Assembly (NCBI RefSeq): GCF_000012985.1
Contig: NC_007645.1
Location: 4,796,581 to 4,860,580 of the forward strand
Source: Hahella chejuensis KCTC 2396
Lineage (GTDB): Bacteria; Pseudomonadota; Gammaproteobacteria; Pseudomonadales; Oleiphilaceae
Direction of reading: 5' to 3'
Length of the DNA: 64,000 nucleotides
The notes under the pieces were generated by a model that made no database searches, had not been told where the DNA came from, and was given only the letters and a program-made list of their open reading frames with translations. A program made the translations under genes and the position numbers. This document shows, piece after piece, positions 1 to 64,000 of this stretch (position 1 is its first letter; each line of letters begins with the position of its first letter).

Positions 1-1
1 G

Positions 2-1624
2 ATCACTCTAGTGGGAAACTATGGCAAAGGCGCAATATGTATTGCGCCGGTTTACTCCACTCCGCCGCAGACCTCCAACTCTGATGAAGCGCGTCAGGTC
101 ATGGGATTCATCGTAGGATCGGTCCAGATCGGCAACCTTATTGATCGTTTATCCCAGGACATCAATCTTGAACTGTTTCATATCGAAATTTTCGATATCA
201 CCGACCCCGAACAACCCGAGGCGTTATTCATTTCACGCCAGAGCGCGCCGGACAACCCTTTGGAGGATATGTTCACTCAGACCCTGCAAATGGAAATATC
301 AGGGCGGGTCTGGCGAATTTCCATCACGCCGACGCGTTTATTCATCAAACAAAACGCCTCCGTCACCCCCTGGATAGCGCTGATTCTGGCTGTCTTGTTC
401 AGCAGTCTGCTTACCGCCGTCCTGCTATTGGAAACTGCGCATACCGTCAAGATCGAAAAGGCGGTCATCGATCAGTCACAGCGACTGGAAAAAGCGGAAA
501 CTCGTTATCAGGAACTATTCACCGGCCTGAAGCAGGTCATCTTTCAGGTTGATAAAGCCTATCAGTGGCAGGTGTTGAATCCCGCCTGGAGCGGCTTGAC
601 AGGAGAAACCCCAGAGAACGCCATTGGCCGTGAAATGTTCCATTACATTCACCCTGACGACTGCGACAAGCTAAGAGAAGCGTTACAGAAGATCTCCCGA
701 CTGGAAGAATCCAGTCTGTTTTTGGAGTTGCGCCTGAACGCCCTGCAACTGGAACGCGCGCCCTGGGTGGAAATCCATCTGCAACGCAGCAAAGACGCCA
801 CTGGCAAAATGGACGGCTATAGCGGTTTCATCGCCGACATCAGCGAGCGCAAGCGCCTGGATATTCTGAAAAACGAGTTTATTTCCACTGTTTCCCATGA
901 ACTGCGTACGCCTCTGACGGCCATCAACGGCTCCCTGGCGCTACTGGATTCCGGTCGCCTCGGCCTGCTGCCAGATCAGGCCAAACAAATGCTGCACATC
1001 GCTTACAGTAACTGTGAACGCTTGCTGCGCCTGATCAATGACTTACTTGATATTCAGAAAATAGAGTCCGGCGGTCTGGAGTTCAGCTTCGAGCGCGCCG
1101 ACTTACGAGATCTTATCGAGGAAGCCTTGAACGCCAATCGGCAACTCGCGGAAAAAGCGTCCGTCACCCTTGTCTTTGCAACGCCCGAGTCTCCTGCCCT
1201 GGTGAAAGCAGACCGGGATCGATTGCGGCAGGTGTTGGATAACCTGATTTCCAACGCCATCAAATTCTCACCCGCCGATGAGGCGGTGACGCTGACGCTG
1301 AACGCTCACGCCCACTATTGGGAAGTCGCTGTACAGGATCAGGGGCCAGGGGTGCCGCCTGAGTTCCGCAACAAGATCTTCCAGAAATTCGCTCAGGCGG
1401 ATAGCTCCGACACCCGCTTAAAGGGCGGCACCGGCTTGGGATTAAGCATCTCCAGAGAAATCGTCCAGCGTCATCATGGCCAGATCGGCTACCATTCCGA
1501 GGCGAATTGCGGCGCCACATTTTATTTTCGTCTACACGCCTTGACCAACGGAGCAACCTGGGACGCGCAAGCATGTCGTAGCGCTGGGGGAGGTAATATT
1601 CCCGTCGAAAGGACCTTTCTTTGA
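2..1624 (+). CDS. Sensor histidine kinase, 5' end outside the window
   Basis: Hybrid-type membrane sensor kinase that should autophosphorylate on His and pass phosphate to an unseen response regulator. The reading frame is open to the left edge, so the protein is N-terminally incomplete; the first GTG at 11 is not a credible start. Visible order: an extracytoplasmic segment, probably the end of a CHASE-like sensor; one membrane segment near residues 120-140; a PAS fold (about 160-280); HisKA with the H-box SHELRTPLTAING; and HATPase_c with the N-box NLISNAIKFS, DQGPGVP and GGTGLGLSISREI. No receiver domain follows. The short tail after the ATPase is basic and not recognised. It stands alone, with an unrelated membrane protein gene 66 bp downstream, so its partner and signal cannot be inferred here. 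Confidence 0.92.
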   Translation: MTLVGNYGKGAICIAPVYSTPPQTSNSDEARQVMGFIVGSVQIGNLIDRLSQDINLELFHIEIFDITDPEQPEALFISRQSAPDNPLEDMFTQTLQMEISGRVWRISITPTRLFIKQNASVTPWIALILAVLFSSLLTAVLLLETAHTVKIEKAVIDQSQRLEKAETRYQELFTGLKQVIFQVDKAYQWQVLNPAWSGLTGETPENAIGREMFHYIHPDDCDKLREALQKISRLEESSLFLELRLNALQLERAPWVEIHLQRSKDATGKMDGYSGFIADISERKRLDILKNEFISTVSHELRTPLTAINGSLALLDSGRLGLLPDQAKQMLHIAYSNCERLLRLINDLLDIQKIESGGLEFSFERADLRDLIEEALNANRQLAEKASVTLVFATPESPALVKADRDRLRQVLDNLISNAIKFSPADEAVTLTLNAHAHYWEVAVQDQGPGVPPEFRNKIFQKFAQADSSDTRLKGGTGLGLSISREIVQRHHGQIGYHSEANCGATFYFRLHALTNGATWDAQACRSAGGGNIPVERTFL

Positions 1625-1689
1625 CTTTCAAATGCTTTAATTCTCTAATATTTCCCTTTTATCAGCCCAATAGTTAAAGGATAGGCCGC

Positions 1690-2565
1690 ATGCCGTGGAC
1701 CTGGGGATTTTTACGCGTTTCTTTTTTCGTTTGGATTGCGGTCAGCGCTGTACTTATCGCAATGATGGTCAGCATTTTCAGCTCGCCCCTGCAAGATATC
1801 CTGCATCCAGAGGCCGGCAAAAGCTGGATCGCCGCCATTGACCCCCGTATCGTCGCGGTGGTGCTGGGCGCCATCCTGATTCAGATTCTGATTCCCGCCG
1901 CCCGCTATTACCTTACTTTGATCAATGCCCAGCAACAGGCGCTGGCGCAGATGGACGCCTTGGTGGAAATGCTGTTCGAAGACTTCGGCTTGATGTTGTC
2001 CACCCGCAAGGAAATCGACGAAGCCGTAAAAGCCATCGCCCGCAAATTACAGGTCAGCCGCTGGCGGCGCTGGCTGCCGCTGGGCCTGACGCGTCCGTCG
2101 GAAGACCTCAACATCGACAGCAAGCGCGCACTGATGAACGGCTATCTGCAAACGCCTTTCGATAATTACGTGCGCCACATCCGCTCCCAATTCGAAGCCT
2201 TCCGCAACGAATTGCCGCAGTATCAAAGCGACGCCAGCAAAAAGCACAAAGGGCTGCCCTACCAATACTATCTCTCCACCTCAGAAGGCCTCATGGATTC
2301 CTGTAATCTGGAAAGTCTGCCCAAGCACCTGAAGCCAGCCGCCATGCAGTTCATCGCACACGACAAGTACTGCATTAAGTCCTGCAACGATCTGTACAGC
2401 GACCGCTACATGAAAATATCCATTGAAACCGGCGACTATGACAGGTTTGAGAAGGCTCAGGTCGGATTTATCGAAATGGAGTGCCGCAAAGTGCTGGAAA
2501 CAGCGGTTTATCTAAAGGCGTTGATCAAACTGGCGAGAAAAAGATGGACGCTGTTCCTGGACTGA
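1690..2565 (+). CDS. Hypothetical membrane protein, 291 aa
   Basis: I do not recognise this family. Two hydrophobic segments (about residues 7-30 and 50-72) form an N-terminal hairpin, followed by a hydrophilic cytoplasmic-looking region of about 215 residues rich in charged helices. The cytoplasmic part contains a CNLESLP..C..SCNDLYSDRY stretch with spaced cysteines, but there is no clear metal motif. The start is supported by an AGGA about eight bases before ATG. Codon use resembles its neighbours and the opposite frames have no better candidate. It could be an accessory to the upstream kinase, but only position suggests that. Confidence 0.75.
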   Translation: MPWTWGFLRVSFFVWIAVSAVLIAMMVSIFSSPLQDILHPEAGKSWIAAIDPRIVAVVLGAILIQILIPAARYYLTLINAQQQALAQMDALVEMLFEDFGLMLSTRKEIDEAVKAIARKLQVSRWRRWLPLGLTRPSEDLNIDSKRALMNGYLQTPFDNYVRHIRSQFEAFRNELPQYQSDASKKHKGLPYQYYLSTSEGLMDSCNLESLPKHLKPAAMQFIAHDKYCIKSCNDLYSDRYMKISIETGDYDRFEKAQVGFIEMECRKVLETAVYLKALIKLARKRWTLFLD

Positions 2566-2597
2566 AATGCGAAAGCTGTATTAATTAACTAGAAAAG

Positions 2598-2613
2598 TCC
2601 CTGATGTCAGGGA
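2598..2613. terminator. Short perfect hairpin after the 291-aa gene
   Basis: The 7-bp arms TCCCTGA and TCAGGGA are separated by TG, 32 bases after the stop codon of the upstream gene. There is no T-run, so it may only be an mRNA 3'-end hairpin. Confidence 0.3.
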
Positions 2614-2739
2614 AAGCAAGAATAACTCGGCTGGCGGAAGCAGGATGCTTCGGATTATCTTTCACGGGGCAGTTGCATAAATCAGCTCCAGAAAACGTCA
2701 AAACCCAAGTTCTCAAAGCAGTATATAGCCTATAGAGCC

Positions 2740-3012
2740 ATGAATAAAGCATCCTCCGACATCAGCTCAAACACTTCCGCAAACCTGCTCTGGATCGTTC
2801 AAAGCAACCTTGGCGACAGCGCGGTGATTAAGTTTACGGAAAAAATGGCGGCCAGGTGGAGCCCTGCTCCGGTGTTCGTCATGGACGTCGCCGCCTGCGC
2901 CGGAGCGCTTTACGTATTGGAGATCAACGGCTTCAACAGTTCCGGCTTTTACGCCTGCGATATCGAAACCATCGTACGGGAAGTCTCCGCCTACGCGTTA
3001 TCCGGCCATTAA
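2740..3012 (+). pseudogene. C-terminal fragment of an ATP-grasp (R2K/DUF4343-like) protein
   Basis: A 90-residue ORF whose last about 65 residues resemble the C-terminal end of ATP-grasp proteins of the R2K/DUF4343 type. It has a W-P-P-VFVMDVA strand, then VLEINGFNSSGFYACD, which carries the E-x-N metal-binding pair and the family's F-N-S-x-G-F-Y signature. The N-terminal ATP-grasp lobes, about 150-200 residues in the family, are absent. The 174 bases upstream do not encode them in any obvious frame, and the ribosome site before the ATG is weak. I read it as a relic left by deletion. A small stand-alone protein remains possible. It is followed immediately by a copy of the dispersed hairpin repeat, which may have helped the rearrangement. 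Confidence 0.55.
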
Positions 3013-3165
3013 TTTATTAACATGGCAATGATATCAGCATGTTAATAATCAGGCGCAGGGAAGCGCTTGCGCAGCGGCGAGCCGCGGGAGACAGGGCCTC
3101 CTGCGCAGGTCAGACCCTGTCGTTGCGGACAAATAGAAGGAAGCTGTTTGTCCGCCTGATTAATA
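3013..3165 (-). repeat. Dispersed hairpin repeat, copy A (complete, about 153 bp)
   Basis: Oriented on the minus strand, it contains in order: ATTAATCAGGC; stem 1 (GCGGAC...GTCCGC arms, 3144-3155 with 3125-3136); stem 2 (GACAGGG...CCCTGTC); a GC-rich stem near 3063-3090; GCGCCTGATTA; and a perfect 10-bp terminal stem, TATTAACATG/CATGTTAATA (3015-3024 and 3038-3047). It fills the gap between the ATP-grasp fragment and the 3' end of the kinase gene. The same units in the same order recur at 13128, 43551 and, truncated, 62595. Confidence 0.85.
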
Positions 3166-3191
3166 AGCAAAGCAACCTGCGAAAGTTTTCC

Positions 3192-5396
3192 CTATTGCGT
3201 GGCCGCCCCTGCTGCGGGAGCCTGGGTCGGCGTCTCCACCAAGCGGAATCCGTTCACTTGATAGCGGACATCGACGCCATTGGCGTCGCGACTGACCAGC
3301 TGCATGGATTTAGGCGGACTGTACCAGGAACCGCCGCGCAAGACGCGGCGCCGGCAGTCTCCCGCCGTCCGCGCCGAGCCGTCCGCGGGAACGCCTTTCA
3401 TAGACTCACTCCAACAATCCTGCACCCACTCCCACACATTGCCATGCATGTCATGCACGCCCCATTGATTCGCGGGGAAGGAGCCGACTGGCGACGTAAA
3501 TTGCCATTTATCGGCGCCGTTCACCAATCCGCCACAGCAGTCATCCTTGCCGTAATTAGCGAACTTATGGCTAATCTGATCTCCCCAGGAGAAACGCTTG
3601 CGACTGCCTGCGCGAGCGGCATATTCCCATTGCGCTTCCGTGGGTAACTGAAAGCTTCTGCCGGTTTTGACGGACAGCCAGGCGGCGAATTCTTCCGCGT
3701 CATTCCAGCTAACGCTGATAACAGGATTACGTCCCCGTCCCCACCCACGATCGTCCGCTTTGTTAGTGCAGCCCCCATCAGCGACACAGGCGTCCCACTG
3801 CTCAAAGGTCACCTCATACGCCATGATTTTGAATGGCGCCAGCGTCACTTCCTGACCCGGATCGCCCCCCCATAATACGCCGCCATCGTCGAAGCCCATG
3901 CGGTATTTGCCGCCGGGAATATCGACAAAAGCGATATTGAGGGATTCCAGCGCGTCCTTTTCCACCAGAAATACTTGTTCAGTAAACTGCTCTCCGCTGA
4001 TTTCCGTCCACCGGGTCAGCTTCTCGTATCCTGGCGCGCTGACCTCCAATAAATAACGGCCAGGGTCCAGCGGAATGCCCTCTTCATACTTAGGCTGGAT
4101 ATTGAGGATGCGAATTTTTGCGTCCGCCGGCGTCACATCCACCGTGAAGGCGGTTTTAGCCGGCTTCAGCGAAACATAATGCGAGCGGTGGTCGGCGCTG
4201 TGATTCAAAGTAAAGGTTTTCGGCCAAAATCCTTTCGCGGTCACCTCAACCTCGTAGTCACCCTCCGGTAGCGAAGCGCCAGGCGTATAGGCGCCCTCCT
4301 CTCCAGCGAACGTCACTGTCGCCCCCACCGGCTCCGTCACCACCACAAAAGGATAGGTCGGCGCAGGCCGGGTCATATTTTTATACGCCCCATAGCCAAC
4401 TACCGCAGCGATCATCAAGACGACGCCCAAAGCGCGCCAGACGCCGGAGGACACGGAGCCGCCCCGCTCGGTTCTACGGGTTGACGTAGGACTTTCCTGC
4501 GCAGCCGACTCTCCATGCGCCGTCTTCAATGACTCAACGGTAAACAAACAGGTCGCTTCCGTATCCACCGGCACATTCTTAATCGCTTCCAGATGCGCGC
4601 GAAACTCGTCCAATGACGACAAGCGACGCTCAGGCTCTTTCGCCAACAGCAGATCCATGAGCTGCTGATACATGCGCAGATGCGACGGCAACGGCGGCGG
4701 TGGTTCCTGTTTGTGCTTAATGCCCAGACTGATCGGATCGGTAGCCTCGAACGGCACGGCCCCCGTCAACATCTGATAGAACACGATGCCCAGACTGTAC
4801 CAGTCGGCGCGATGATCAAGCTGTCGCCCCATCGCCTGTTCTGGGCTCATATAAGGAGGCGATCCCAGTATCGAGCCTGTGGTAGTGAGGTCGCCGCGAT
4901 GGTACAGGGACTTGGCGATGCCGTAATCCGACAGCACTGGCGTATCATCCGCGCGGAACAGAATATTGCCCGGCTTGATATCACGATGAATATAGCCCAG
5001 CTTGTGCGCGTAATTCATCGCCTCCGCCAACTGCAGAATAATGCGCGTCGACTCGTCTCTGGTCAGGCGACCGGAACGGATGCGCTCCGTCAGTGAGCCG
5101 CCTTCCATGAACTCCATGGAAATAAAGAAAGTGTCTTCAAAAGGCGCAATGTCGTATATCTGAATGATATTCGGATGATTCAGCTTGGCGGTGATTTGCG
5201 CTTCCTGAATAAACCGTTGACGAAACTCTTTATTAAGGCAGATTGCCGGAGAAATAATCTTGATGGCGACGATGCGATCCGCGAGAGTTTGTCTGGCCTT
5301 GAACACTTTGGCCATCCCACCTTCAGCGACTTCATCAAGAATTTCATAGTTGGGAATTTGAGGAGACACGGTGATCACGCTGCAGCTCCAGTCCAT
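3192..5396 (-). CDS. Ser/Thr protein kinase with PEGA and FGE/sulfatase-modifying-like domains
   Basis: Predicted membrane-anchored Hanks-type kinase. The catalytic domain occupies residues 17-270: glycine loop AEGGMAK, VAIK lysine near 46, helix-C Glu65, HRDIKPGN at 137-144, and SDYG at 156-159 (a DYG variant of DFG). One membrane span lies near 319-338, followed by about two PEGA-like beta modules (350-470). A C-terminal FGE-sulfatase/SUMF1-like domain (490-725) ends in the VLRGGSW and NGFRLV motifs. The cysteine pair needed for formylglycine synthesis, which normally follows RGGS, is missing, so this domain is probably a binding or scaffold module rather than an oxidase. Its place after the span suggests extracytoplasmic sensing. 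The substrate is unknown. Confidence 0.93.
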   Translation of the reverse strand: MDWSCSVITVSPQIPNYEILDEVAEGGMAKVFKARQTLADRIVAIKIISPAICLNKEFRQRFIQEAQITAKLNHPNIIQIYDIAPFEDTFFISMEFMEGGSLTERIRSGRLTRDESTRIILQLAEAMNYAHKLGYIHRDIKPGNILFRADDTPVLSDYGIAKSLYHRGDLTTTGSILGSPPYMSPEQAMGRQLDHRADWYSLGIVFYQMLTGAVPFEATDPISLGIKHKQEPPPPLPSHLRMYQQLMDLLLAKEPERRLSSLDEFRAHLEAIKNVPVDTEATCLFTVESLKTAHGESAAQESPTSTRRTERGGSVSSGVWRALGVVLMIAAVVGYGAYKNMTRPAPTYPFVVVTEPVGATVTFAGEEGAYTPGASLPEGDYEVEVTAKGFWPKTFTLNHSADHRSHYVSLKPAKTAFTVDVTPADAKIRILNIQPKYEEGIPLDPGRYLLEVSAPGYEKLTRWTEISGEQFTEQVFLVEKDALESLNIAFVDIPGGKYRMGFDDGGVLWGGDPGQEVTLAPFKIMAYEVTFEQWDACVADGGCTNKADDRGWGRGRNPVISVSWNDAEEFAAWLSVKTGRSFQLPTEAQWEYAARAGSRKRFSWGDQISHKFANYGKDDCCGGLVNGADKWQFTSPVGSFPANQWGVHDMHGNVWEWVQDCWSESMKGVPADGSARTAGDCRRRVLRGGSWYSPPKSMQLVSRDANGVDVRYQVNGFRLVETPTQAPAAGAATQ

Positions 5397-5399
5397 TAG

Positions 5400-5708
5400 T
5401 CACTTATCGGTCATTCGATGTTCAAGCTTACCGGCGATGACGGGGCTTGATTCCTTTCCTTCAGAAAGCGCGTCTGCACGCATTTTCAGGGCATGTCGGG
5501 CGCGAAGCGCGCCGCTGATGATCCACGCCCTAAACAAGGGCGGCATGTCCGCATTATGACAAACAGAATTTAGAACGTGAAGCATTGCGCCTGAAAGCCC
5601 TCCCATAATTAATGCGGCGATAATCATGGCGACGGAAATTGACTGGGCAGTTAGGACCCGCACCCATAAGCGACAAATTATCACCATTACTTTCAACAAC
5701 TTGGACAA
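5400..5708 (-). CDS. Small putative membrane protein, doubtful
   Basis: An ORF of up to 102 residues ending three bases before the kinase start, so it could head the same transcript. It has one strongly hydrophobic stretch (about residues 20-47) and a basic, charged C-terminus. The candidate start is TTG with a GGAGGA about 15 bases upstream, too far for comfort; an internal ATG seven codons later has no ribosome site. I do not recognise a family. Tight spacing to the kinase is the main support. Confidence 0.3.
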   Translation of the reverse strand: MSKLLKVMVIICRLWVRVLTAQSISVAMIIAALIMGGLSGAMLHVLNSVCHNADMPPLFRAWIISGALRARHALKMRADALSEGKESSPVIAGKLEHRMTDK

Positions 5709-6201
5709 CGCGTCGCGGGACGTTCCTCCGCACGCTATTTCAAGGGCGACACATTAATCAGTTTCGGCGCTGAGCTCGATTGGCCGTTTACCCTAGGGAC
5801 TGTGGACAATCGTTAATTTCGTCGTCATATCCAACAAATACGAACTGATTGCTTTCGTTAATTGGACATTTAATGGCCATATGCTATCCCTTATATCTGT
5901 GATGCGACTATCAGTCATGTTTTCTTCATCCGGAGAAACATGAGTCAGATGTAATCCCAAACGACCGGATCGAACGACCGGCCGGACAGGGACCTGCACC
6001 CTGCCCCGCCCAAGGATATGCACATGGATAAGTTGGATCGTCCCATCGCAATACCCGCTTCACGTCGCCTCGCCCGGCTTGACTAATAACGCTGTCTATT
6101 GACGACGGAGAACATTATGCCTTGTTCGTAAGTCACCCAGCCTTTTTTATTTAACGCCGTTCACATTTAACGTTTCCATTCATAACGCACAGGGAAAGAG
6201 C
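5709..6201. other. Intergenic region between divergent genes
   Basis: Separates the leftward kinase unit from the rightward carotenoid-oxygenase-like gene, so it should hold divergent promoters. I see no convincing paired -35/-10 boxes, strong hairpin or repeat. The short ORFs inside it have poor starts. A purine-rich ribosome site (GGGAAAGAGC) lies just before the ATG at 6202. Confidence 0.4.
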
Positions 6202-8046
6202 ATGAATCGAAGAGATTTCATCAAGACCGCCGGAGCCGTCTCACTATTGCCTAATGCGGCGCTGGCGCACTATCCCTCTTTGCCGGAGTCCTCGTTTCCG
6301 ACTTCGATTATGCAAGGAGACCTGACATCGTCAGAAGGGGTGCTGGATATCATCGCCGGCGCCCTGCCTGGCGACATCCATGGCCACGTGTTTATGGCCG
6401 AAGGGATTCCTCTGGAGCGCAATCAACTGACGCCCACAGGCAAAGGCGCTCTCACCCGCCTCGACTTCGGCCCCAATCAAACCTCCTTCAAGCGCAAAAT
6501 GATCGAAACCCACTCTTCCATCATGCAAGAGCATGTCAGTGGCTTGTTCGACAAATTTTACCTGCTGGGAGGCACTGTCTATTACAGCCCCAACCTGGGG
6601 TTCATGAACTATTGCAACACCGCGCCGAATTATATGGGGGATAACCGCTTCGCGCTAAGTTACGAAGGCGGCCCTCCCTTTGAATTCGACGCCATGAGTC
6701 TGGAGCTGGTCACGCCTGTCGGTAATCCCGGCGAATGGCGCACCAGCCTTCCGCCCATCGCAGACGCTCTGACCCCAGACAAGTGGCTGTTCCCTCAGGT
6801 GCGCACCACCGGGCATCCTTTCTTTGATCTGGAGCGCGGCGAGTGCTTCACCATCAATTATGGCGGCGTCATCGGCGAGTTAGGAACCTCCGACGGGTAT
6901 CTGCGCCTGATCAGGTGGAATCTGCAGGGGGCGCTGGAAGCCTGGAACGTGGTCAGTCGCCAGGGCGTCAACGCTTATCTTACCGCCACCGCCCACTCTC
7001 TCGGCGTCACTCGCAACCATATTCTCATCTTCGAAACCGCGGCCAGAGTGGAAGCCACCCGCATCATGGGAACTCGCATCGTCATTCCACAGAAACACCG
7101 CACTCCGGTATGGATCATCCGCAAAGCGGACCTGACCAGCGGCGCGGAACAGGTAGTGGCGGACTACATCGAACTGGATTTCGATACCTCCGACATCATG
7201 TGCAACTATGACGACTACGACGGTGAGGTCACGCTCTACGGGCAGTATCTGGGGGCGATGGACAAATCCGAACAGCAGTTTTATCTGGAACTGTTGCACT
7301 TCGGCGGCTGGGTTCCGTCTGATATAGCCGGATATCCCACAGCGCCGGTGGATGTCGGCGGATTGGTGCAGGCCCGCATTAAAGTCGCTACTGACGCAGC
7401 CTGGGAAATTAAAGAGGACTTCCGCCTCATCCGTGACGAATACTTGTTGTGGGACATGAACGACCCGGCCTACCGCGGACACTTCCAGTTCCCAGAAACT
7501 TTTGACCATATCTATTGGGCCGCCATCGGCTACCGCCCCGAACACTTGGTCAAACGAGTAGCGGATGCCTATCGCAAATACCCTAACCGCCTTTTCAATA
7601 ACGACAGCCTGCCGCAAACCGCCATACCTTCGGCGCTGGTTCATATGGACTGCCGCAATATGCTCATTGCGGACGCCTATCAGTTCCCCGAAGACTGCGT
7701 CATGCGCACCCCGCAGTTCATGTCGCGGCAAAGCTCTCTGGCTCAGGACGACGGGTACATCTTCACGGCGGTCGTACGCAAGCACCCCAGCGGACCCCAA
7801 TCCAACGGCAAAGAGTTCTGGTTGTTCGACGCCCGCAACCTCGCGCAGGGTCCGGTTTGTATTCTCGGACACAAAGACCTGAACTTCGCCACCACCAACC
7901 ACGCCCTTTGGCGGCCGGAAATAGGACCGCGCCCGGCTGACGCTTACAAAGCAAATTACGCCGACTTTTTCCGCGAAAAAATGCCATGCCATTCACAACA
8001 AGTCAGGGAGGTCCTTGAAACCTACATTCTTCCGAGATTCAGCTAG
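6202..8046 (+). CDS. Carotenoid oxygenase-like protein with Tat-type signal
   Basis: A 614-residue protein resembling the RPE65/carotenoid cleavage dioxygenase fold, in which four histidines bind the catalytic iron. Candidate ligands are H205 in TTGHPFFDL, H265 in TAHSLGVTRNH, and a C-terminal H near 590 in TTNHALW. The usual third motif (FHxxNAYE) appears here as IMCNYDDYDGE with no histidine, so an altered centre or lost activity is possible. The N-terminus MNRRDFIKTAGAVSLL is a twin-arginine export signal, unusual for this family. It is followed by a flavin oxidase gene 73 bp away and probably co-transcribed, suggesting a periplasmic oxidative pathway; the substrate is unknown. Family assignment comes from motif spacing and overall length. 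Confidence 0.75.
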   Translation: MNRRDFIKTAGAVSLLPNAALAHYPSLPESSFPTSIMQGDLTSSEGVLDIIAGALPGDIHGHVFMAEGIPLERNQLTPTGKGALTRLDFGPNQTSFKRKMIETHSSIMQEHVSGLFDKFYLLGGTVYYSPNLGFMNYCNTAPNYMGDNRFALSYEGGPPFEFDAMSLELVTPVGNPGEWRTSLPPIADALTPDKWLFPQVRTTGHPFFDLERGECFTINYGGVIGELGTSDGYLRLIRWNLQGALEAWNVVSRQGVNAYLTATAHSLGVTRNHILIFETAARVEATRIMGTRIVIPQKHRTPVWIIRKADLTSGAEQVVADYIELDFDTSDIMCNYDDYDGEVTLYGQYLGAMDKSEQQFYLELLHFGGWVPSDIAGYPTAPVDVGGLVQARIKVATDAAWEIKEDFRLIRDEYLLWDMNDPAYRGHFQFPETFDHIYWAAIGYRPEHLVKRVADAYRKYPNRLFNNDSLPQTAIPSALVHMDCRNMLIADAYQFPEDCVMRTPQFMSRQSSLAQDDGYIFTAVVRKHPSGPQSNGKEFWLFDARNLAQGPVCILGHKDLNFATTNHALWRPEIGPRPADAYKANYADFFREKMPCHSQQVREVLETYILPRFS

Positions 8047-8119
8047 ACGCATATCAGGCAGTTCATGAATGCGCTGGTTCGGCCAACAAAAAATAAGCAT
8101 AACTTTTTGGAGAACGAAC

Positions 8120-9733
8120 ATGACGCGTATAAAAACCAGTCTATTTTTGCTGATCCTAATTCTTGCTTCCGGCTTTTCCGTATCCTTGTACTCCCGTAAT
8201 CAGGAGACCGAAAAACTACAAAATTATCAGGGCACTTATGAATGCTCCCCCGGCGCCATTTACGACCCCGCATCCATAGAAGAAGTGCAGGACATCGTCC
8301 GTAACGCGCTGGTCGAAGGCCGCACTGTTATGACCGGCAACCGCAAGTTCGCCAGTCAGATTGACGCCGCCTGCACCCAGGACGGCGAAGTTCAGATCAC
8401 CTTGAAAAACATGGACAAGGTAGTGTCTTTTGACGCCAGCTCTAAAACCATCACCGTACAGGCGGGAATGCGCTTTAACGATTTGAACGAGTTCCTGCGC
8501 AGCCAGGAGCTGGCGGTGAATATGGTGACGGAACTCGGCACTTTCACCATTGGCGGCATGCTCGGCAGCGGCACCCACGGCTCAACCCTGAGCAAACCCA
8601 GCAATATGATCGCCGATTACGTGACAGAGCTGAAAATCGTCGACGGCCTTGGCGACGTGCGCACGCTTACAGGCGAACAACTTAACGCCGCCCGGGTGAA
8701 TCTTGGCGTGCTCGGCGTGGTGGTGGAAGTGACCATTCAACTGGAAGAAGCCTTTAAAGTCGCCGCCAGCGTGCAAGGCTTCCGCTTCGACGACAAGCTG
8801 GAAGACGTTATTCTCAACATCGCCCGCAGCAACTACTCCGCCAATATCGCCTGGTTTCCCGGTCTCGGCAGATACACCGTCACCACCTACAATCCTGTTC
8901 CCTTGGATACGCCCGGAAACGCCTATAACGCTCAAGCCGACGTTTCCGATGTGCAGGAATTTTTCTTCGGATTACTGTTCGACGCACTGCACGAAGTGCC
9001 TGGGTCCGGCCTGCAATGCCTTGCGGCGGCGGTCAGATTCAGCAGCCGCTCCACGTCCTATTATCGCGATGTGGATACAGGGAAAGTACTCGAATCTCCC
9101 GTTGGCTACTCCGACCGCATGCAATATTTCAAATGCAAAGACCCCGACAAATGTATTTGGGATCGCCTGCCTATCGCTTTGCAGGAAGTCGCCATCCCTA
9201 TTGACGACTTACCTTCGTGGATCGCAGACGTTAGAAAAGTTCTCGCCGCGCATCCACGCACCTGCTTTCCTCTAAACGGCATTTACTTTCGTTTCGGAAA
9301 AGCCTCTCCCAGCTATCTGGGCATGAACGCCGGGCGCGATTCCGCTTACCTGGGCATCGAATATACGCTGAGACAGGAAGGCGCGGCGGTTCCCAAAAAC
9401 TACTTCGTTAACCTTGAAATAGAACAAATGTCCTTACGTAAATATCACGCACGGCCGCATTGGGGAAAAAACTCCGTGACTATATTTGAGGACATGCCCA
9501 CACGCTATCCAAAATGGAATGATTTTCTCGCCTTTAAAGCGGAAGTCGACCCTTACAATATTTTCACAAATCCATTCTGGCGCAGAGTCAGCGGAGAAGA
9601 TCCCCTCGACAATTATTTAACCCCGGGCTGCAATGCAAGAGGCGAATGTTATTGTCAATCAGATGAACATTGCGCAGCGGGAACCTCCTGCACCTCCGGA
9701 GCCTACTACGGCGACGCTAATATATGTCGATAA
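8120..9733 (+). CDS. FAD-linked oxidoreductase, aldono-lactone oxidase-like
   Basis: A 537-residue flavoprotein. Residues 40-210 form a PCMH-type FAD domain (IYDPASIEEVQDIV, then GSGTHGS at about 150-155), and the C-terminal half has the ARPHWGKN motif of the D-arabinono-lactone/L-gulono-lactone oxidase group. It probably oxidises a sugar lactone or related alcohol using O2. A hydrophobic segment (residues 7-24) acts as a signal or anchor. The last about 40 residues are cysteine-rich (CNARGECYCQSDEHC), an extension suggesting disulphides and secretion. I chose ATG 8120, preceded by TTGGAGAACGAAC; the frame is open to 8069 but lacks a ribosome site there. A terminator follows. Confidence 0.85.
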   Translation: MTRIKTSLFLLILILASGFSVSLYSRNQETEKLQNYQGTYECSPGAIYDPASIEEVQDIVRNALVEGRTVMTGNRKFASQIDAACTQDGEVQITLKNMDKVVSFDASSKTITVQAGMRFNDLNEFLRSQELAVNMVTELGTFTIGGMLGSGTHGSTLSKPSNMIADYVTELKIVDGLGDVRTLTGEQLNAARVNLGVLGVVVEVTIQLEEAFKVAASVQGFRFDDKLEDVILNIARSNYSANIAWFPGLGRYTVTTYNPVPLDTPGNAYNAQADVSDVQEFFFGLLFDALHEVPGSGLQCLAAAVRFSSRSTSYYRDVDTGKVLESPVGYSDRMQYFKCKDPDKCIWDRLPIALQEVAIPIDDLPSWIADVRKVLAAHPRTCFPLNGIYFRFGKASPSYLGMNAGRDSAYLGIEYTLRQEGAAVPKNYFVNLEIEQMSLRKYHARPHWGKNSVTIFEDMPTRYPKWNDFLAFKAEVDPYNIFTNPFWRRVSGEDPLDNYLTPGCNARGECYCQSDEHCAAGTSCTSGAYYGDANICR

Positions 9734-9771
9734 AGAAATATATATAACGATGTATTAATGAGGCAAAAGAG

Positions 9772-9809
9772 CCGCCGGTTACGTCAGCTCAATATATGTA
9801 CGCCGGCGG
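9772..9809 (+). terminator. Rho-independent terminator after the flavin oxidase
   Basis: CCGCCGG (9772-9778) pairs with CCGGCGG (9803-9809), with further pairing inside through TTACGT/ACG, followed by a T-run. It closes the carotenoid-oxygenase/oxidase transcript. Confidence 0.8.
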
Positions 9810-9883
9810 TTTTTCAACCTCAATAGAACTAGACCAAAAGATATAAATCTTTTTATGGATAGCAATTTTCCCGGAGATTGAAA

Positions 9884-10918
9884 ATGATATTACGCGCCTT
9901 AACTGTATTAATGACTTTGTTCATTAATTACGCCGCCGCCACGACTTTGGACGATATTAAGCCACATTCGCCCACGCAAAGTCCTTGGAACGAACAGTGG
10001 TTTTATTACATAAACGACCCTGAAGCAGGCTATATAAAGGTGAGCCTGCAGACTTATATCTTGGGCGATTCACCCAGTCTGCAGGAGAAAGGCTACGTTC
10101 ACGTCGTGTTTACGCCCCTGGAAGGCGCAACCAGAGTGTACGACTATTTTTTTGACGACGTGCAGTTATCGGGCGGAAACCCAGAGGATGCATATGCGTT
10201 CAGCTACCGCATCCCTGGCGTAGTGGAAGCCGACCAGGACCACATTGAGTTGACGCTTCCCGACCTGTACTTCGCATCCGAGCGGATTGGCCCTCACGAG
10301 CATTACTGGGGCTGGCCAAACCCTGGCGCTACGCCATTCGGACTTATTGGTGAATTACCCTTTATAGAGAATCGCTGGTTCGTATTCAGTCTCGGCACCC
10401 TGACCCATTATTCATACAGCGATCAGTACGTCTCTCATGAAGGTCAGGCGACAGCCTATATTGATAAACTATGGACCACAAATCAGGGGAAAGGCTTCGC
10501 TTATATAATGGCGACGTCTGACAATGTCAGATTAATGTTTTCGGGCGGCGAGGACGGAGGCGTCCCCCTGGAGCTCTGGGCGGGCAAGTATAGGTCCTCA
10601 ACATCAAACGTGACATTTTATCCGTCACTGGAGGGGTTGAGCGTCCATAAGACCTTGAATGCATGCTCCGGTGAAATAACAGTTGAATTTAGTAAACTTA
10701 CGCATAAACTTGTGCTCCACGCCAAAGCCGACCAAGAAGATTTTTACGACTCGGAAATGCCGTCAGTTATCGTTTTTAAGGCGGAAAAGCCAGTCATGAA
10801 AACGATGAACGCAGAGTTATCGATCGACTTATACCATTTTAATAAACTGGTGGAGAAAACACATTTGCCACAGGGGATTTTGGAGTTTGGCGGAGATTGG
10901 TATTGCCGTCGCAAATAA
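9884..10918 (+). CDS. Exported hypothetical protein, possible AttH/tocopherol-cyclase-like barrel
   Basis: A 344-residue protein with a signal peptide ending near AAATTL. The mature part is rich in beta-strands and aromatic residues. The early NEQWFYYI motif, the central HYWGWPNPGATPFG and the later RWFVFSLG weakly recall lipocalin-like AttH/carotenoid hydratase/tocopherol cyclase proteins. Four Cys-poor domains suit the periplasm. I chose ATG 9884 with CCGGAGA seven bases upstream over a TTG six bases earlier. It follows a terminator, so it is probably a separate unit. It is more AT-rich than the genes before it. If the fold guess is right it could share hydrophobic substrates with the upstream oxygenase, but that is inference. 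Confidence 0.65.
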   Translation: MILRALTVLMTLFINYAAATTLDDIKPHSPTQSPWNEQWFYYINDPEAGYIKVSLQTYILGDSPSLQEKGYVHVVFTPLEGATRVYDYFFDDVQLSGGNPEDAYAFSYRIPGVVEADQDHIELTLPDLYFASERIGPHEHYWGWPNPGATPFGLIGELPFIENRWFVFSLGTLTHYSYSDQYVSHEGQATAYIDKLWTTNQGKGFAYIMATSDNVRLMFSGGEDGGVPLELWAGKYRSSTSNVTFYPSLEGLSVHKTLNACSGEITVEFSKLTHKLVLHAKADQEDFYDSEMPSVIVFKAEKPVMKTMNAELSIDLYHFNKLVEKTHLPQGILEFGGDWYCRRK

Positions 10919-11234
10919 ACAATCTAATTGAAAATATGGCTAAATGTCCGATTTACGGAATACAAAATAATCGTTAGTTTAGTCGCCGTTCCTCATTCTT
11001 AGTTTTATTTAATAAAAAATATGTAATCTGATCACTGTATAGTTAGCCGAACATGTACGGAGTTGGGTCACAACGTAATAAGCAGTCACCAAATCAGTGC
11101 ATTTATAGCACTGTGGAATGTACGCATATATATAAATAAGCGCAGTTTATGTTGTGGCCCGGAAAATGCCTTTATAAAGAGAGTCTAGCAGGCCGGAATC
11201 CTGTTTCACCGGCGTCCAGGAGGAGTTACTGATC
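10919..11234. promoter_or_regulatory. AT-rich leader region of the EPS locus
   Basis: 316 bases rich in A+T before the first EPS gene. It must contain the locus promoter, but I cannot single out boxes with confidence. There is no JUMPstart/ops element. The strong ribosome site AGGAGGAG lies just upstream of the ATG at 11235. Confidence 0.4.
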
Positions 11235-12689
11235 ATGGGAATCTTTCAATTTAGCGGTTCGAAGACAGAACCGGAGCTAAGCTCTGGCATGTCGCCACTT
11301 ATTCGGCCGCAATATTCAAAAATTCTCGCTCTATTTCGCGCAATTGATAGCTTGGCTATCCATTTTTGCTTGCTGGGAACGTTAGCGCTTTTTGGCGTGA
11401 CCTGGAATGAGTCCTATTCCTGGCTAAGCATTATGTTCGTTATTACGTTCGGCTTCTGCGCAGAAATTAGCCAGATTTACTATCTTATGCGCGGGCTCAC
11501 CACCGGTAAGCTTGCATGGTATATCGTCAGATCCTGGATGTTCGCGTTAGTGCTGATATCGCCTTTCGCTATCCTGGGCCTGTTGCCGAACATTGATCTG
11601 GAAGCGCTTGCGTACTGGGCCATCGCCGTACCAGCCACCTTGGTCAGTCTTCATCTATTGCGTCGCATCGCGCTGTTCAGCATCCGCAGACGCAACGTCA
11701 GCTCCAAGCGCGTGGGCATTGTTGGGGCCACCACTCTGGGCGTCAGACTCTACGACTCTTTGAGCAATATGCCCTGGCTTGGTTATAAACTCGCAGGTTT
11801 TTACGACGACCGTATAGACATGACGGATTTGACCCGTCGCGTCACCATCGAAGAAAAGGCCCTTTGCGGCGGTTTTGACAAGCTCTATGAGGATGTTCAC
11901 AGCGGTAAGGTGGACACCATTTACATCACTCTGCCGATGTGCGCAGAGCGTAGAATTAAAGACATGATGGACAGACTCGCGGACACAACCGTTACCGCTT
12001 ATGTCATTCCTGACTTCTTCAGCTTCAACTTGCTGTATTCTCGCCTGACCACTATTCGCGGCATTCCCGCTATCAGCGTTTACGACTCGCCACTGGTGGA
12101 TCACGGCTTCGCCAAGCGCATGACAGATATCGCACTGGGCCTGTTCTTTATAATGGTGACAGCAATCCCGATGCTGATTATCGCGGCGGCGGTGAAAATC
12201 ACGTCTCCCGGTCCTGTCCTGTTCAAGCAGACGCGTTACGGGATTGGCGGCGGCCCTATCAAGGTCTGGAAATTCCGCTCAATGACAGTTTGTCAGGACG
12301 GCGACAACATCCAGCAGGCCACCAAAAATGACGCCAGACTGACCAGGATCGGCGGCTTCCTGCGCCGTACTTCACTGGACGAACTCCCCCAGTTCTTTAA
12401 CGTTCTGGGAGGCAGCATGTCTATTGTCGGCCCTCGCCCACACGCCGTTGCGCACAATGAGTATTATCGCCAGCACATCAAAGGCTACATGCTGCGTCAC
12501 AAGGTCAAACCCGGCATTACAGGTTTAGCGCAGGTTAACGGTTTCCGCGGCGAGACAGCGGAAATGAAAGATATGTCCGGCCGCATCTGGTATGACTTGG
12601 AGTACATTCGCCACTGGTCTCTGGGCATGGACTTCAAGATCATATTCATGACCGTCTTTAAAGGTTTTGTGGGCAAAAAAGCTTACTAA
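11235..12689 (+). CDS. Undecaprenyl-phosphate sugar phosphotransferase (WbaP/WcaJ type)
   Basis: A 484-residue polyprenyl glycosylphosphotransferase that should start the EPS repeat unit by moving a hexose-1-phosphate, probably glucose or galactose, onto undecaprenyl phosphate at the inner membrane. The N-terminal half has four to five membrane spans and a CoA-binding-like domain. The C-terminal catalytic part has a membrane helix, FKQTRYG, VWKFRSM, RRTSLDELPQFFNVL and SIVGPRPHA, all diagnostic. Length matches WcaJ. It is the first gene of the locus with a strong ribosome site, and is followed by about 740 non-coding bases, so it is separated from the rest. Confidence 0.95.
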   Translation: MGIFQFSGSKTEPELSSGMSPLIRPQYSKILALFRAIDSLAIHFCLLGTLALFGVTWNESYSWLSIMFVITFGFCAEISQIYYLMRGLTTGKLAWYIVRSWMFALVLISPFAILGLLPNIDLEALAYWAIAVPATLVSLHLLRRIALFSIRRRNVSSKRVGIVGATTLGVRLYDSLSNMPWLGYKLAGFYDDRIDMTDLTRRVTIEEKALCGGFDKLYEDVHSGKVDTIYITLPMCAERRIKDMMDRLADTTVTAYVIPDFFSFNLLYSRLTTIRGIPAISVYDSPLVDHGFAKRMTDIALGLFFIMVTAIPMLIIAAAVKITSPGPVLFKQTRYGIGGGPIKVWKFRSMTVCQDGDNIQQATKNDARLTRIGGFLRRTSLDELPQFFNVLGGSMSIVGPRPHAVAHNEYYRQHIKGYMLRHKVKPGITGLAQVNGFRGETAEMKDMSGRIWYDLEYIRHWSLGMDFKIIFMTVFKGFVGKKAY

Positions 12690-12705
12690 AACCGCACCGA
12701 ATTCA

Positions 12706-12733
12706 GGCCTTTTCCGTCAACTCGGGAAAGGCC
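12706..12733 (+). terminator. Hairpin after the initiating transferase gene
   Basis: GGCCTTTTCC pairs with GGAAAGGCC with one bulged T, 17 bases past the stop codon. There is no T-run, so it is only a possible terminator. Confidence 0.4.
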
Positions 12734-12937
12734 GCCCTCTCTCCCACACACATCACGTCCATTCCTGCAAAAGCTTTGTAATTTCAACAAATAAACGCCG
12801 CGCACTCCGTAGTGCTCAGTGATGGATTTGGCTACCCACCAACCTAATCACACCCACCTCAATGTCCACATGGGCGCCAGCCATCTCAGTATCCACATTC
12901 AAGCCAATCAACCACTAGATAACCTCCCCCCTACCTC

Positions 12938-12990
12938 TCATTCCTTCTCATTCCTTCTCATTCCTTCTCATTCCTTCTCATTCCTTCTCA
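12938..12990. repeat. Tandem array of the decamer TCATTCCTTC
   Basis: Five perfect head-to-tail copies (12938-12987), then a decayed sixth (TCAATCCTGC). It is pure pyrimidine apart from one A per unit. It lies in non-coding DNA, so copy-number change would not shift a known gene. Confidence 0.9.
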
Positions 12991-13127
12991 TTCCTTCTCA
13001 ATCCTGCGCCCCGCCTACGGCACAAACAACAAGATGAAACTACAGATACAAACAGAGTTTATAACGCCCGTTGTCAGGCTCAGCCGACAGGTAAGGAACA
13101 AGCAATATAAAGAAGCGCGCTCCAATA

Positions 13128-13280
13128 TATTAATCAGGCTGACAAATAGCTTCCTTCTATTTGTCAGCAACGACAGGGCCGGCACATGTCAGGCCCTGTC
13201 TCCCGCGGCTAGCCGCCGCGCAGGCGCATCCATGCGCCTGACTATCAACATGCCAATATCATTGCCATGTCAATATAAAT
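13128..13280 (+). repeat. Dispersed hairpin repeat, copy B (complete)
   Basis: Same unit order as copy A: TATTAATCAGGC; stem 1 GCTGACAAATAG/CTATTTGTCAGC (13138-13149 and 13157-13168, perfect); stem 2 with 9-bp arms GACAGGGCC/GGCCCTGTC; stem 3 CGCGGC/GCCGCG; stem 4 AGGCGCAT/ATGCGCCT; then the CATGCCAATATCATTGCCATG tail seen in copy A, with a minor difference. It lies between convergent genes, like copy A. Confidence 0.85.
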
Positions 13281-13381
13281 GAAGAAGCGGCGAAAACCCG
13301 CCCGTCAGCCACCCCACCCTATATATAGACGCTAGTTGATAGAAAACAACACTCGAGCACGATATATATCCCGCGCATAAA

Positions 13382-13405
13382 AAAGCCCGCATACAAGCGG
13401 GCTTT
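13382..13405 (-). terminator. Terminator of the export-module operon
   Basis: AAAGCCCGC pairs perfectly with GCGGGCTTT around a 6-base loop; on the minus strand it is followed by a T-run. It lies 24 bases past the stop of the Wzc-like gene. Confidence 0.85.
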
Positions 13406-13428
13406 GTGAATTATTTTACTGGAGCAAC

Positions 13429-15717
13429 CTACACTCCGGTTGGCTCAACCCGGCGTTTGGTTTTCGCTGCAGTAACGCCGCTCTCTTTGAGCGGATAGGT
13501 GTTGTAGGAAGAGTAATGAATATATTCATGCTGATTCTTACGCTTCGCCACATCTATCTGGTTCAGCACCGCTCCCACAAGATTGGCGTTAACTTCGCGC
13601 AGACGTTTGATGCCTTTCTGAATCAGCGGCGCTGGCGTATCTTCCGATTTGATGATGTACACCACCGCATCGGAATAAGAGGATAACACCAACGAATCAC
13701 TCACCGCCTGGGTGGGCCCAGAGTCAATAATGATGCGATCATAGCGCTTCTTCAGCACCGCCAACACCAGGTGAAAACGGTTACTGGAAATCATCTCCAA
13801 CGGATTGCTGGGCTGAGTTCCCGCCGTCAGTACGCTGGCCTTAGTGCCATTGAGACGGTGCAGGCAGTGCTCCACTTCCGCCGTACCGGCGACCAGATCC
13901 GACAATCCCGGAGTATCCAGCGGCAGCCCAATCGACTTGGCCAGCATAGAGCGACGCATATCGCCGTCTATCAACAGCACTTTTTCAGTCTGCCCCAACG
14001 CTTCCGCCAGGTTCAACGCTACTGTGGTTTTACCTTCTCCCGGAACGGTGGAAGTCACCAGAATAACTTTATAGGGCTGATCCACCCGTGACAGTATCAA
14101 GCTGGTGCGCAGACTGCGAATGGACTCCGCAAAGTGGCTATGCATTGAGGACAGGAAGCCTTCAAAAGCCGCCTTTGATTTCTTGCTTTTCACTAGCGGC
14201 AGCAGACCAAGCACAGGCAAACGGAATTTTTCCTCAATATCAGCCGTGCTGCGAATAGTGTTATCCAGTGCGTCGCGGATGAAAGCGCGCACGATACCCA
14301 ACCCAAAGCCAGCCATGATCAACATCAGGAAAATCATTCTTTTATTTGGCTTGTAGGGTGAACCCGGAGGAATCGCAGAATCGATGATACGCGCATGCGC
14401 CGCTTGCAACCCCGTCGCTTCATGCGTCTCTTTGGCGCGGGACATAAACAGGTCATAAAGCTTACGGTTGGTCTCAACCTCTCTTTCCAGCTCACGCAAC
14501 TGGAATTCCTTCCTGTTTACGCCCTGCAAACTATTCTTCGCCTGGTCAAGCTGTCTGGCGATGGAACGCTCATTCTCCACAGAAATCTTGTAGGCGGACT
14601 CAATCCCCCTTGCGGCGCGCTGCAACTGCGTTTCCAACTCTGACTTGATGGACTTCAGCTCCGCCATCGCAGAAATCATTTTAGGATGCTTCTCACCGTA
14701 ACGTTTGCTCAATTCATCCACTTTACGCTGCGCATCGTCCTGCCTCTCCTTCAGAGAGCGCACCAGCGGGTTTTCCAGAATCGCCGGCAGCTCCAACAGA
14801 TATTCAGGGGGCGGCGTTTCGCCAAAGATCGTCATCTGCTGATATACGTTGGCGGCTTCCATACGCACGCGGCGCGCTTCCACATTACGCTCGGTCAGCT
14901 TGGACAGCTCTTCCGCATTCAGGGTTTTAACCCCTTTGACATCCACCAGCTTCTCCGCTTCGCGGAATTCCTGCAGGCGCTTCTCTGATTCACGCAGTTT
15001 TTCACGCAGCCCTTCCAGGCTCTCTCCCAGCCACATGGTGGCCTTCTCTGTCAGCGCCATTTTCGCCGCCAGATGGCTTTCTATAAACTGCGTCGCCGTG
15101 GCGTTGGAGATCAGCGCCGCCAGTTTCGGGTCTCTGGCGTCAAAGCGAACTTTAACCAATTGCGTGTTGCGCACCGGATCAATCGTCAACCGCGACATAA
15201 AGATGCCGACTACCGCTTCAAACTTAGCCTTTTCAGAAAGCGGCTTTTTATTGATACGCAGGAAATCGAGCATCTCCGGCTCAAACGGCCACACAGACTC
15301 AATCTGCTCCAGCGGAACCCATTCTTTCCAGTTGAAGGCCTTTTGGCGGAATGGATCAAACTCAGGCATATTGACCAACTCCAGCCGCGTCACCACTTCT
15401 TCAGCCAGACTGCGGGAACGCAGAATCTCGTATTGGGTTTGCAGATATTCCTGATTGTTGCTGTTCAGGCCATAAACATCCTGAATATTGATAACTTTGG
15501 GCTGGTTGTTTTCAATCAACACGGTGGTGGTCGCCTGATACATCGGTTTGATGTACTTCAGCGCCACATAGCCGACGCCTCCCGCCAGCAAGACCAAAAA
15601 CACGATGCCCCACTTGTATTCAAGAATAGCGTTCCAATAACGTCGAAGATCGATGATCTCTTTGTCGCCGGGCGTGTCCGCCAGATGTCGCGGCGGCGTT
15701 GATCTTAAGTTATCCAT
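13429..15717 (-). CDS. Wzc/GumC-type polysaccharide co-polymerase and tyrosine autokinase
   Basis: A 762-residue inner-membrane protein controlling EPS chain length and export. Two membrane spans (about 37-55 and 440-460) bracket a long coiled-coil periplasmic domain of the Wzz/GNVR type. The C-terminal BY-kinase has Walker A STVPGEGKTT, Walker A' LLIDGDMRR and Walker B IIIDSGPT, then a tyrosine-containing tail (HEYIHYSSYNTY) for autophosphorylation. It starts directly after the stop of the OPX gene with no gap, so the two are translationally linked. No cognate Wzb low-molecular-weight phosphatase is present in the locus. Confidence 0.95.
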   Translation of the reverse strand: MDNLRSTPPRHLADTPGDKEIIDLRRYWNAILEYKWGIVFLVLLAGGVGYVALKYIKPMYQATTTVLIENNQPKVINIQDVYGLNSNNQEYLQTQYEILRSRSLAEEVVTRLELVNMPEFDPFRQKAFNWKEWVPLEQIESVWPFEPEMLDFLRINKKPLSEKAKFEAVVGIFMSRLTIDPVRNTQLVKVRFDARDPKLAALISNATATQFIESHLAAKMALTEKATMWLGESLEGLREKLRESEKRLQEFREAEKLVDVKGVKTLNAEELSKLTERNVEARRVRMEAANVYQQMTIFGETPPPEYLLELPAILENPLVRSLKERQDDAQRKVDELSKRYGEKHPKMISAMAELKSIKSELETQLQRAARGIESAYKISVENERSIARQLDQAKNSLQGVNRKEFQLRELEREVETNRKLYDLFMSRAKETHEATGLQAAHARIIDSAIPPGSPYKPNKRMIFLMLIMAGFGLGIVRAFIRDALDNTIRSTADIEEKFRLPVLGLLPLVKSKKSKAAFEGFLSSMHSHFAESIRSLRTSLILSRVDQPYKVILVTSTVPGEGKTTVALNLAEALGQTEKVLLIDGDMRRSMLAKSIGLPLDTPGLSDLVAGTAEVEHCLHRLNGTKASVLTAGTQPSNPLEMISSNRFHLVLAVLKKRYDRIIIDSGPTQAVSDSLVLSSYSDAVVYIIKSEDTPAPLIQKGIKRLREVNANLVGAVLNQIDVAKRKNQHEYIHYSSYNTYPLKESGVTAAKTKRRVEPTGV

Positions 15718-16293
15718 TTAAAAGAAACTCTCTTCCACAATAATAATGTCCCCTGGATGTATGCGAGTGCTCTGGTCCGCAGGACGCTGGGTTTGATTCG
15801 GATCGTTTTCGGAAATGATAAAAATCTTGTTCTTGTTTGCGCGGTTGGTGAAACCGCCAGCTAATGACGCAGCCTTACGCACGGTCAAGCCAGGCTGATA
15901 GGAAAAACCGCCCGGATTCTTTACTTCGCCATTAATAAAAAACTTCCTGTATTCCAATATAGTGACGCTGACTTTGGGGTCGACCAAATACCCGTCCCTC
16001 AAACCATTCGCAATCAGCTCCTGCAACCGGCTCACCGTCAAACCAAGCACTTTAATCTCCCCCAGAAAGGGATACGAGACCGTGCCTGCATCGGTGAGCC
16101 GCGCCTCCAGCGTCAGGTCGCTTTCGCCATACACTTGAACACGCACATAATCTCCGGAGCCAAGCGTATAGTCAGACAACCCCTCTTCCGCAAAACTCCG
16201 TTGCGCCGGAATCAATATTGAAGCCAGCAGCATCAAAGCGGATAGAAACACACCGCTGACCATGGCTACCCAATGCTTCCTGTAATGATTCAT
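15718..16293 (-). CDS. Polysaccharide export (OPX) protein, short type
   Basis: A 191-residue exported protein with a Poly_export (PES) domain (residues 38-120: YTLGSGDYVRVQVYG) and one SLBB-like domain (FFINGEVKNPGGF). It probably forms the periplasmic/outer-membrane end of the EPS exporter with the downstream Wzc-like protein. The signal peptide ends at SFAEEG and has no lipobox cysteine. At 191 residues it lacks the C-terminal helix that spans the outer membrane in full-length Wza. It therefore probably needs a separate outer-membrane pore, and the upstream beta-barrel gene is the natural candidate. Confidence 0.93.
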   Translation of the reverse strand: MNHYRKHWVAMVSGVFLSALMLLASILIPAQRSFAEEGLSDYTLGSGDYVRVQVYGESDLTLEARLTDAGTVSYPFLGEIKVLGLTVSRLQELIANGLRDGYLVDPKVSVTILEYRKFFINGEVKNPGGFSYQPGLTVRKAASLAGGFTNRANKNKIFIISENDPNQTQRPADQSTRIHPGDIIIVEESFF

Positions 16294-16352
16294 CCAAACA
16301 CCACACCTGTATAAATTTCGACACGAACAAGATACTTTATCCGCATTTAACT

Positions 16353-17639
16353 TTAAAACCCTGCATTAACATATATGGTCGCCAGATTGCGTGTATGCGA
16401 ATAGCTGTCCAATGTTGAATCACGGTCTTTAAAGTTCCATGACGCGCCGACGTTCAACCATTCCCTGAATGCGTAATCCAACGCCAGCGTCGCTTCGGAC
16501 GTATCGTCCTTACGAGACTCCGGGTCATTTTCGTACACATCGCGGGTCCAGTTGTATCCGACCTTGCTCGTAATCCGATCGTTCCAGTTGTGCGTCCAGG
16601 AAGCGCCTACTTGCTTCGCATCGATGAAGTCGCCTCTTCCGTAGGATTCCTCAGCGCTGCGTTCTACCGTAAAACGCAGCTTGGAATAGGGCTTCAAAGC
16701 CCAGTCGACAATAGTTTCCCAGCTGGCGCCGGAAAAATCTTCGCGGCTCTCGTCGTCAAAACGCTTTTCCGCGCGACCAACTTTAAAGGTGGCCTTGGTA
16801 ATGTCCGTCGCCGCCCATGAAATCCCGGCGAGGAACTTGTAATAGTCACTGTCTTTACTGCCGCCGGCGCCGTCCGAAGGAGACGGGTCATTCATGTAAT
16901 CCGTGTGCGTCCGCGACACATCCAACACCAGACCGGTCTTGTTCCCCACCCGCCAGTAAAAGCCGACGCCGGTTTCGAGAGTGCGACGATCACGCAGACG
17001 GGTCTCGTCACGTTGATTGGTGTACTCAGTCTGCGCGCCAGCCAGCTTTAGCGTCAGGCGCCCATCGGAGGTCTTGGAACCGAAAGTGTAGGTTAACGCG
17101 GCGGCGGAGCGATCGTACTCAATGAGATCCTCCAGCGGCGCAACATCCGGACCCTGCTTGATGCCGGTGCCGCGATCCTCATGCCCTGCCTCAAAGCGGC
17201 CAAGCAGCTCCAGCGTGTTGCGGTGATTCAGCGTCCAGAACGCCTTACCGTTGACGAAGTGATCGATATAGTCGTCAGTATGGGCGCTGGCGTAGCTTCC
17301 CGAACTCAGCTTGTATCCCAGATAATAACTGTCATCGCCCTTCAGCGCTTCCAAAGTCACGCCGGTGGAAACGATGGTGACAAACGACTCTTTCTTGTCA
17401 TCTTTCTGCAAGTAGATATTGTCGTTATATTTTTCCTCGACTTTCACCTGAGGGTAAACATTGACCGGCCCGGCGGAGAAAGAAAAGGGTTCCGCAGCCG
17501 CCCACGCTGAAGAGCCGCCCAAAGCGGCGACGCATGCAGCCAAAATACGAAGCTCACCGCGATGGCCGCGGATTGTTTTTTTAATATGCTTGTTAAAGTT
17601 AAAAAGAAGTTTAGATTTGGTACTACCGCCAACTGTCAT
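16353..17639 (-). CDS. Outer-membrane beta-barrel protein, BBP2-like, of the EPS exporter
   Basis: A 428-residue protein with a long, basic, signal-like N-terminus ending near AWAAAEPF. The mature part has many alternating beta strands and a terminal phenylalanine (YVNAGF), typical of an outer-membrane barrel. Its features match putative beta-barrel porin 2 proteins of EPS clusters. Position first in a minus-strand operon with a short OPX and a Wzc-like kinase suggests it supplies the outer-membrane passage for the polymer. Pore function is inferred from context. Confidence 0.85.
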   Translation of the reverse strand: MTVGGSTKSKLLFNFNKHIKKTIRGHRGELRILAACVAALGGSSAWAAAEPFSFSAGPVNVYPQVKVEEKYNDNIYLQKDDKKESFVTIVSTGVTLEALKGDDSYYLGYKLSSGSYASAHTDDYIDHFVNGKAFWTLNHRNTLELLGRFEAGHEDRGTGIKQGPDVAPLEDLIEYDRSAAALTYTFGSKTSDGRLTLKLAGAQTEYTNQRDETRLRDRRTLETGVGFYWRVGNKTGLVLDVSRTHTDYMNDPSPSDGAGGSKDSDYYKFLAGISWAATDITKATFKVGRAEKRFDDESREDFSGASWETIVDWALKPYSKLRFTVERSAEESYGRGDFIDAKQVGASWTHNWNDRITSKVGYNWTRDVYENDPESRKDDTSEATLALDYAFREWLNVGASWNFKDRDSTLDSYSHTRNLATIYVNAGF

Positions 17640-18410
17640 TCTTCATAGTCCTTTAGCATTACTTGAGGTTGTTAGCCCTTAAGACAAACATGATAGTCTA
17701 TTTCATTTCAGCCATCATATGACCAAGCAGGAAGCATGCCTGCGACGAAAAAGCGCCGCGAGCATTAAAACATGTCCACTCTTAAGTTCATTATGAAAAA
17801 TTTTATAAGGTTCCACTTACGCGAGTGGGTCGCATTATATCGTTTAATACGGATGAAACCTTATAAAATTCAGCAAGAATGTACTCCTATACGTATAAAA
17901 ATACGGAATGCCTACACAAGTATTTCCTTTGTACTAGCCAAAAAGTTCTATAAATAACATGGCATTACTTCTGGTATTGTAATAGGCGTCTGTATTCGTC
18001 CGTGAAGGCAGCTTTAACACAATAATGTTTTGGAAAGACAATTTCATTTCATGAAAGGAATTTAATGTATCTTCGCGCACAACAGCCTGGCTACGGCGGC
18101 CACAGGCCCCGCGCCGCCCCAAAGAGGAGCGGTCGCGACAGAATGTATTCTCCGGGGCTCCATTTTGATGCAAAAAGAGTTTACATCTCAAATTCTTTAA
18201 GCAATTTTATGGCGGCCTCAACCTTATACAACCCCGACTCTACTATTCCGGGGTGCGATTAATGAACAATTTCATGCTGTAAGTAAAACCTGTAATAAAT
18301 CTGGCGTATTTTTTGTAAGTCTTCATTTAAGCGGAATGTCGAATATTATTTGCGCGCCGCCGAATACAAAAAACAGCCAATTGCTGAATTAATCTTCAAG
18401 GAGATGAGAA
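17640..18410. promoter_or_regulatory. Long divergent intergenic region inside the EPS locus
   Basis: 771 AT-rich bases between the leftward export operon and rightward ugd. It contains the inverted-repeat site at 17800-17869, described separately. Two small ORFs near 17934-18262 have a GC-rich, arginine-heavy composition and no ribosome sites. Promoters for both directions must lie here. Confidence 0.5.
17800..17869. promoter_or_regulatory. EPS inverted-repeat site 1
   Basis: Left arm ATTTTATAAGGTTCCA (17800-17815) and right arm TGAAACCTTATAAAAT (17854-17869) are complementary at 15 of 16 positions, around a 38-base centre holding a small hairpin CCACT/AGTGG. The site lies 161 bases upstream of the barrel gene and shares its arm consensus with the site at 30637. 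Confidence 0.65.
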
Positions 18411-19748
18411 TTGAAAGTAACAGTATTTGGAATCGGTTATGTAGGCCTTGTTCAGGCGGCCGTACTTGCCGATGTCGGACACGATGTAATGTGCGTCGAT
18501 GTCGATGAGGCGAAAGTCGAGAGCCTGAAGAAGGGGATCATTCCAATTTACGAACCCGGCCTGACGCCTATTGTAGAAGCTAACTTTGAATCGGGCCGGC
18601 TCAAGTTTACGACTGACGCCAAGCTGGGCGTCGAGCATGCTGAAATTCAGTTCATCGCCGTAGGCACGCCTCCGGATGAAGACGGCTCCGCCGACCTTAA
18701 GTACGTGCTGGGCGTCGCCGCCACTATCGCCAGTTACATGACTGCGCCAAAGCTGGTCATCAACAAGAGCACCGTTCCTGTCGGCACTGCGGACAAAGTG
18801 CGCGCCGCCATCGCCGCAAAATTAAGCGAGCGCGGCGAAAGCATCGATTTTGACGTCGCCTCCAACCCAGAGTTCCTGAAAGAAGGCGCGGCGGTCACCG
18901 ATTGTATGAAACCTGACCGTATCGTTGTTGGCTCCGAAAACCCGGCCTCCGTAGAAAAGCTGCGTGAACTCTACGCGCCGTTTAATCGCAATCACGACCG
19001 TATGATTGTTATGGACGTACGCTCAGCGGAACTGACAAAATACGCCGCCAACTGCATGCTGGCGACGAAAATCAGCTTCATGAATGAAATCGCCAACCTG
19101 GCGGAGAAGCTCGGTGCGGATATTGAGAACGTACGCAAGGGCATCGGCTCCGACCCACGTATCGGCTACCACTTCATCTATCCCGGCTGTGGATACGGCG
19201 GTTCCTGCTTCCCGAAAGACGTGCAAGCAATGGTTCGCGCTGCAGACAGCATTGATTTCGACGCGCAATTGCTGAAGGCGGTGGAGTCGGTTAACTATCG
19301 CCAGAAAGAAACGTTGTTCAAAAAAGTCAGCGCTTATTTTGACCACAAACTGGAAGGCAAAACCATCGCGTTGTGGGGATTGTCCTTCAAGCCCAATACC
19401 GACGATATGCGTGAAGCTTCCAGTCGCGTGTTGATGGAAGCTTTGTGGCGCGTCGGCGCGAAAGTCCGCGCATATGACCCGGAAGCCATGGAAGAAACCC
19501 AGCGTATTTACGGCGCCCGCGACGACCTGTCGCTGGTCGGCACCAAAGAGTCCGCACTGCAGGACGCCGACGCGCTGGTTATCTGTACGGAATGGAAGTC
19601 TTTCCGCGCGGCGGATTTTGCAATGATCAAGCAAACATTGCGAAGCCCGGTGATTTTCGACGGTAGAAATTTATACGATCCTGAAACTGTGAAAAAACAC
19701 GGCCTGGATTACTACGGCATCGGTCGCGGCCTCAGCATCGCCCGCTAA
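18411..19748 (+). CDS. ugd: UDP-glucose 6-dehydrogenase
   Basis: Oxidises UDP-glucose twice with NAD+ to UDP-glucuronate, the donor for acidic residues of the polymer. The 445 residues have an N-terminal Rossmann motif [17 protein letters not shown], catalytic Cys in [12 protein letters not shown] (near 258) and a C-terminal UDP-binding domain with [16 protein letters not shown]. The start is TTG at 18411, with AAGGAG seven bases upstream; the N-terminus MKVTVFGIG fits the family exactly, so the rare start is well supported. It opens the rightward EPS biosynthesis run. Confidence 0.97.
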
Positions 19749-19756
19749 CCGTATTC

Positions 19757-19789
19757 GCCGACGGAGCCCTACAGGAAGGGCCCGTCGGC
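19757..19789 (+). terminator. Hairpin after ugd
   Basis: GCCGACGG-A-GCCCT pairs with AGGGC-C-CCGTCGGC around a short loop, just past the stop codon. There is no T-run, so it may attenuate rather than end transcription into the downstream transferases. Confidence 0.5.
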
Positions 19790-19874
19790 GCGACTCGTCT
19801 CACACTTGACGAAGTCGACTGTTTATTAACTCAAACACCAGATATTGATCTAAATAGTTTAAGGGACTGTCAGA

Positions 19875-21737
19875 ATGCTTAACGAAGCCACAACCACCAA
19901 CGTCGGCGGAATCAAGACCAGTTGTCTCGACCGCAAACAGCTCGCGTTGCTGGTGGGGGAAATCTGCCAAAACTATACTCCGGACCAGTCGGCGTTTTTG
20001 ATTTTCTCCTCTAATGGGCAGGCGATCTCATTGGCGGGCTCAGATCCCGCCTACCTTGAACTGATGAATAACGTCGATCTGGTGCACGCGGACGGACAAA
20101 GCGTAGTGACTTTGTCGCGCTGGTTCTCAGAGCGACCTATCGCTGAGCGCTCGGCCACCACTGACATGATTCACGACATCCCCGTTCACTACGCCCCAAC
20201 TCTGAAACATTTCTTTTTGGGCGGCCTGAAGGACGTTGTGGAGCAGGCGGCGAAAATCTACAGCGATACTTACGCCAATGCAGAAATCGTGGGCGTACGC
20301 GACGGATATTTTTCGGCGGCGGATGAGTTGAACATCGTGGAGGAAATCAACCAGTCCGGCGCAGACGTACTTTGGGTAGGTCTGGGCAAACCCAAAGAAC
20401 AGGAATTCTGCATCCGCCACAAAGACAAGTTGAAAGTGCCGGTGGTGATCAGCTGCGGCGGCTGCTACAACTTTTTAACCGGACACTATAAAAGAGCGCC
20501 GGAATGGGTGCAGAACAACGGTCTGGAATGGGTGCACCGCATGGTCCTCAATCCACGCAAACTGTTCTGGCGTTACTTGATCACTAATCCTCATACGATT
20601 TATCTGGCCTATAAAAACCGCTACCGCGGCGACAGAGATACGGAAAGCAAGAAAGTGCTGTTTCTGCTGAAGACGTTCTCCAAAGGCGGTGGCGTGGAAC
20701 GTGTATCCGCGAATCTGGCCACCAGTTTGAAAGCGCAGGGATACGATCCCGAGTTTTATGTGTTCTTTTCCAAAGAAGAGGACATCAGTCAATTGCGCCA
20801 GGACTGGCCGGTTACTTTGGTTGAGCCAAGCCGTAAGAGCCCACTTAAACTTATCAGTGAGTTTTTGAGATTGCGCCGTCATGTGAAGAACAATCGTATT
20901 GGCGTCGTCATCTCATCAAAAGAGACAGCCAACCTGATCAGCCTGGTCTCCCTCATGTTTTTGCCGCGGGTCATGAAGTTGTTCACCCGTCACTGCGCTT
21001 TTGACGTCTCAGACCAAAAGCTGGCCCCGCGTAGCATCAAAGCGCTGTATTGCATGTACGCGCTGACCCGCAGCCGCATCGTTACGGTCTCTGAAGATCT
21101 TGCGCACCAAATCAAGGCGTTCCTGCCCTATAACCGTAACAAGGTCGTAGCGCGGGCCAACCCGATTATTGATGAACGCATCTTCACTCTGGCGCAAGAG
21201 TCCGCGCCGATTCAGGGCGACTATCTCTGCGCAGTGGGCAGACTGTGTGAGCAGAAAGGCTTCGACTTGCTGTTGGACGCGTACAAACAGGCGCTGACGC
21301 TACAGCCTGCGCTGCCAAAGCTGGTTATCGTAGGAGACGGCGATGATCGCGCCGCGTTGGAGAAACAAGCCGCCGACCTCGGCTTGACTGACAAAGTGAT
21401 TTTCTATGGCTTCACTCCCAATCCGTACGCGATCATCAAGCACGCCAGACTCTTTGTCATGTCCTCCCGCCATGAAGGCTTGCCGACTGCGTTGGTGGAA
21501 GCCATCGCCCTTGGCGTGCCAGTGGTTTCCAGCGACTGCGAAACGGGTCCTCGTGAATTGCTGGACAACGGCCGTTACGGCGGACTGGCGCCGAACCAGA
21601 ACCCAGCCGCATTGGCGCAGGCCATTGTCGACAACCTGACGACCCCCATCGCGCCAGAGGCGGAAGCGGTGAGCAAATACCGTTACGCCGACGCCGCCGA
21701 CGCTTACATCAAGCTGTTCGGAGAGCGGATGGCATGA
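19875..21737 (+). CDS. Fused glycosyltransferase: GT26 (WecG/TagA/GumM-like) plus GT4
   Basis: A 620-residue protein joining two transferases that are usually separate. Residues 1-245 are GT26: VDLVHADGQSVV, FFLGGLKDVVEQAAKIY, VLWVGLGKPKEQEF and YNFLTGHYKRAPEWVQNNGLEW. This family adds the second sugar to lipid-linked intermediates. Residues 255-620 are GT4 (GT-B fold): FSKGGGVERVSANLA, VGRLCEQKGFDLLL, and the EX7E region HEGLPTALVEAIALG. A single polypeptide could thus add sugars two and three in succession. The stop overlaps the next GT4 start by four bases (ATGA), showing coupling. Sugar identities cannot be read from the sequence. Confidence 0.93.
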   Translation: MLNEATTTNVGGIKTSCLDRKQLALLVGEICQNYTPDQSAFLIFSSNGQAISLAGSDPAYLELMNNVDLVHADGQSVVTLSRWFSERPIAERSATTDMIHDIPVHYAPTLKHFFLGGLKDVVEQAAKIYSDTYANAEIVGVRDGYFSAADELNIVEEINQSGADVLWVGLGKPKEQEFCIRHKDKLKVPVVISCGGCYNFLTGHYKRAPEWVQNNGLEWVHRMVLNPRKLFWRYLITNPHTIYLAYKNRYRGDRDTESKKVLFLLKTFSKGGGVERVSANLATSLKAQGYDPEFYVFFSKEEDISQLRQDWPVTLVEPSRKSPLKLISEFLRLRRHVKNNRIGVVISSKETANLISLVSLMFLPRVMKLFTRHCAFDVSDQKLAPRSIKALYCMYALTRSRIVTVSEDLAHQIKAFLPYNRNKVVARANPIIDERIFTLAQESAPIQGDYLCAVGRLCEQKGFDLLLDAYKQALTLQPALPKLVIVGDGDDRAALEKQAADLGLTDKVIFYGFTPNPYAIIKHARLFVMSSRHEGLPTALVEAIALGVPVVSSDCETGPRELLDNGRYGGLAPNQNPAALAQAIVDNLTTPIAPEAEAVSKYRYADAADAYIKLFGERMA

Positions 21738-22858
21738 AGACCCAAAGCGTAGCCATCGTCCTGCATGATCTAAGGGGCGGCGGCGCTGAAAAAATGATGG
21801 TGCGGCTCGCCAATGCTCTGGCGGAGCAGAATACGGCCGTAACCATGGTTCTACTGACCGAGGGCGGCGTCAACAAGGCGGAGCTGTCCTCAGCAGTGAA
21901 GCTGGTGGAGCTCGGCTCCCCGCGCACCCTGAGCTCCGTGCCCAGGCTGGCGGCCTACCTGCGCGAGGCTCAGCCAGATAGAATTCTATCCGCGTTGACC
22001 CACGTCAACGTGGCGGCCGCTCTCGCCTGCGCCATGACAGGCATGTTGCGCCGTCTGGTGGTGAGCGAGCGCAACACCTACTCACTGGATAAAAAGGTCA
22101 ACACTGGTGCGGTGATGAAATTCACCTACTGGCTGGCGCCCAGGATTTATCGCCGTCTGCCGAACCCTGTCATCGCAGTCTCCGGAGGCGTCGCCCGCGA
22201 CTTGGTTGAGACAGAGTCTCTGCGCCCCAAGGACATTGTCGTCGCACCCAACCCGGTATTGACCGCCAAAGTACTTACAATGATGGATGAGCCCGCCAGT
22301 CACCCATGGTTACAAGACCCGGCTACACGTGTGGTGGTCGCGGTTGGACGACTCAGCCATCAAAAAGGATTCGACACGCTTATCCGCGCCTTCGCACAGG
22401 TTGCGGACATACCGAACCTGAGACTGGTCATATTCGGTGAAGGTGAGTTACGCGAAGAGTTGAGCGCGCTTGTCAGCCAGCTGCAATTGACGGAAAGAGT
22501 CGATCTGCCCGGTTACGCCGCCAACCCTTTGGCTGAGATGAAAGCGGCGGACCTGTTTGTACTGTCTTCGCGGTTTGAAGGAAGCCCTAACGTCCTGGTG
22601 GAAGCCATGGCTACAGGCGTTCCTGTCCTGGCGACCAATTGCCCTTCCGGGCCGGATGAAATTCTGGACCAGGGACGCTTGGCGCCACTGGTGCCAGTGG
22701 ATAACGTCAACGCCATGGCGCAGGCGTTACGCCAATGCATGGAGCAACCCAGCGACAACGCTGAATTGAAAAATCGGGCTGATCGCTATCGCGACGCCCT
22801 ATCCGCTCAAGCCTACAGTGCGGTATTAAACGGTTCTGTCACTGTCTGGGGGCGCTGA
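21734..22858 (+). CDS. GT4-family glycosyltransferase
   Basis: A 374-residue retaining GT-B transferase that should extend the EPS repeat unit at the cytoplasmic membrane face. The N-terminal lobe starts with LRGGGAEKMMVRLANAL. The C-terminal lobe has VGRLSHQKGFDTLI, VIFGEGELREEL and the nucleotide-sugar acid motif FEGSPNVLVEAMATG. Its ATG overlaps the stop of the fused transferase. It resembles the GT4 half of that neighbour, so the two may be old duplicates with different acceptors. Confidence 0.94.
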   Translation: MKTQSVAIVLHDLRGGGAEKMMVRLANALAEQNTAVTMVLLTEGGVNKAELSSAVKLVELGSPRTLSSVPRLAAYLREAQPDRILSALTHVNVAAALACAMTGMLRRLVVSERNTYSLDKKVNTGAVMKFTYWLAPRIYRRLPNPVIAVSGGVARDLVETESLRPKDIVVAPNPVLTAKVLTMMDEPASHPWLQDPATRVVVAVGRLSHQKGFDTLIRAFAQVADIPNLRLVIFGEGELREELSALVSQLQLTERVDLPGYAANPLAEMKAADLFVLSSRFEGSPNVLVEAMATGVPVLATNCPSGPDEILDQGRLAPLVPVDNVNAMAQALRQCMEQPSDNAELKNRADRYRDALSAQAYSAVLNGSVTVWGR

Positions 22859-22899
22859 GTACGGATGACATCGGTTAACTGCGAAAACGGGCGTATCCT

Positions 22900-24210
22900 G
22901 TGACGATTACGCGCAATCAGTTAAGAGATTTTTTTCTCGGCCTGGTCATGTTTTATTACTCGGGCTTTATGTCGTTCCTGACCGGACTGGTGTCTGGAGG
23001 CGGCAGAAGCGGCCATGGCGGTGCGGAAATGATCGCAGAGTCCGCCAGCGGCAACATGGTGCGCCAGCTGGTGGGTCTCAGCATACTGGCCATAGGCGGT
23101 TATTTCGTGCTGCATTTGCGCGACCGCTCCCTGGGCACCTTCGTGTCCCGTCATATTTACTGGCTGATATTGCTCGGCTATATCGTGCTGTCGATTCTAT
23201 GGTCGGTTGAACCCGGCGTATCAGTGCGCCGCATCATCAGCCTTATGATCGTCTTTGTGGCGGCGCTGGCGCTGTTGCAGGAGTACACACCGGAATACCT
23301 GCTCAGCCTCATCGCGAGAATTCTGGGCTGCGCCGCCATCGCCGGGTTGATATACGCGGTGATTTCTCCCCAAAACGGCTTTATTCAAGGCGGACTGCGG
23401 GAAGGCGCGCTGCTGGGCATCTTCAGCGACAAAAACGCAGGCGCCCGTTGCTACGTCTACGCCCTCATGACCTTCTACGGCCTGCGTATGTATGAGAGCA
23501 GACAGGACAAAATTTTAATCGGCGGCCTGGTGGCGGCGATTATTCTGAGTAATTCAGCCACCGCGCTGGCCATGGTGTTTGGGGGCATGGGCCTGACCAC
23601 CATCTTCAACGGCAGCCGGGTGATCGGTAACTCCCAGAAGACATTTAACCGTCTTATCGTGGTGACGATGGGCCTGTTGATTGGCGCCGTACTGGCTAAC
23701 TACTTCTATGAATTGATTCTACTGTCTCTGGGACGCGATCCATCGCTGACCAACCGCACCATCATCTGGGAGCTATTAGGACCCAGTCTGGATGACCGCC
23801 CCACTCTCGGCTACGGATACGGCGCATTCTGGGCCAGCGTCTATGTAGAGTCGTTCGTCAAAGTCTGGGGGTTCATCGGCAACGCACATAGCGGATATGT
23901 TGAGACGCGCCTCAACGGCGGTTACGTCGGGCTGGTCATTTTGATCGCCACCTTCGTGATGTCTTTCTGGCGCATCGCCCGCGCTTTCACCTTCCACCCT
24001 GAGTCATCCGTGTTCGCATTAATGGCGAGCATTCTGCTGATTCAGGCGGCGGTTAACTATATCGGTTTCATCATCCCGAACCACGTGAGCTTCGACATGT
24101 TTATGTTCTCGATCATTGTCGTCGTGGCGGGCAAGTATGGGCTTTCGCGAGAACTCTCGCCCACTCCGCTGTACGAAGTGCAGCCGGACCCAGCGGAGGC
24201 GCGCGCATGA
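22900..24210 (+). CDS. O-antigen polymerase/ligase-like protein (Wzy candidate)
   Basis: A 436-residue protein with ten or so membrane segments and a large periplasmic loop containing RDPSLTNRTIIWELLGPSL and GYGYGAFW, the motif region of Wzy_C/O-antigen ligase proteins. In this locus, with a Wzx-like flippase and Wzc-like co-polymerase, it is best read as the polymerase that joins lipid-linked repeat units in the periplasm. The start is GTG at 22900, giving MTITRNQLRDFF; the ribosome site is weak. It follows the GT4 gene by 41 bases. Confidence 0.9.
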   Translation: MTITRNQLRDFFLGLVMFYYSGFMSFLTGLVSGGGRSGHGGAEMIAESASGNMVRQLVGLSILAIGGYFVLHLRDRSLGTFVSRHIYWLILLGYIVLSILWSVEPGVSVRRIISLMIVFVAALALLQEYTPEYLLSLIARILGCAAIAGLIYAVISPQNGFIQGGLREGALLGIFSDKNAGARCYVYALMTFYGLRMYESRQDKILIGGLVAAIILSNSATALAMVFGGMGLTTIFNGSRVIGNSQKTFNRLIVVTMGLLIGAVLANYFYELILLSLGRDPSLTNRTIIWELLGPSLDDRPTLGYGYGAFWASVYVESFVKVWGFIGNAHSGYVETRLNGGYVGLVILIATFVMSFWRIARAFTFHPESSVFALMASILLIQAAVNYIGFIIPNHVSFDMFMFSIIVVVAGKYGLSRELSPTPLYEVQPDPAEARA

Positions 24211-24280
24211 GTCGCGTCATCCACAGCTGCGCAGGCTTGCGCAGTCGCGTTTTTGATTTGACGCCACAATGGAGTTAGTC

Positions 24281-24955
24281 ATGGTCTCACATGAATTCAA
24301 ATGCATTTTTATCCATATCCCCAAATGCGCCGGCACCAGCATTGAAAGCGCTTTGGGACATCTTGACGGATACCAGGGACGCAATGGCCAGGACCACAGA
24401 TCAATCAGGCTGATGGCGAAGCCGCGACTTAGTCTGCGCGCGCTCACATCCAAAGCGCGCCTGCTGGACATCGCGCGCAGCGTGAGGCACCAGCGCCGCA
24501 GCGACATGAACCCAAAAAACAAAATCACCGTTTCCGACGAGCAGTATAAAAACTACTTTAAGTTCACCTTCGTTCGAAACCCCTGGGCGCGGGCTTACTC
24601 CATGTACAAGAACGTCATTCGCGACGAAGCCCATAAACGCACTTTCGGCATTGAAGGCGACATGTCTTTCAAAGACTTCATGCACGCCTTCGCCGGAAAA
24701 GGCATGCTGCGCCCACAAACCTATTGGATCAAGGACGACAACGGCGACATCTCCCTCGACTACGTCGGCCGCTTTGAAAACCTGGAAGCGGATTTCAAGG
24801 AAGCCTGTCAGCGCATGGGCGCTCAACACATTGAGCTACCTCACAAAATCAAGGGCGACGGGGAAGATTATCGACAGTATTACGACGAGGAAACCAGACA
24901 GTTGGTGAGTCGGATATACAAGGACGAGATCGATTACTTTGGCTACACGTTTTAA
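24281..24955 (+). CDS. Sulfotransferase family protein
   Basis: A 224-residue enzyme of the Sulfotransfer_2-like group, expected to move sulfate from PAPS to a sugar of the EPS repeat. The 5'-phosphosulfate loop is HIPKCAGTSIESAL near the N-terminus. The 3'-phosphate motif is FVRNPWARAYSMYKN in mid-protein, with the conserved Arg and Ser. I chose ATG 24281, which has GGAG six bases upstream; an ATG 12 bases earlier lacks one. Location between polymerase and glycosyltransferase genes supports a role in decorating the polymer. Sulfated EPS is uncommon in gammaproteobacteria outside marine groups. The acceptor is unknown. Confidence 0.9.
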   Translation: MVSHEFKCIFIHIPKCAGTSIESALGHLDGYQGRNGQDHRSIRLMAKPRLSLRALTSKARLLDIARSVRHQRRSDMNPKNKITVSDEQYKNYFKFTFVRNPWARAYSMYKNVIRDEAHKRTFGIEGDMSFKDFMHAFAGKGMLRPQTYWIKDDNGDISLDYVGRFENLEADFKEACQRMGAQHIELPHKIKGDGEDYRQYYDEETRQLVSRIYKDEIDYFGYTF

Positions 24956-24985
24956 CAGCCGGCTGCGGCAATCAGGAATACTATC

Positions 24986-26017
24986 GTGACAACAGCAAAC
25001 TCCGACATGACCGCAGAAGCGCCATTAGTCTCCGTTATCATGCCCGTCTATAACCGGGAGAAAACGGTTGCCCAGGCGATAGAGAGCGTGCTGGCGCAAA
25101 CCTTCGCCGACTTTGAATTAATAGTGGTCGACGACGGTTCTACAGACCGCTCGGCGGAAATCGTCAACGGGTTTACGCAAGATGCGCGCGTGCGCTACCG
25201 CCTGCAGGAAAATTCCGGCCGGCCTTCCCTCGCCCGCAACAGCGGCCTGAAATTGGCGCGTGGACAGTGGGTGGCGTTTCTCGATTCCGATGACCGCTGG
25301 ACGCCGGCCAAATTGGAGCGACAAATTGCATTATTGGAGCAATGCGCGGCGCAAGGCGTCAGCCTGGACCTGGTGATCAGCGACTATGAGGTCATGGAAA
25401 ATGACGTCCTGAAGCATCCGTCCTTCTTCAAAGCCTATAACGTTAACCAGCGCTTGGCGGCGGCTGTCGAGCACACTTTTCCAGACGGCTGGACTTATCG
25501 CCAGCGTCCATTCCTGCAAGCGCTCTATGGCCTGGGTTTCGCCGCCACCCAGGCGGTGCTGGTGCGCAGATCGCTATTGGAGCGGGTCGGCGGCTTTGAT
25601 AGCGAGCTAGTGTTCGCCGAAGACAACGACCTTTGGATGACCATCTCCGAGCAAGGCCGCGTTGGCTGCTCCAAAGGCATCGCCTACACCTACGTGCATC
25701 ATGGCGACAATATCACCAGTGTTAAGTCAGACCGGTTTTACACCGACACCATCAACGTGCTGTTCAAGCATCTGGCCACCGCCAGGAAGTTAGGGGTGCC
25801 GATGGAGCCCCTGAAAGAAAGATACGCCAACTACTACTTATCGCTGTGCCGCAACAGACTGCGCGAGCAGCGCTGGAAAGAGGCGGCTTCGGCCTTTTAC
25901 AGCGGCTTGCCAGGGCTGACCAGTAAACGCAACTGGAAAATGACCGCGCGCATTGGAGTCACTGCACTGCAAAGTTTGACGACGAAACGCGGGCGGCGGG
26001 CGGCGCAGCTGAGTTGA
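24986..26017 (+). CDS. GT2-family glycosyltransferase
   Basis: A 343-residue inverting GT-A transferase. Motifs: VSVIMPVYNREKTVAQAI at the N-terminus, VVDDGSTDRS, NSGLKLARG, the DxD-type FLDSDDRW, and EDNDLWM for the catalytic base region. The start is GTG 24986 with AGGAA ten bases upstream. It follows the sulfotransferase by 30 bases and should add one sugar of the repeat unit in the cytoplasm. A family-specific donor cannot be assigned. Confidence 0.93.
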   Translation: MTTANSDMTAEAPLVSVIMPVYNREKTVAQAIESVLAQTFADFELIVVDDGSTDRSAEIVNGFTQDARVRYRLQENSGRPSLARNSGLKLARGQWVAFLDSDDRWTPAKLERQIALLEQCAAQGVSLDLVISDYEVMENDVLKHPSFFKAYNVNQRLAAAVEHTFPDGWTYRQRPFLQALYGLGFAATQAVLVRRSLLERVGGFDSELVFAEDNDLWMTISEQGRVGCSKGIAYTYVHHGDNITSVKSDRFYTDTINVLFKHLATARKLGVPMEPLKERYANYYLSLCRNRLREQRWKEAASAFYSGLPGLTSKRNWKMTARIGVTALQSLTTKRGRRAAQLS

Positions 26018-26147
26018 ACGTGGAGATGACGCATCGAAGCCAACAAAAGCAAATCAGCGTAGAGAAACCTGATATACGGAATGCCTGCAAAAAGGCCTTT
26101 CCGCTTAAACATTTTAGACAACCTCACACCATGGAGCTGGGCGACTT

Positions 26148-27134
26148 ATGACGACAGTGGACATAACCATACTATCCTGGGATCGGCTGGAAGACACCAA
26201 AGCCGCGATCGCCAGCGCACTGACGCAAACCGGCGTGGAGCTACGCGTAATCGTTGTGGATCAGGGTTCCAAGCCTGAGAGCCTGAATCAACTGCGCGCA
26301 TTCTGCCGCCAATATCCGAACGTGGATCTGGTTTGCAACGTTAACAACCTGGGCGTTCCCGGCGGGCGCAACCAGGCCGCTTTTCAGGGTAACGGCGACT
26401 ATATCGTCGCATTGGACAACGACGCGGAGTTCATCGACGAGCGCCAAATCGCCAATGCCGTGGAAATCATGGAGCGACAGAGAGATCTCGCCGCCATCGG
26501 CTTCCGCATTTTGCGCTTTGGCACACGTTGCGAAGACCTGAGCAGCTGGAGCTATACGCAGAACGCCCATGAATGGGGCGAAAAGCCTTTCTACACAACG
26601 CATTTCGTCGGCGCCGGCCATATGATTCGCCGCAGCGTCTTCGATCAGGTGAACGGCTATGACGATTCGCTGTTCTTCCTGCAGGAAGAGGCGGAGCTGT
26701 CACGCAAGCTGATCAACTGCGGCTACAAAATCCGCTATTCGCCAGAAGTGGTGATCGGCCACAAAGTCGCAGCGGAGCGACGGGTCAATTGGAACGGACC
26801 GCGCTGGCGCTTTCATGTACGCAACCGTTTCTATATGGACGTTAAATTCAGAACGCCTTTCGCCTCTTTGTGCCTGGGCACAATGCTCACCTTGTACAAA
26901 GGCTTCCGCGCCGGACTGATTCTTGACTCCACCATCGGGTTCATGCAGGGGCTAGGCATGCTTCCACAGGCCATCGCCTCCTGGAAGTTGCCCGGCGTCG
27001 CCTCTACGCCGGCTTCCAAAGCCTACATCGCCTCCTGTTCTCAGAACAAAGGCGTTTCTCGATGGAGCCGCATCAGACATCGCTTCAAGAAGGCTGGCGT
27101 AGCGCCGGGCCAGCAAGCAGCGGAGAGCAAGTAA
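26148..27134 (+). CDS. GT2-family glycosyltransferase, rhamnosyltransferase-like
   Basis: A 328-residue GT-A transferase. Visible motifs: VDITILSWDRLEDTKAAI, VVDQGS (in place of the common VDNGS), NNLGVPGGRNQA, ALDNDAEF as the metal-binding site, and FLQEEAELSRKL. The C-terminal third has amphipathic helices that could bind the membrane, as in WbbL-like rhamnosyltransferases. Its stop overlaps the pyruvyltransferase start by one base (TAATG), so the two are translationally coupled, suggesting that the sugar it adds may be the one pyruvylated. Confidence 0.9.
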   Translation: MTTVDITILSWDRLEDTKAAIASALTQTGVELRVIVVDQGSKPESLNQLRAFCRQYPNVDLVCNVNNLGVPGGRNQAAFQGNGDYIVALDNDAEFIDERQIANAVEIMERQRDLAAIGFRILRFGTRCEDLSSWSYTQNAHEWGEKPFYTTHFVGAGHMIRRSVFDQVNGYDDSLFFLQEEAELSRKLINCGYKIRYSPEVVIGHKVAAERRVNWNGPRWRFHVRNRFYMDVKFRTPFASLCLGTMLTLYKGFRAGLILDSTIGFMQGLGMLPQAIASWKLPGVASTPASKAYIASCSQNKGVSRWSRIRHRFKKAGVAPGQQAAESK

Positions 27135-28081
27135 TGGGACACATCATGGAGTCAACCGGAATCAATTCAATGCAACCCAACCGGGCGCGCTGGCGCGAGC
27201 TGAAGGAACAGTTGCTGCTAACCTTCAGTCCCAAATTGCGTGGTAAAAAAGTCGTCTATCTGGATTATCCGCTGCACTTGAATCTGGGCGACCTGCTGAT
27301 CTACAAAGGCACGCTGACACTGCTTGAGGAGCTAGGCGCGCAAGTGGAAATGAGCTTCTCCACCAGCAACGCAGACCGTTTCTTCCGCACGCGCATTCCG
27401 GAGGATTGGGTGCTGTTGTTACATGGCGGGGGCAATTTCGGCGATATCTACAGCATTCATCAGGCGCTGCGGGAAAAAGTAATAAAGCACTTCCCCAACA
27501 ATCCTATCCTCATCATGCCGCAGTCTGTGCACTTTAATGAGCCGGAGACGTTCCTGCAAAACTGCTCCCTGTACCGGGAGCACAAGAACCTCAAGATGTA
27601 TGTGCGCGACCAGGAGTCTTTTAACTTCATGTCGCAGGCATTGACGCCGGAACAACTGCTTATGGCTCCGGATATGGCCACCATGCTGATCGATGAATGG
27701 ACCTGGCCGCAACAAATGCCCGAGCGCACCCTGATGTTCCGTCGCAAAGACTGCGAATCCGTATCCGGGGCCGACGCGGTGGAGGACGCCTTCGACTGGA
27801 ACTCCCTGTACACGTCCATGGACATGAAAAAGTTTCGCCTCTTCAACCGCGTGTCAGGATTGGAACGCAAGCACGATATCAATCTGTTCACTTCACCGCT
27901 GTGGGTGCGCTTCAGCAATGCGCTGATCAATAGAGCGGTGAACTTCTATCAGAATTACGGACAGGTCGATACGGATCGTCTGCATGGCGCGATACTGGCT
28001 CTGCTCTTGGGCAAGTCCGTGCTTTTATCAGATAACTGTTACAACAAAATCGACCGCTATATGCGTTGTTGGCTGGTGTAA
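27134..28081 (+). CDS. Polysaccharide pyruvyl transferase
   Basis: A 315-residue enzyme expected to ketalise a sugar of the repeat unit with pyruvate from phosphoenolpyruvate, adding negative charge. Motifs: HLNLGDLLIYKGT at the N-terminus, LLHGGGNFGDIYS, and DRLHGAILALLLGK at the C-terminus, diagnostic of the PS_pyruv_trans family. The start at 27134 overlaps the stop of the preceding transferase; the frame is open further upstream, but that extension lies wholly inside the GT2 gene. Length is normal for EpsO-type enzymes. Confidence 0.92.
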   Translation: MGHIMESTGINSMQPNRARWRELKEQLLLTFSPKLRGKKVVYLDYPLHLNLGDLLIYKGTLTLLEELGAQVEMSFSTSNADRFFRTRIPEDWVLLLHGGGNFGDIYSIHQALREKVIKHFPNNPILIMPQSVHFNEPETFLQNCSLYREHKNLKMYVRDQESFNFMSQALTPEQLLMAPDMATMLIDEWTWPQQMPERTLMFRRKDCESVSGADAVEDAFDWNSLYTSMDMKKFRLFNRVSGLERKHDINLFTSPLWVRFSNALINRAVNFYQNYGQVDTDRLHGAILALLLGKSVLLSDNCYNKIDRYMRCWLV

Positions 28082-28118
28082 TGGCGTTTTCGTCAGTGTG
28101 TAATACGGAGTCAATAGT

Positions 28119-29540
28119 GTGTTAAACCATCGGGCATGGAAGTTGATGTGGGTTTTCGTTGAGAAATTCAGCATCGTACTCATTTCCGTTTTCACTTTCT
28201 TTATCTACGCCAAGCTGCTAGGTCCCGGCGAGCTTGGGCTGGCGCTGTTCGCCCTGTCCATCGGACAGGGCATCGGCGTTATTTACGTGGCTTTCCTGGA
28301 AGACCCGTTGGTGCGTCAGGATGATGTTCAGGCTACTCACTTTGACTCCGCCTTCTGGGGCGGGTTAGTAGTGAGCCTGATCACTGCCGCCGCCGTCATG
28401 ACAGGAAGCCTGTTCGCCACCGACGACGTACGCTTTCAATGGTTGATGCTGATTTCCGTACTGCATATTCCCCTGCTGACCACCGGCCATATTTATGTCG
28501 CGGATCTACGACGCAAAGGGAAGTTCAAGTCTCTGGCGAAACGCACCATGGGCGGCAAGCTCATCGGCGCAGCAGTCGGCCTGACCCTGGCCTGGACCGG
28601 TTATGGCAGCTTCGCCATCATCGTCCAAAGCGTCATCATGGCGTTCGTAAGTTTAGTGATCATGGTTCGCTCCAGTGAGTTGCACATCGGCTCGCGGTTC
28701 CGCATGTCCGTGTTCGGGGAGCTATTGGCCATTGGCTGGCCGCTTGCGCTACGCGGGGCCAGCTGGGACGCTATGAATCGCGGCATCGCCATCATTCTGG
28801 GCGTCACCGCCGGTCCCGCCGCAGTGGGCGTTTATGGCCTCGCGCGCCGAATGATAGATATGCCCCGGAGCGCTATCTACGGCGGCTTGCTCAGCTACGC
28901 TCTGCCTGCGTTTTCAAGAAACCAGCATGATTTGCCCAACTTACAGAAAATGTTCTGTTTCACCACTCTGACCACCTGCTTCATCGTACTGCCGATGTTT
29001 GTAGGCCTGGCTTTGGTGGCGCCTTACCTGATCCCCACCCTGTTCGGCGAGGAGTGGCGGCCGGCGGCGCCGTTGATTCAGATCCTGGCGTTGGTGGCGG
29101 CGGTAGGCAACACTCTCATCTATGTGCCCACAGCATTGACGGCAGTGGCCAAGAACAAACTGACGCTGCCTTCTGAATTGATCGCAGCCGGTTCCGCCCT
29201 GGCCTTCACCGCAGTAATGGGGGCCGAGATGGGCGCTTTGGCGGGGGCTTGCGCCTTTATCGTGCATACGCTGATCGCCTCGCCGGCGAAAGTGTTTGGG
29301 TTGAAAAAAGCGCTACATATCCAACCCAGCGAGTGGCTGCGTACGGTGTACAAGAGCATCATCGCCGCTATCTGCATGGTGGGCGCGGTGTACGTTTTCG
29401 TCACCTACTACTCCTCGCTACATCCCGCGTTATTGTCCGCTAATATCATCGCCATCGGCATGGTGACCTATTTGGCGATGTACACCCTGCTGCATAAAAC
29501 CTGGATCGCAGACCTGAAGGCTTTCCTGATGAAATCGTAA
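28119..29540 (+). CDS. Polysaccharide flippase (Wzx/MOP family)
   Basis: A 473-residue protein with 12 to 14 predicted membrane segments and the layout of MOP-family exporters (FIYAKLLGPGELGLALFALSIG at the N-terminus, AAVGVYGLARRM in the centre). It should flip lipid-linked repeat units to the periplasm for the Wzy-like polymerase. The GTG start has GGAG eight bases upstream. It is the last gene of the rightward run from ugd and is followed by a strong shared terminator. Confidence 0.93.
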   Translation: MLNHRAWKLMWVFVEKFSIVLISVFTFFIYAKLLGPGELGLALFALSIGQGIGVIYVAFLEDPLVRQDDVQATHFDSAFWGGLVVSLITAAAVMTGSLFATDDVRFQWLMLISVLHIPLLTTGHIYVADLRRKGKFKSLAKRTMGGKLIGAAVGLTLAWTGYGSFAIIVQSVIMAFVSLVIMVRSSELHIGSRFRMSVFGELLAIGWPLALRGASWDAMNRGIAIILGVTAGPAAVGVYGLARRMIDMPRSAIYGGLLSYALPAFSRNQHDLPNLQKMFCFTTLTTCFIVLPMFVGLALVAPYLIPTLFGEEWRPAAPLIQILALVAAVGNTLIYVPTALTAVAKNKLTLPSELIAAGSALAFTAVMGAEMGALAGACAFIVHTLIASPAKVFGLKKALHIQPSEWLRTVYKSIIAAICMVGAVYVFVTYYSSLHPALLSANIIAIGMVTYLAMYTLLHKTWIADLKAFLMKS

Positions 29541-29560
29541 GGGGCGCATAGAGCGAACAA

Positions 29561-29595
29561 AAAAAGCCGTTCCGGGGATACCGGAACGGCTTTTT
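29561..29595. terminator. Bidirectional terminator between convergent EPS genes
   Basis: A perfect 15-bp stem, AAAAAGCCGTTCCGG with CCGGAACGGCTTTTT, around GGATA. A-run and T-run on both sides make it work for the flippase transcript and the opposing glycosyltransferase. Confidence 0.95.
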
Positions 29596-29621
29596 ATTTT
29601 GGTCTGTATTTTAGCAGGCGT

Positions 29622-30554
29622 TTATCTTTTTCCAGTGATCGCCAACAGCTTCTGACGCCCCATCACCAGAGCCATGGCCGCCAATGCTTTGGGGTGAGAG
29701 GCTAAAAGATGTAAATCTCCACAGGCCCACATCTTGCCGCCCATTTCCGCTGATTTCACATAATTGCCGCGGCGGCGATACGCCATTAAAAAGTCAGCGA
29801 ACATCCACAGTTTCATCTTGGCGACTTCTTTTTTAGGCAGCTTAAATTCGCGCTCCACATGGCGAATAAACTCCAGCTTATGATGCAGGTTCTTCTCCAT
29901 GTCGTCAGTCAGGTTATCGCCTTCATGATTTTTGATCACCAGAATTTCAGGAACGGTATAACAGCCGCCCGCACGCGCCAAAGTCAGCCAGACGAACCGG
30001 TCTTCAGCGAAACGATAGGTCTCGGGAAATCCGCCGACCTGCAGCACCGGGTCTTTCTCACAGATCACACTGGAAGTGCCGTTAATCGTATTCTCCAGAA
30101 TCAACCCCTCGAAGCTGGGGCCATCCTTCACAATTTTTCTATGCCACTTTACCACTCCGTTACAGGAAGAGGACGTGAATGTGTCCAACATGACGCAATC
30201 CTTGCCTTCCCGCACCAATTCGTTCCACTTGGCGATCTGCATCTCCAGCTTGGCTGGCAACCAATCATCGTCAGAGTCCAGGAACGCCAGAATACGGCCG
30301 GTCGCCATGGCCATGGCGGTATTTCTCGCAGCGCCGGGGCCCCCGTTTTCCTGCCGTTTGAATTTGATGCGAGGATCATTGAATTCTTTTACGACCGCCT
30401 CAGGATCGTCTTTCGAACCGTCGTCCACCACCACAATTTCTCCAGGCAGGACGGTTTGTTTGTATATGCAGTTAAGAGCTTCTCTCAGCTTATCGGCTCT
30501 ATTGTAGATGGGAATAATAACGCTGATGTCAGCGGCGGATATTTCCTTACTCAT
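29622..30554 (-). CDS. GT2-family glycosyltransferase
   Basis: A 310-residue GT-A transferase transcribed against the main EPS run. Motifs: ISVIIPIYNRADKLREAL, VVVDDGSKDD, GPGAARNTAMA, FLDSDDDWLPAKLEMQI and AEDRFVWLTLARAG. I chose ATG 30554, with a purine-rich GAGAGAG upstream; a longer frame to 30617 adds 21 residues of no family character. It has its own promoter region, which contains the second inverted-repeat site, so it may be controlled separately from the other transferases. Confidence 0.92.
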   Translation of the reverse strand: MSKEISAADISVIIPIYNRADKLREALNCIYKQTVLPGEIVVVDDGSKDDPEAVVKEFNDPRIKFKRQENGGPGAARNTAMAMATGRILAFLDSDDDWLPAKLEMQIAKWNELVREGKDCVMLDTFTSSSCNGVVKWHRKIVKDGPSFEGLILENTINGTSSVICEKDPVLQVGGFPETYRFAEDRFVWLTLARAGGCYTVPEILVIKNHEGDNLTDDMEKNLHHKLEFIRHVEREFKLPKKEVAKMKLWMFADFLMAYRRRGNYVKSAEMGGKMWACGDLHLLASHPKALAAMALVMGRQKLLAITGKR

Positions 30555-31186
30555 GCAGCTCTCTCGTTTCCGTAATTCATGCTTTACCGGAATGCAGTAT
30601 TGTCGAATGGGGCACACTTTAAGTGCATTAACGATAATTTTCTAATGTTTCATTTCGCGTAAAAAAGTGACGGTATGGAGTCTATTAACAATTGAAACAT
30701 TAGAAAATCCAGCACTGGCGCGGCGGGCTTAAGACTCTGAAGTAAAATGCGCATAGATTCTCTTACATAAATTTAAGTTTCAACAAGCCTTATACCCTAG
30801 GCTTACTGGCCTGGACTATGCCAAGCGGGAAATTTAAGCCTTTTTATCAATGGCTTATAGTAATTACCGAAGCAATAAAAACGCCATACTTGAAACCGCG
30901 CCGGAGATTTTTTCGCCGTACCGTCGCGCCTATCGGTTGACGCCCGCCACAAGGTTGGCGTGATAGGCCGCGCATTAAGCTCCTTGTTAATGTTGTCTCG
31001 TGGAAAATCAGGTTTTGGCGTCCTATAGTGACTGAAGGTTCTGTTTTTGCAGATAAGTCAGGAACCAGCCGGTTCCTGTTTGATCGTTCCGCCAATGAAA
31101 GCCGGGCAAAACCCCGGCTTTATACATTCACCAGGGAGCCGGCCGTCTTGTTGACCGCCAGCTTCGGCACATAGGGATATTTGATC
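30555..31186. promoter_or_regulatory. Divergent intergenic region with inverted-repeat site 2
   Basis: 632 bases between the leftward GT2 gene and the rightward beta-helix gene. It contains the inverted repeat at 30637-30708. The remainder shows no credible ORF; the 82-codon frame on the minus strand lacks a ribosome site. Confidence 0.5.
30637..30708. promoter_or_regulatory. EPS inverted-repeat site 2
   Basis: ATTTTCTAATGTTTCA (30637-30652) is perfectly complementary over 16 bp to TGAAACATTAGAAAAT (30693-30708), with 40 bases between. It starts 83 bases upstream of the GT2 gene. Relative to the site at 17800, arm positions 6 and 10 differ and both differences are compensated in the other arm. 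Confidence 0.7.
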
Positions 31187-33268
31187 ATGAGGCATCGAGT
31201 AAACAGCTCCTTCCGTCAAACGATAAATTCACATCGTTTTCGCGGTATAAGTATGTTGTTGAAACTGTTTTACATCGCAGCCATTTGCACCAGCTGCGCT
31301 TCGCCACCCATCCAGGAAGAATCGACGGACAAGGAAACCGTCCCTCCTGTCGTCATCGACGACCTTGAACCGCCCTCCGCCGGTCTGGACGCCACCATTA
31401 CCGCAACGCCCTTGCTGGAGTCCGTCAGTCTGGTTCTGGACGGCAGCACAGACCTGCAGAATATGAATAACAAGGTGTATTACCGCAAGAAAGGAAACGG
31501 TAATTGGAAAAACGCCTACCCGCTCGTCGCGGACCCAACTGACGATGCGTTGGCCGGCGGCATTATCGGCTTGGAAGAAAACACTGAATACGAAGTAAAG
31601 GTCTCTCTGCTGGAGAGCAACACCGTCATCCAGTCCTTTCAGGCGGAGTTTAAGACCTGGCCCACCGATCCGCCGATCAATCCGGACAAAGTGTACTCCA
31701 TCGCCGATATCTATGAAGGCGGTATGCTTAACCTGGAAGAATTGGGCATTTCTGGCGAGCCGGGCGGCTGGGCCAAGATTGTCGGCGACGGCCAGACCGT
31801 CATTGACGGGGGGTATGATAATTACACCGCCATCAAAATCGGCGCCGCCAGCTATGTCATGTTTGAAAACCTGAAAGTCAAAGGCGGAAGACTGCACGCC
31901 ATTCACAGCCTCAAAGCGCACCATCTGCGCTTTCGCAACCTGGATGTTTCAGGCTGGGGACGCACTTCCGGCGCGGTTAACGACGGTATCTCCTATGAAA
32001 AACCCAGCGACGAAGATCCCATCAATTATGATTCGGCGTTCTGGCTGGAATCCACCGGCGTTGTCGTCGTCGAACGCAGCTACGTGCACGATCCCAGAAC
32101 CGGCGCCAATACTTGGGAACATGGACACCCTTCCGGTCCCAACGCCTATCTGGTCTCCACCAAACACTCCGAACCCGACTTCAGGGGGCAAGTAGTGTTG
32201 CGTTATAACGACTTTGTCGGCGGCGACAAGCACCGCTTCAATGACGTAGTGGAAAGCCGCTCCAACGGCTCCCGAGACGGCGGCTTCATCCGCGATAGCG
32301 ATATTTACGGCAACTACTTCGCTTTCAGCAACGACGACTTGGTTGAGCTGGATGGCGGGCAACACAACGTACGCTTTTACGGCAATCGCCTGGAAGCCGG
32401 TTATAACGGCGTCAGCATCGCTCCCAACATGCGCGGTCCCGGCTTTATCGCCGGCAACCTGATTCACGACCTTGGCGACGAGCGCGGCATGGCTTGGACC
32501 GCTTTCAAAGCAGGCGGCCTGACAGTCAAGCCGGAAGGCACAAGTTACCTGTTCCACAATACTGTTTACGCCAAAGCCAACAGCTTACACGGCACGGGTT
32601 ACTCCGGCGATCGCGCTTTCAACGCTGTTACCCGTAATAATCTTCTGGTCAGCAGCGCCGGATGGTCAGAGCGCCAATACAGTATTCGCGACATTGCACA
32701 GGAGCCCGGCTCCGACTTCGACTTCGATCTGCTGTACAGCACGCAGGCGGCGGCGGGCGTCGTCCAGGCCTACGGCGGCGCCGAAGCCAATGGCCTGACC
32801 AATGAAACCCCGCACTTCCGCGACGCGCCTGCGGGCAAGTTCAACTTGCTGGAAGAGAGCGCTGCAATTAATAAGGGAACTTATATCGCCAATTACTCCG
32901 ACGGTTTTTTAGGAGCAGCCCCCGATATCGGCGCGTTCGAATATGGCGTGGCGAAAACGATTCCGGTGCGCCCCATTAAAATCACATCGGACGCGTATCG
33001 CGTTGAATTGGACGCACAGTCTCCTGAAACCAGAACGATCAAGCTGAGCAACAGCGGCTCGGACACTGATTTCAAGGTGCTGATCAACCAACACGCGGAC
33101 TGGATAAAAGTATCGCCTTCCAGCGGCATGATATCCGGAGATGGAACTAAAGATTTGGAGATCAGCATCGATTCGCAGAAGATGGGCGGCTCCGATTCCA
33201 GAGCGGGGGCCATCATCATAAAGTTTGATGATGGTTATTCAATTCCCGTTTCTGTATATGCGGATTAA
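31187..33268 (+). CDS. Secreted beta-helix protein with FN3-like and BACON-like domains
   Basis: A 693-residue protein with a probable lipoprotein signal (hydrophobic stretch LLKLFYIAAICTSC, cysteine near residue 39). Residues about 70-150 look like an FN3-type beta sandwich. Residues about 170-580 form a right-handed parallel beta-helix, with short repeated strands and many N/G turns (DIYGNYF, VRFYGNRLEAGYNG). The final 95 residues resemble a BACON-type domain. Beta-helix proteins next to EPS genes are commonly lyases, epimerases or acyl-modifying scaffolds. The catalytic residues are not clear, so a lyase is only a guess. ATG 31187 has AGGGA upstream; ATG 31253 would give a shorter signal. 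Confidence 0.8.
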   Translation: MRHRVNSSFRQTINSHRFRGISMLLKLFYIAAICTSCASPPIQEESTDKETVPPVVIDDLEPPSAGLDATITATPLLESVSLVLDGSTDLQNMNNKVYYRKKGNGNWKNAYPLVADPTDDALAGGIIGLEENTEYEVKVSLLESNTVIQSFQAEFKTWPTDPPINPDKVYSIADIYEGGMLNLEELGISGEPGGWAKIVGDGQTVIDGGYDNYTAIKIGAASYVMFENLKVKGGRLHAIHSLKAHHLRFRNLDVSGWGRTSGAVNDGISYEKPSDEDPINYDSAFWLESTGVVVVERSYVHDPRTGANTWEHGHPSGPNAYLVSTKHSEPDFRGQVVLRYNDFVGGDKHRFNDVVESRSNGSRDGGFIRDSDIYGNYFAFSNDDLVELDGGQHNVRFYGNRLEAGYNGVSIAPNMRGPGFIAGNLIHDLGDERGMAWTAFKAGGLTVKPEGTSYLFHNTVYAKANSLHGTGYSGDRAFNAVTRNNLLVSSAGWSERQYSIRDIAQEPGSDFDFDLLYSTQAAAGVVQAYGGAEANGLTNETPHFRDAPAGKFNLLEESAAINKGTYIANYSDGFLGAAPDIGAFEYGVAKTIPVRPIKITSDAYRVELDAQSPETRTIKLSNSGSDTDFKVLINQHADWIKVSPSSGMISGDGTKDLEISIDSQKMGGSDSRAGAIIIKFDDGYSIPVSVYAD

Positions 33269-33675
33269 CATGACAAGTTAACAACTTTTAGTATATAAGT
33301 TTTGCGAACCAAAACAGGGCGTTAAATATATAAAATGCGCCCTGATCGCACCGTTAATTATGAAAGTCTTCTCACTCTTTGATAAGTGAGAAGACTTTTG
33401 TCTCTAATGGTCTTTTTATTGCAGCAATCTACTCGTAAACTAACGCCCGTGACGCATTCCTCCCGCCGCCGCACAAGAGGAAAAGCGGACACTTTGTTAT
33501 TAATTTCATAAGGCGCGGAGCATCAGGCGGCGCTCTGCTCAATTAGAACAACACCCGGATTTAATCCAGCTTCCGCAACCATCAAAACCTGTTTTGACGG
33601 CGGCTCCTTATGGATTGAATTTGCTATTGTTTCTGCCTGCGCCCAATTAAATAATGCAGGGACGTTATTTAAAGT
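33269..33675. other. Intergenic region with two hairpins before the MBOAT gene
   Basis: 407 bases. It holds a weak hairpin CAGGGCG/CGCCCTG (33315-33344) and the strong terminator-like stem listed next. After 33400 I see only unstructured DNA, presumably including the MBOAT promoter. Confidence 0.5.
33363..33397 (+). terminator. Terminator after the beta-helix gene
   Basis: A perfect 14-bp stem, AAAGTCTTCTCACT with AGTGAGAAGACTTT, around a 7-base loop, ending in TTTTG. Confidence 0.75.
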
Positions 33676-35232
33676 ATGCTATTTAATTCAAACGAATTTT
33701 TATTTGTATTCCTGCCCCTGTCGTTGCTGCTGTTTTATCTGGCGCGTAGAGCGCTGGGGAAACGCCCGGCGTTTATTGTTCTATTCATTCTCTCCCTCGG
33801 ATTTTACGGCTGGTGGGAATGGCGCTATCTGCCCTTGCTGATCGGCTCGCTGGCGGTCAACCTGTGGATCGCTGAGCGCATACGCACCCGCAAGCGGCGC
33901 GGCGACTTGATCGCCGGTCTGTGTTTCAACCTGGGGTTGTTAGCCGTTTTCAAGTACCTCGGGTTTATCGAGGGCAATATTGAAGCCCTGTTCGACATTG
34001 AACTGGACTGGCCCAAACTGGCGTTGCCCATTGGCATCTCCTTCTATACGTTCCAGCAGATCGCCTTTTTGGTTGACGTCGCCCGCAGCGACAGCGACGA
34101 AGCCACCGACCCCGCCCGCTATGGCCTGTTCGTGAGTTTCTTCCCCCAATTGATCGCTGGCCCTATTGTTCATCACAAGGAAATGATGAACCAATTCGAA
34201 GCGCCGCCCTCCAACGACAAACTGATGCGACTCGCCGCCGTCGGCCTGGCGATTTTCGCCATTGGTCTGGCGAAGAAAACCATGATCGCAGACCCACTGG
34301 GCGCATTCGCGACGCCGTTCTTCGCCCGAGCCGCTGAAGGCGGAGATATTCACTTCTTTATCGCATGGGCCGCCGCCCTCGCCTACACCTTCCAGATCTA
34401 CTTCGATTTCTGCGGCTATTCGGAAATGGCGATAGGTCTGGCGATGCTGTTCGGCGTAAAGCTGCCCGCCAACTTCAATTCGCCTTATAAGTCACGCTCC
34501 ATTATTGATTTTTGGCGCCGCTGGCACATGACCTTATCGCGGTTTTTACGGGACTATCTCTACTTCCCGCTGGGCGGCGGAAGGGTATCGCGCTGGCGCC
34601 GCTATATCAATCTGATGATTGTCATGCTGGTAGGCGGGCTCTGGCACGGCGCCTCCTGGACTTTCGTCATCTGGGGCGGCCTGCACGGTTCTTATCTGAT
34701 GATCAACCATGGCTGGCGCGCCATCGCCGACAAGCCAGCATTGAAACCTCTGAAAGGCTTGATCGGAAATCTGTCCCTACCGATTACCTTCTTCTCTGTG
34801 GTTATCGCCTGGGTGGTGTTTCGCGCAGAGAGCTTCGACGCCGCCATGGCCTTTTATAACGCGATGTTTGGCTTCCATGGTTTTTCCGCGCCGGAAGAGT
34901 TCCGCCCGTTGGTTGAAGCATTGGGATTGCAGAACTCCGTATTCCTGTTCGCAGAGAACTACCGCACGGACTTCTATATGGGGCTGATCTGGACATTGGG
35001 CGCCGCCGCTATCGCATTTTTTGCTCCCAGCACTTTGGAGCTGCTGCGTTCGGAGCGTCCAACAGCGGACTTCGACGAGATCGAACCCTCATTGCCTGCG
35101 CCACGCCGCTACCTGCCTTCGCTGGTCAGCATGCGCGCCTGGAGTTCGGTAGCAGTGGGCGTATTGCTCTATATTTCCCTGCGCGCCATCAACGCCGCGG
35201 CGGAAACCGAATTCCTTTACTTCCAGTTTTAA
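33676..35232 (+). CDS. MBOAT O-acyltransferase (AlgI-like)
   Basis: A 518-residue membrane protein with about ten spans. The MBOAT catalytic histidine lies in GGLWHGASWTFVIWGG, and an upstream conserved NFNSPYKSRSIIDFWRRWHMTLS provides the second His. It should carry acyl groups, most likely acetyl, across the inner membrane for transfer to the exported polymer. The following gene encodes an SGNH-like protein, the usual partner that completes O-acylation in the periplasm. Context therefore points to EPS acylation. AlgI-type N-terminus MLFNSNEFLFVFLPLSL fits well. Confidence 0.95.
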   Translation: MLFNSNEFLFVFLPLSLLLFYLARRALGKRPAFIVLFILSLGFYGWWEWRYLPLLIGSLAVNLWIAERIRTRKRRGDLIAGLCFNLGLLAVFKYLGFIEGNIEALFDIELDWPKLALPIGISFYTFQQIAFLVDVARSDSDEATDPARYGLFVSFFPQLIAGPIVHHKEMMNQFEAPPSNDKLMRLAAVGLAIFAIGLAKKTMIADPLGAFATPFFARAAEGGDIHFFIAWAAALAYTFQIYFDFCGYSEMAIGLAMLFGVKLPANFNSPYKSRSIIDFWRRWHMTLSRFLRDYLYFPLGGGRVSRWRRYINLMIVMLVGGLWHGASWTFVIWGGLHGSYLMINHGWRAIADKPALKPLKGLIGNLSLPITFFSVVIAWVVFRAESFDAAMAFYNAMFGFHGFSAPEEFRPLVEALGLQNSVFLFAENYRTDFYMGLIWTLGAAAIAFFAPSTLELLRSERPTADFDEIEPSLPAPRRYLPSLVSMRAWSSVAVGVLLYISLRAINAAAETEFLYFQF

Positions 35233-35268
35233 AGCATCAGGACCCGTAACACGGAAACGACGTAAATC

Positions 35269-36291
35269 ATGACCAAGATGAGTAACGAGACACCAAGCTC
35301 GCACGTTCAAACTGATTCGCAACCGGAGCGCGGCAATCCGCTTAAGTTTATTATCGGCGCGCTGGCGACTGCGGCCGCCCTGATGGCGATCAACACCGCG
35401 ATTACGGCCAGCACCATCGGTCGTCCGACAGCGTCATCACAAACACTGTGCGATCAGGTGAACGCCCGCATAGAACTGGCTGAGCGCATGCAAGGCCCCA
35501 ACCTGCTGCTGATCGGCGGCTCTGGGGTGCGCGCCGGGTTTTCCGCCCAGATGTTGAGCGACGAGCTGAATCTGAACGCGCTGAACTTCGGTCTGCAAGC
35601 CTCCATGGGACCAGATCTGACGCTGAGTGAAGCCAGGCGCGCGCTGAAGCCGGGAGATACCGCATTACTGGCGTTTGAGTATCCCCAGTACAAGCACGAT
35701 AGTTGGAACCCTATTGAGCTTAACTACGGCATGGGTTGCGCAGCGACCTGGTTCAAACAAAAGCCGCTGCAGGACATTGTCGAGGGGCTTATGGCGACAG
35801 ACCTCACCCGAATTGTTGACGTCTGGCGCTTTGCCTCCAAAGACAACAAGCAGCTCAATACCTTTGACTCCAACGAACATGGCGACAGACTGCCGGAAAG
35901 TTTTCCCGCCGTTTCGGACAAAGTGAAACGACGCTTATCCTTGTACCAGCCAGTGAACATCGGCATCGATACTGAGTCTCGGGGCGCGCAAGCCATTAAA
36001 GCTTTCGTCGAATACGCCAGGGCCAACAACATCAAGGTTTACGCCACCTGGCCGAACACCATTGATTTCCCTGAATATCGTAAAACGTCCGGATTCCAGC
36101 AGATTAAGGAGTTTTACGCCAACCTGGGCGTTCAGATGATCGGTGAGCCACAGTTGGGCCTATATCCCACCACCGCCTTCTATGACACGCAATACCACCT
36201 GGATTACGCCGCAATTAAAAAACGCACCCAGGACTTCATCACTGCGCTAAGGCAAGAACACATCGACTTCGCAGCCTCACAGGGCGGTTAA
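35269..36291 (+). CDS. SGNH-like periplasmic partner of the MBOAT acyltransferase
   Basis: A 340-residue protein with one N-terminal membrane anchor (about residues 26-48) and a periplasmic SGNH-hydrolase-like fold. The nucleophile Ser appears in LLIGGSGVRAG (S85), where GDS is replaced by GGS. The catalytic Asp-His pair is in YDTQYHLDYAA near residue 310. Similar MBOAT-SGNH pairs (PatA/PatB, AlgI/AlgJ, DltB/DltD) pass acyl groups to sugars. It lies 36 bases after the MBOAT gene, so the two are probably one operon. The exact acyl acceptor is inferred from the EPS context. Confidence 0.8.
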   Translation: MTKMSNETPSSHVQTDSQPERGNPLKFIIGALATAAALMAINTAITASTIGRPTASSQTLCDQVNARIELAERMQGPNLLLIGGSGVRAGFSAQMLSDELNLNALNFGLQASMGPDLTLSEARRALKPGDTALLAFEYPQYKHDSWNPIELNYGMGCAATWFKQKPLQDIVEGLMATDLTRIVDVWRFASKDNKQLNTFDSNEHGDRLPESFPAVSDKVKRRLSLYQPVNIGIDTESRGAQAIKAFVEYARANNIKVYATWPNTIDFPEYRKTSGFQQIKEFYANLGVQMIGEPQLGLYPTTAFYDTQYHLDYAAIKKRTQDFITALRQEHIDFAASQGG

Positions 36292-36645
36292 CGCCGCTTC
36301 GTTCTTTTAACCCTGCGGCTGCATGACATAATGCGGTCGCAGGGTCACTCAGCTCTCATGGCGCCAGCTTCCGCCAACGAAGCCCCCCTCAATACCTACC
36401 AAAATACTTACCAAAGCCTGGAAGTTCACGCTCAAGACAAAAACGTTCTTTAGTATCTATGTATCGGATGGTCGTCCATTAGTTCCATTTAAAAAACCTA
36501 TTCTCAGACTATGCGCAATTAATTGGAGCCCCTTTTTTAACGACCTTAATCTTGATGCTGGCAAACCTTCGTTCGCACATTTCCGGGCGAGGCTTCACCA
36601 GCGACGCAACAGTCGCTCAGAATCACAACAAGAAAGGAGCTCCTG
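36292..36645. other. Intergenic region at the end of the EPS locus
   Basis: 354 bases with one hairpin, ACCCTGCG (36310-36317) and CGCAGGGT (36338-36345), likely the end of the MBOAT transcript although no T-run follows. The rest shows no credible gene. Confidence 0.45.
36310..36345 (+). terminator. Hairpin after the SGNH gene
   Basis: Perfect 8-bp arms ACCCTGCG/CGCAGGGT with a 20-base loop, 19 bases after the stop codon. The T-run is absent. Confidence 0.45.
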
Positions 36646-36915
36646 ATGACGCTGAAGGAACTGGCATACATCGTAGCGGTCGCAGAGGAATTGCATTTCC
36701 ATCGCGCAGCCGAACGCTGCCACGTCACGCAATCCACTCTCAGTATCCAATTGAAAAAATGCGAAGACTATCTCGGCGTACAGATATTCCGCCGCAACCG
36801 CCACTTAGTGGAAATAACACCGGAAGGCAGAGAGATTGTGCGTCTGGCGCAAAAGGCGTTAGCAGCGGCGGAACAGATACGCAGTCTGTCCAGAGACCTC
36901 CGCGCAGCACGGTAA
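36646..36915 (+). CDS. LysR-family DNA-binding domain without effector domain
   Basis: 89 residues covering only the winged helix-turn-helix and linker helix of a LysR-type regulator, close to OxyR in sequence (MTLKELAYIVAVAEELHFHRAAERCHVTQSTLS, split by normal helices). A strong AAAGGAGC ribosome site precedes the ATG, so it is set up for translation. It ends at a stop where the effector domain should begin, and the next gene starts 73 bases later, leaving no room for one. It may be a truncated relic or a functional mini-regulator; a protein of this size could still dimerise through the linker helix. The OxyR resemblance is consistent with the peroxidase gene that follows. Confidence 0.75.
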   Translation: MTLKELAYIVAVAEELHFHRAAERCHVTQSTLSIQLKKCEDYLGVQIFRRNRHLVEITPEGREIVRLAQKALAAAEQIRSLSRDLRAAR

Positions 36916-36988
36916 TTTAGACAATCAATCACGCGATTTAAAGGCAATGTGTAGACTGACTTTCACTGGTTTGGATAGGGAATAAGTC

Positions 36989-38371
36989 ATGAAAAAACAC
37001 AATGGATTCGCCTTTGCCGCGAGCCTTTTAACCTTAGCGCTGGCCTCACCGTTAAACGCCGCGGTAGGAAACTCATATGCGCCAGTCGTGGACTCAGAGT
37101 CCTTCGACAGCGTCAAACAACGCATGGAAGGCGCCAAGGATGACGTCGTCGCGCGTCATAAGTCATTGTTAGAGGAACGTTATGATCTGGCGGACAAGCC
37201 GTCATCAGAGATAACCATGTCCAAAGGCAAGCCTGTGCAAACGGGCGTACGGGTAAAGCTCGCCAATGGCGTATCCTGGGAGCAGCTTTCCACAATGACG
37301 CCACTGCAGATTAAGCAGAAGGGCGTGTTCCCTAAAGGATTTCTACCTCTGCCGCATCCGAACCATAGCGAAGGCGGCATGCTGTTTCCTCAGTTTCACA
37401 TTGATGAAATCAAAAAGCAGGAAGGCCGGGACCTGACGCGCTTCGATCTGGACTTTGTCATGCCGTCACATTTTCTACCGGAGTTTCCTGCGCCAATCTA
37501 CCTCACCACCCGCCCGGATCTTGGCGATGTCTCTCGAGGTAAAGAGGTGACCCTGCAAAACTACTATGAATTGTTTTCCGGCGTACTGAACCCCAAACAA
37601 CTGGAAGGGTTGCGCTTGTTGGTAACGCCTTTTCCGCAGCAACAATTTAACGCCACATCTGATCGACGATCCGCCCAGCCAAGCATGGGCGTCGCCTGTT
37701 TTGACTGCCACACCAACGGACACACCAACGACGCCACTCACTTAGTAGGCGATATACGCCCGCAGGAGCGTCGCCATCGCATCAACACGCCCACTCTGCG
37801 CGGCGTAAACGTACAACGCCTGTTTGGATCCCAGCGAGCGCTGAAAACCGTTGAGGATTTCACCGAATTCGAACAACGCGCTGCATATTTCGATGGCGAC
37901 CCTGTCATCGCCACCAAGAAAGGCGTCAATATCCTGGAGAGAGGCAGCCAGGTCCACTTCATGGGCGAGTTCCAGGCGCTATTGGATTTTCCGCCAGCGC
38001 CCAAATTGAACTTGTTTGGAAAACTTAACCCTGAAAAGGCTACAGAGTCCGAACTGCGAGGACAGGAAATTTTCTTCGGTAAAGGCCAATGCGCAGCATG
38101 CCATGTTCCACCGTATTACACGGACAATCTCATGCACAACCTCAAGGTGGAGCGCTTCTATAATGAAGAGATGATCAATGGCATGCTCGCTGGCGCTGAC
38201 GGCCCCATCAAGACATTTCCTCTTAGAGGGATCAAAGACTCGCCGACTTATCTGCATGACGGTCGCCTGCTGACGTTGGAAGACACCGTAGAATTTTTTA
38301 ACCTAGTGCTCGGCGTTAAATTGAACAAACAGGAAAAGCAGGACTTAACGGCATTTTTATACACTCTCTAG
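36989..38371 (+). CDS. Di-haem cytochrome c peroxidase/MauG-like protein
   Basis: A 460-residue periplasmic haem protein. The signal peptide ends at LNAAVG. Two CxxCH sites are present: CFDCH near residue 233 and CAACH near 371, spaced as in the CCP/MauG superfamily but within a longer protein with an N-terminal extension of about 180 residues. NTPTLRGVNVQRLFG and LRGIKDSPTYLHDGR are typical of the group. It would reduce H2O2 or oxidise a protein or small substrate using c-type haem. The start has a GGATAGGGAA upstream, and the preceding OxyR-like domain may be a regulator. Confidence 0.9.
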   Translation: MKKHNGFAFAASLLTLALASPLNAAVGNSYAPVVDSESFDSVKQRMEGAKDDVVARHKSLLEERYDLADKPSSEITMSKGKPVQTGVRVKLANGVSWEQLSTMTPLQIKQKGVFPKGFLPLPHPNHSEGGMLFPQFHIDEIKKQEGRDLTRFDLDFVMPSHFLPEFPAPIYLTTRPDLGDVSRGKEVTLQNYYELFSGVLNPKQLEGLRLLVTPFPQQQFNATSDRRSAQPSMGVACFDCHTNGHTNDATHLVGDIRPQERRHRINTPTLRGVNVQRLFGSQRALKTVEDFTEFEQRAAYFDGDPVIATKKGVNILERGSQVHFMGEFQALLDFPPAPKLNLFGKLNPEKATESELRGQEIFFGKGQCAACHVPPYYTDNLMHNLKVERFYNEEMINGMLAGADGPIKTFPLRGIKDSPTYLHDGRLLTLEDTVEFFNLVLGVKLNKQEKQDLTAFLYTL

Positions 38372-38496
38372 GGGCGTCTTGGTTTTCGCTTCGCCGATCA
38401 ATGGCTTATAGGGCGACGACCCTAGCCGTATCCGGGTGTTCATGCCGGCTAATATCAATGCAGAGGCGGTTATAACTGGACTCTTGCCTGTGATGA

Positions 38497-38511
38497 GGGG
38501 TACAGTACCCC
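38497..38511. promoter_or_regulatory. Palindrome GGGGTACAGTACCCC
   Basis: A perfect 7-bp inverted repeat with one central base, 33 bases upstream of the next gene's ATG. It could be an operator or an mRNA hairpin near the ribosome site; the regulator is unknown. Confidence 0.4.
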
Positions 38512-38544
38512 CTCCCATTAACCCACCGAGGACACCACACCTAT

Positions 38545-38937
38545 ATGGCAAGAGAATTCCAAGATACCCACTTCCGCGTAAAAAAACTGAACGGTTACAA
38601 AGTACGAGAGTTCAAGGCCCTACTGGAGGCCGACAGCGCCGACGATACGCCGGTTCTGCTCAACCTGAAAACAGATCACAAGCTTTGGTTCCGCTTTTTC
38701 CTGGACGAAGGCAAAGGCTTTTGGGAAGAGTGGGAAGATTTTGACGACAAGCCCGGCGAAGGCGAGAGAGAAGTGGACTATGCCTCTCTTTTCAATATCA
38801 AGTCCAAAACGATCAAAGATATCAGTTGTGAAAACGCCAGAATAAAAATCAGATTCGAAGGCGGTGGCGAGTTTTGCCTGAAATCGAAAGACGAGAGCGA
38901 TCACAACGCCGAGAGTCAAGCAACTTTCCGTCGCTAA
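38545..38937 (+). CDS. Hypothetical protein, 130 aa
   Basis: I do not recognise this family. The protein is soluble, acidic and lysine-rich, with alternating short beta segments (THFRVKKLNGYKVREFKA, ARIKIRFEGGGEF) and no signal peptide or membrane span. Position of the start is supported only by a GAGGA some 13 bases upstream. It stands between the peroxidase and a degraded barrel gene. Composition and codon pattern are like real coding DNA. Confidence 0.7.
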   Translation: MAREFQDTHFRVKKLNGYKVREFKALLEADSADDTPVLLNLKTDHKLWFRFFLDEGKGFWEEWEDFDDKPGEGEREVDYASLFNIKSKTIKDISCENARIKIRFEGGGEFCLKSKDESDHNAESQATFRR

Positions 38938-39237
38938 ACGATTAATAGCATTTCTGTTCGATCCCTTTCTTTTTAGCGCTTTCCGCCCACTGTGCGCGCG
39001 CCCTACGAAATTCCGGGATAAATCAGTCACCCACCGTCACCTAATGCCGGCATATATCCGGTAAGACTTACATTAAAAATAAATTGCGGCCGTTAAAGGC
39101 ATGAGCGTATTTGCGCGCTCGAAAATACTGCTTAAAACGGCCGCCAGACTCCGCCAGCAATACTCTAACTCTTCGCCGACCTATGACGATACATGGGCTC
39201 GTCGCCGCATGAGTAAGACGACCAGGGAAAGAAAGTA

Positions 39238-39587
39238 TTAGAAAGAGTACGTAATGCCAGTAAGAAGGACGTTAGAATGCGAGCCTTCGGGCAGGCCAAT
39301 ATATTGATACCCTAAGATCGTCACGCCGAAACCGCCTTCTCTTCCAATCGATCCCCAAACCACCGTATGGACGCAGGCCAGTGGATGTCTTGTCCTCATC
39401 CTGCTTATCGCGATTCTTATAGTCGATGCTTACCTCATAATCAGTGTAAGCGCCGGCCACTTTCGCAAACGCATTAAATCTCTCGGAAAGCGCTGCTTGA
39501 CCTTTGATGCTCAGAGCAAAGCCATCATATTCGGTATACTCGCCAAGACTGCCAATGTACGAGGTAAAGCCGGAAGTGATGTTTTGC
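39238..39587 (-). pseudogene. Frameshifted remnant of an outer-membrane beta-barrel protein
   Basis: On the minus strand one frame encodes ITSGFTSYIGSLGEYTEYDG and continues through AGAYTDYEVSIDYKNRD to LRPYGGLG. The sense then continues in the +1 frame as VWGSIGREGGFGVTILGYQY and ends ...TGITYSF-stop, the terminal-Phe signature of outer-membrane barrels. A single base deletion or insertion near 39355 separates the two halves. The N-terminal part is missing: an in-frame stop (TAG) precedes the recognised part, with no start or signal peptide. It resembles opacity/OmpA-like small barrels. Decay is recent enough that both halves are still readable. Confidence 0.7.
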
Positions 39588-39779
39588 TATGCGAACCACG
39601 TTGCTTCCCCTTACTTTCTTGGCTATCCCTCAGAAGCGACCTTGAAATAGCTTATCAAGGCTGTTGTCAATCGGGGCATGTCCTCTGCTCAAATGATGGT
39701 CCTGGACAGGCGCTTACTGTAAGCTGCACGTCCGCCAGCGAGCTGGCCCCAATGAATCAGCAAGAAGAAGTTATCCTAT

Positions 39780-41141
39780 ATGAGCTTTGCCTCCCTCGGC
39801 TTGTCCGCCCCCATTCTCGACGCTATTTCTGAACAGGGCTATGCATCGCCCTCACCTATCCAGTTGCAAGCAATTCCTGTCGTTCTGGAAGGAAAAGACG
39901 TCATGGCGGCCGCGCAGACGGGAACCGGCAAAACCGCCGCCTTCACGCTGCCTATTTTGGAGCGCTTATCGAAAGGCGACCGGGCGCGCTCAAATCAGGC
40001 TCGCGCCTTGATCCTCACACCAACGCGGGAGCTCGCCGCTCAAGTCGGCGAATGTGTATCCATCTACAGTAGCAAGTTGCCCCTACGCTCCACCGTGGTT
40101 TTTGGCGGAGTAAAAATCAACCCGCAGATGATGCGTTTACGCCGCGGCGTAGACGTGATAGTAGCAACGCCCGGACGCCTGCTCGACCTTTACAATCAAA
40201 ACGCCGTGCGCTTTCAGGATCTGGAAGTGCTGGTATTGGATGAAGCCGACCGCATGCTGGATATGGGCTTTATCCATGATATTCGCAAGATTCTGGACAT
40301 TTTGCCGAAGCGCCGGCAAAACCTGATGTTCTCCGCCACTTTCTCCAACGATATTCGCAAGCTGGCGAAAGAACTGGTTAACAATCCAGTAGAAATCTCC
40401 GTTAGCCCTCCCAATACAACGGCCAAAACGGTTAAGCAGTGGATTCATCCGGTTGATAAAAAGCAGAAATCCGCCCTGCTGACGCAACTCATTCGCGACA
40501 ACAACTGGGATCAAGCCCTGGTGTTCAGCCGCACCAAACACGGAGCCAACCGCCTGACGCGGCAACTCTGCGCCAAAGGCATCAATGCCGCCGCTATCCA
40601 TGGCGACAAAAGCCAGAACGCCAGAACCAAGGCGCTGGCGGATTTCAAAACGGGAAGCGTACAGATTCTGGTAGCGACGGACATCGCTGCGCGCGGCATC
40701 GACATTGATCAGCTGCCCCAGGTCGTGAACTTTGATTTGCCCCAAGTGGCGGAAGATTATGTACACCGTATCGGCCGCACCGGCCGCGCCGGCGCGGAAG
40801 GACAAGCGGTATCCCTGGTGAGCGCGGATGAGTTCAAGTTACTCGCCGATATCGAGAGGCTGATTCAAAAGCGCCTGCCTCGTGAAGAAATCGAAGGATT
40901 CGAACCTGAACAGCGTCTACCTGAATCGCGCCTGCCCACTCAACCCGTGAAAGCGCGCAAGCCGAAAAAGCCTAAAGCAGCCAAGAGCGGCGAGCAGCGT
41001 GAACAAGACAGAAAGGGCGAGAAAAAAGGCCCGCGGCAAGACGGCGCGGCGAGAAACAATGCAAACGCGCCCCGCAGACAACGCAGAAGAGGCACTGGCG
41101 CCGGGCGACCTGCGCCACGCAAAGAGGCCAAGAGCAACTAG
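39780..41141 (+). CDS. rhlE: DEAD-box RNA helicase RhlE
   Basis: A 453-residue ATP-dependent RNA helicase acting in ribosome assembly or RNA decay. N-terminus [16 protein letters not shown] with Q-motif SPIQLQAIP, Walker [34 protein letters not shown] motif, [11 protein letters not shown] and [10 protein letters not shown]. The C-terminal tail (from about 375) is basic and Lys/Arg-rich, as in RhlE. The ATG at 39780 has AAGAAGAAG upstream. It faces the DbpA gene across a shared hairpin. Confidence 0.95.
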
Positions 41142-41163
41142 TCGCCTCTTCGATTCCTGACTT

Positions 41164-41191
41164 CGGGGCTGACTTGCAAGAGTAAGCCCCG
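41164..41191. terminator. Shared hairpin between rhlE and dbpA
   Basis: CGGGGCT pairs with AGCCCCG around a 14-base loop, between the 3' ends of two convergent helicase genes. Confidence 0.6.
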
Positions 41192-41199
41192 CCTCATCA

Positions 41200-42588
41200 T
41201 CAGCTCCTGATCTTTCTGACCCGAAACGAACGCCCTTTCATTTTCCCTTTGCCCAGTTTATCCATAGCAAGTTTGACGGCGCTTCGCGCAACGGCGACGT
41301 ATGCGCAGTTGTCAAAAATATGGATCTTTCCAACTAGTTTGCCGTCTACCCCGTTGTCTCCAGTCAAGGCGCCGAGAATGTCTCCTGGGCGCACTTTCTG
41401 TTTCTTACCGCCATCGATCTGTAGAGTCTCCATTGGCGGTTTGTACGCTAGGTTCTTCAGCAGACTGGTTGCCGGCGCGGGTTCTGCGCTGACAATAATC
41501 TCTTGATACTCTTCCAGGCGGCCGATTTTGTACATTTCAGACTCGCTGAAGAGGGTGCACGCAACACCGCTCGCGCCGGCGCGCCCTGTGCGTCCGATAC
41601 GATGCACATGAACTTCCGGATCGCGGGCGATATGGAAGTTGATAACTGCGTCCAGGGCGTCAATGTCCAGGCCGCGGGCGGCGACATCGGTAGCAACAAG
41701 GATAGAGGCGCTTTTGTTGGCGAAACATACCAGGGTCTGATCCCGGTCTCTCTGCTCCAGATCGCCATGCAACGCCACTGCGCTAAAACCGTGGCTCACG
41801 AGCATATCCGCCACCTCTTGAGTCTCCCGCTTGGTATTGCAGAAAACGACAGTGGATTCTGGCTTGTATTGCAACAGCAGCAATCGCAACACCTCTAAGC
41901 GATGCGTATCGCCTTCCACCTTGTAGTAGTACTGCTGAATACTGGCGTTGTCATGAGAAGACTCCACCTTAACCATCACGGGGTTGAGCATCACCCGTTC
42001 CGCAATGGATTGAATCTGGTTCGGATAGGTGGCGCTGAACAGCAGCGTTTGCCGCTGCGCCGGCATCTTTTCAACGATAGCGTCCAGCGCCGCCTGAAAT
42101 CCCATTTCCAGCATGCGGTCCGCTTCATCCAGCACCAGAGTGTGCAATTGATCCAGCACCAGCGTTCCTTTACGCAAGTGCTCCTCCACTCGTCCTGGAG
42201 TCCCCACGACGATATGCGCGCCATGCTCCAGCGAACCGATTTGCGGCCCGAAAGGCATACCGCCGCACAGAGTCAACACCTTGATATTATGAATCGCTCT
42301 CGCCAGGCGACGAATCTCTTTGGCGACCTGATCCGCCAACTCCCGGGTTGGACACAGAACCAGCGCCTGGACGCAAAAGCGTTTTATATCGAGCTTGTTC
42401 AGTAATCCCAAGCCAAAGGCGGCAGTCTTTCCAGACCCGGTTTTGCCCTGAGCGATAACATCCTTTCCCGCCAGTATCGAAGGCAGGCTTTGCGCTTGAA
42501 TAGGCGTCATAGAGTGATACCCAAGCGTGGACAGGTTCTGTAACAGTCCAGGATGCAATGAAAGAGAGGAAAAAGCGGTGGCGCTCAA
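41200..42588 (-). CDS. dbpA: DEAD-box 23S rRNA helicase DbpA
   Basis: A 462-residue helicase needed for large-subunit assembly. Motifs: [65 protein letters not shown]. The C-terminal DbpA RNA-binding domain (MKGRSFRVRKIRS end) recognises 23S hairpin 92. I chose the TTG at 42588: AAGGAA stands seven bases upstream and the resulting N-terminus and length match DbpA, whereas the ATG at 42681 would add 31 residues absent from the family. The rare start may limit expression. Confidence 0.9.
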   Translation of the reverse strand: MSATAFSSLSLHPGLLQNLSTLGYHSMTPIQAQSLPSILAGKDVIAQGKTGSGKTAAFGLGLLNKLDIKRFCVQALVLCPTRELADQVAKEIRRLARAIHNIKVLTLCGGMPFGPQIGSLEHGAHIVVGTPGRVEEHLRKGTLVLDQLHTLVLDEADRMLEMGFQAALDAIVEKMPAQRQTLLFSATYPNQIQSIAERVMLNPVMVKVESSHDNASIQQYYYKVEGDTHRLEVLRLLLLQYKPESTVVFCNTKRETQEVADMLVSHGFSAVALHGDLEQRDRDQTLVCFANKSASILVATDVAARGLDIDALDAVINFHIARDPEVHVHRIGRTGRAGASGVACTLFSESEMYKIGRLEEYQEIIVSAEPAPATSLLKNLAYKPPMETLQIDGGKKQKVRPGDILGALTGDNGVDGKLVGKIHIFDNCAYVAVARSAVKLAMDKLGKGKMKGRSFRVRKIRS

Positions 42589-42670
42589 GGTGAAGTTCCT
42601 TTGGATGGTGTAACTGCGATGCGTCGCTGGCGTAGACTCTTCGCCGCGCGATGTGGTGTATAAAGCAACA

Positions 42671-42701
42671 AAAAAGGGCAAGGCGATAAGCCCTGCCCTT
42701 T
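42671..42701 (-). terminator. Terminator of the cold-shock gene
   Basis: AAAGGGCA (42673-42680) pairs with TGCCCTTT (42694-42701), extended inside by GGC/GCC. On the minus strand it is followed by six T residues. Confidence 0.85.
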
Positions 42702-42770
42702 GTGTCTCATCTGTCGATCAGACGGCGATCCCTTTGCAGCATTTGCTCCGGGTCGCCAAAAATACGCCGC

Positions 42771-42980
42771 TTACAGCGGAACGATGTTCTCTGCCTGAGG
42801 TCCTTTCTGTCCCTGAGTAATTGTGAACTCGACTTTCTGGCCTTCGGTCAGAGTTTTGAAACCAGAACCAGTGATGGCGCTGAAGTGAGCAAAAACGTCA
42901 GGACCGGATTCTTGCTCGATAAAACCAAAACCTTTGGATTCATTGAACCACTTTACAGTGCCGGTAACAGTATTGGACAT
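42771..42980 (-). CDS. CspA-family cold-shock protein
   Basis: 69 residues, a single cold-shock OB fold binding single-stranded RNA/DNA. The RNP1-like KGFGFIEQ and RNP2-like VFAHFSAI are present, and [15 protein letters not shown] is diagnostic. Of two ATGs six bases apart, the second (42980) is chosen because AGGA lies seven bases before it but only one base before the first. About 220 bases upstream are non-coding and could form the long leader typical of cold-shock mRNAs. Confidence 0.95.
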
Positions 42981-43611
42981 AGTCATATCCTAAATAATCT
43001 TTGGTAAATCAATGCCTTGCATAAGGCCGCTTTGCTGGAAGTTTTTCTATTACTTATGAAAACAGGACGAGGACTATAGACAGGACTTCGAAATGGTATT
43101 GCATAAATATCAGATTTACTTACAGACTGCTCAAAGTATATGCAGGGCGATTTCGCTGTCAAGATGGAACAGACATATCCTTTCGTCTTCATGACCAAGT
43201 TTTCTAATTTTTGATCTATTTATAGCAAACGAGACGGAATTCCCCCCACTTTTACCCCTGCGTCGCCCTTGCCAAGCAAATAAACACAGCGACTGACTCA
43301 TGATCAATCTAAATACAATCTGGATTGTCTGACATTCATGCATAGAGGCTTCCGGAGCAAGAAAGTATTTAGTCGTCAAGAAACAATTCTACTCTCCGAA
43401 TAATTGATCGTCGTTCAAATAAGTAAGTATCCCCGTATCCTGACCGACTGGACAGATATAAATAGAAACAACGTCAACGTTTTTTGTTAAGTATAGATTT
43501 CGCGAAGCATTACTACAGCCTGAACGGGCTGAATTGCATCAGCGAGGATATATTAATCAGGCAGACAAATAGCTTCCTTCTATTTGTCTGCAACGACAGG
43601 GCCTGCACAGG
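42981..43611. other. Cold-shock upstream region and dispersed repeat
   Basis: 631 bases. The part next to the cold-shock gene is AT-rich and should include its promoter and leader; I cannot point to boxes with confidence. Copy C of the dispersed repeat starts at 43551. Small ORFs here lack ribosome sites. Confidence 0.45.
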
Positions 43612-43659
43612 TCAGACCCTGTCTCCCGCGGCTTGCCGCCGCGCAGGCGCATCCATGCG
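43551..43659 (+). repeat. Dispersed hairpin repeat, copy C (3' truncated)
   Basis: TATTAATCAGGC; stem 1 GCAGACAAATAG/CTATTTGTCTGC (43561-43572 and 43580-43591, perfect); stem 2 GACAGGG/CCCTGTC with an inner CCTG/CAGG; stem 3 CGCGGC/GCCGCG; then GGCGCATCCATGCG, where identity to copy B stops. The terminal CATG stem is missing. The breakpoint lies inside an opposing ORF. Confidence 0.85.
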
Positions 43660-43860
43660 AACAAACATACCTGTTTCGGTTTTAAACACCGACTCAGGCC
43701 ACTTTTTCTCATCACCTGCTCCGAAACCAATACCGTCTTTGTAGAAACGGATTTTGATTTCAGCGACGCGTTTCCCGCTCTTCATTCGATGGGTAATCCA
43801 TCGCTTTTTCCGAGCGGGAATCGCAATAAAAGCGTAAACGCCACCAACCACGCATAACAC
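43612..43860 (-). CDS. Small membrane protein ORF truncated by the repeat
   Basis: 82 residues if started at GTG 43860; the frame is open about 40 codons further to a TGA near 43990 without a usual start codon. A hydrophobic segment (including WAGFLLAAGAVLCVVGGVYAF across the GTG) is followed by a basic RKKRWITHRMKSGKR and a small beta-rich domain. The final 14 residues (MDAPARRQAAGDRV) are encoded by the dispersed repeat, so the original C-terminus has been replaced. I do not recognise the family. Either it is a decayed gene or it tolerates the new tail. Confidence 0.4.
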   Translation of the reverse strand: MLCVVGGVYAFIAIPARKKRWITHRMKSGKRVAEIKIRFYKDGIGFGAGDEKKWPESVFKTETGMFVRMDAPARRQAAGDRV

Positions 43861-44011
43861 AGCTCCTGCCGCGAGCAGGAAGCCCGCCCACAGGGGCGCG
43901 TACTTCCTCCAGCGGTCAATGTGGTTTAAGCCACTGCCTGTATTCTTCTCCGTAATAGCACTTTGACTTGCTGAAATGCGCTTCGGCGATCATTTACCCA
44001 TTTTTTACGCA

Positions 44012-44737
44012 TTAGTCTGAGTTTTGCTGGGTAACGTCGTAGCAGTTCGGAGTGGAAGCGCCGATATAATCGACCGAAATCGTGACGCCCTGCATGCAGA
44101 ATGAATACTCCGCAGCTTCGCCTGTGACGTACACTTCATCTCCCGGACCATATCCACTCAAGTCGCCGCCCAAGGTATAAAGACGTCCTTGCGTATCCCT
44201 GAACGCCGGACATTCAACGCCCTCCTCTGTAAGCCGCCCCTTCAGGCAGACTTTCTTGGATTGCGACACGTCAGATTCTCCCAGCATGGCCGCCTTCGAG
44301 TTACTCTCCGCATGAACGCGGACGCCTTTCAGTCCGTCCGGTATTACCGCCATACGATATGTCACACTCATGGAGGAGATGACTTCCGCAGCCGGTTGGT
44401 CCGGAGGCATAGCGACAAATCCAAAGTCGTAGACGCCATCGGGGGGCGCCTGAATATATTGAAAAGCAACCAGTTCCGCGTTATTCCAGCCAGCGCTGGG
44501 AACCATGCCTTCAGCCCGAATCTCCAGCATAGGCGGATAACTTTCCAGTATGCTTACCTGCACGTTATCAACCCGGTATACCATAGATTTCGCAGCGGAT
44601 TGCCTTTGGTCTGCAGTGTCCCCACCCGCCCAAACCATCGCCGGCGCCGCTAATAGCAGCGGCAAGCAAGCGGCCATATGTCTCAGATTTACTCGCGCCC
44701 CAGTGAAAAGACTAACGCCTTTATTTATTCCATTCAT
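44012..44737 (-). CDS. Exported hypothetical protein, 241 aa
   Basis: Signal peptide near the N-terminus, with processing around MVWAGGD after a 30-residue basic/hydrophobic leader. The mature protein has two cysteine-containing parts: a beta-rich segment (YRVDNVQVSILESYPPM) and a C-terminal OB-like region with CLKGRLTEEGVECPAF and GDEVYVTGEAAEYSFC, resembling small secreted DUF5818-like domains. The start has AAAGGAC seven bases upstream. No pathway is suggested by its neighbours; it is most likely periplasmic. The family guess is weak. Confidence 0.75.
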   Translation of the reverse strand: MNGINKGVSLFTGARVNLRHMAACLPLLLAAPAMVWAGGDTADQRQSAAKSMVYRVDNVQVSILESYPPMLEIRAEGMVPSAGWNNAELVAFQYIQAPPDGVYDFGFVAMPPDQPAAEVISSMSVTYRMAVIPDGLKGVRVHAESNSKAAMLGESDVSQSKKVCLKGRLTEEGVECPAFRDTQGRLYTLGGDLSGYGPGDEVYVTGEAAEYSFCMQGVTISVDYIGASTPNCYDVTQQNSD

Positions 44738-44774
44738 TTTTTCGTCCTTTTTGATTCAGCATGAAAATACTCTT

Positions 44775-45260
44775 TCATTCCCGCCAGGTTCTCGTCAGGT
44801 CTTCAGAATAGAGAGCGATGGCTCTTCGATATTCCTGCACATAGGGGTCTTGAGAGGTAGCGGCGATCACTTTCAGCAGCGTTTCAACGGATTGCCTGGA
44901 TTCCCCTACATTGAACAAAGCCATGGCTTTGAACACATGCAACTCATGCGCGTCAGGAAACTGCGCCAGCCCCTCGTCAAAGGTATTCAGCGCCAACATA
45001 TATTCTCCCAGTGCGCGATAAGTGCTACCCAACCCCAAATATGCGCCTCGCAACAGTGTCTCCGATAACTCTCCAGAGATTGCATTGAGGTAGTACGGAA
45101 CAGCTTCCGCCTCCAATCCCAAATAGTCATGAACGCAGGCGGCCTCGTACTGTAGCTCAGCGTCGGTAGGAAAATCTTCCGTCAATTGCACGGCAAGGTT
45201 ACGCGCATCTTCATGACGCCCTTGCTCCCGTAAATATCTAATAGACTCTGCACTCATCAT
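44775..45260 (-). CDS. Tetratricopeptide-repeat protein
   Basis: A 161-residue soluble protein built of about four TPR-like helical pairs: EQGRHEDARNLAVQL, DAELQYEAACVHDYLGLEAEA, RGAYLGLGSTYRALGEYMLA and AHELHVFKAMALFNVGES. It resembles the bacterial TPR_5-type proteins that begin with an LREQGRHEEAL motif, which is why I prefer the ATG pair at 45260 to the GTG at 45332. AAAAAGG precedes it, although closely. It should mediate protein contacts. The metallophosphatase upstream on the same strand may be co-transcribed. Confidence 0.8.
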   Translation of the reverse strand: MMSAESIRYLREQGRHEDARNLAVQLTEDFPTDAELQYEAACVHDYLGLEAEAVPYYLNAISGELSETLLRGAYLGLGSTYRALGEYMLALNTFDEGLAQFPDAHELHVFKAMALFNVGESRQSVETLLKVIAATSQDPYVQEYRRAIALYSEDLTRTWRE

Positions 45261-45386
45261 CCTTTTTACTATCACCCCGTCTGAAAACTCCCCTCCTATA
45301 CCCTGGAGGAGAATACGATCACCCGGCTTCACGCCGCATTCTGCTGCATTTCACTTTTCCCGAAACTGATCGGGAACAATTCACGC

Positions 45387-46310
45387 TTAAGCGTGAACAA
45401 AGTTTTCTTTTCGCAATACCGACTCGCCACTCCAGCGATACGCCACCAATTTCCCCTGCTTGGCCACAGAATAATCGAGGCAAGCCACATTGGAAGCCAA
45501 CGGCTCCGGTTCGCCCGCCAGCCAATAATGACCAACAAAGCAAGGCGGCTGCTCTTCTCCGTACCTGGGCATCGTTTGTGGCGCAGGAAGCTGCGCGGCG
45601 TCGCCAATATCCAAGCCCACAGGCAACGCCACTTCTCCTAGCGTTTTGGCGTCTCGCCGCCACCATTGCACGCGAATCGCATCCCTTTCGGTTCCATCTT
45701 TATCATGAAATATGATTCCATCAGGCAACCCAATCTCTACACCCTTGATCAGAGTTTCAACGGCGGTAAACATCAGATGTCCTTCAGTGGATGCATCAAT
45801 CAGCATGTCCAAATCCAGCAATCCAGAGGGCGAGCGCGCACGAACAGCGTCGATATAATCATCATGCCAGCAGGCGTGAATGACCCGTAGACCGTCCAAC
45901 TCCAACCAGAGTGGCAAGCTGTGGAAAAACGCCAGCACGTCTTTTTTCAATTCCGGCTCAGATTCAAACTCGTTCAAAAAGGCCTGATGCTGGCGGATAT
46001 TCTTTTCCGTACGTCGGCGCAGATATTCCCCCTGATGCAAGGTGTGGAACGCCAGCGCATTGAACTCATGATTCCCCATCACCGCCAACGCATGACCATT
46101 ACCCACCATTTTCATGACCAGCGCCAACAGTTTACGGTGCTGTCGCAGGTGTTCGCCGCGATCAATGAAGTCCCCGAGAAATATGACTTTCCGCTCAGGG
46201 TGCGCATAACCGTCGCCAGCGTCCACATAACCAAGGAGCCGCAACAGTTTGACCAGCTCATCCGCATGGCCGTGAATATCGCCAATAATGTCGTAATACT
46301 GCTTTTTCAT
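45387..46310 (-). CDS. Calcineurin-like metallophosphoesterase
   Basis: A 307-residue enzyme with the di-metal site motifs GDIHGHADEL (near 10), GDFIDRGEH (near 47), GNHEFN (near 80) and a later HACWHDD. It resembles the ApaH/PrpE group that acts on dinucleoside polyphosphates or phosphoproteins; the substrate cannot be fixed from sequence. ATG 46310 has GGGAG seven bases upstream. It directly follows the LysR gene stop, with no gap, suggesting coupling. Confidence 0.9.
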   Translation of the reverse strand: MKKQYYDIIGDIHGHADELVKLLRLLGYVDAGDGYAHPERKVIFLGDFIDRGEHLRQHRKLLALVMKMVGNGHALAVMGNHEFNALAFHTLHQGEYLRRRTEKNIRQHQAFLNEFESEPELKKDVLAFFHSLPLWLELDGLRVIHACWHDDYIDAVRARSPSGLLDLDMLIDASTEGHLMFTAVETLIKGVEIGLPDGIIFHDKDGTERDAIRVQWWRRDAKTLGEVALPVGLDIGDAAQLPAPQTMPRYGEEQPPCFVGHYWLAGEPEPLASNVACLDYSVAKQGKLVAYRWSGESVLRKENFVHA

Positions 46311-46312
46311 AC

Positions 46313-47224
46313 TCATTCTCCCGCCTCAAAGGGGTGACGGTTCGCCTCCCGCTCCCTCTCCTGCAATAAATCGATAAACGCCTTCACCACGGTCGACTCT
46401 CTGTTGTCCGGCGCACATACCCAAGAGAACTGACGCGTCAAATTAAGAGGCGTATCCAGCTCAACCAACAGCCTCTCGGGCACTTCGTCCACAATCGAAA
46501 GCCTCGACAGACAACCCACTCCCAGCCCTGCCCGCACAGATTGTTTGATCGCCTCCTGTCGGGACAACGCAAAAGAAATGCGCGGCCGCACGCCCATGGC
46601 TTGCATCGCCGCATCAAACACCGCGCGCGTGCCGGAACCCGTCTCACGCACGATCCACGGAAACTGTTCCAGCGCCTCTGCCCCAATGTTACCGACACGC
46701 GTCAGAGGATGCCCCGCCGCGCAAAATATCGCCAACCTATCAGCCAGCCAGGGTGCGATGTGCAATGTGGGATGCAGAGCCGGCCCCTCAATCAGGCCAA
46801 TATGCGCACGCCCTTTTTCAAGTAAAGCAAGCACCGCCTCTGTATTGTGGATCTGCACATCGGGCTCTACTTCAGGATAGCGTTTGACGAATTCCGCCAA
46901 CAGTGAAGGTAGCAGATAGGAAGCAATTGTAACGCTGGCCGCCACACGCAGAGGACCAGCCACCTTTTCAATATCAGGCAGCGCCAGCCCATCCACCAAG
47001 CTAAGAATTCGTCGTACGCGCGGTAATACACGCCTGCCTGCGTCACTCAGTTCCAGCTCCCGCCCCACTTTAATAAGCACGTTGTAACCCAGCGCCTTTT
47101 CCATTTCCCGAATGGACTGACTTGCCGCCGACTGGCTAAGACATTGCTCCTCAGCCGCCAGGGTTAACCGCCCCAATCTGGCGGTGGCCTCAAACACCCG
47201 CAATTGCCGCAGACTCACATTCAT
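46313..47224 (-). CDS. LysR-type transcriptional regulator
   Basis: A 303-residue regulator with N-terminal winged HTH (VSLRQLRVFEATARLGRL, LSQSAASQSIREME) and a periplasmic-binding-like effector domain with RETGSGTRAVFD, a motif of the CbbR/CysB/YeiE side of the family. I chose ATG 47224, which gives the standard start of the HTH. It is divergent from a YeiH-like exporter gene 95 bases away; in enterobacteria YeiE and YeiH form the same pair and respond to sulfur compounds. An inverted repeat in the shared spacer is a likely binding site. Confidence 0.93.
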   Translation of the reverse strand: MNVSLRQLRVFEATARLGRLTLAAEEQCLSQSAASQSIREMEKALGYNVLIKVGRELELSDAGRRVLPRVRRILSLVDGLALPDIEKVAGPLRVAASVTIASYLLPSLLAEFVKRYPEVEPDVQIHNTEAVLALLEKGRAHIGLIEGPALHPTLHIAPWLADRLAIFCAAGHPLTRVGNIGAEALEQFPWIVRETGSGTRAVFDAAMQAMGVRPRISFALSRQEAIKQSVRAGLGVGCLSRLSIVDEVPERLLVELDTPLNLTRQFSWVCAPDNRESTVVKAFIDLLQEREREANRHPFEAGE

Positions 47225-47241
47225 CGGTTTTTCTAAACTAT

Positions 47242-47289
47242 GACTTAAGAAACATCCAATATACTTATTACACATACTTTCTTAAAGTC
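47242..47289. promoter_or_regulatory. Probable LysR operator in the divergent spacer
   Basis: GACTTAAGAAA (47242-47252) and TTTCTTAAAGTC (47278-47289) form an imperfect inverted repeat with 25 bases between, in the spacer between the LysR and YeiH-like genes. LysR regulators typically bind such spaced dyads to control both directions. Confidence 0.5.
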
Positions 47290-47319
47290 CCTTAACGAAA
47301 ACATGAAGGGGCTTACGCC

Positions 47320-48303
47320 ATGCTAATTCGCCTGGTCGCACTTGCTGTATGCGCCATCCTGCTTGCTCAACTTCCTTTTATCGCCGCCCTGGGACTCAGC
47401 GCCCTCCCCTTGGCCTCCCTGCTTGGCCTGCTTTATGGAGCAGCCGCTACACACGATACCCACAGCGACGTCGCAATCCTTAACTTCTGTCAGCAGAAAC
47501 TTCTGCGGCTGGGCATCATCCTGTTCGGCTTCAATCTCAGCTTTCAACAAATAGCCGCAATCGGCTGGCGCACAGTACTGCTAGACGCTGTGGTCATCAT
47601 TTCCGTGCTCTCTACAGGTATCTACTTGGGCGTCAAACTACTGCGTCTGCCCAAAGAGATAGCAACGCTTACAGCCATAGGCAGCGCAGTATGCGGAGCC
47701 GCCGCGATTATGGCCGCCGAGCCCGTTGTTCGCGCAAAAGAGCAGGATGTCGCCGTGGCGGTTGGAACCGTGGTGGTTTTCGGCACAATGGCCATGTTTA
47801 TTTATCCCGTCATATATCGCTTCACCTTGATGGAGCCATCGCTATTCGGGATCTATATTGGCAGCACTGTACATGAAGTCGCTCAGGCTGTGGCGGCCGG
47901 GCAGTCGATCAGCGGGGAAGCCATGCAATTCGCAGTGGTCGCCAAGCTCGTCAGAGTGATGCTGCTAGCACCGGTCATCATCGCCCTCAGCGCATTGCTA
48001 TTTCGAGCGCCCGCCGGAGCCAGCAGTCAAACCAAGATTGCTATTCCCTGGTTTGTCTTCGGCTTTATCGCCGCCGCCGCAGTCAACAGTTTGATCACCT
48101 TACCTGAGTTTGTATTGGAGTCACTCAGATGGACGGCCCAAATCGCACTCACCCTGGCCATGACCGCCCTGGGCGTCAAAACCCGCTGGAGCGCCATTCG
48201 CCAAGCCGGAATCCGACCAATCGCACTGTCCTGCATTCTGTTTATCGTATTGCTGGGCGGCGGGTTTGGATTGAATATCTGGATGCTTGAGGAGGCGATT
48301 TAG
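47320..48303 (+). CDS. yeiH: YeiH/UPF0324-family putative sulfate or small-anion exporter
   Basis: A 327-residue integral membrane protein with about ten spans. Family signatures include LRLGIILFGFNLSFQQI, LTAIGSAVCGAAAIMAAEPVV and TVHEVAQAVAAGQS. YeiH-type proteins are listed as putative sulfate exporters, but their transport has little direct proof. Its control by the divergent LysR gene is likely. Length and topology match the family. Confidence 0.92.
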   Translation: MLIRLVALAVCAILLAQLPFIAALGLSALPLASLLGLLYGAAATHDTHSDVAILNFCQQKLLRLGIILFGFNLSFQQIAAIGWRTVLLDAVVIISVLSTGIYLGVKLLRLPKEIATLTAIGSAVCGAAAIMAAEPVVRAKEQDVAVAVGTVVVFGTMAMFIYPVIYRFTLMEPSLFGIYIGSTVHEVAQAVAAGQSISGEAMQFAVVAKLVRVMLLAPVIIALSALLFRAPAGASSQTKIAIPWFVFGFIAAAAVNSLITLPEFVLESLRWTAQIALTLAMTALGVKTRWSAIRQAGIRPIALSCILFIVLLGGGFGLNIWMLEEAI

Positions 48304-48568
48304 AGGTTTTCTCCATCCAACGCTCATCTGTCATTACAAATTATTATTCAAAGCCGAACTGCATGCAGGGGGAGCTTGTCTGCGGTTATACTCCCCCACT
48401 TCGCCTCATCTACGCGAAATCAATGAAAACGTATAGGCAGTGCAGCTAGCGCCCATATGACAAACGTGCATAGGTTCGTCCCCCAGCAGCGACATGACTC
48501 ATTTAGCCAGGATCACGCAACAGGTTCACAAAATATTCCAAGGGGTTAAGAGCGCTGAAGAAAGCATC

Positions 48569-49000
48569 ATGAAGAGCTCAAGCTTCTCACAGTGCATGCG
48601 AGGACTTTTTTATGGCGTTTTTCTTATTCCATTAACTGCATGGGCCACTTTTGACAACCTGACCTCCAGCGAAACGCCTAGCGATCCCTCCACTTGGTCA
48701 AATGGCATGTTACTGATGGTTCTCCCCATACTTCTGCTCGCCATTCTTTTAGTTGCAATGGCCATAGAAATACTGATTTTTTCAATCCTGGAGAACATCG
48801 CATTCAGGACAGAAGCACAAAATCCATTTTACGCATGCCCAGGAGTCGTATCTTACGCCATCATTGGCGTTTCATACTTTTCCTTTGCTTTACTCTATTG
48901 CATGCAGGGCCTGTTTAGTCTGGCATTGGCGCTCAATCCAATCACAGTCAGATTAGTCATCATGCTGGTAAGAAGCCGTCATGTGAGTAGACTTCGATAG
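48569..49000 (+). CDS. Small hypothetical membrane protein, 143 aa
   Basis: Three to four hydrophobic segments: a signal-like FYGVFLIPLTAWATF, then a long MLLMVLPILLLAILLVAMAIEIL, then IIGVSYFSFALLYCM and LALNPITVRLVIML. I do not recognise the family. The frame is open to ATG 48494, but starting at 48569 places the signal correctly. Ribosome sites are weak at both. Confidence 0.55.
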   Translation: MKSSSFSQCMRGLFYGVFLIPLTAWATFDNLTSSETPSDPSTWSNGMLLMVLPILLLAILLVAMAIEILIFSILENIAFRTEAQNPFYACPGVVSYAIIGVSYFSFALLYCMQGLFSLALALNPITVRLVIMLVRSRHVSRLR

Positions 49001-49309
49001 AATCCGACTGGCGCATTCGCCCCGGGCCTTACCCTTTGCTGCTGATTATCGTCCTGTAGCACGCCTCAATCTTTTGCTTTGAAGGCCAGACCTTAATCCC
49101 GCCAACTTACGACATATTCCACCACTTCGCCTGCCCCATCATACACCACGGGTTTTAGCAGTCGCCTAGCTGGAATCTGCCCCCCCTTCCTTATCCGAGT
49201 TAATTCTGGGTCGCAAAAAATCAAGAAGCTCGCATCTAAATGCCCTGTCGTTGTCGTCTTTAAAAATTACAAAGATTGGCACATACGAATGCTCATTTAG
49301 GAGGCAATC
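49001..49309. other. Intergenic, AT-rich
   Basis: 309 bases with no credible gene, repeat or strong hairpin. It should contain the promoter of the following phosphatase gene, whose start has AGGAGGCAATC just upstream. Confidence 0.4.
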
Positions 49310-50056
49310 ATGATTTATGGTTTAAACAGTTACCTAAGAAACAGCGGCGCCGCACAATTTGGATTTAAAAACTTTCAATGGGTTCTCCCAGGAGTATTGG
49401 TGCGTTCATCTCAGCCGAATTATGCAGGGCATGACCAACCTCATACGCTTAGCTTTGTTCAAGTCGACTTTTTAAAGAAGAAAGGCGTCACTTGCATTAT
49501 CAGCTCTAACGAATACGCGCTAGAGGAGCACTCAAAGACACTTTTGAAGACTTACGGAATTTCTTACTACCATTTCAAAATTGCTGATTTTAAAGCGGCC
49601 ACTCCTGCGCAACTTATAAACGCAGCGGAGATTATTGAGGCCAATAAGAAAAAGGGGGCCACTCTCGTACATTGCGGCTTCGGTGAAGGCCGGACTGGAA
49701 CCATCGTTGCAGGCTGGGCGATGACAAAACACATGAAGACCCAGGCAGGCGCGGACATCAATACGATGTGTAGCGCATCAAGCTTACGAACAAACTTTGG
49801 CGTCGAAACGCCAGACCAAGTTGAATCGATACGGGCGGCGGCAAAGCTACCAAGCAGTTATCCAGAGACGATACCTCTTCCTCTGGGATTAAGCTCAGCC
49901 GCCAGTTTTGGCGGAGCAATGGGTTCTGGTCCAAGCTTCATAGGTCCAAAGGGGTCAGGATTTTCAGGCCCCTCAGGATTGGGCATGCCAGACGACGCAA
50001 GCACGCCAGGGTTCTTTTTCGCCAACTTCAGTTCGGGCAATAGCGACGGTTTTTAG
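49310..50056 (+). CDS. Dual-specificity/tyrosine phosphatase-like protein
   Basis: A 248-residue cysteine-based phosphatase. The P-loop LVHCGFGEGRTGTIVAGW carries the HCx5R(T) signature; the general acid is probably the Asp in FKIADFKAAT. No signal peptide is visible. After residue 190 the protein becomes low-complexity, rich in Gly, Ser and Pro (FSGPSGLGMPDD), an unusual tail. Base composition is more AT-rich than its neighbours and the gene is adjacent to a tRNA-Ser, both consistent with acquisition. It could dephosphorylate Tyr or Ser/Thr phosphoproteins of the cell or of a host; there is no evidence for secretion. Confidence 0.85.
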   Translation: MIYGLNSYLRNSGAAQFGFKNFQWVLPGVLVRSSQPNYAGHDQPHTLSFVQVDFLKKKGVTCIISSNEYALEEHSKTLLKTYGISYYHFKIADFKAATPAQLINAAEIIEANKKKGATLVHCGFGEGRTGTIVAGWAMTKHMKTQAGADINTMCSASSLRTNFGVETPDQVESIRAAAKLPSSYPETIPLPLGLSSAASFGGAMGSGPSFIGPKGSGFSGPSGLGMPDDASTPGFFFANFSSGNSDGF

Positions 50057-50250
50057 CCATATGCACCTAGAGACATAAGGGGGCATTATGCCCTCTTGCT
50101 CAACATTTGAGCCTCAATGATGGTCGCTTTTATCAAGCAGGAACAGCAAAAAGCTCTCAGATTCGCCCAAAAATAGCCCAGAAAAAAATCAGGTTTTTTC
50201 TTAGTAATCAAAAGGTTATATGGGACATAGGAGATCTAGAAACCTGCTGT

Positions 50251-50281
50251 ATTAGCCCAGAATTAGCCCAGAATTAGCCCA
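50251..50281. repeat. Direct repeats of ATTAGCCCAGA beside tRNA-Ser
   Basis: Two full copies (50251-50261 and 50262-50272) and a partial third (to 50281) in tandem; a related ATAGCCCAGAAAA lies near 50171. They sit in a 272-base gene-free AT-rich stretch that ends at the 3' side of the tRNA. Such repeats can flank integration sites, but no second copy of the tRNA end is visible. Confidence 0.6.
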
Positions 50282-50328
50282 AGCCGCATGCATGAATTTC
50301 TAAGTTATTGATTCAGAAGGGAATTCAA

Positions 50329-50419
50329 TGGCGGTGAGGGAGGGATTCGAACCCTCGATACGGGGTGACCGTATACACGCTTTCCAGGCGTGCTCCTTCA
50401 ACCGCTCGGACACCTCACC
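50329..50419 (-). tRNA. tRNA-Ser (anticodon GGA)
   Basis: Minus-strand gene. The acceptor stem GGTGAGG pairs with CCTCACC, a discriminator G and encoded CCA follow. The anticodon loop reads CTGGAAA, giving GGA for UCC/UCU codons. The long variable arm (TATACGGTCACCCCGTAT region) and the T-loop GGTTCGAATCC are normal for serine tRNA. Confidence 0.97.
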
Positions 50420-50544
50420 AGAGAACCAAAACAGGATTATTGCAACCCGTGTTTTGAGGTGCGCTAATTTATACGAATGCCCCCCGAAAGGCAACCTCTA
50501 ATCTTCCCTATCGCGCAAATATTTCACTAAGTCCAGGCGGTGAG

Positions 50545-51369
50545 CTATTTCGCTCGATAAATGATGCCGGGGCTGCAGTGCACCATCTCGAACTTATCCG
50601 GAAGATTACCCAAGGACTCCGAGGCGCCGAGTATCAGATAGCCGCCCGGTTTCAAAGCGGAGTGCATACGGGACAGAATGTCCTTTTTCAGCTCGGCCGA
50701 GAAGTAGATAAGCACGTTGCGGCAGAAAATCACGTCAAACTTTCCTAGTAATGAGTATGAGTCAAGCAGGTTCAGCGACCGAAACTCTACGCAACGAGCC
50801 ACCTCCGGCTTGATTTTCCAAGAGCCGTTCGGCGTCTTGGTGAAGTAACTGGCCATGCGCTCCTTGGAGAGCCCTCGGCCGATGGCCAGCATTTCGTACT
50901 CGCCCTTACGCGCGGCGCTGAGCACGCTGGCGGATAAGTCCGTCGCCACGATGCTGAGGGTGGCGCGCATGCCGCCCAGGTTTTTACGACGGTATTCATC
51001 CGTCACCATGGAGATGGAATAGGGCTCCTGCCCTGTTGAGCATGCCGCCGACCAAATACGAATTTGAGTGACGCCTTTGTTGGCGCTCAGCTCTGGAAGT
51101 ATTTTTTCTTCCAGAATCCGGAATGGATGAACATCCCTGAACCACAGGGTTTCATTAGTGGTCATGGCGTCGACCACCGCTTCCCGCAAGGGTGAGCGCA
51201 TGGATCGACTCATTTTGTCGACCAGCTCGCCCACGGTCTCAATCTTTTCATCCGCCATGATTCGTCGCAGGCGGCTTTGTACTAAGTATTGCTTATTATC
51301 CCCTAGTACAATGCCGCATGCTTTTTGGAGGAAATCCCGAAACTTATCGTAGTCTGCGTTATTAACCAG
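50545..51369 (-). CDS. cheR: Chemotaxis protein methyltransferase CheR, apparent CTG start
   Basis: Transfers methyl groups from S-adenosylmethionine to glutamates of chemoreceptors. The C-terminal domain has TTNETLWFRDVHPF, WSAACSTGQEPYS and VIFCRNVLIYF. The first ATG (51258) would remove the N-terminal helical domain, yet the frame upstream encodes DYDKFRDFLQKACGIVLGDN and KQYLVQSRLRRI, clear CheR sequence. The frame is closed by a TAA shortly before; the only plausible start is CTG at 51369, six bases after AGGA, which gives 274 residues, the normal CheR length. It follows cheV on the same strand. Confidence 0.9.
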   Translation of the reverse strand: MVNNADYDKFRDFLQKACGIVLGDNKQYLVQSRLRRIMADEKIETVGELVDKMSRSMRSPLREAVVDAMTTNETLWFRDVHPFRILEEKILPELSANKGVTQIRIWSAACSTGQEPYSISMVTDEYRRKNLGGMRATLSIVATDLSASVLSAARKGEYEMLAIGRGLSKERMASYFTKTPNGSWKIKPEVARCVEFRSLNLLDSYSLLGKFDVIFCRNVLIYFSAELKKDILSRMHSALKPGGYLILGASESLGNLPDKFEMVHCSPGIIYRAK

Positions 51370-51438
51370 AAAAAATCCTGCCCTGACCGGTTATGCGCCA
51401 AGCGCGTCGACAGCTGAAAGTAATTACGCCAGCCGGTG

Positions 51439-52383
51439 TTATTGTCTTCTTTCTTCTATGGTTTTCAGCACGGATGTCACTCGCTGCGCCAGCTCATCGG
51501 GGTTGAATTTGGCCATAAAATCATCTGCGCCGACCTTCGCCACCATCGCCTTGTTAAAAACACCGCTTAATGACGTGTGCAACATGATGTACAAGTCCTT
51601 CAAGGAGGGATCATTTTTACAGTTGGTAGTCAGTGTGTAGCCATCCATTTCCGGCATCTCCACATCTGAAATCATCAGACTGAGATGGTCGTCGATACGG
51701 CTACCGTCGGCGACCAGCGAGCGAAGATAGTCGAGGGCCTGGCGGCCGTCATTTTTAGTGACCACCTCCACGCCTACCGCATCCATACAATGAACGATCT
51801 GGCGCCGCGCGACAGTGGAATCATCCACTACCAGCACTTTGTGCTCTATTGCTTTGGCCGCCAGTTCCTTATCGATGAATTCATCCGCGACGGTATCCCG
51901 TGTCGGAGAGACTTCGGCGAGAATCTTCTCCACATCAATGACTTCAATCAGCTTGTTTTCCAGGCGAGTCACCGCCGTCAAATAATTGTCTTTGCCCGCC
52001 CCTTTTGGCGGCGGATGCATATCTTCCCAATTCATATTGACGATACGCTCCACCCCGGATACGAGAAAGCCCTGCGTTTTGCGATTGTATTCCGTGATGA
52101 TGACGAAGCAGTTATTGACGTCTTTCTCGGGAACAGGCATTTGACCTGTGGCCATTCCCATGTCGAGTATAGGGATGGTTTCACCACGAATATGGGCCAC
52201 TCCCCTGACCACAGGATGTCGTTTAGGCATCATTGTCAGCTTCGGGCATTGCAGGACTTCCTTAACCTTGAAAACGTTGATTCCGTAAATCTGCTCACCC
52301 TGCAGCCGAAACAGGAGCAACTCCAGGCGGTTCTGTCCGACTAACTGAGTACGTTGGTTTACGCTGTCTAATACCCCGGCCAT
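51439..52383 (-). CDS. cheV: Chemotaxis coupling protein CheV
   Basis: A 314-residue fusion of a CheW coupling domain (residues 15-160: LLLFRLQGEQIYGINVFKV) and a CheY-like receiver (185-310) with VVDDSTVARRQI, the phospho-acceptor Asp in SDVEMPEMDGY, and a Lys in the conserved position. It links chemoreceptors to CheA and may aid adaptation. It precedes cheR on the same strand, and the divergent flagellar gene flgA starts 180 bases away, as in pseudomonads. Confidence 0.95.
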   Translation of the reverse strand: MAGVLDSVNQRTQLVGQNRLELLLFRLQGEQIYGINVFKVKEVLQCPKLTMMPKRHPVVRGVAHIRGETIPILDMGMATGQMPVPEKDVNNCFVIITEYNRKTQGFLVSGVERIVNMNWEDMHPPPKGAGKDNYLTAVTRLENKLIEVIDVEKILAEVSPTRDTVADEFIDKELAAKAIEHKVLVVDDSTVARRQIVHCMDAVGVEVVTKNDGRQALDYLRSLVADGSRIDDHLSLMISDVEMPEMDGYTLTTNCKNDPSLKDLYIMLHTSLSGVFNKAMVAKVGADDFMAKFNPDELAQRVTSVLKTIEERRQ

Positions 52384-52562
52384 AAAGGGCGCTCCGCTGT
52401 TTGTTGTAGATTACCGAACTATCGGATCGGGGCGCTGACGAGATGGCGCCCCGCATGAGCTCGCCAGCCCGGCACAGACTTTGCGTGCCTTGTCGCACAC
52501 CGTCATTTTATTGGCGACGCGCAAGCGGCTACCCGGTAGCTAAGTAAAGCATAGGACAAAAA

Positions 52563-53273
52563 ATGAAAATACGCATAACCGGCTTGATGTATATCGGCAT
52601 TCTCGTTTTTTCAGCCCCGGCCTTATGCAATTCCATTCCGGTCTGGCGGCAACAAACTTCCGTTGCAGTAGAAGAGTTTATGATGCGATTTGCCGCGGCG
52701 GCGGCTGAACAGCTTCAGGAGCGGGTTGTCTATGAGGTTTCCGAGCCTGACTCCCGTCTTAACTTCTCTCCCTGCGAGCAAACGCCGGCCGTCAGGGAAG
52801 CCAGCTCCAATGGCGGTCGACTGACGCTGAAGGTAAGCTGCGAGTCCCCCAGCCCGTGGCAGATATACGTGCCCGTGCAAATGGAGCGGTACAGACAAAT
52901 CGTGACAATAAAATCCGCCGTGCCGCGGGATTACGCCCTGGCGCCGGAAGACCTGGAAACCAAAGAGTTGAATATCATCGACTTACGCTACGGTTTCTAT
53001 ACGAACGCAGAGGATGTGGTCGGCATGATCACGCGTCGCCCCGTCAACGCAGGTTCCGCGCCCTATCCAAATATGCTGGAAGCGCCTAAACTTATTAATA
53101 AAGGCGACATGGTGGTGATAGAAGCGGCCACCCACCACTTCAGCGTGAAAATGCCGGGGGTCGCCATGGCGGATGGCAGACGCGGCCAACAGATTATGGT
53201 CAAGAATAGCTCCAGTAACCGTATGGTGCGTGCGGAAGTCATAGGTTCAGGTCACGTCAGAACGCCCTTGTGA
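52563..53273 (+). CDS. flgA: Flagellar P-ring assembly chaperone FlgA
   Basis: A 236-residue periplasmic protein. A signal peptide (ITGLMYIGILVFSAPALC) precedes an SAF-type domain; the motifs LNFSPCEQTPAV, YALAPEDLETKEL, ITRRPVNAGSAPYPNM and KGDMVVIEAA are characteristic. It aids formation of the P ring around the flagellar rod. It is divergent from cheV, and flgM follows after 125 bases with its own promoter. The region before the ATG has a weak GGACA ribosome site. Confidence 0.95.
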   Translation: MKIRITGLMYIGILVFSAPALCNSIPVWRQQTSVAVEEFMMRFAAAAAEQLQERVVYEVSEPDSRLNFSPCEQTPAVREASSNGGRLTLKVSCESPSPWQIYVPVQMERYRQIVTIKSAVPRDYALAPEDLETKELNIIDLRYGFYTNAEDVVGMITRRPVNAGSAPYPNMLEAPKLINKGDMVVIEAATHHFSVKMPGVAMADGRRGQQIMVKNSSSNRMVRAEVIGSGHVRTPL

Positions 53274-53337
53274 CCATACAGGCTGCACTGCTTCCGGTAG
53301 CATGGCGGCGTTGACAAAATAATTCTAAAAATCTCGC

Positions 53338-53364
53338 TAAAGTTTCTCCGCATTGAGCCGATAA
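53338..53364 (+). promoter_or_regulatory. Sigma-28 (FliA) promoter of flgM
   Basis: TAAAGTTT, 11 bases, then GCCGATAA: an exact match to the enterobacterial sigma-28 consensus with ideal spacing, 35 bases before the flgM ATG. It allows late flagellar sigma factor to drive its own inhibitor. Confidence 0.93.
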
Positions 53365-53398
53365 ATTAGGTAATTAAAGTTTTTAAGAGAGTAAGGCC

Positions 53399-53713
53399 AT
53401 GAATATCAAGGGTGTCGGTTCACCTCCCGTGAACGATATCAAGTCCCGGGAAAATCTGCAGAAGACTGAGAAAGTCGATGTGGATGCCGGGAAAAATGCG
53501 GCGGCTCCCGAAAAAAGCGGAGATTCCGGGGACAAAGTCGTCCTCAGCTCGCAGGCTCAGAACATCAGGAAAGTCGAACAGCAACTGGCGAAATTACCCG
53601 ACGTGGATAACGAACGGGTGGAGAAGATCAAGAAAGCGCTGGCCGACGGGTCCTACCAGATCAATTCACGCAGTGTGGCAGAGAAATTGCTTAATTTTGA
53701 GCAAGACTTCTGA
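53399..53713 (+). CDS. flgM: Anti-sigma-28 factor FlgM
   Basis: 104 residues. The C-terminal half (VVLSSQAQNIRKVEQQL, DNERVEKIKKALADGSYQI, AEKLLNFE) is the sigma-28-binding region, and the N-terminus is disordered and charged. It holds FliA inactive until exported through the completed hook-basal body. An exact FliA promoter precedes it, and flgN follows 18 bases later. Confidence 0.95.
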   Translation: MNIKGVGSPPVNDIKSRENLQKTEKVDVDAGKNAAAPEKSGDSGDKVVLSSQAQNIRKVEQQLAKLPDVDNERVEKIKKALADGSYQINSRSVAEKLLNFEQDF

Positions 53714-53731
53714 TAACACTGTGAGGGCGCC

Positions 53732-54196
53732 ATGTCCGCCGATCTGAAAGTATTTATTGATCTGCTTAAACAGGATCTACAAACTCTCTCTCAACTTGAA
53801 GATGTGCTGCAGCAGGAACGCGACTCTCTGGAGCAAAGCGATATTGAAACGCTGCAGCGCATCATCGAAAGCAAACTCCCCCTCCTGCAACAAATTGAAA
53901 GCCACGCGCGCGCTCGCATGCAGTGGGTCAGCCAAACCGGCCTGTCTATAGACCGCTTTCTCTCTCTGCTGAAGGAAAAAGCGCCTCCTGTAATGAAGCT
54001 GTACCGACAGTGCGAAAGCTGCCTCGCCAACATACACAAGCTGAATGAGGTCAATGGACGCATTATCGCCCGTTCACAGCAGCGCACGACCAAGATGATG
54101 CAGATTATTCGCGGCCAATCCCAACACATGCAGTTGTATGGCAAGAACGGCGCAGAGAAAAGCGTTGGCGAAGGCCAGGCCATCGCACAGGCGTAG
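53732..54196 (+). CDS. flgN: Flagellar export chaperone FlgN
   Basis: 154 residues of mostly helical coiled-coil character (LLKQDLQTLSQLEDVLQQER, LEQSDIETLQRII), ending with VNGRIIARSQQRT, as in FlgN. It escorts the hook-filament junction proteins FlgK and FlgL. The ATG has GAGGG upstream. Order flgA-flgM-flgN is usual in gammaproteobacteria. Confidence 0.92.
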   Translation: MSADLKVFIDLLKQDLQTLSQLEDVLQQERDSLEQSDIETLQRIIESKLPLLQQIESHARARMQWVSQTGLSIDRFLSLLKEKAPPVMKLYRQCESCLANIHKLNEVNGRIIARSQQRTTKMMQIIRGQSQHMQLYGKNGAEKSVGEGQAIAQA

Positions 54197-54208
54197 CTTT
54201 TCGGACGC

Positions 54209-54234
54209 AAAAAAGGCCGCAAACGGCGCGGCCT
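54209..54234 (-). terminator. Terminator facing the MshEN gene
   Basis: AGGCCGC (54214-54220) pairs with GCGGCCT (54228-54234); on the minus strand a run of six T follows, so it suits the leftward gene that ends at 54317 and may also stop flgN transcripts. Confidence 0.75.
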
Positions 54235-54316
54235 GAAACAACATCGTCCAAGGGAAAGGTCCGCAACTGGCGGAGCGCTCTAACTACCTCGCCCGCCGTG
54301 CGGAGGAACCGTCAAC

Positions 54317-55075
54317 TCAGTAGGGTTTCACCACGATATACGAGTTATCGCTGAACTCGATCCCTTCCAAATGAATACTGCCCATGGTGGGACCATCCGC
54401 CGATACCCCCATCGGCCGAATATTGTTGAAACTGACCCGCTCGATATGATTCGGAAGCGTCACGTTCATGCCGCCGTCTTCATTAAACAACGGTTTGATG
54501 CGGGAGGGATCGATTTGCACGCCAACCACTTCAACTTCAGCGTCTAAAACGTTGGTGATTGGAAGTAATAATTTTCCGAGTGATCCCAGTACCTGAACCC
54601 CGTCCAGCCCAGGCAATTCATCAGGATTATCGGAGTTCTGACCTTCCAGTTGGGCCTTCGCAGCCATGTTGTAAAATTGCTGGAACTCTTCAGTGAAGCC
54701 TTGAGCGCCGACATTGCTCATCTCACTCTCATCCAGCGCCTGCAGCCCCGACATATTTTGATAAAAGGTTTCGGAGGCTACCGGTGAAGATTGATTATCG
54801 GATTGGGAGGCGGCGAACGCCACCATGGGCTGGAAAGGCGCCACGGCCATAGCGACGAACGCCGCGGCGTAGCGATACCGGCTTTGGCGCCGGAGGGTAC
54901 GCTGCAGCTCCTTATTGGTTATCCAGCCAAAATCTACTAACAATTCGCCAAGGCGTTGACCATTAACCGTCTGCGCCGTTAATGCTTCGTTAAGCTGACC
55001 TTCGGTAATGTATCCCCGGTTCACCAGGAGGCGACCTAGACGGGATCTTTCAATAGCTTGCTGCTGAGTCGCCAT
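54317..55075 (-). CDS. Membrane protein with MshEN-type c-di-GMP-binding domain
   Basis: A 252-residue protein with an unusual layout. Residues 12-64 hold two tandem half-motifs, RLGRLLVNRG...LNEALTAQ and RLGELLVDFG...LQRTLRRQ, the pattern of the MshEN c-di-GMP-binding domain normally found on type II secretion and pilus ATPases. One membrane segment follows (about 69-89). An exported region then includes ALDESEMSNVGAQG, a feature of small DUF6160-like or surface-filament proteins, and a beta-rich C-terminus. So a cytoplasmic c-di-GMP sensor may control an outward-facing part. ATG 55075 has GGAG eight bases upstream. The divergent neighbour makes c-di-GMP, which supports the reading. Confidence 0.75.
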   Translation of the reverse strand: MATQQQAIERSRLGRLLVNRGYITEGQLNEALTAQTVNGQRLGELLVDFGWITNKELQRTLRRQSRYRYAAAFVAMAVAPFQPMVAFAASQSDNQSSPVASETFYQNMSGLQALDESEMSNVGAQGFTEEFQQFYNMAAKAQLEGQNSDNPDELPGLDGVQVLGSLGKLLLPITNVLDAEVEVVGVQIDPSRIKPLFNEDGGMNVTLPNHIERVSFNNIRPMGVSADGPTMGSIHLEGIEFSDNSYIVVKPY

Positions 55076-55373
55076 GACTATCACTCCTTTTTTATTGAGA
55101 GTAGCCCTTTAATAATGGAAAGATGTTTAAAAGTTGTACACCTGAGATAGGTTAATTTTTGTATGGGTTTTGCTATCGCTTACAACTAATCGTTAGCGGC
55201 GAAAGTCGCGCCCACTCTCGCTATATCGCCTAGATGACTGAAACTTTTAAGGAATTTCCAATAATTTGTCGCTTATAACGCTGGCGGTAAAAGCATGGTT
55301 GGTTACACTTTTATAGAAGAGCCGGTTTTCAATACCTGAGACACTTGCAGCAACCACACCCCAGGGGGCGGAT

Positions 55374-56681
55374 TTGTCATTACCGAACAGTCACCAGGAT
55401 ATGTCCGCAGACACCGCGACCTACGTTCGCAGGTTGCTGGACAACGGCATGCATGGACTGCAATTCGAGGGCGAACTGGAAAGCGAGTTTGAGCGTTATC
55501 ACTTAAACCGTTACCTGCACCTGAACCGGGTTTACCCTCTATTGGGCGCCCTGGTGCTGGTTTTCTTCATATTCGCCGATCATTTGGTTATTCCCGATTT
55601 ATTTGAGCAAACCCTGCAGATTCGTGCGGCGGACGCACTCGGCGTCATTCTGGTGACGCTGGCCAGCCGACTCGCCTGGGTGCGCCATCGTTATCAGATG
55701 ACACTGTGCCTCGGGGCGCTTTGCATTCACCTGAGCCTGATCGCAATAGCGGTGAAAGCCGCTGCGATTGATCAGTTCCATTACCAGACGGGATCAATCC
55801 TCTCCGTCATATTCGTCTGTACGGTTCTACGCCTGCAATTCCACTATATTTTTCCCTTCGCCCTGTTAATGTGGTTGTCCCAGGTGCTGGCGATGCACTT
55901 CCTCATGCATCTGCACGCCTCGCAGTTCACCGAGCTGCTGTTTCTGCACACCTTTGTTACGTTGATTTCAGTATTGGTGTGCTACCGGGTGGAATACGAA
56001 ACCCGCAAAAATTTCCTGCAACAGTTGCTCTTACTGTATGAGCAAGAAGAGTTGCGCGCCGCGCATGCAGAACTGGAGCGACTTTCCTTGATGGACAGTC
56101 TGACCCAGGTCGCCAATCGCCGGCACTTTAACAAGAGCCTGGAAGCGGAATGGAACCGATGTCTGCGTGATGACAAGCCTCTCGCGCTCTTAATGGTGGA
56201 TGTGGACTTTTTCAAAGCCTATAACGACGCCTATGGACATCAGCGCGGCGACGACTGCCTGATGAATGTCGCCGATTGCCTGACGCAAACGTCTCGTCGC
56301 GCCGCCGACCTGGTCGCCCGCTACGGCGGCGAAGAGTTCGCCGTCATCCTGCCTCATGCCGATCAGGCGGCGGCGCAGCGCCTGGCGGAGCAGATAGTGC
56401 GCCAGATCTACGAACTCAACATAGAGAACGAAGGCTCACCGGAGCTGAAACGCCTGACCGTCAGTGTCGGTTTCAGCGCTCTCGCCCCTTCTCAGGGAGA
56501 TACCCCCAACACATTGATTTCTCAAGCCGACAGCGCGCTTTACATGGCAAAACGAAAAGGTAAAAATCGTGCCCACGGTTTTCCCGCCAACGAGGCATCC
56601 GCAGCTGCGGAATCGGCTACCTCAGAGGGCGCAGGCGAATCAGACATCCACGACGAATCCGAAAGCAATGGAGAAATCTAG
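55374..56681 (+). CDS. Membrane diguanylate cyclase (GGDEF)
   Basis: A 435-residue protein with six or so N-terminal membrane segments (about residues 54-205), a short coiled coil and a GGDEF domain (235-400). The active site reads GGEEF at 318-322, catalytically competent. An inhibitory I-site R309-A-A-D312 lies five residues upstream, so product feedback is expected. It should make c-di-GMP from GTP. Start is TTG 55374 with AGGGGG upstream; ATG 55401 is an alternative. The downstream cyclophilin starts at the overlapping TAGTG. Confidence 0.92.
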
Positions 56682-57271
56682 TGAGACACAGCGTAAATGC
56701 GGGCAAAAGAGGCTTACTTGGCCTGGCTTTCTGGGCGCTCAGTTTGACGGCGATGGCCGCCGACCTGCCGACAGCCACCATCAGCACGTCCGAGGGCGAC
56801 ATCAAAATCAAGCTGTTCAGCGACAAGGTGCCAGTCACTGTTGAGAACTTCGTCAGCTATATCAAAGACGGCTACTACGACGGATTGATCTTTCACCGTA
56901 CAATTCCCCAATTCATGATTCAAGGCGGCGGCTTCAAGCCCAATATGGAGAAAAAAGACACCAAAGCGCCGATTAAGAATGAGTCCGATAACGGCCTCGC
57001 CAACGATCGTGGAACCTTGGCCATGGCCAGAACCAATGATCCTAACTCCGCTACGTCGCAATTCTTCATTAATGTTATCGATAACGCCTATTTGAACGGC
57101 GCCAAAGGCAGACCGGGCTATGCGGTATTCGCCGAAGTCGTGTCCGGCATGGATGTAGTGGACAAGATCGCCAACGCGCCGACACAGAATACAGGCCCTT
57201 ATCAGAATGTGCCTGTCAAAACCGTCACCATCAACTCCATTAAACTGGATGAGGTTGCAAGCCAGCAGTGA
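56681..57271 (+). CDS. Exported cyclophilin-type peptidyl-prolyl isomerase
   Basis: A 196-residue proline isomerase with a signal peptide (cleavage near LTAMAADLP), so periplasmic and PpiA-like. Catalytic-site motifs are [32 protein letters not shown] and [16 protein letters not shown]. The GTG start overlaps the stop of the cyclase gene, and its stop overlaps the mnmC start, so three genes are translationally chained. Confidence 0.95.
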
Positions 57272-59148
57272 AAGGTCCGCAACTGGATTACGCAGACCTA
57301 TCCTGGTCCGACAACGGCGCGCCGATCTCCAACGCTTACGGCGACATTTATTTCTCCAAGGAAAGCGGCCCGGAGGAAACGGATTATGTTTTCCTCACGG
57401 GCAATCGACTGAGGGAGCGTTTCAGCAACGCGCCGCCGGGCTCCCTATTCACCATTGCGGAAACCGGCTTCGGCAGCGGCCTCAACTTCCTTATGGCCTG
57501 GGCGCTCTGGCGTGAATGCGGACCTGCGGATGGCCACCTGCATTTCACTTCCGTGGAGTTTTGTCCGCTGGCGCGGGAAGATCTGGTCCGATGTCATCAG
57601 GCCTGGCCGCAACTGGCGGAATTCGCCCGGCAGCTGCGGGCGCAATACCCGGCTCCCATGCAGGGCGTGCATCGTTGTCGCTTCGTCGATCAAGGCGTCA
57701 CATTGACGTTATACCTGGGCGATGTTGTGGACTGGCTGAGCGACTGTAGCTTTAAGGCTGACGCCTGGTTTCTGGACGGCTTCTCGCCCAAACAGAATCC
57801 CGAGATGTGGAGCGAATCTTTATTTCCACTGATCGCCAGCCACGCTGCGCAGGGTTGCACCGTCGCCACCTTCTCCGCCGCGGGATTCATCCGTCGCGGC
57901 TTGAAAGAGCATGGCTTTAACGTCAGCAAAGCGCCAGGGTTCGGCTATAAAAGGGACATGACCGTCGGCGTATTCCAAGCGGAAGAACCAAACCAGCCCG
58001 CCGCCCTCCCCCACAAGGAAGCCGTGGTGATCGGGTCCGGCCTCTCTGGCGCCAACGTCGCCTATGCTCTCGCCACTCGCGGCTGGAAAGTGACCGTGCT
58101 GGAGGCGGCGGATCGAATCGCCCCGGAAGCCTCAGGTAATCCGCAGGGGGCGTTGTACATAAAGCCCGGCGTGGAGTGGAGCATCAACACACGCATCCAC
58201 GCCAATGCATTTTTGTATGCTGAACGCTTTTACTCGGAGATCGCCAATCTGCCCACGCCCATATGGAATCCCTGCGGCGTGCTGCAACTTGCGCATAACG
58301 ACAAGGAAGCCGTCAGGCAGCAGAAGTTCTTCCAGCACAATCGTTACCCTGATGAGGTTATTCGCCCTTTCACCCACCAGGAAGCGTCAGAACTCGCGGG
58401 CGTCAGCCTGCCAGCCAGCGCCATGTATCTGCCAGGCGGCGGCTGGTTAATCCCTCCGCAACTATGCGCTCATATGCTGCAACATCCTAATATCGAAGTG
58501 AGGCTGAATTCACCGGTTACCGCGCTGGAGCGCACCGATGAAGGCGGCTGGCTCATTCATATCGGTTCCGGCGAGTCCGCACAGGAACTGGAATGCGCTA
58601 TCCTGATATTGGCCACCGCCAATAATCAGGCCATGCAACCGGCTGCAGCAAGCGCCCTCCCCCTCAAACCCATTCGCGGCCAAGTCACAACACTACAGGT
58701 GGAGTCCGCTGCATTACCGCAATTGAATACTGTCCTATGCGGTGAAGGCTACCTGATGCCGCCTATTGCAGACAGGCTGGTTACAGGCGCGACATTTAAA
58801 CCCAACTGCGCCGACGCGCAGGTGACTGAGGCGGACAACAACGCCAATCTTGAACAGTTATTGCAGCTCACTCCCGCCCTGCGCGACGAGCTATCTAAAC
58901 ACCCACCCACTCTGCAAGGACGCGCGTCCGTCAGAAGCGCGTTGCCGGATTACCTACCCGCTATCGGCCCACTTATCCCAGGACAAGGAGGGAAAGGTTT
59001 ACTGATCGTGACGGCAATGGGCTCCAAAGGGCTGGCGTTGGCCCCGCTTGCCGGTGAATTGGTGGCGGACATGCTGGAAGGAACGCCTGCGCCCATCGAG
59101 GACAGCCTGGTCCAGCGTGTTTTGCCAAATCGCTTTAGTCAGGAGTAG
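57268..59148 (+). CDS. mnmC: Bifunctional tRNA 5-methylaminomethyl-2-thiouridine enzyme MnmC
   Basis: A 626-residue enzyme finishing the modification of wobble U34 in several tRNAs. The N-terminal methyltransferase (to about 235) has [14 protein letters not shown] and [15 protein letters not shown]. The C-terminal FAD-dependent oxidase (from about 250) has [32 protein letters not shown] and [11 protein letters not shown]. Both halves appear intact, so conversion of cmnm5s2U to mnm5s2U should be complete. GTG start overlaps the upstream stop. Confidence 0.96.
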
Positions 59149-59201
59149 ACTGACCGCATTGGGGCGCCAAGCGCGGCGCCCCGTCGCAAGGAGCTTCGTC
59201 C

Positions 59202-59777
59202 ATGCCGATTTATCTGGTCGACGCCGGCCACCGCATCATCACGCCGTTGAGCGTGGACCCTCGCATCAAATCCGTGGAAGAGCTTAAATCCATATCCGCC
59301 ATTCACCCCATCGGCCCACAGGATCACGGAACACGAGAAAACTTTCCCTACTCCGGAAGCGAGCAAGAGAGCGCCCCGGAGGGAGACATCTCCCGCCTCA
59401 ACGCCCATGACGTCATGTCATCGCCGGTACTGTACGGCAAGCAGGACTGGAGTCTGGATGAAGGGTTGAGCTTTCTGCACGAGCATAAAATAAGGCACCT
59501 GCCAGTGCGGGACGATCAGGAAGTGGTGGGCTTTCTGGTTGAGCGCGAGTTGCTGCAGGCGAAACTGGAGCAGCCCGAGGCGACGCTGGCCGACTTGTGC
59601 GCCCCCTACCTGATGGTGGGCGACGATGCGGATTTGCGCCGGGTCTCCCTGGTTTTGGTGGAAAGGGATCTGGACGGCGCCCTGGTGCGCAACGTCCAGG
59701 GCGAAGTCATTGGGGTACTGACCGCCACGGATATCCTGAAGGCCATCGCCCATTTCGAAGTGGAGGCCTGGGCTTAA
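59202..59777 (+). CDS. CBS-domain protein
   Basis: A 191-residue soluble protein with tandem CBS modules (about 68-185): VMSSPVLYGKQDWSLDEGL, HKIRHLPVRDDQEVVGFLV and GEVIGVLTATDILKAI. Such pairs bind adenine nucleotides as energy sensors. The N-terminal 65 residues are unlike CBS and may bind a partner. AAGGAGC lies upstream of the ATG. A functional partner is not evident from the neighbours. Confidence 0.92.
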   Translation: MPIYLVDAGHRIITPLSVDPRIKSVEELKSISAIHPIGPQDHGTRENFPYSGSEQESAPEGDISRLNAHDVMSSPVLYGKQDWSLDEGLSFLHEHKIRHLPVRDDQEVVGFLVERELLQAKLEQPEATLADLCAPYLMVGDDADLRRVSLVLVERDLDGALVRNVQGEVIGVLTATDILKAIAHFEVEAWA

Positions 59778-59790
59778 CCCAGGCCGACCA

Positions 59791-62475
59791 TCAACAGTCT
59801 CCGTTAGGGTCCGCCCGACAGGCGGCGTTCAAGTCCACGCCATCAACGACTGAGAGAGGTTTCAGCGTCACTTTTACGCCGCTGTCAGTCTGGGCCTCTT
59901 CCACCGAAATCAACTTAGCGCTGCCGAATGTCGCCAGGTTGGAGAGTTTTTCGTTGCCCGCCGCGCCCTGCTGGAACCGCCAGATATTCTTCAGCTTGGT
60001 CACCTGCTCGCCTTCGCCCGGCTCCTCCCCTTCATCCAGCACTTCTTCTTTCACCACGTCATAGCGCGCCAACCAGCCATCCTCGCCGCCCTGAGCCGCG
60101 CCGGCGTCAAAAATGTCCCCCGCCGTCACGCCGGACACATACACCTCATCGCCCAGCGACTTAACGTCCAGCACAGAGTCCGCCGCAGCGCCGCCGATTT
60201 GAGCGTAGGCCGTAATTTCACTGGCGTTTTGATGGTAGGCGAGGTAGCCGTCCTGGCCGCCGCGGTTACGCTCCCCACTGACCAGTACGCCATTGGTGTA
60301 GCCTGCGGAGACAAAGCCTTTGCTGACAGTGCTGACATCCAGCGCCGCATCGTCATAGCTGGAGCCGATTTGCGCCACACGACGCGGGTCGCCGTCATCG
60401 TTGTAGGACACAATGACAGCGTCATAACCGCCAAGACTGGAGCCGTTATCCTCCACCGCTCCGTCGCTGAAGCCGATGACATTATGATTGGAGGAGGATT
60501 CCGGCGACGCTCCCAGCAACACATCATCGCCGGAAGAGCCGAAGGTCTTGGCGAACATAAGCGCGCCGTTCTTATCAAACTTGATCAACATGGCGTCGCG
60601 GCGCCCGGAGTTTTCTCCTTCACCGACCAGGCCCGACGTGGCGCCGACCACCAGCACCTCCTGACTGAGGTCGACAGACAGCGCGCCGGGCTCGTCATCC
60701 CAGACGCTGCCGATCTGCTTGGCCCACTGTAATTCGAAGGCGCCGACATTGTTAATGCGCTGATACTTCTGCACCACCACGTCTTTACCGCCCAGGTCGC
60801 TTTCCTGCAGCGGCTCCACTGGGGGCGCGAACAAACCGCCCACTTCCAGTAGCGCGTATATATCTTGAGTGATCTCATCCTCATTGGCCGGATTGATCCT
60901 CTCATACAACCAGATATCTTTGATGCGTACGGCATAGGTCGCCGCTTCCAGCTTAATGCTCTGATGCAAAGCGCCAAAGCGGTCATAGATCATGATGTCA
61001 GAATTAGCCAGCTTGCCTGCTTCTTCGCCATTCACCCGGGCGAGAAACAATTCCGACTGCGATCCCGAAATCGCCTCTGCGACGCTCGCCCCGCTGTTGA
61101 GCGGCAACTCCACCGCGTTCAACCACTGGTTAACGTAGACGGCCAGGGGCTCTTCGCTGGGATTCACCGTGCCGCTGCGCCGCCAATTGAAGGTGACTTT
61201 CTCATCCCGCAACGTGGCGTCGCCATTCGCCGTCGCCTGCAGTTTGACGGTTTTACTGGTTTCGCCCGCTTCGAAAGGCACGCTGACGCCGTCCGTAATC
61301 AGGCTGCCCACCCCGCCTTCTCCGGTGTAAAGACTCAAGTCAGCATCAGCGCCTTCAAACTCGCCGTCGCTATTGTCCGCATCCACGACAAACTCCGCAT
61401 AAACGGTCTGTTCCGGCGCCTTGTCCAGGGTCACTTCCACATTCAGGTAGTGACCTTCGGACACGGATGCTTTGGAGACCTTAAAGCTGGCGACAGGTTC
61501 GTTGTCAGTGATAGAGATGGTAGTGTTGACCGGATCAGCGAACTCCAGCAGCCCACCCTCGTAGTGAGTGATCGACACCGCGATATTCTCGGTCTTTTCC
61601 GCATCGCGATCGTCGTTGATAAACACCGGAACATGACAATAGCGCACGCCCGGATCATAGGTCAGAAAGCCGTCCGCGACCGAGATGACCTGCCCGTCTT
61701 TTCTCGCCGTCTCAATAAGAAAGTCGCTTCCCGGCGTCGCGCCGTCGCCAGAGCCGCTGGTCAGAGAGTAGCGCAGTATGACGCGCTGAACCGAGGGCTG
61801 CTCCAGAAATACCGGTAAGTAATGGAGTTTGGGGCGCACCGCCAGCGAATCATCCTGCTGACGCTCTTCAAAGAAGGCGATATCTTCTTCAGAAAAAAGC
61901 GGCGTCCCCTCCGCGTCCGTAAAGCACAGTGGAATCACTTCCTTTTCTTCGCCCTCGTCTTCCTGGCCGTTATTGTTGGCGTCGATCAACTTCGAGGGAC
62001 GCTCGCCAATGGCGTTCTCCGCCACCGTCAGCGCCTCAGACTCATAGGTATTGGTGTCGACGAACAAGGAAAAGCGGGTCTCCCCTACGCTGGAGCCATC
62101 GGACACTGTCAGCGAGACTTCCTGCGCCTCGCCGGGGGTCAGCGCGTCTTCAGCCGTTCCGCCTCCGTTAACGCCGGGAATGCCGCGCATGATAACGCCT
62201 TTGCGGAAGGTATTGTCGACATACTCCAGGGCCAGCCAGCGCGGCTGGTTAGTCATGGAGAAATCCACCAGACCATCGCCGCCGTCCACACCGAACTCAT
62301 AAGTGTATTCAACGCCCAGATAAGCGGTTCCCGGCGGTTTTCCCAAAATTCGGATGGCTTCGGGCGGCGCTGTATCGCTGCCGCAGGAGGCGAGTAGTAA
62401 AGAAGTGATAACCAGCGCAGGCGTTTTCAGCGCCAACTTAACTCCGCTGCGCTGGGCCAGACCCAGGTGACCCAT
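59791..62475 (-). CDS. Large Calx-beta lipoprotein with beta-propeller-like repeats
   Basis: An 894-residue exported protein. The lipobox VITSLLLASC gives a lipidated mature N-terminus. The first region is a cadherin/Ig-like fold (GVEYTYEFGVDGGDG). Next come Calx-beta modules (NIAVSITHYEGG, ASVSEGHYLNVEVTLDKAP). The last about 330 residues hold repeated blades such as YDAVIVSYNDDGD, DGYLAYHQNASE and DGWLARYDV with GSSYDDAALDV-type spacers, resembling SBBP repeats. It probably displays on the surface and binds calcium or ligands. I chose ATG 62475 over GTG 62490 because it places the signal normally. Confidence 0.85.
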   Translation of the reverse strand: MGHLGLAQRSGVKLALKTPALVITSLLLASCGSDTAPPEAIRILGKPPGTAYLGVEYTYEFGVDGGDGLVDFSMTNQPRWLALEYVDNTFRKGVIMRGIPGVNGGGTAEDALTPGEAQEVSLTVSDGSSVGETRFSLFVDTNTYESEALTVAENAIGERPSKLIDANNNGQEDEGEEKEVIPLCFTDAEGTPLFSEEDIAFFEERQQDDSLAVRPKLHYLPVFLEQPSVQRVILRYSLTSGSGDGATPGSDFLIETARKDGQVISVADGFLTYDPGVRYCHVPVFINDDRDAEKTENIAVSITHYEGGLLEFADPVNTTISITDNEPVASFKVSKASVSEGHYLNVEVTLDKAPEQTVYAEFVVDADNSDGEFEGADADLSLYTGEGGVGSLITDGVSVPFEAGETSKTVKLQATANGDATLRDEKVTFNWRRSGTVNPSEEPLAVYVNQWLNAVELPLNSGASVAEAISGSQSELFLARVNGEEAGKLANSDIMIYDRFGALHQSIKLEAATYAVRIKDIWLYERINPANEDEITQDIYALLEVGGLFAPPVEPLQESDLGGKDVVVQKYQRINNVGAFELQWAKQIGSVWDDEPGALSVDLSQEVLVVGATSGLVGEGENSGRRDAMLIKFDKNGALMFAKTFGSSGDDVLLGASPESSSNHNVIGFSDGAVEDNGSSLGGYDAVIVSYNDDGDPRRVAQIGSSYDDAALDVSTVSKGFVSAGYTNGVLVSGERNRGGQDGYLAYHQNASEITAYAQIGGAAADSVLDVKSLGDEVYVSGVTAGDIFDAGAAQGGEDGWLARYDVVKEEVLDEGEEPGEGEQVTKLKNIWRFQQGAAGNEKLSNLATFGSAKLISVEEAQTDSGVKVTLKPLSVVDGVDLNAACRADPNGDC

Positions 62476-62594
62476 AGATGTGCATTCCACGCTTTATTAT
62501 TCAAGTTTTACAAAATCTTATAAAACTTTGTTTTTTGTAACCACAGCAGGGGGCCAGAAACCCAACCGGGATCACACTGCCGCCCTTTTATTTC

Positions 62595-62660
62595 TTAATC
62601 AGGCAGACAAATAGCTTCCTTCCACCTGTCTGAAAACAATAGGTTCTGCGCCTGGCAGCC
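62595..62660 (+). repeat. Dispersed hairpin repeat, copy D (5' fragment)
   Basis: TTAATCAGGCAGACAAATAG and the following CTTCCTTC match copies B and C, but the right arm of stem 1 has decayed (CCACCTGTCTG) and the later stems are lost. Positions after 62632 keep little identity. Confidence 0.65.
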
Positions 62661-62672
62661 TCTGGAATGCAA

Positions 62673-62694
62673 AACGGCCGCTGAAGCGGCCGTT
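62673..62694 (-). terminator. Terminator of ligA
   Basis: AACGGCCGC pairs perfectly with GCGGCCGTT around TGAA; on the minus strand a TTTT follows. It lies 26 bases past the ligA stop. Confidence 0.8.
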
Positions 62695-62719
62695 GCTGGG
62701 AACAAAAGGATCAGTGCAA

Positions 62720-64000
<1,281 letters not shown>

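Follow-up and report, generated by a model that had tools for sequence, protein, structure and literature searches.

The window, a 64,000-nt stretch of the Hahella chejuensis KCTC 2396 chromosome, carries four copies of a small hairpin-rich intergenic repeat. Since this repeat is inserted at TA and has ends like those of an IS630-family element of the same genome, it is, judged from genome comparison, very probably a TA-targeting MITE of the IS630/Tc1-mariner type, as RUP is with IS630-Spn1. The repeat would have spread because its copies are those of a mobile element with ends similar to the ends of a larger insertion sequence (IS) of the genus. Two of the four copies, A and B, are full length and two, C and D, are truncated, with the following features:

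3015..3165, minus strand: full-length copy A of 151 bp, whose stem-2 loop carries a 3-bp insertion (nhmmer, hmm 1-148, E = 5.9e-41; sequence; alignment)
13128..13275, plus strand: full-length copy B, 148 bp with the two TA counted (nhmmer, hmm 1-148)
13128..13153, plus strand: left end of copy B, TA and IS630-like terminal repeat (family consensus 17/26 identical to the IS right end)
13138..13168, plus strand: hairpin 1 of copy B, 12 bp with a 7-nt loop (fold; pairs counted)
13172..13200, plus strand: hairpin 2 of copy B, with 11 bp in the consensus of the family (positions transferred from the fold of a single copy, L003)
13204..13220, plus strand: hairpin 3 of copy B, 6 bp (mapped from the L003 fold)
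13221..13240, plus strand: hairpin 4 of copy B, 8 bp (mapped from the L003 fold)
13243..13275, plus strand: hairpin 5 of copy B, the right end itself, 13 bp with two mismatches (mapped from the L003 fold)
13250..13275, minus strand: right end of copy B, TA and IS630-like terminal repeat (family consensus 21/26 identical to the IS right end)
43551..43659, plus strand: copy C, right end deleted (sequence; nhmmer)
62595..62664, plus strand: copy D, an old fragment with left end, stem 1 and a degenerate stem 2 (nhmmer, hmm 3-71)

These four copies are real and not due to chance: the 30-nt left end was matched four times in the window at three or fewer mismatches, against none in 100 shuffles, and the right end twice, in copies A and B only. 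The order of motifs which the preliminary description had assigned to all four copies was found as described and complete in A and B; copy C ends inside the GGCGCAT/ATGCGCC hairpin, without the CATG...CATG tail, and copy D is without recognizable stems 3-5. The covariation described for stem 1 was confirmed as GCGGAC/GTCCGC in A, GCTGAC/GTCAGC in B and GCAGAC/GTCTGC in C, and so was the position of A and B between convergent genes, as judged by a home-made gene caller that placed C and D in tandem gaps. Copy C is broken at TCCATGCG, and in the alignment TCCATGCG also occurs in the flank of the empty site of a relative, G005; another relative, G001, has a degenerate counterpart of copy D. Shortly before copy B, at 12950-12999 of the window, the ten bases attccttctc are repeated in tandem at least five times, in an array that may begin earlier.

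The family is spread over the whole genome. In the 7.2-Mb chromosome the stem-1 motif was found 202 times (88 forward and 114 reverse, at three or fewer mismatches; none with the reversed control), and the left end TATTAATCNGGC was found 187 times in the genome, compared with once for its control. The profile gave 72 matches, 34 of them end to end and a few of them pieces of one copy, in 1.2 Mb of the same genome, G000 (three 400-kb blocks, G000:C1 1300001-1700000, 3080001-3480000 and 4640001-5040000). This corresponds to about one per 17 kb, in good agreement with the earlier guess of a genome-wide family at about one per 16 kb. In the search of relatives, 6 of 29 genomes including its own gave matches at E ≤ 0.001. 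The matches were strong in G000, G001, G004 and G005 and comprised four diverged ones in G006, all belonging to one genus, and two 21-nt matches in G023 were taken as chance; two further genomes of the genus, G002 and G003, gave no match in this search. Among 293 genomes drawn from the order, in each of which two candidates were scored, only its own genome matched at 1e-6, and the exact 38-nt core of the element had Hahella sp. HN01 as sole record in a species-genome scan that may leave out own or near-genome records. The element had no match in plasmid or phage records, and a phage or plasmid carrier was rejected. Beyond Hahella, there is no convincing match of the element as far as searched.

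With both TA the element is 148 bp long, consisting of TTAATCAGGC...CATATTAA (144 bp) between two TA dinucleotides, and is too short for a transposase gene. Its consensus was derived from alignment A2, which comprised 79 of 81 end-to-end copies (71 distinct) after the two shortest had been dropped, and reads, in order, TATTAATCAGGC, hairpins 1 to 4 (12, 11, 6 and 8 bp, respectively) and hairpin 5, which makes up the right end. Such a string of five hairpins is unusual. Compared with shuffles, the fold of one copy (L003) had a z score of −10.2 as DNA and of −8.7 and −7.8 as RNA for the two strands. No Rfam family covered the element, either in the window, where only a tRNA was matched, or at three element loci searched at E values up to 1. 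The preliminary picture is upheld in that the family is structured, intergenic and spread over the genome, shows genuine compensatory changes and is covered by no Rfam entry. Beside copy B, a weak Rfam match to Trp_leader (window 13377-13453, minus strand, 30.4 bits against a gathering threshold of 41) covers a hairpin resembling a terminator, next to the 3' end of the ORF at 13429-15717, and is probably due to chance.

Mobility was evaluated in collinear blocks of 400 kb from three genomes (G000 4640001-5040000, G005 2440001-2840000 and G001 680001-1080000). For 13 of 19 full copies an orthologous empty site, closed within 6 nt, was found in at least one of the two relatives, and for 10 of them in both (as recounted from the rows; the looser rule of the script gave 16, with 11 in both). 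Three more full copies (G000 4785596 and 4809708, G005 2672080) were absent from one relative by the looser rule, with unaligned edges, and the remaining ones had doubtful loci only (two copies) or none (one copy). Nine copies left exactly 2 nt at the empty site, which were TA in one or both relatives for six (G000 4939742, G001 710230 and 929537, G005 2474753, 2540643 and 2570372) and other letters in both for three (G000 4991217 and 5002878, G005 2583605), the latter being read as mutation. From these nine sites and the TA in six of them, the element was defined as TTAAT...ATTAA between a duplicated TA; at the level of aligned genomes, insertion at TA with a 2-bp duplication is thus shown. 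Partial copies were more commonly shared: for 8 of 14, both relatives had at least 40 additional nt at the site, indicating that many of them are older.

A candidate for the mover of this element is an IS630-family IS of the same genus. The search for the DDE_3 domain in the seven genomes of the genus gave 28 matches, and seven complete IS copies, each 1,102 bp with both TA, were obtained (one in G000, three in G001 and three in G005). Their ends have the form TATTAAYCNGGC, with one exception each of TAATAATCCGGC, TATTAACAAGGC and TATTAACCAAGC, and are followed by a stretch like ATCGATATAGGCAT. The frame of this IS encodes 344 amino acids and scored 235 bits with NF033545 (IS630 transposase; cut-off 100) and 135.9 bits with DDE_3, which confirms the protein as a transposase of the IS630 family. 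L134, the IS copy in the element's own genome, has an intact 344-aa frame (NF033545, 235 bits), and the seven IS transposases compared with it were 92-98% identical. The IS copy and flanks at L134 (G000:C1:3355171) and L122 (G005:C1:3892774) are common to two species at 98% identity over 2.8 kb, exceeding the 83-93% of the compared collinear block.

The end identities given above, 21/26 for the right and 17/26 for the left end of the element, refer to the right end of the IS copies L112/L117. Beyond TATTAAT, the right end of the element was identical at 14 of 19 positions, while 433 other TATTAAY sites located outside the element and the IS (2.4 Mb) reached 12 at most (shuffle p = 1e-5); the left end was weaker, with 10 of 19 positions, a shuffle p of 0.011 and 8 of the 433 control sites equal or better. 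Some element copies start with TATTAATCCGGC, which is exactly an IS end. IS copies other than L112/L117 agree a little less well with the element, the right ends of L134 and L112 differing at two of 26 positions. Beyond the ends only stretches of 10-13 nt, taken as chance, were common to the element and the IS, so that the element is not a plain deletion derivative of the IS, and derivation of its interior from the IS was rejected. A second IS630-like group (L111, L116, L120, L124, L128, L131, L133 and L136; about 1,090 bp) and L132 were scanned for the element end motifs only, at two or fewer mismatches; no pair of end matches bracketed them in the way seen for the partner group, and they were rejected as well, their proteins being 24-34% identical to the partner transposase. 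The DDE_3 search and protein comparison did not find an intact IS of the partner group in G004, G006, G002 and G003. Among these, G004, a draft genome of about 130 contigs, has many copies of the element and G006 its four diverged matches.

The truncated copies were strongly biased with respect to the end they retained. When the hits in 1.2 Mb of the own genome were inspected (loci L051-L070 and L160-L199), 27 copies kept the left end and had lost the right side at various points, and two kept the right end (two-sided binomial, 1.6e-6); 18 of the 27 lay in the block 3080001-3480000. The automatic classes were 28 left and 5 right, but one of the former starts only at position 5, and three of the latter are accounted for by an internal deletion, by a copy whose match begins at position 6 and by an overlap on the opposite strand. 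Separate 49-nt profiles of the two ends gave 66 left and 48 right matches in the own genome and contributed two very short left fragments and two short right ones to the truncated copies counted above, showing that the left bias stands but is somewhat smaller. The truncations that could be traced, those of copy C and of the copy at 3265533, were deletions that followed insertion and took flanking DNA. At 3265533 one old insertion has its full length in G001, carries an internal deletion in G004, is reduced to the left end with loss of flank in G000 and is absent from G005. A reverse-transcription-like truncation, which the retention of one end had brought into consideration, was on these grounds rejected for this copy; it was also rejected for copy C, whose flank is lost. 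At 3105421, G004 is without the element and the break points are not placeable. Survival of the left end may reflect selective retention of hairpin 1, deletion with a polarity of its own or some special property of a single chromosomal region, and the MITE account leaves this bias outside its explanation. In the right flank of the truncated copy at L164 (around 12401-12900) and in the same region of three relatives (L223-L225), several AGGACACCCA-like words, representing another repeat, were observed.

The preliminary description had taken the covariation of stem 1 as a sign of selection on folded RNA or a cruciform, as opposed to simple DNA homology. Covariation was indeed present in the additional copies: over the 79 copies, 7 pairs and 15 cells were changed on both sides, compared with 1.4 each in 500 shuffles, the covariation score was 0.034 against 0.024 (reached by 0 of 500 shuffles), further pair types numbered 27 against 23.9 (reached by 5 of 500), and 96.6% of cells paired against 96.1% in shuffles. 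RNAalifold alone gave a poor consensus, and the pairs counted were those of the L003 fold, towards which these values lean. The compensatory changes are real but modest, and that the host keeps the element as a structured RNA or regulatory hairpin array, serving as transcript end, mRNA stabilizer or RNase site, appears unlikely even though paired columns were also less variable than unpaired ones (2.7% vs 7.1% non-consensus letters). Unpaired cells in stems 1 and 2 alone (48, summed from the table) outnumbered the 15 compensated ones, and when the partner was slid by −3 columns, 6 pairs and 11 cells were still obtained; helices 3 and 5 had no both-sided changes and helix 4 one pair. A T-T mismatch in stem 1 was common to 9 of the 79 copies, a subfamily that evidently multiplied with the mismatch. 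Within hairpin 1 the loop, the least variable part of all, had fewer non-consensus letters than the stem (0.8% vs 2.5%), indicating that low variation is not special to pairs. With copies that are about 92% identical in DNA (mean column identity), inserted at TA and bounded by IS630-like ends, the covariation does not show RNA selection, and the contrast with simple DNA homology was not supported. All 34 full copies in the 1.2 Mb lay outside genes called by the home-made caller, in 18 tandem, 13 convergent and 3 divergent gaps, where the intergenic bases, elements included, amount to about 131, 61 and 67 kb, respectively. By these counts, which carry no significance test, divergent gaps look avoided; this scarcity agrees with a host RNA role but is also what would be expected if promoter insertion is harmful. 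Orientation relative to transcription in the tandem gaps was without preference (8 one way and 10 the other, counted from the rows), most of the full copies looked at were missing from a sister species, and no terminator-like stem with a T run was found inside copies A and B, the two scanned, with three matches outside B. The retention of hairpin 1 by most truncated copies would suit a host role, and it could be argued that the hairpin array is a working part with covarying stems, the left hairpin being retained by selection after decay (27 vs 2) and recruited repeatedly to define transcript ends or to stabilize mRNA; we regard this version, too, as improbable.

An origin of the both-sided changes that is silent on RNA selection is hairpin-templated DNA repair (quasi-palindrome correction) in source copies; it bears on nothing but the covariation and can stand together with the MITE explanation. 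Long near-perfect hairpins would allow template switching, and the changes occur in small subfamilies, such as the double change of GACAGGG/CCCTGTC to GACGTGG/CCACGTC in two copies and that of GAC/GTC to GCC/GGC in three. However, copies with one-sided changes are also present, and the pattern is not distinguishable here from two-step mutation with selection; we consider such repair a serious possibility that falls somewhat short of an even chance. The preliminary description had also suggested looking for a RAYT tyrosine transposase. A REP/BIME or REPIN-like family mobilized by such an enzyme would fit a palindromic and intergenic repeat, and Y1_Tnp genes are indeed found in all 7 genomes of the genus that were searched, with 3 matches in the element's own genome. 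These genomes, however, include G002 and G003, both without a match of the element, showing that occurrence of the element is not tied to Y1_Tnp genes. The TA duplication and IS630-like ends of the element are, to our knowledge, not RAYT features, and the duplication contradicts such an origin. We rejected it as extremely improbable.

We thus return to the TA-targeting MITE, by which the repeat family gains a likely mover and mechanism. The IS630 transposase would bind the shared ends and move the element in trans. The five hairpins filling the element would, as a best guess, have been kept as neutral or helpful to the element itself, being easily extruded and harmless beside gene ends, and the few coordinated changes may have arisen in source copies, either by selection on pairing or by hairpin-templated repair. 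Covariation in a repeat family alone does not mean a functional RNA, which should serve as a warning, and a well-populated IS630 MITE with a likely partner in the same genome offers a system for questions of spread and one-end survival.

The element is a further case of a known kind, the IS630-associated MITEs, and an earlier description is possible: a search mostly outside subscription journals found no publication linking Hahella to 'miniature inverted' or IS630. Among known systems, as given in the accessible text of the papers cited, RUP of Streptococcus pneumoniae with IS630-Spn1 (107 bp, 108 copies) is likewise small, intergenic, inserted at TA and equipped with ends like those of an IS630-family IS of the same genome, compared with 148 bp and about 200 copies for the Hahella element (PMC2229807). 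RUP has another sequence; the Hahella element consists of five separate hairpins and, within the searches made, is confined to Hahella. Correia/NEMIS elements of Neisseria (107-155 bp) resemble it in having terminal repeats, TA termini, target duplication and strong RNA folds (PMC2229807, PMC10969869), but their terminal repeat is 24 bp, while the Hahella element has short imperfect terminal repeats and an interior array of local hairpins. ERIC of enterobacteria (127 bp), of which some genomes have hundreds of copies (PMC10969869), is also intergenic with TA termini and a small terminal repeat (PMC2229807, PMC2267715); it is predicted to form a single long stem-loop (PMC2267715), and the portions of PMC2229807 and PMC2267715 available name no IS partner for it. 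Finally, CIR of Caulobacter and Brucella is likewise a single small intergenic repeat with multiple hairpin arms, but it has two of them, a linker and a GANTC motif (PMC2229807), in contrast to the five arms and IS630-like ends of the Hahella element.
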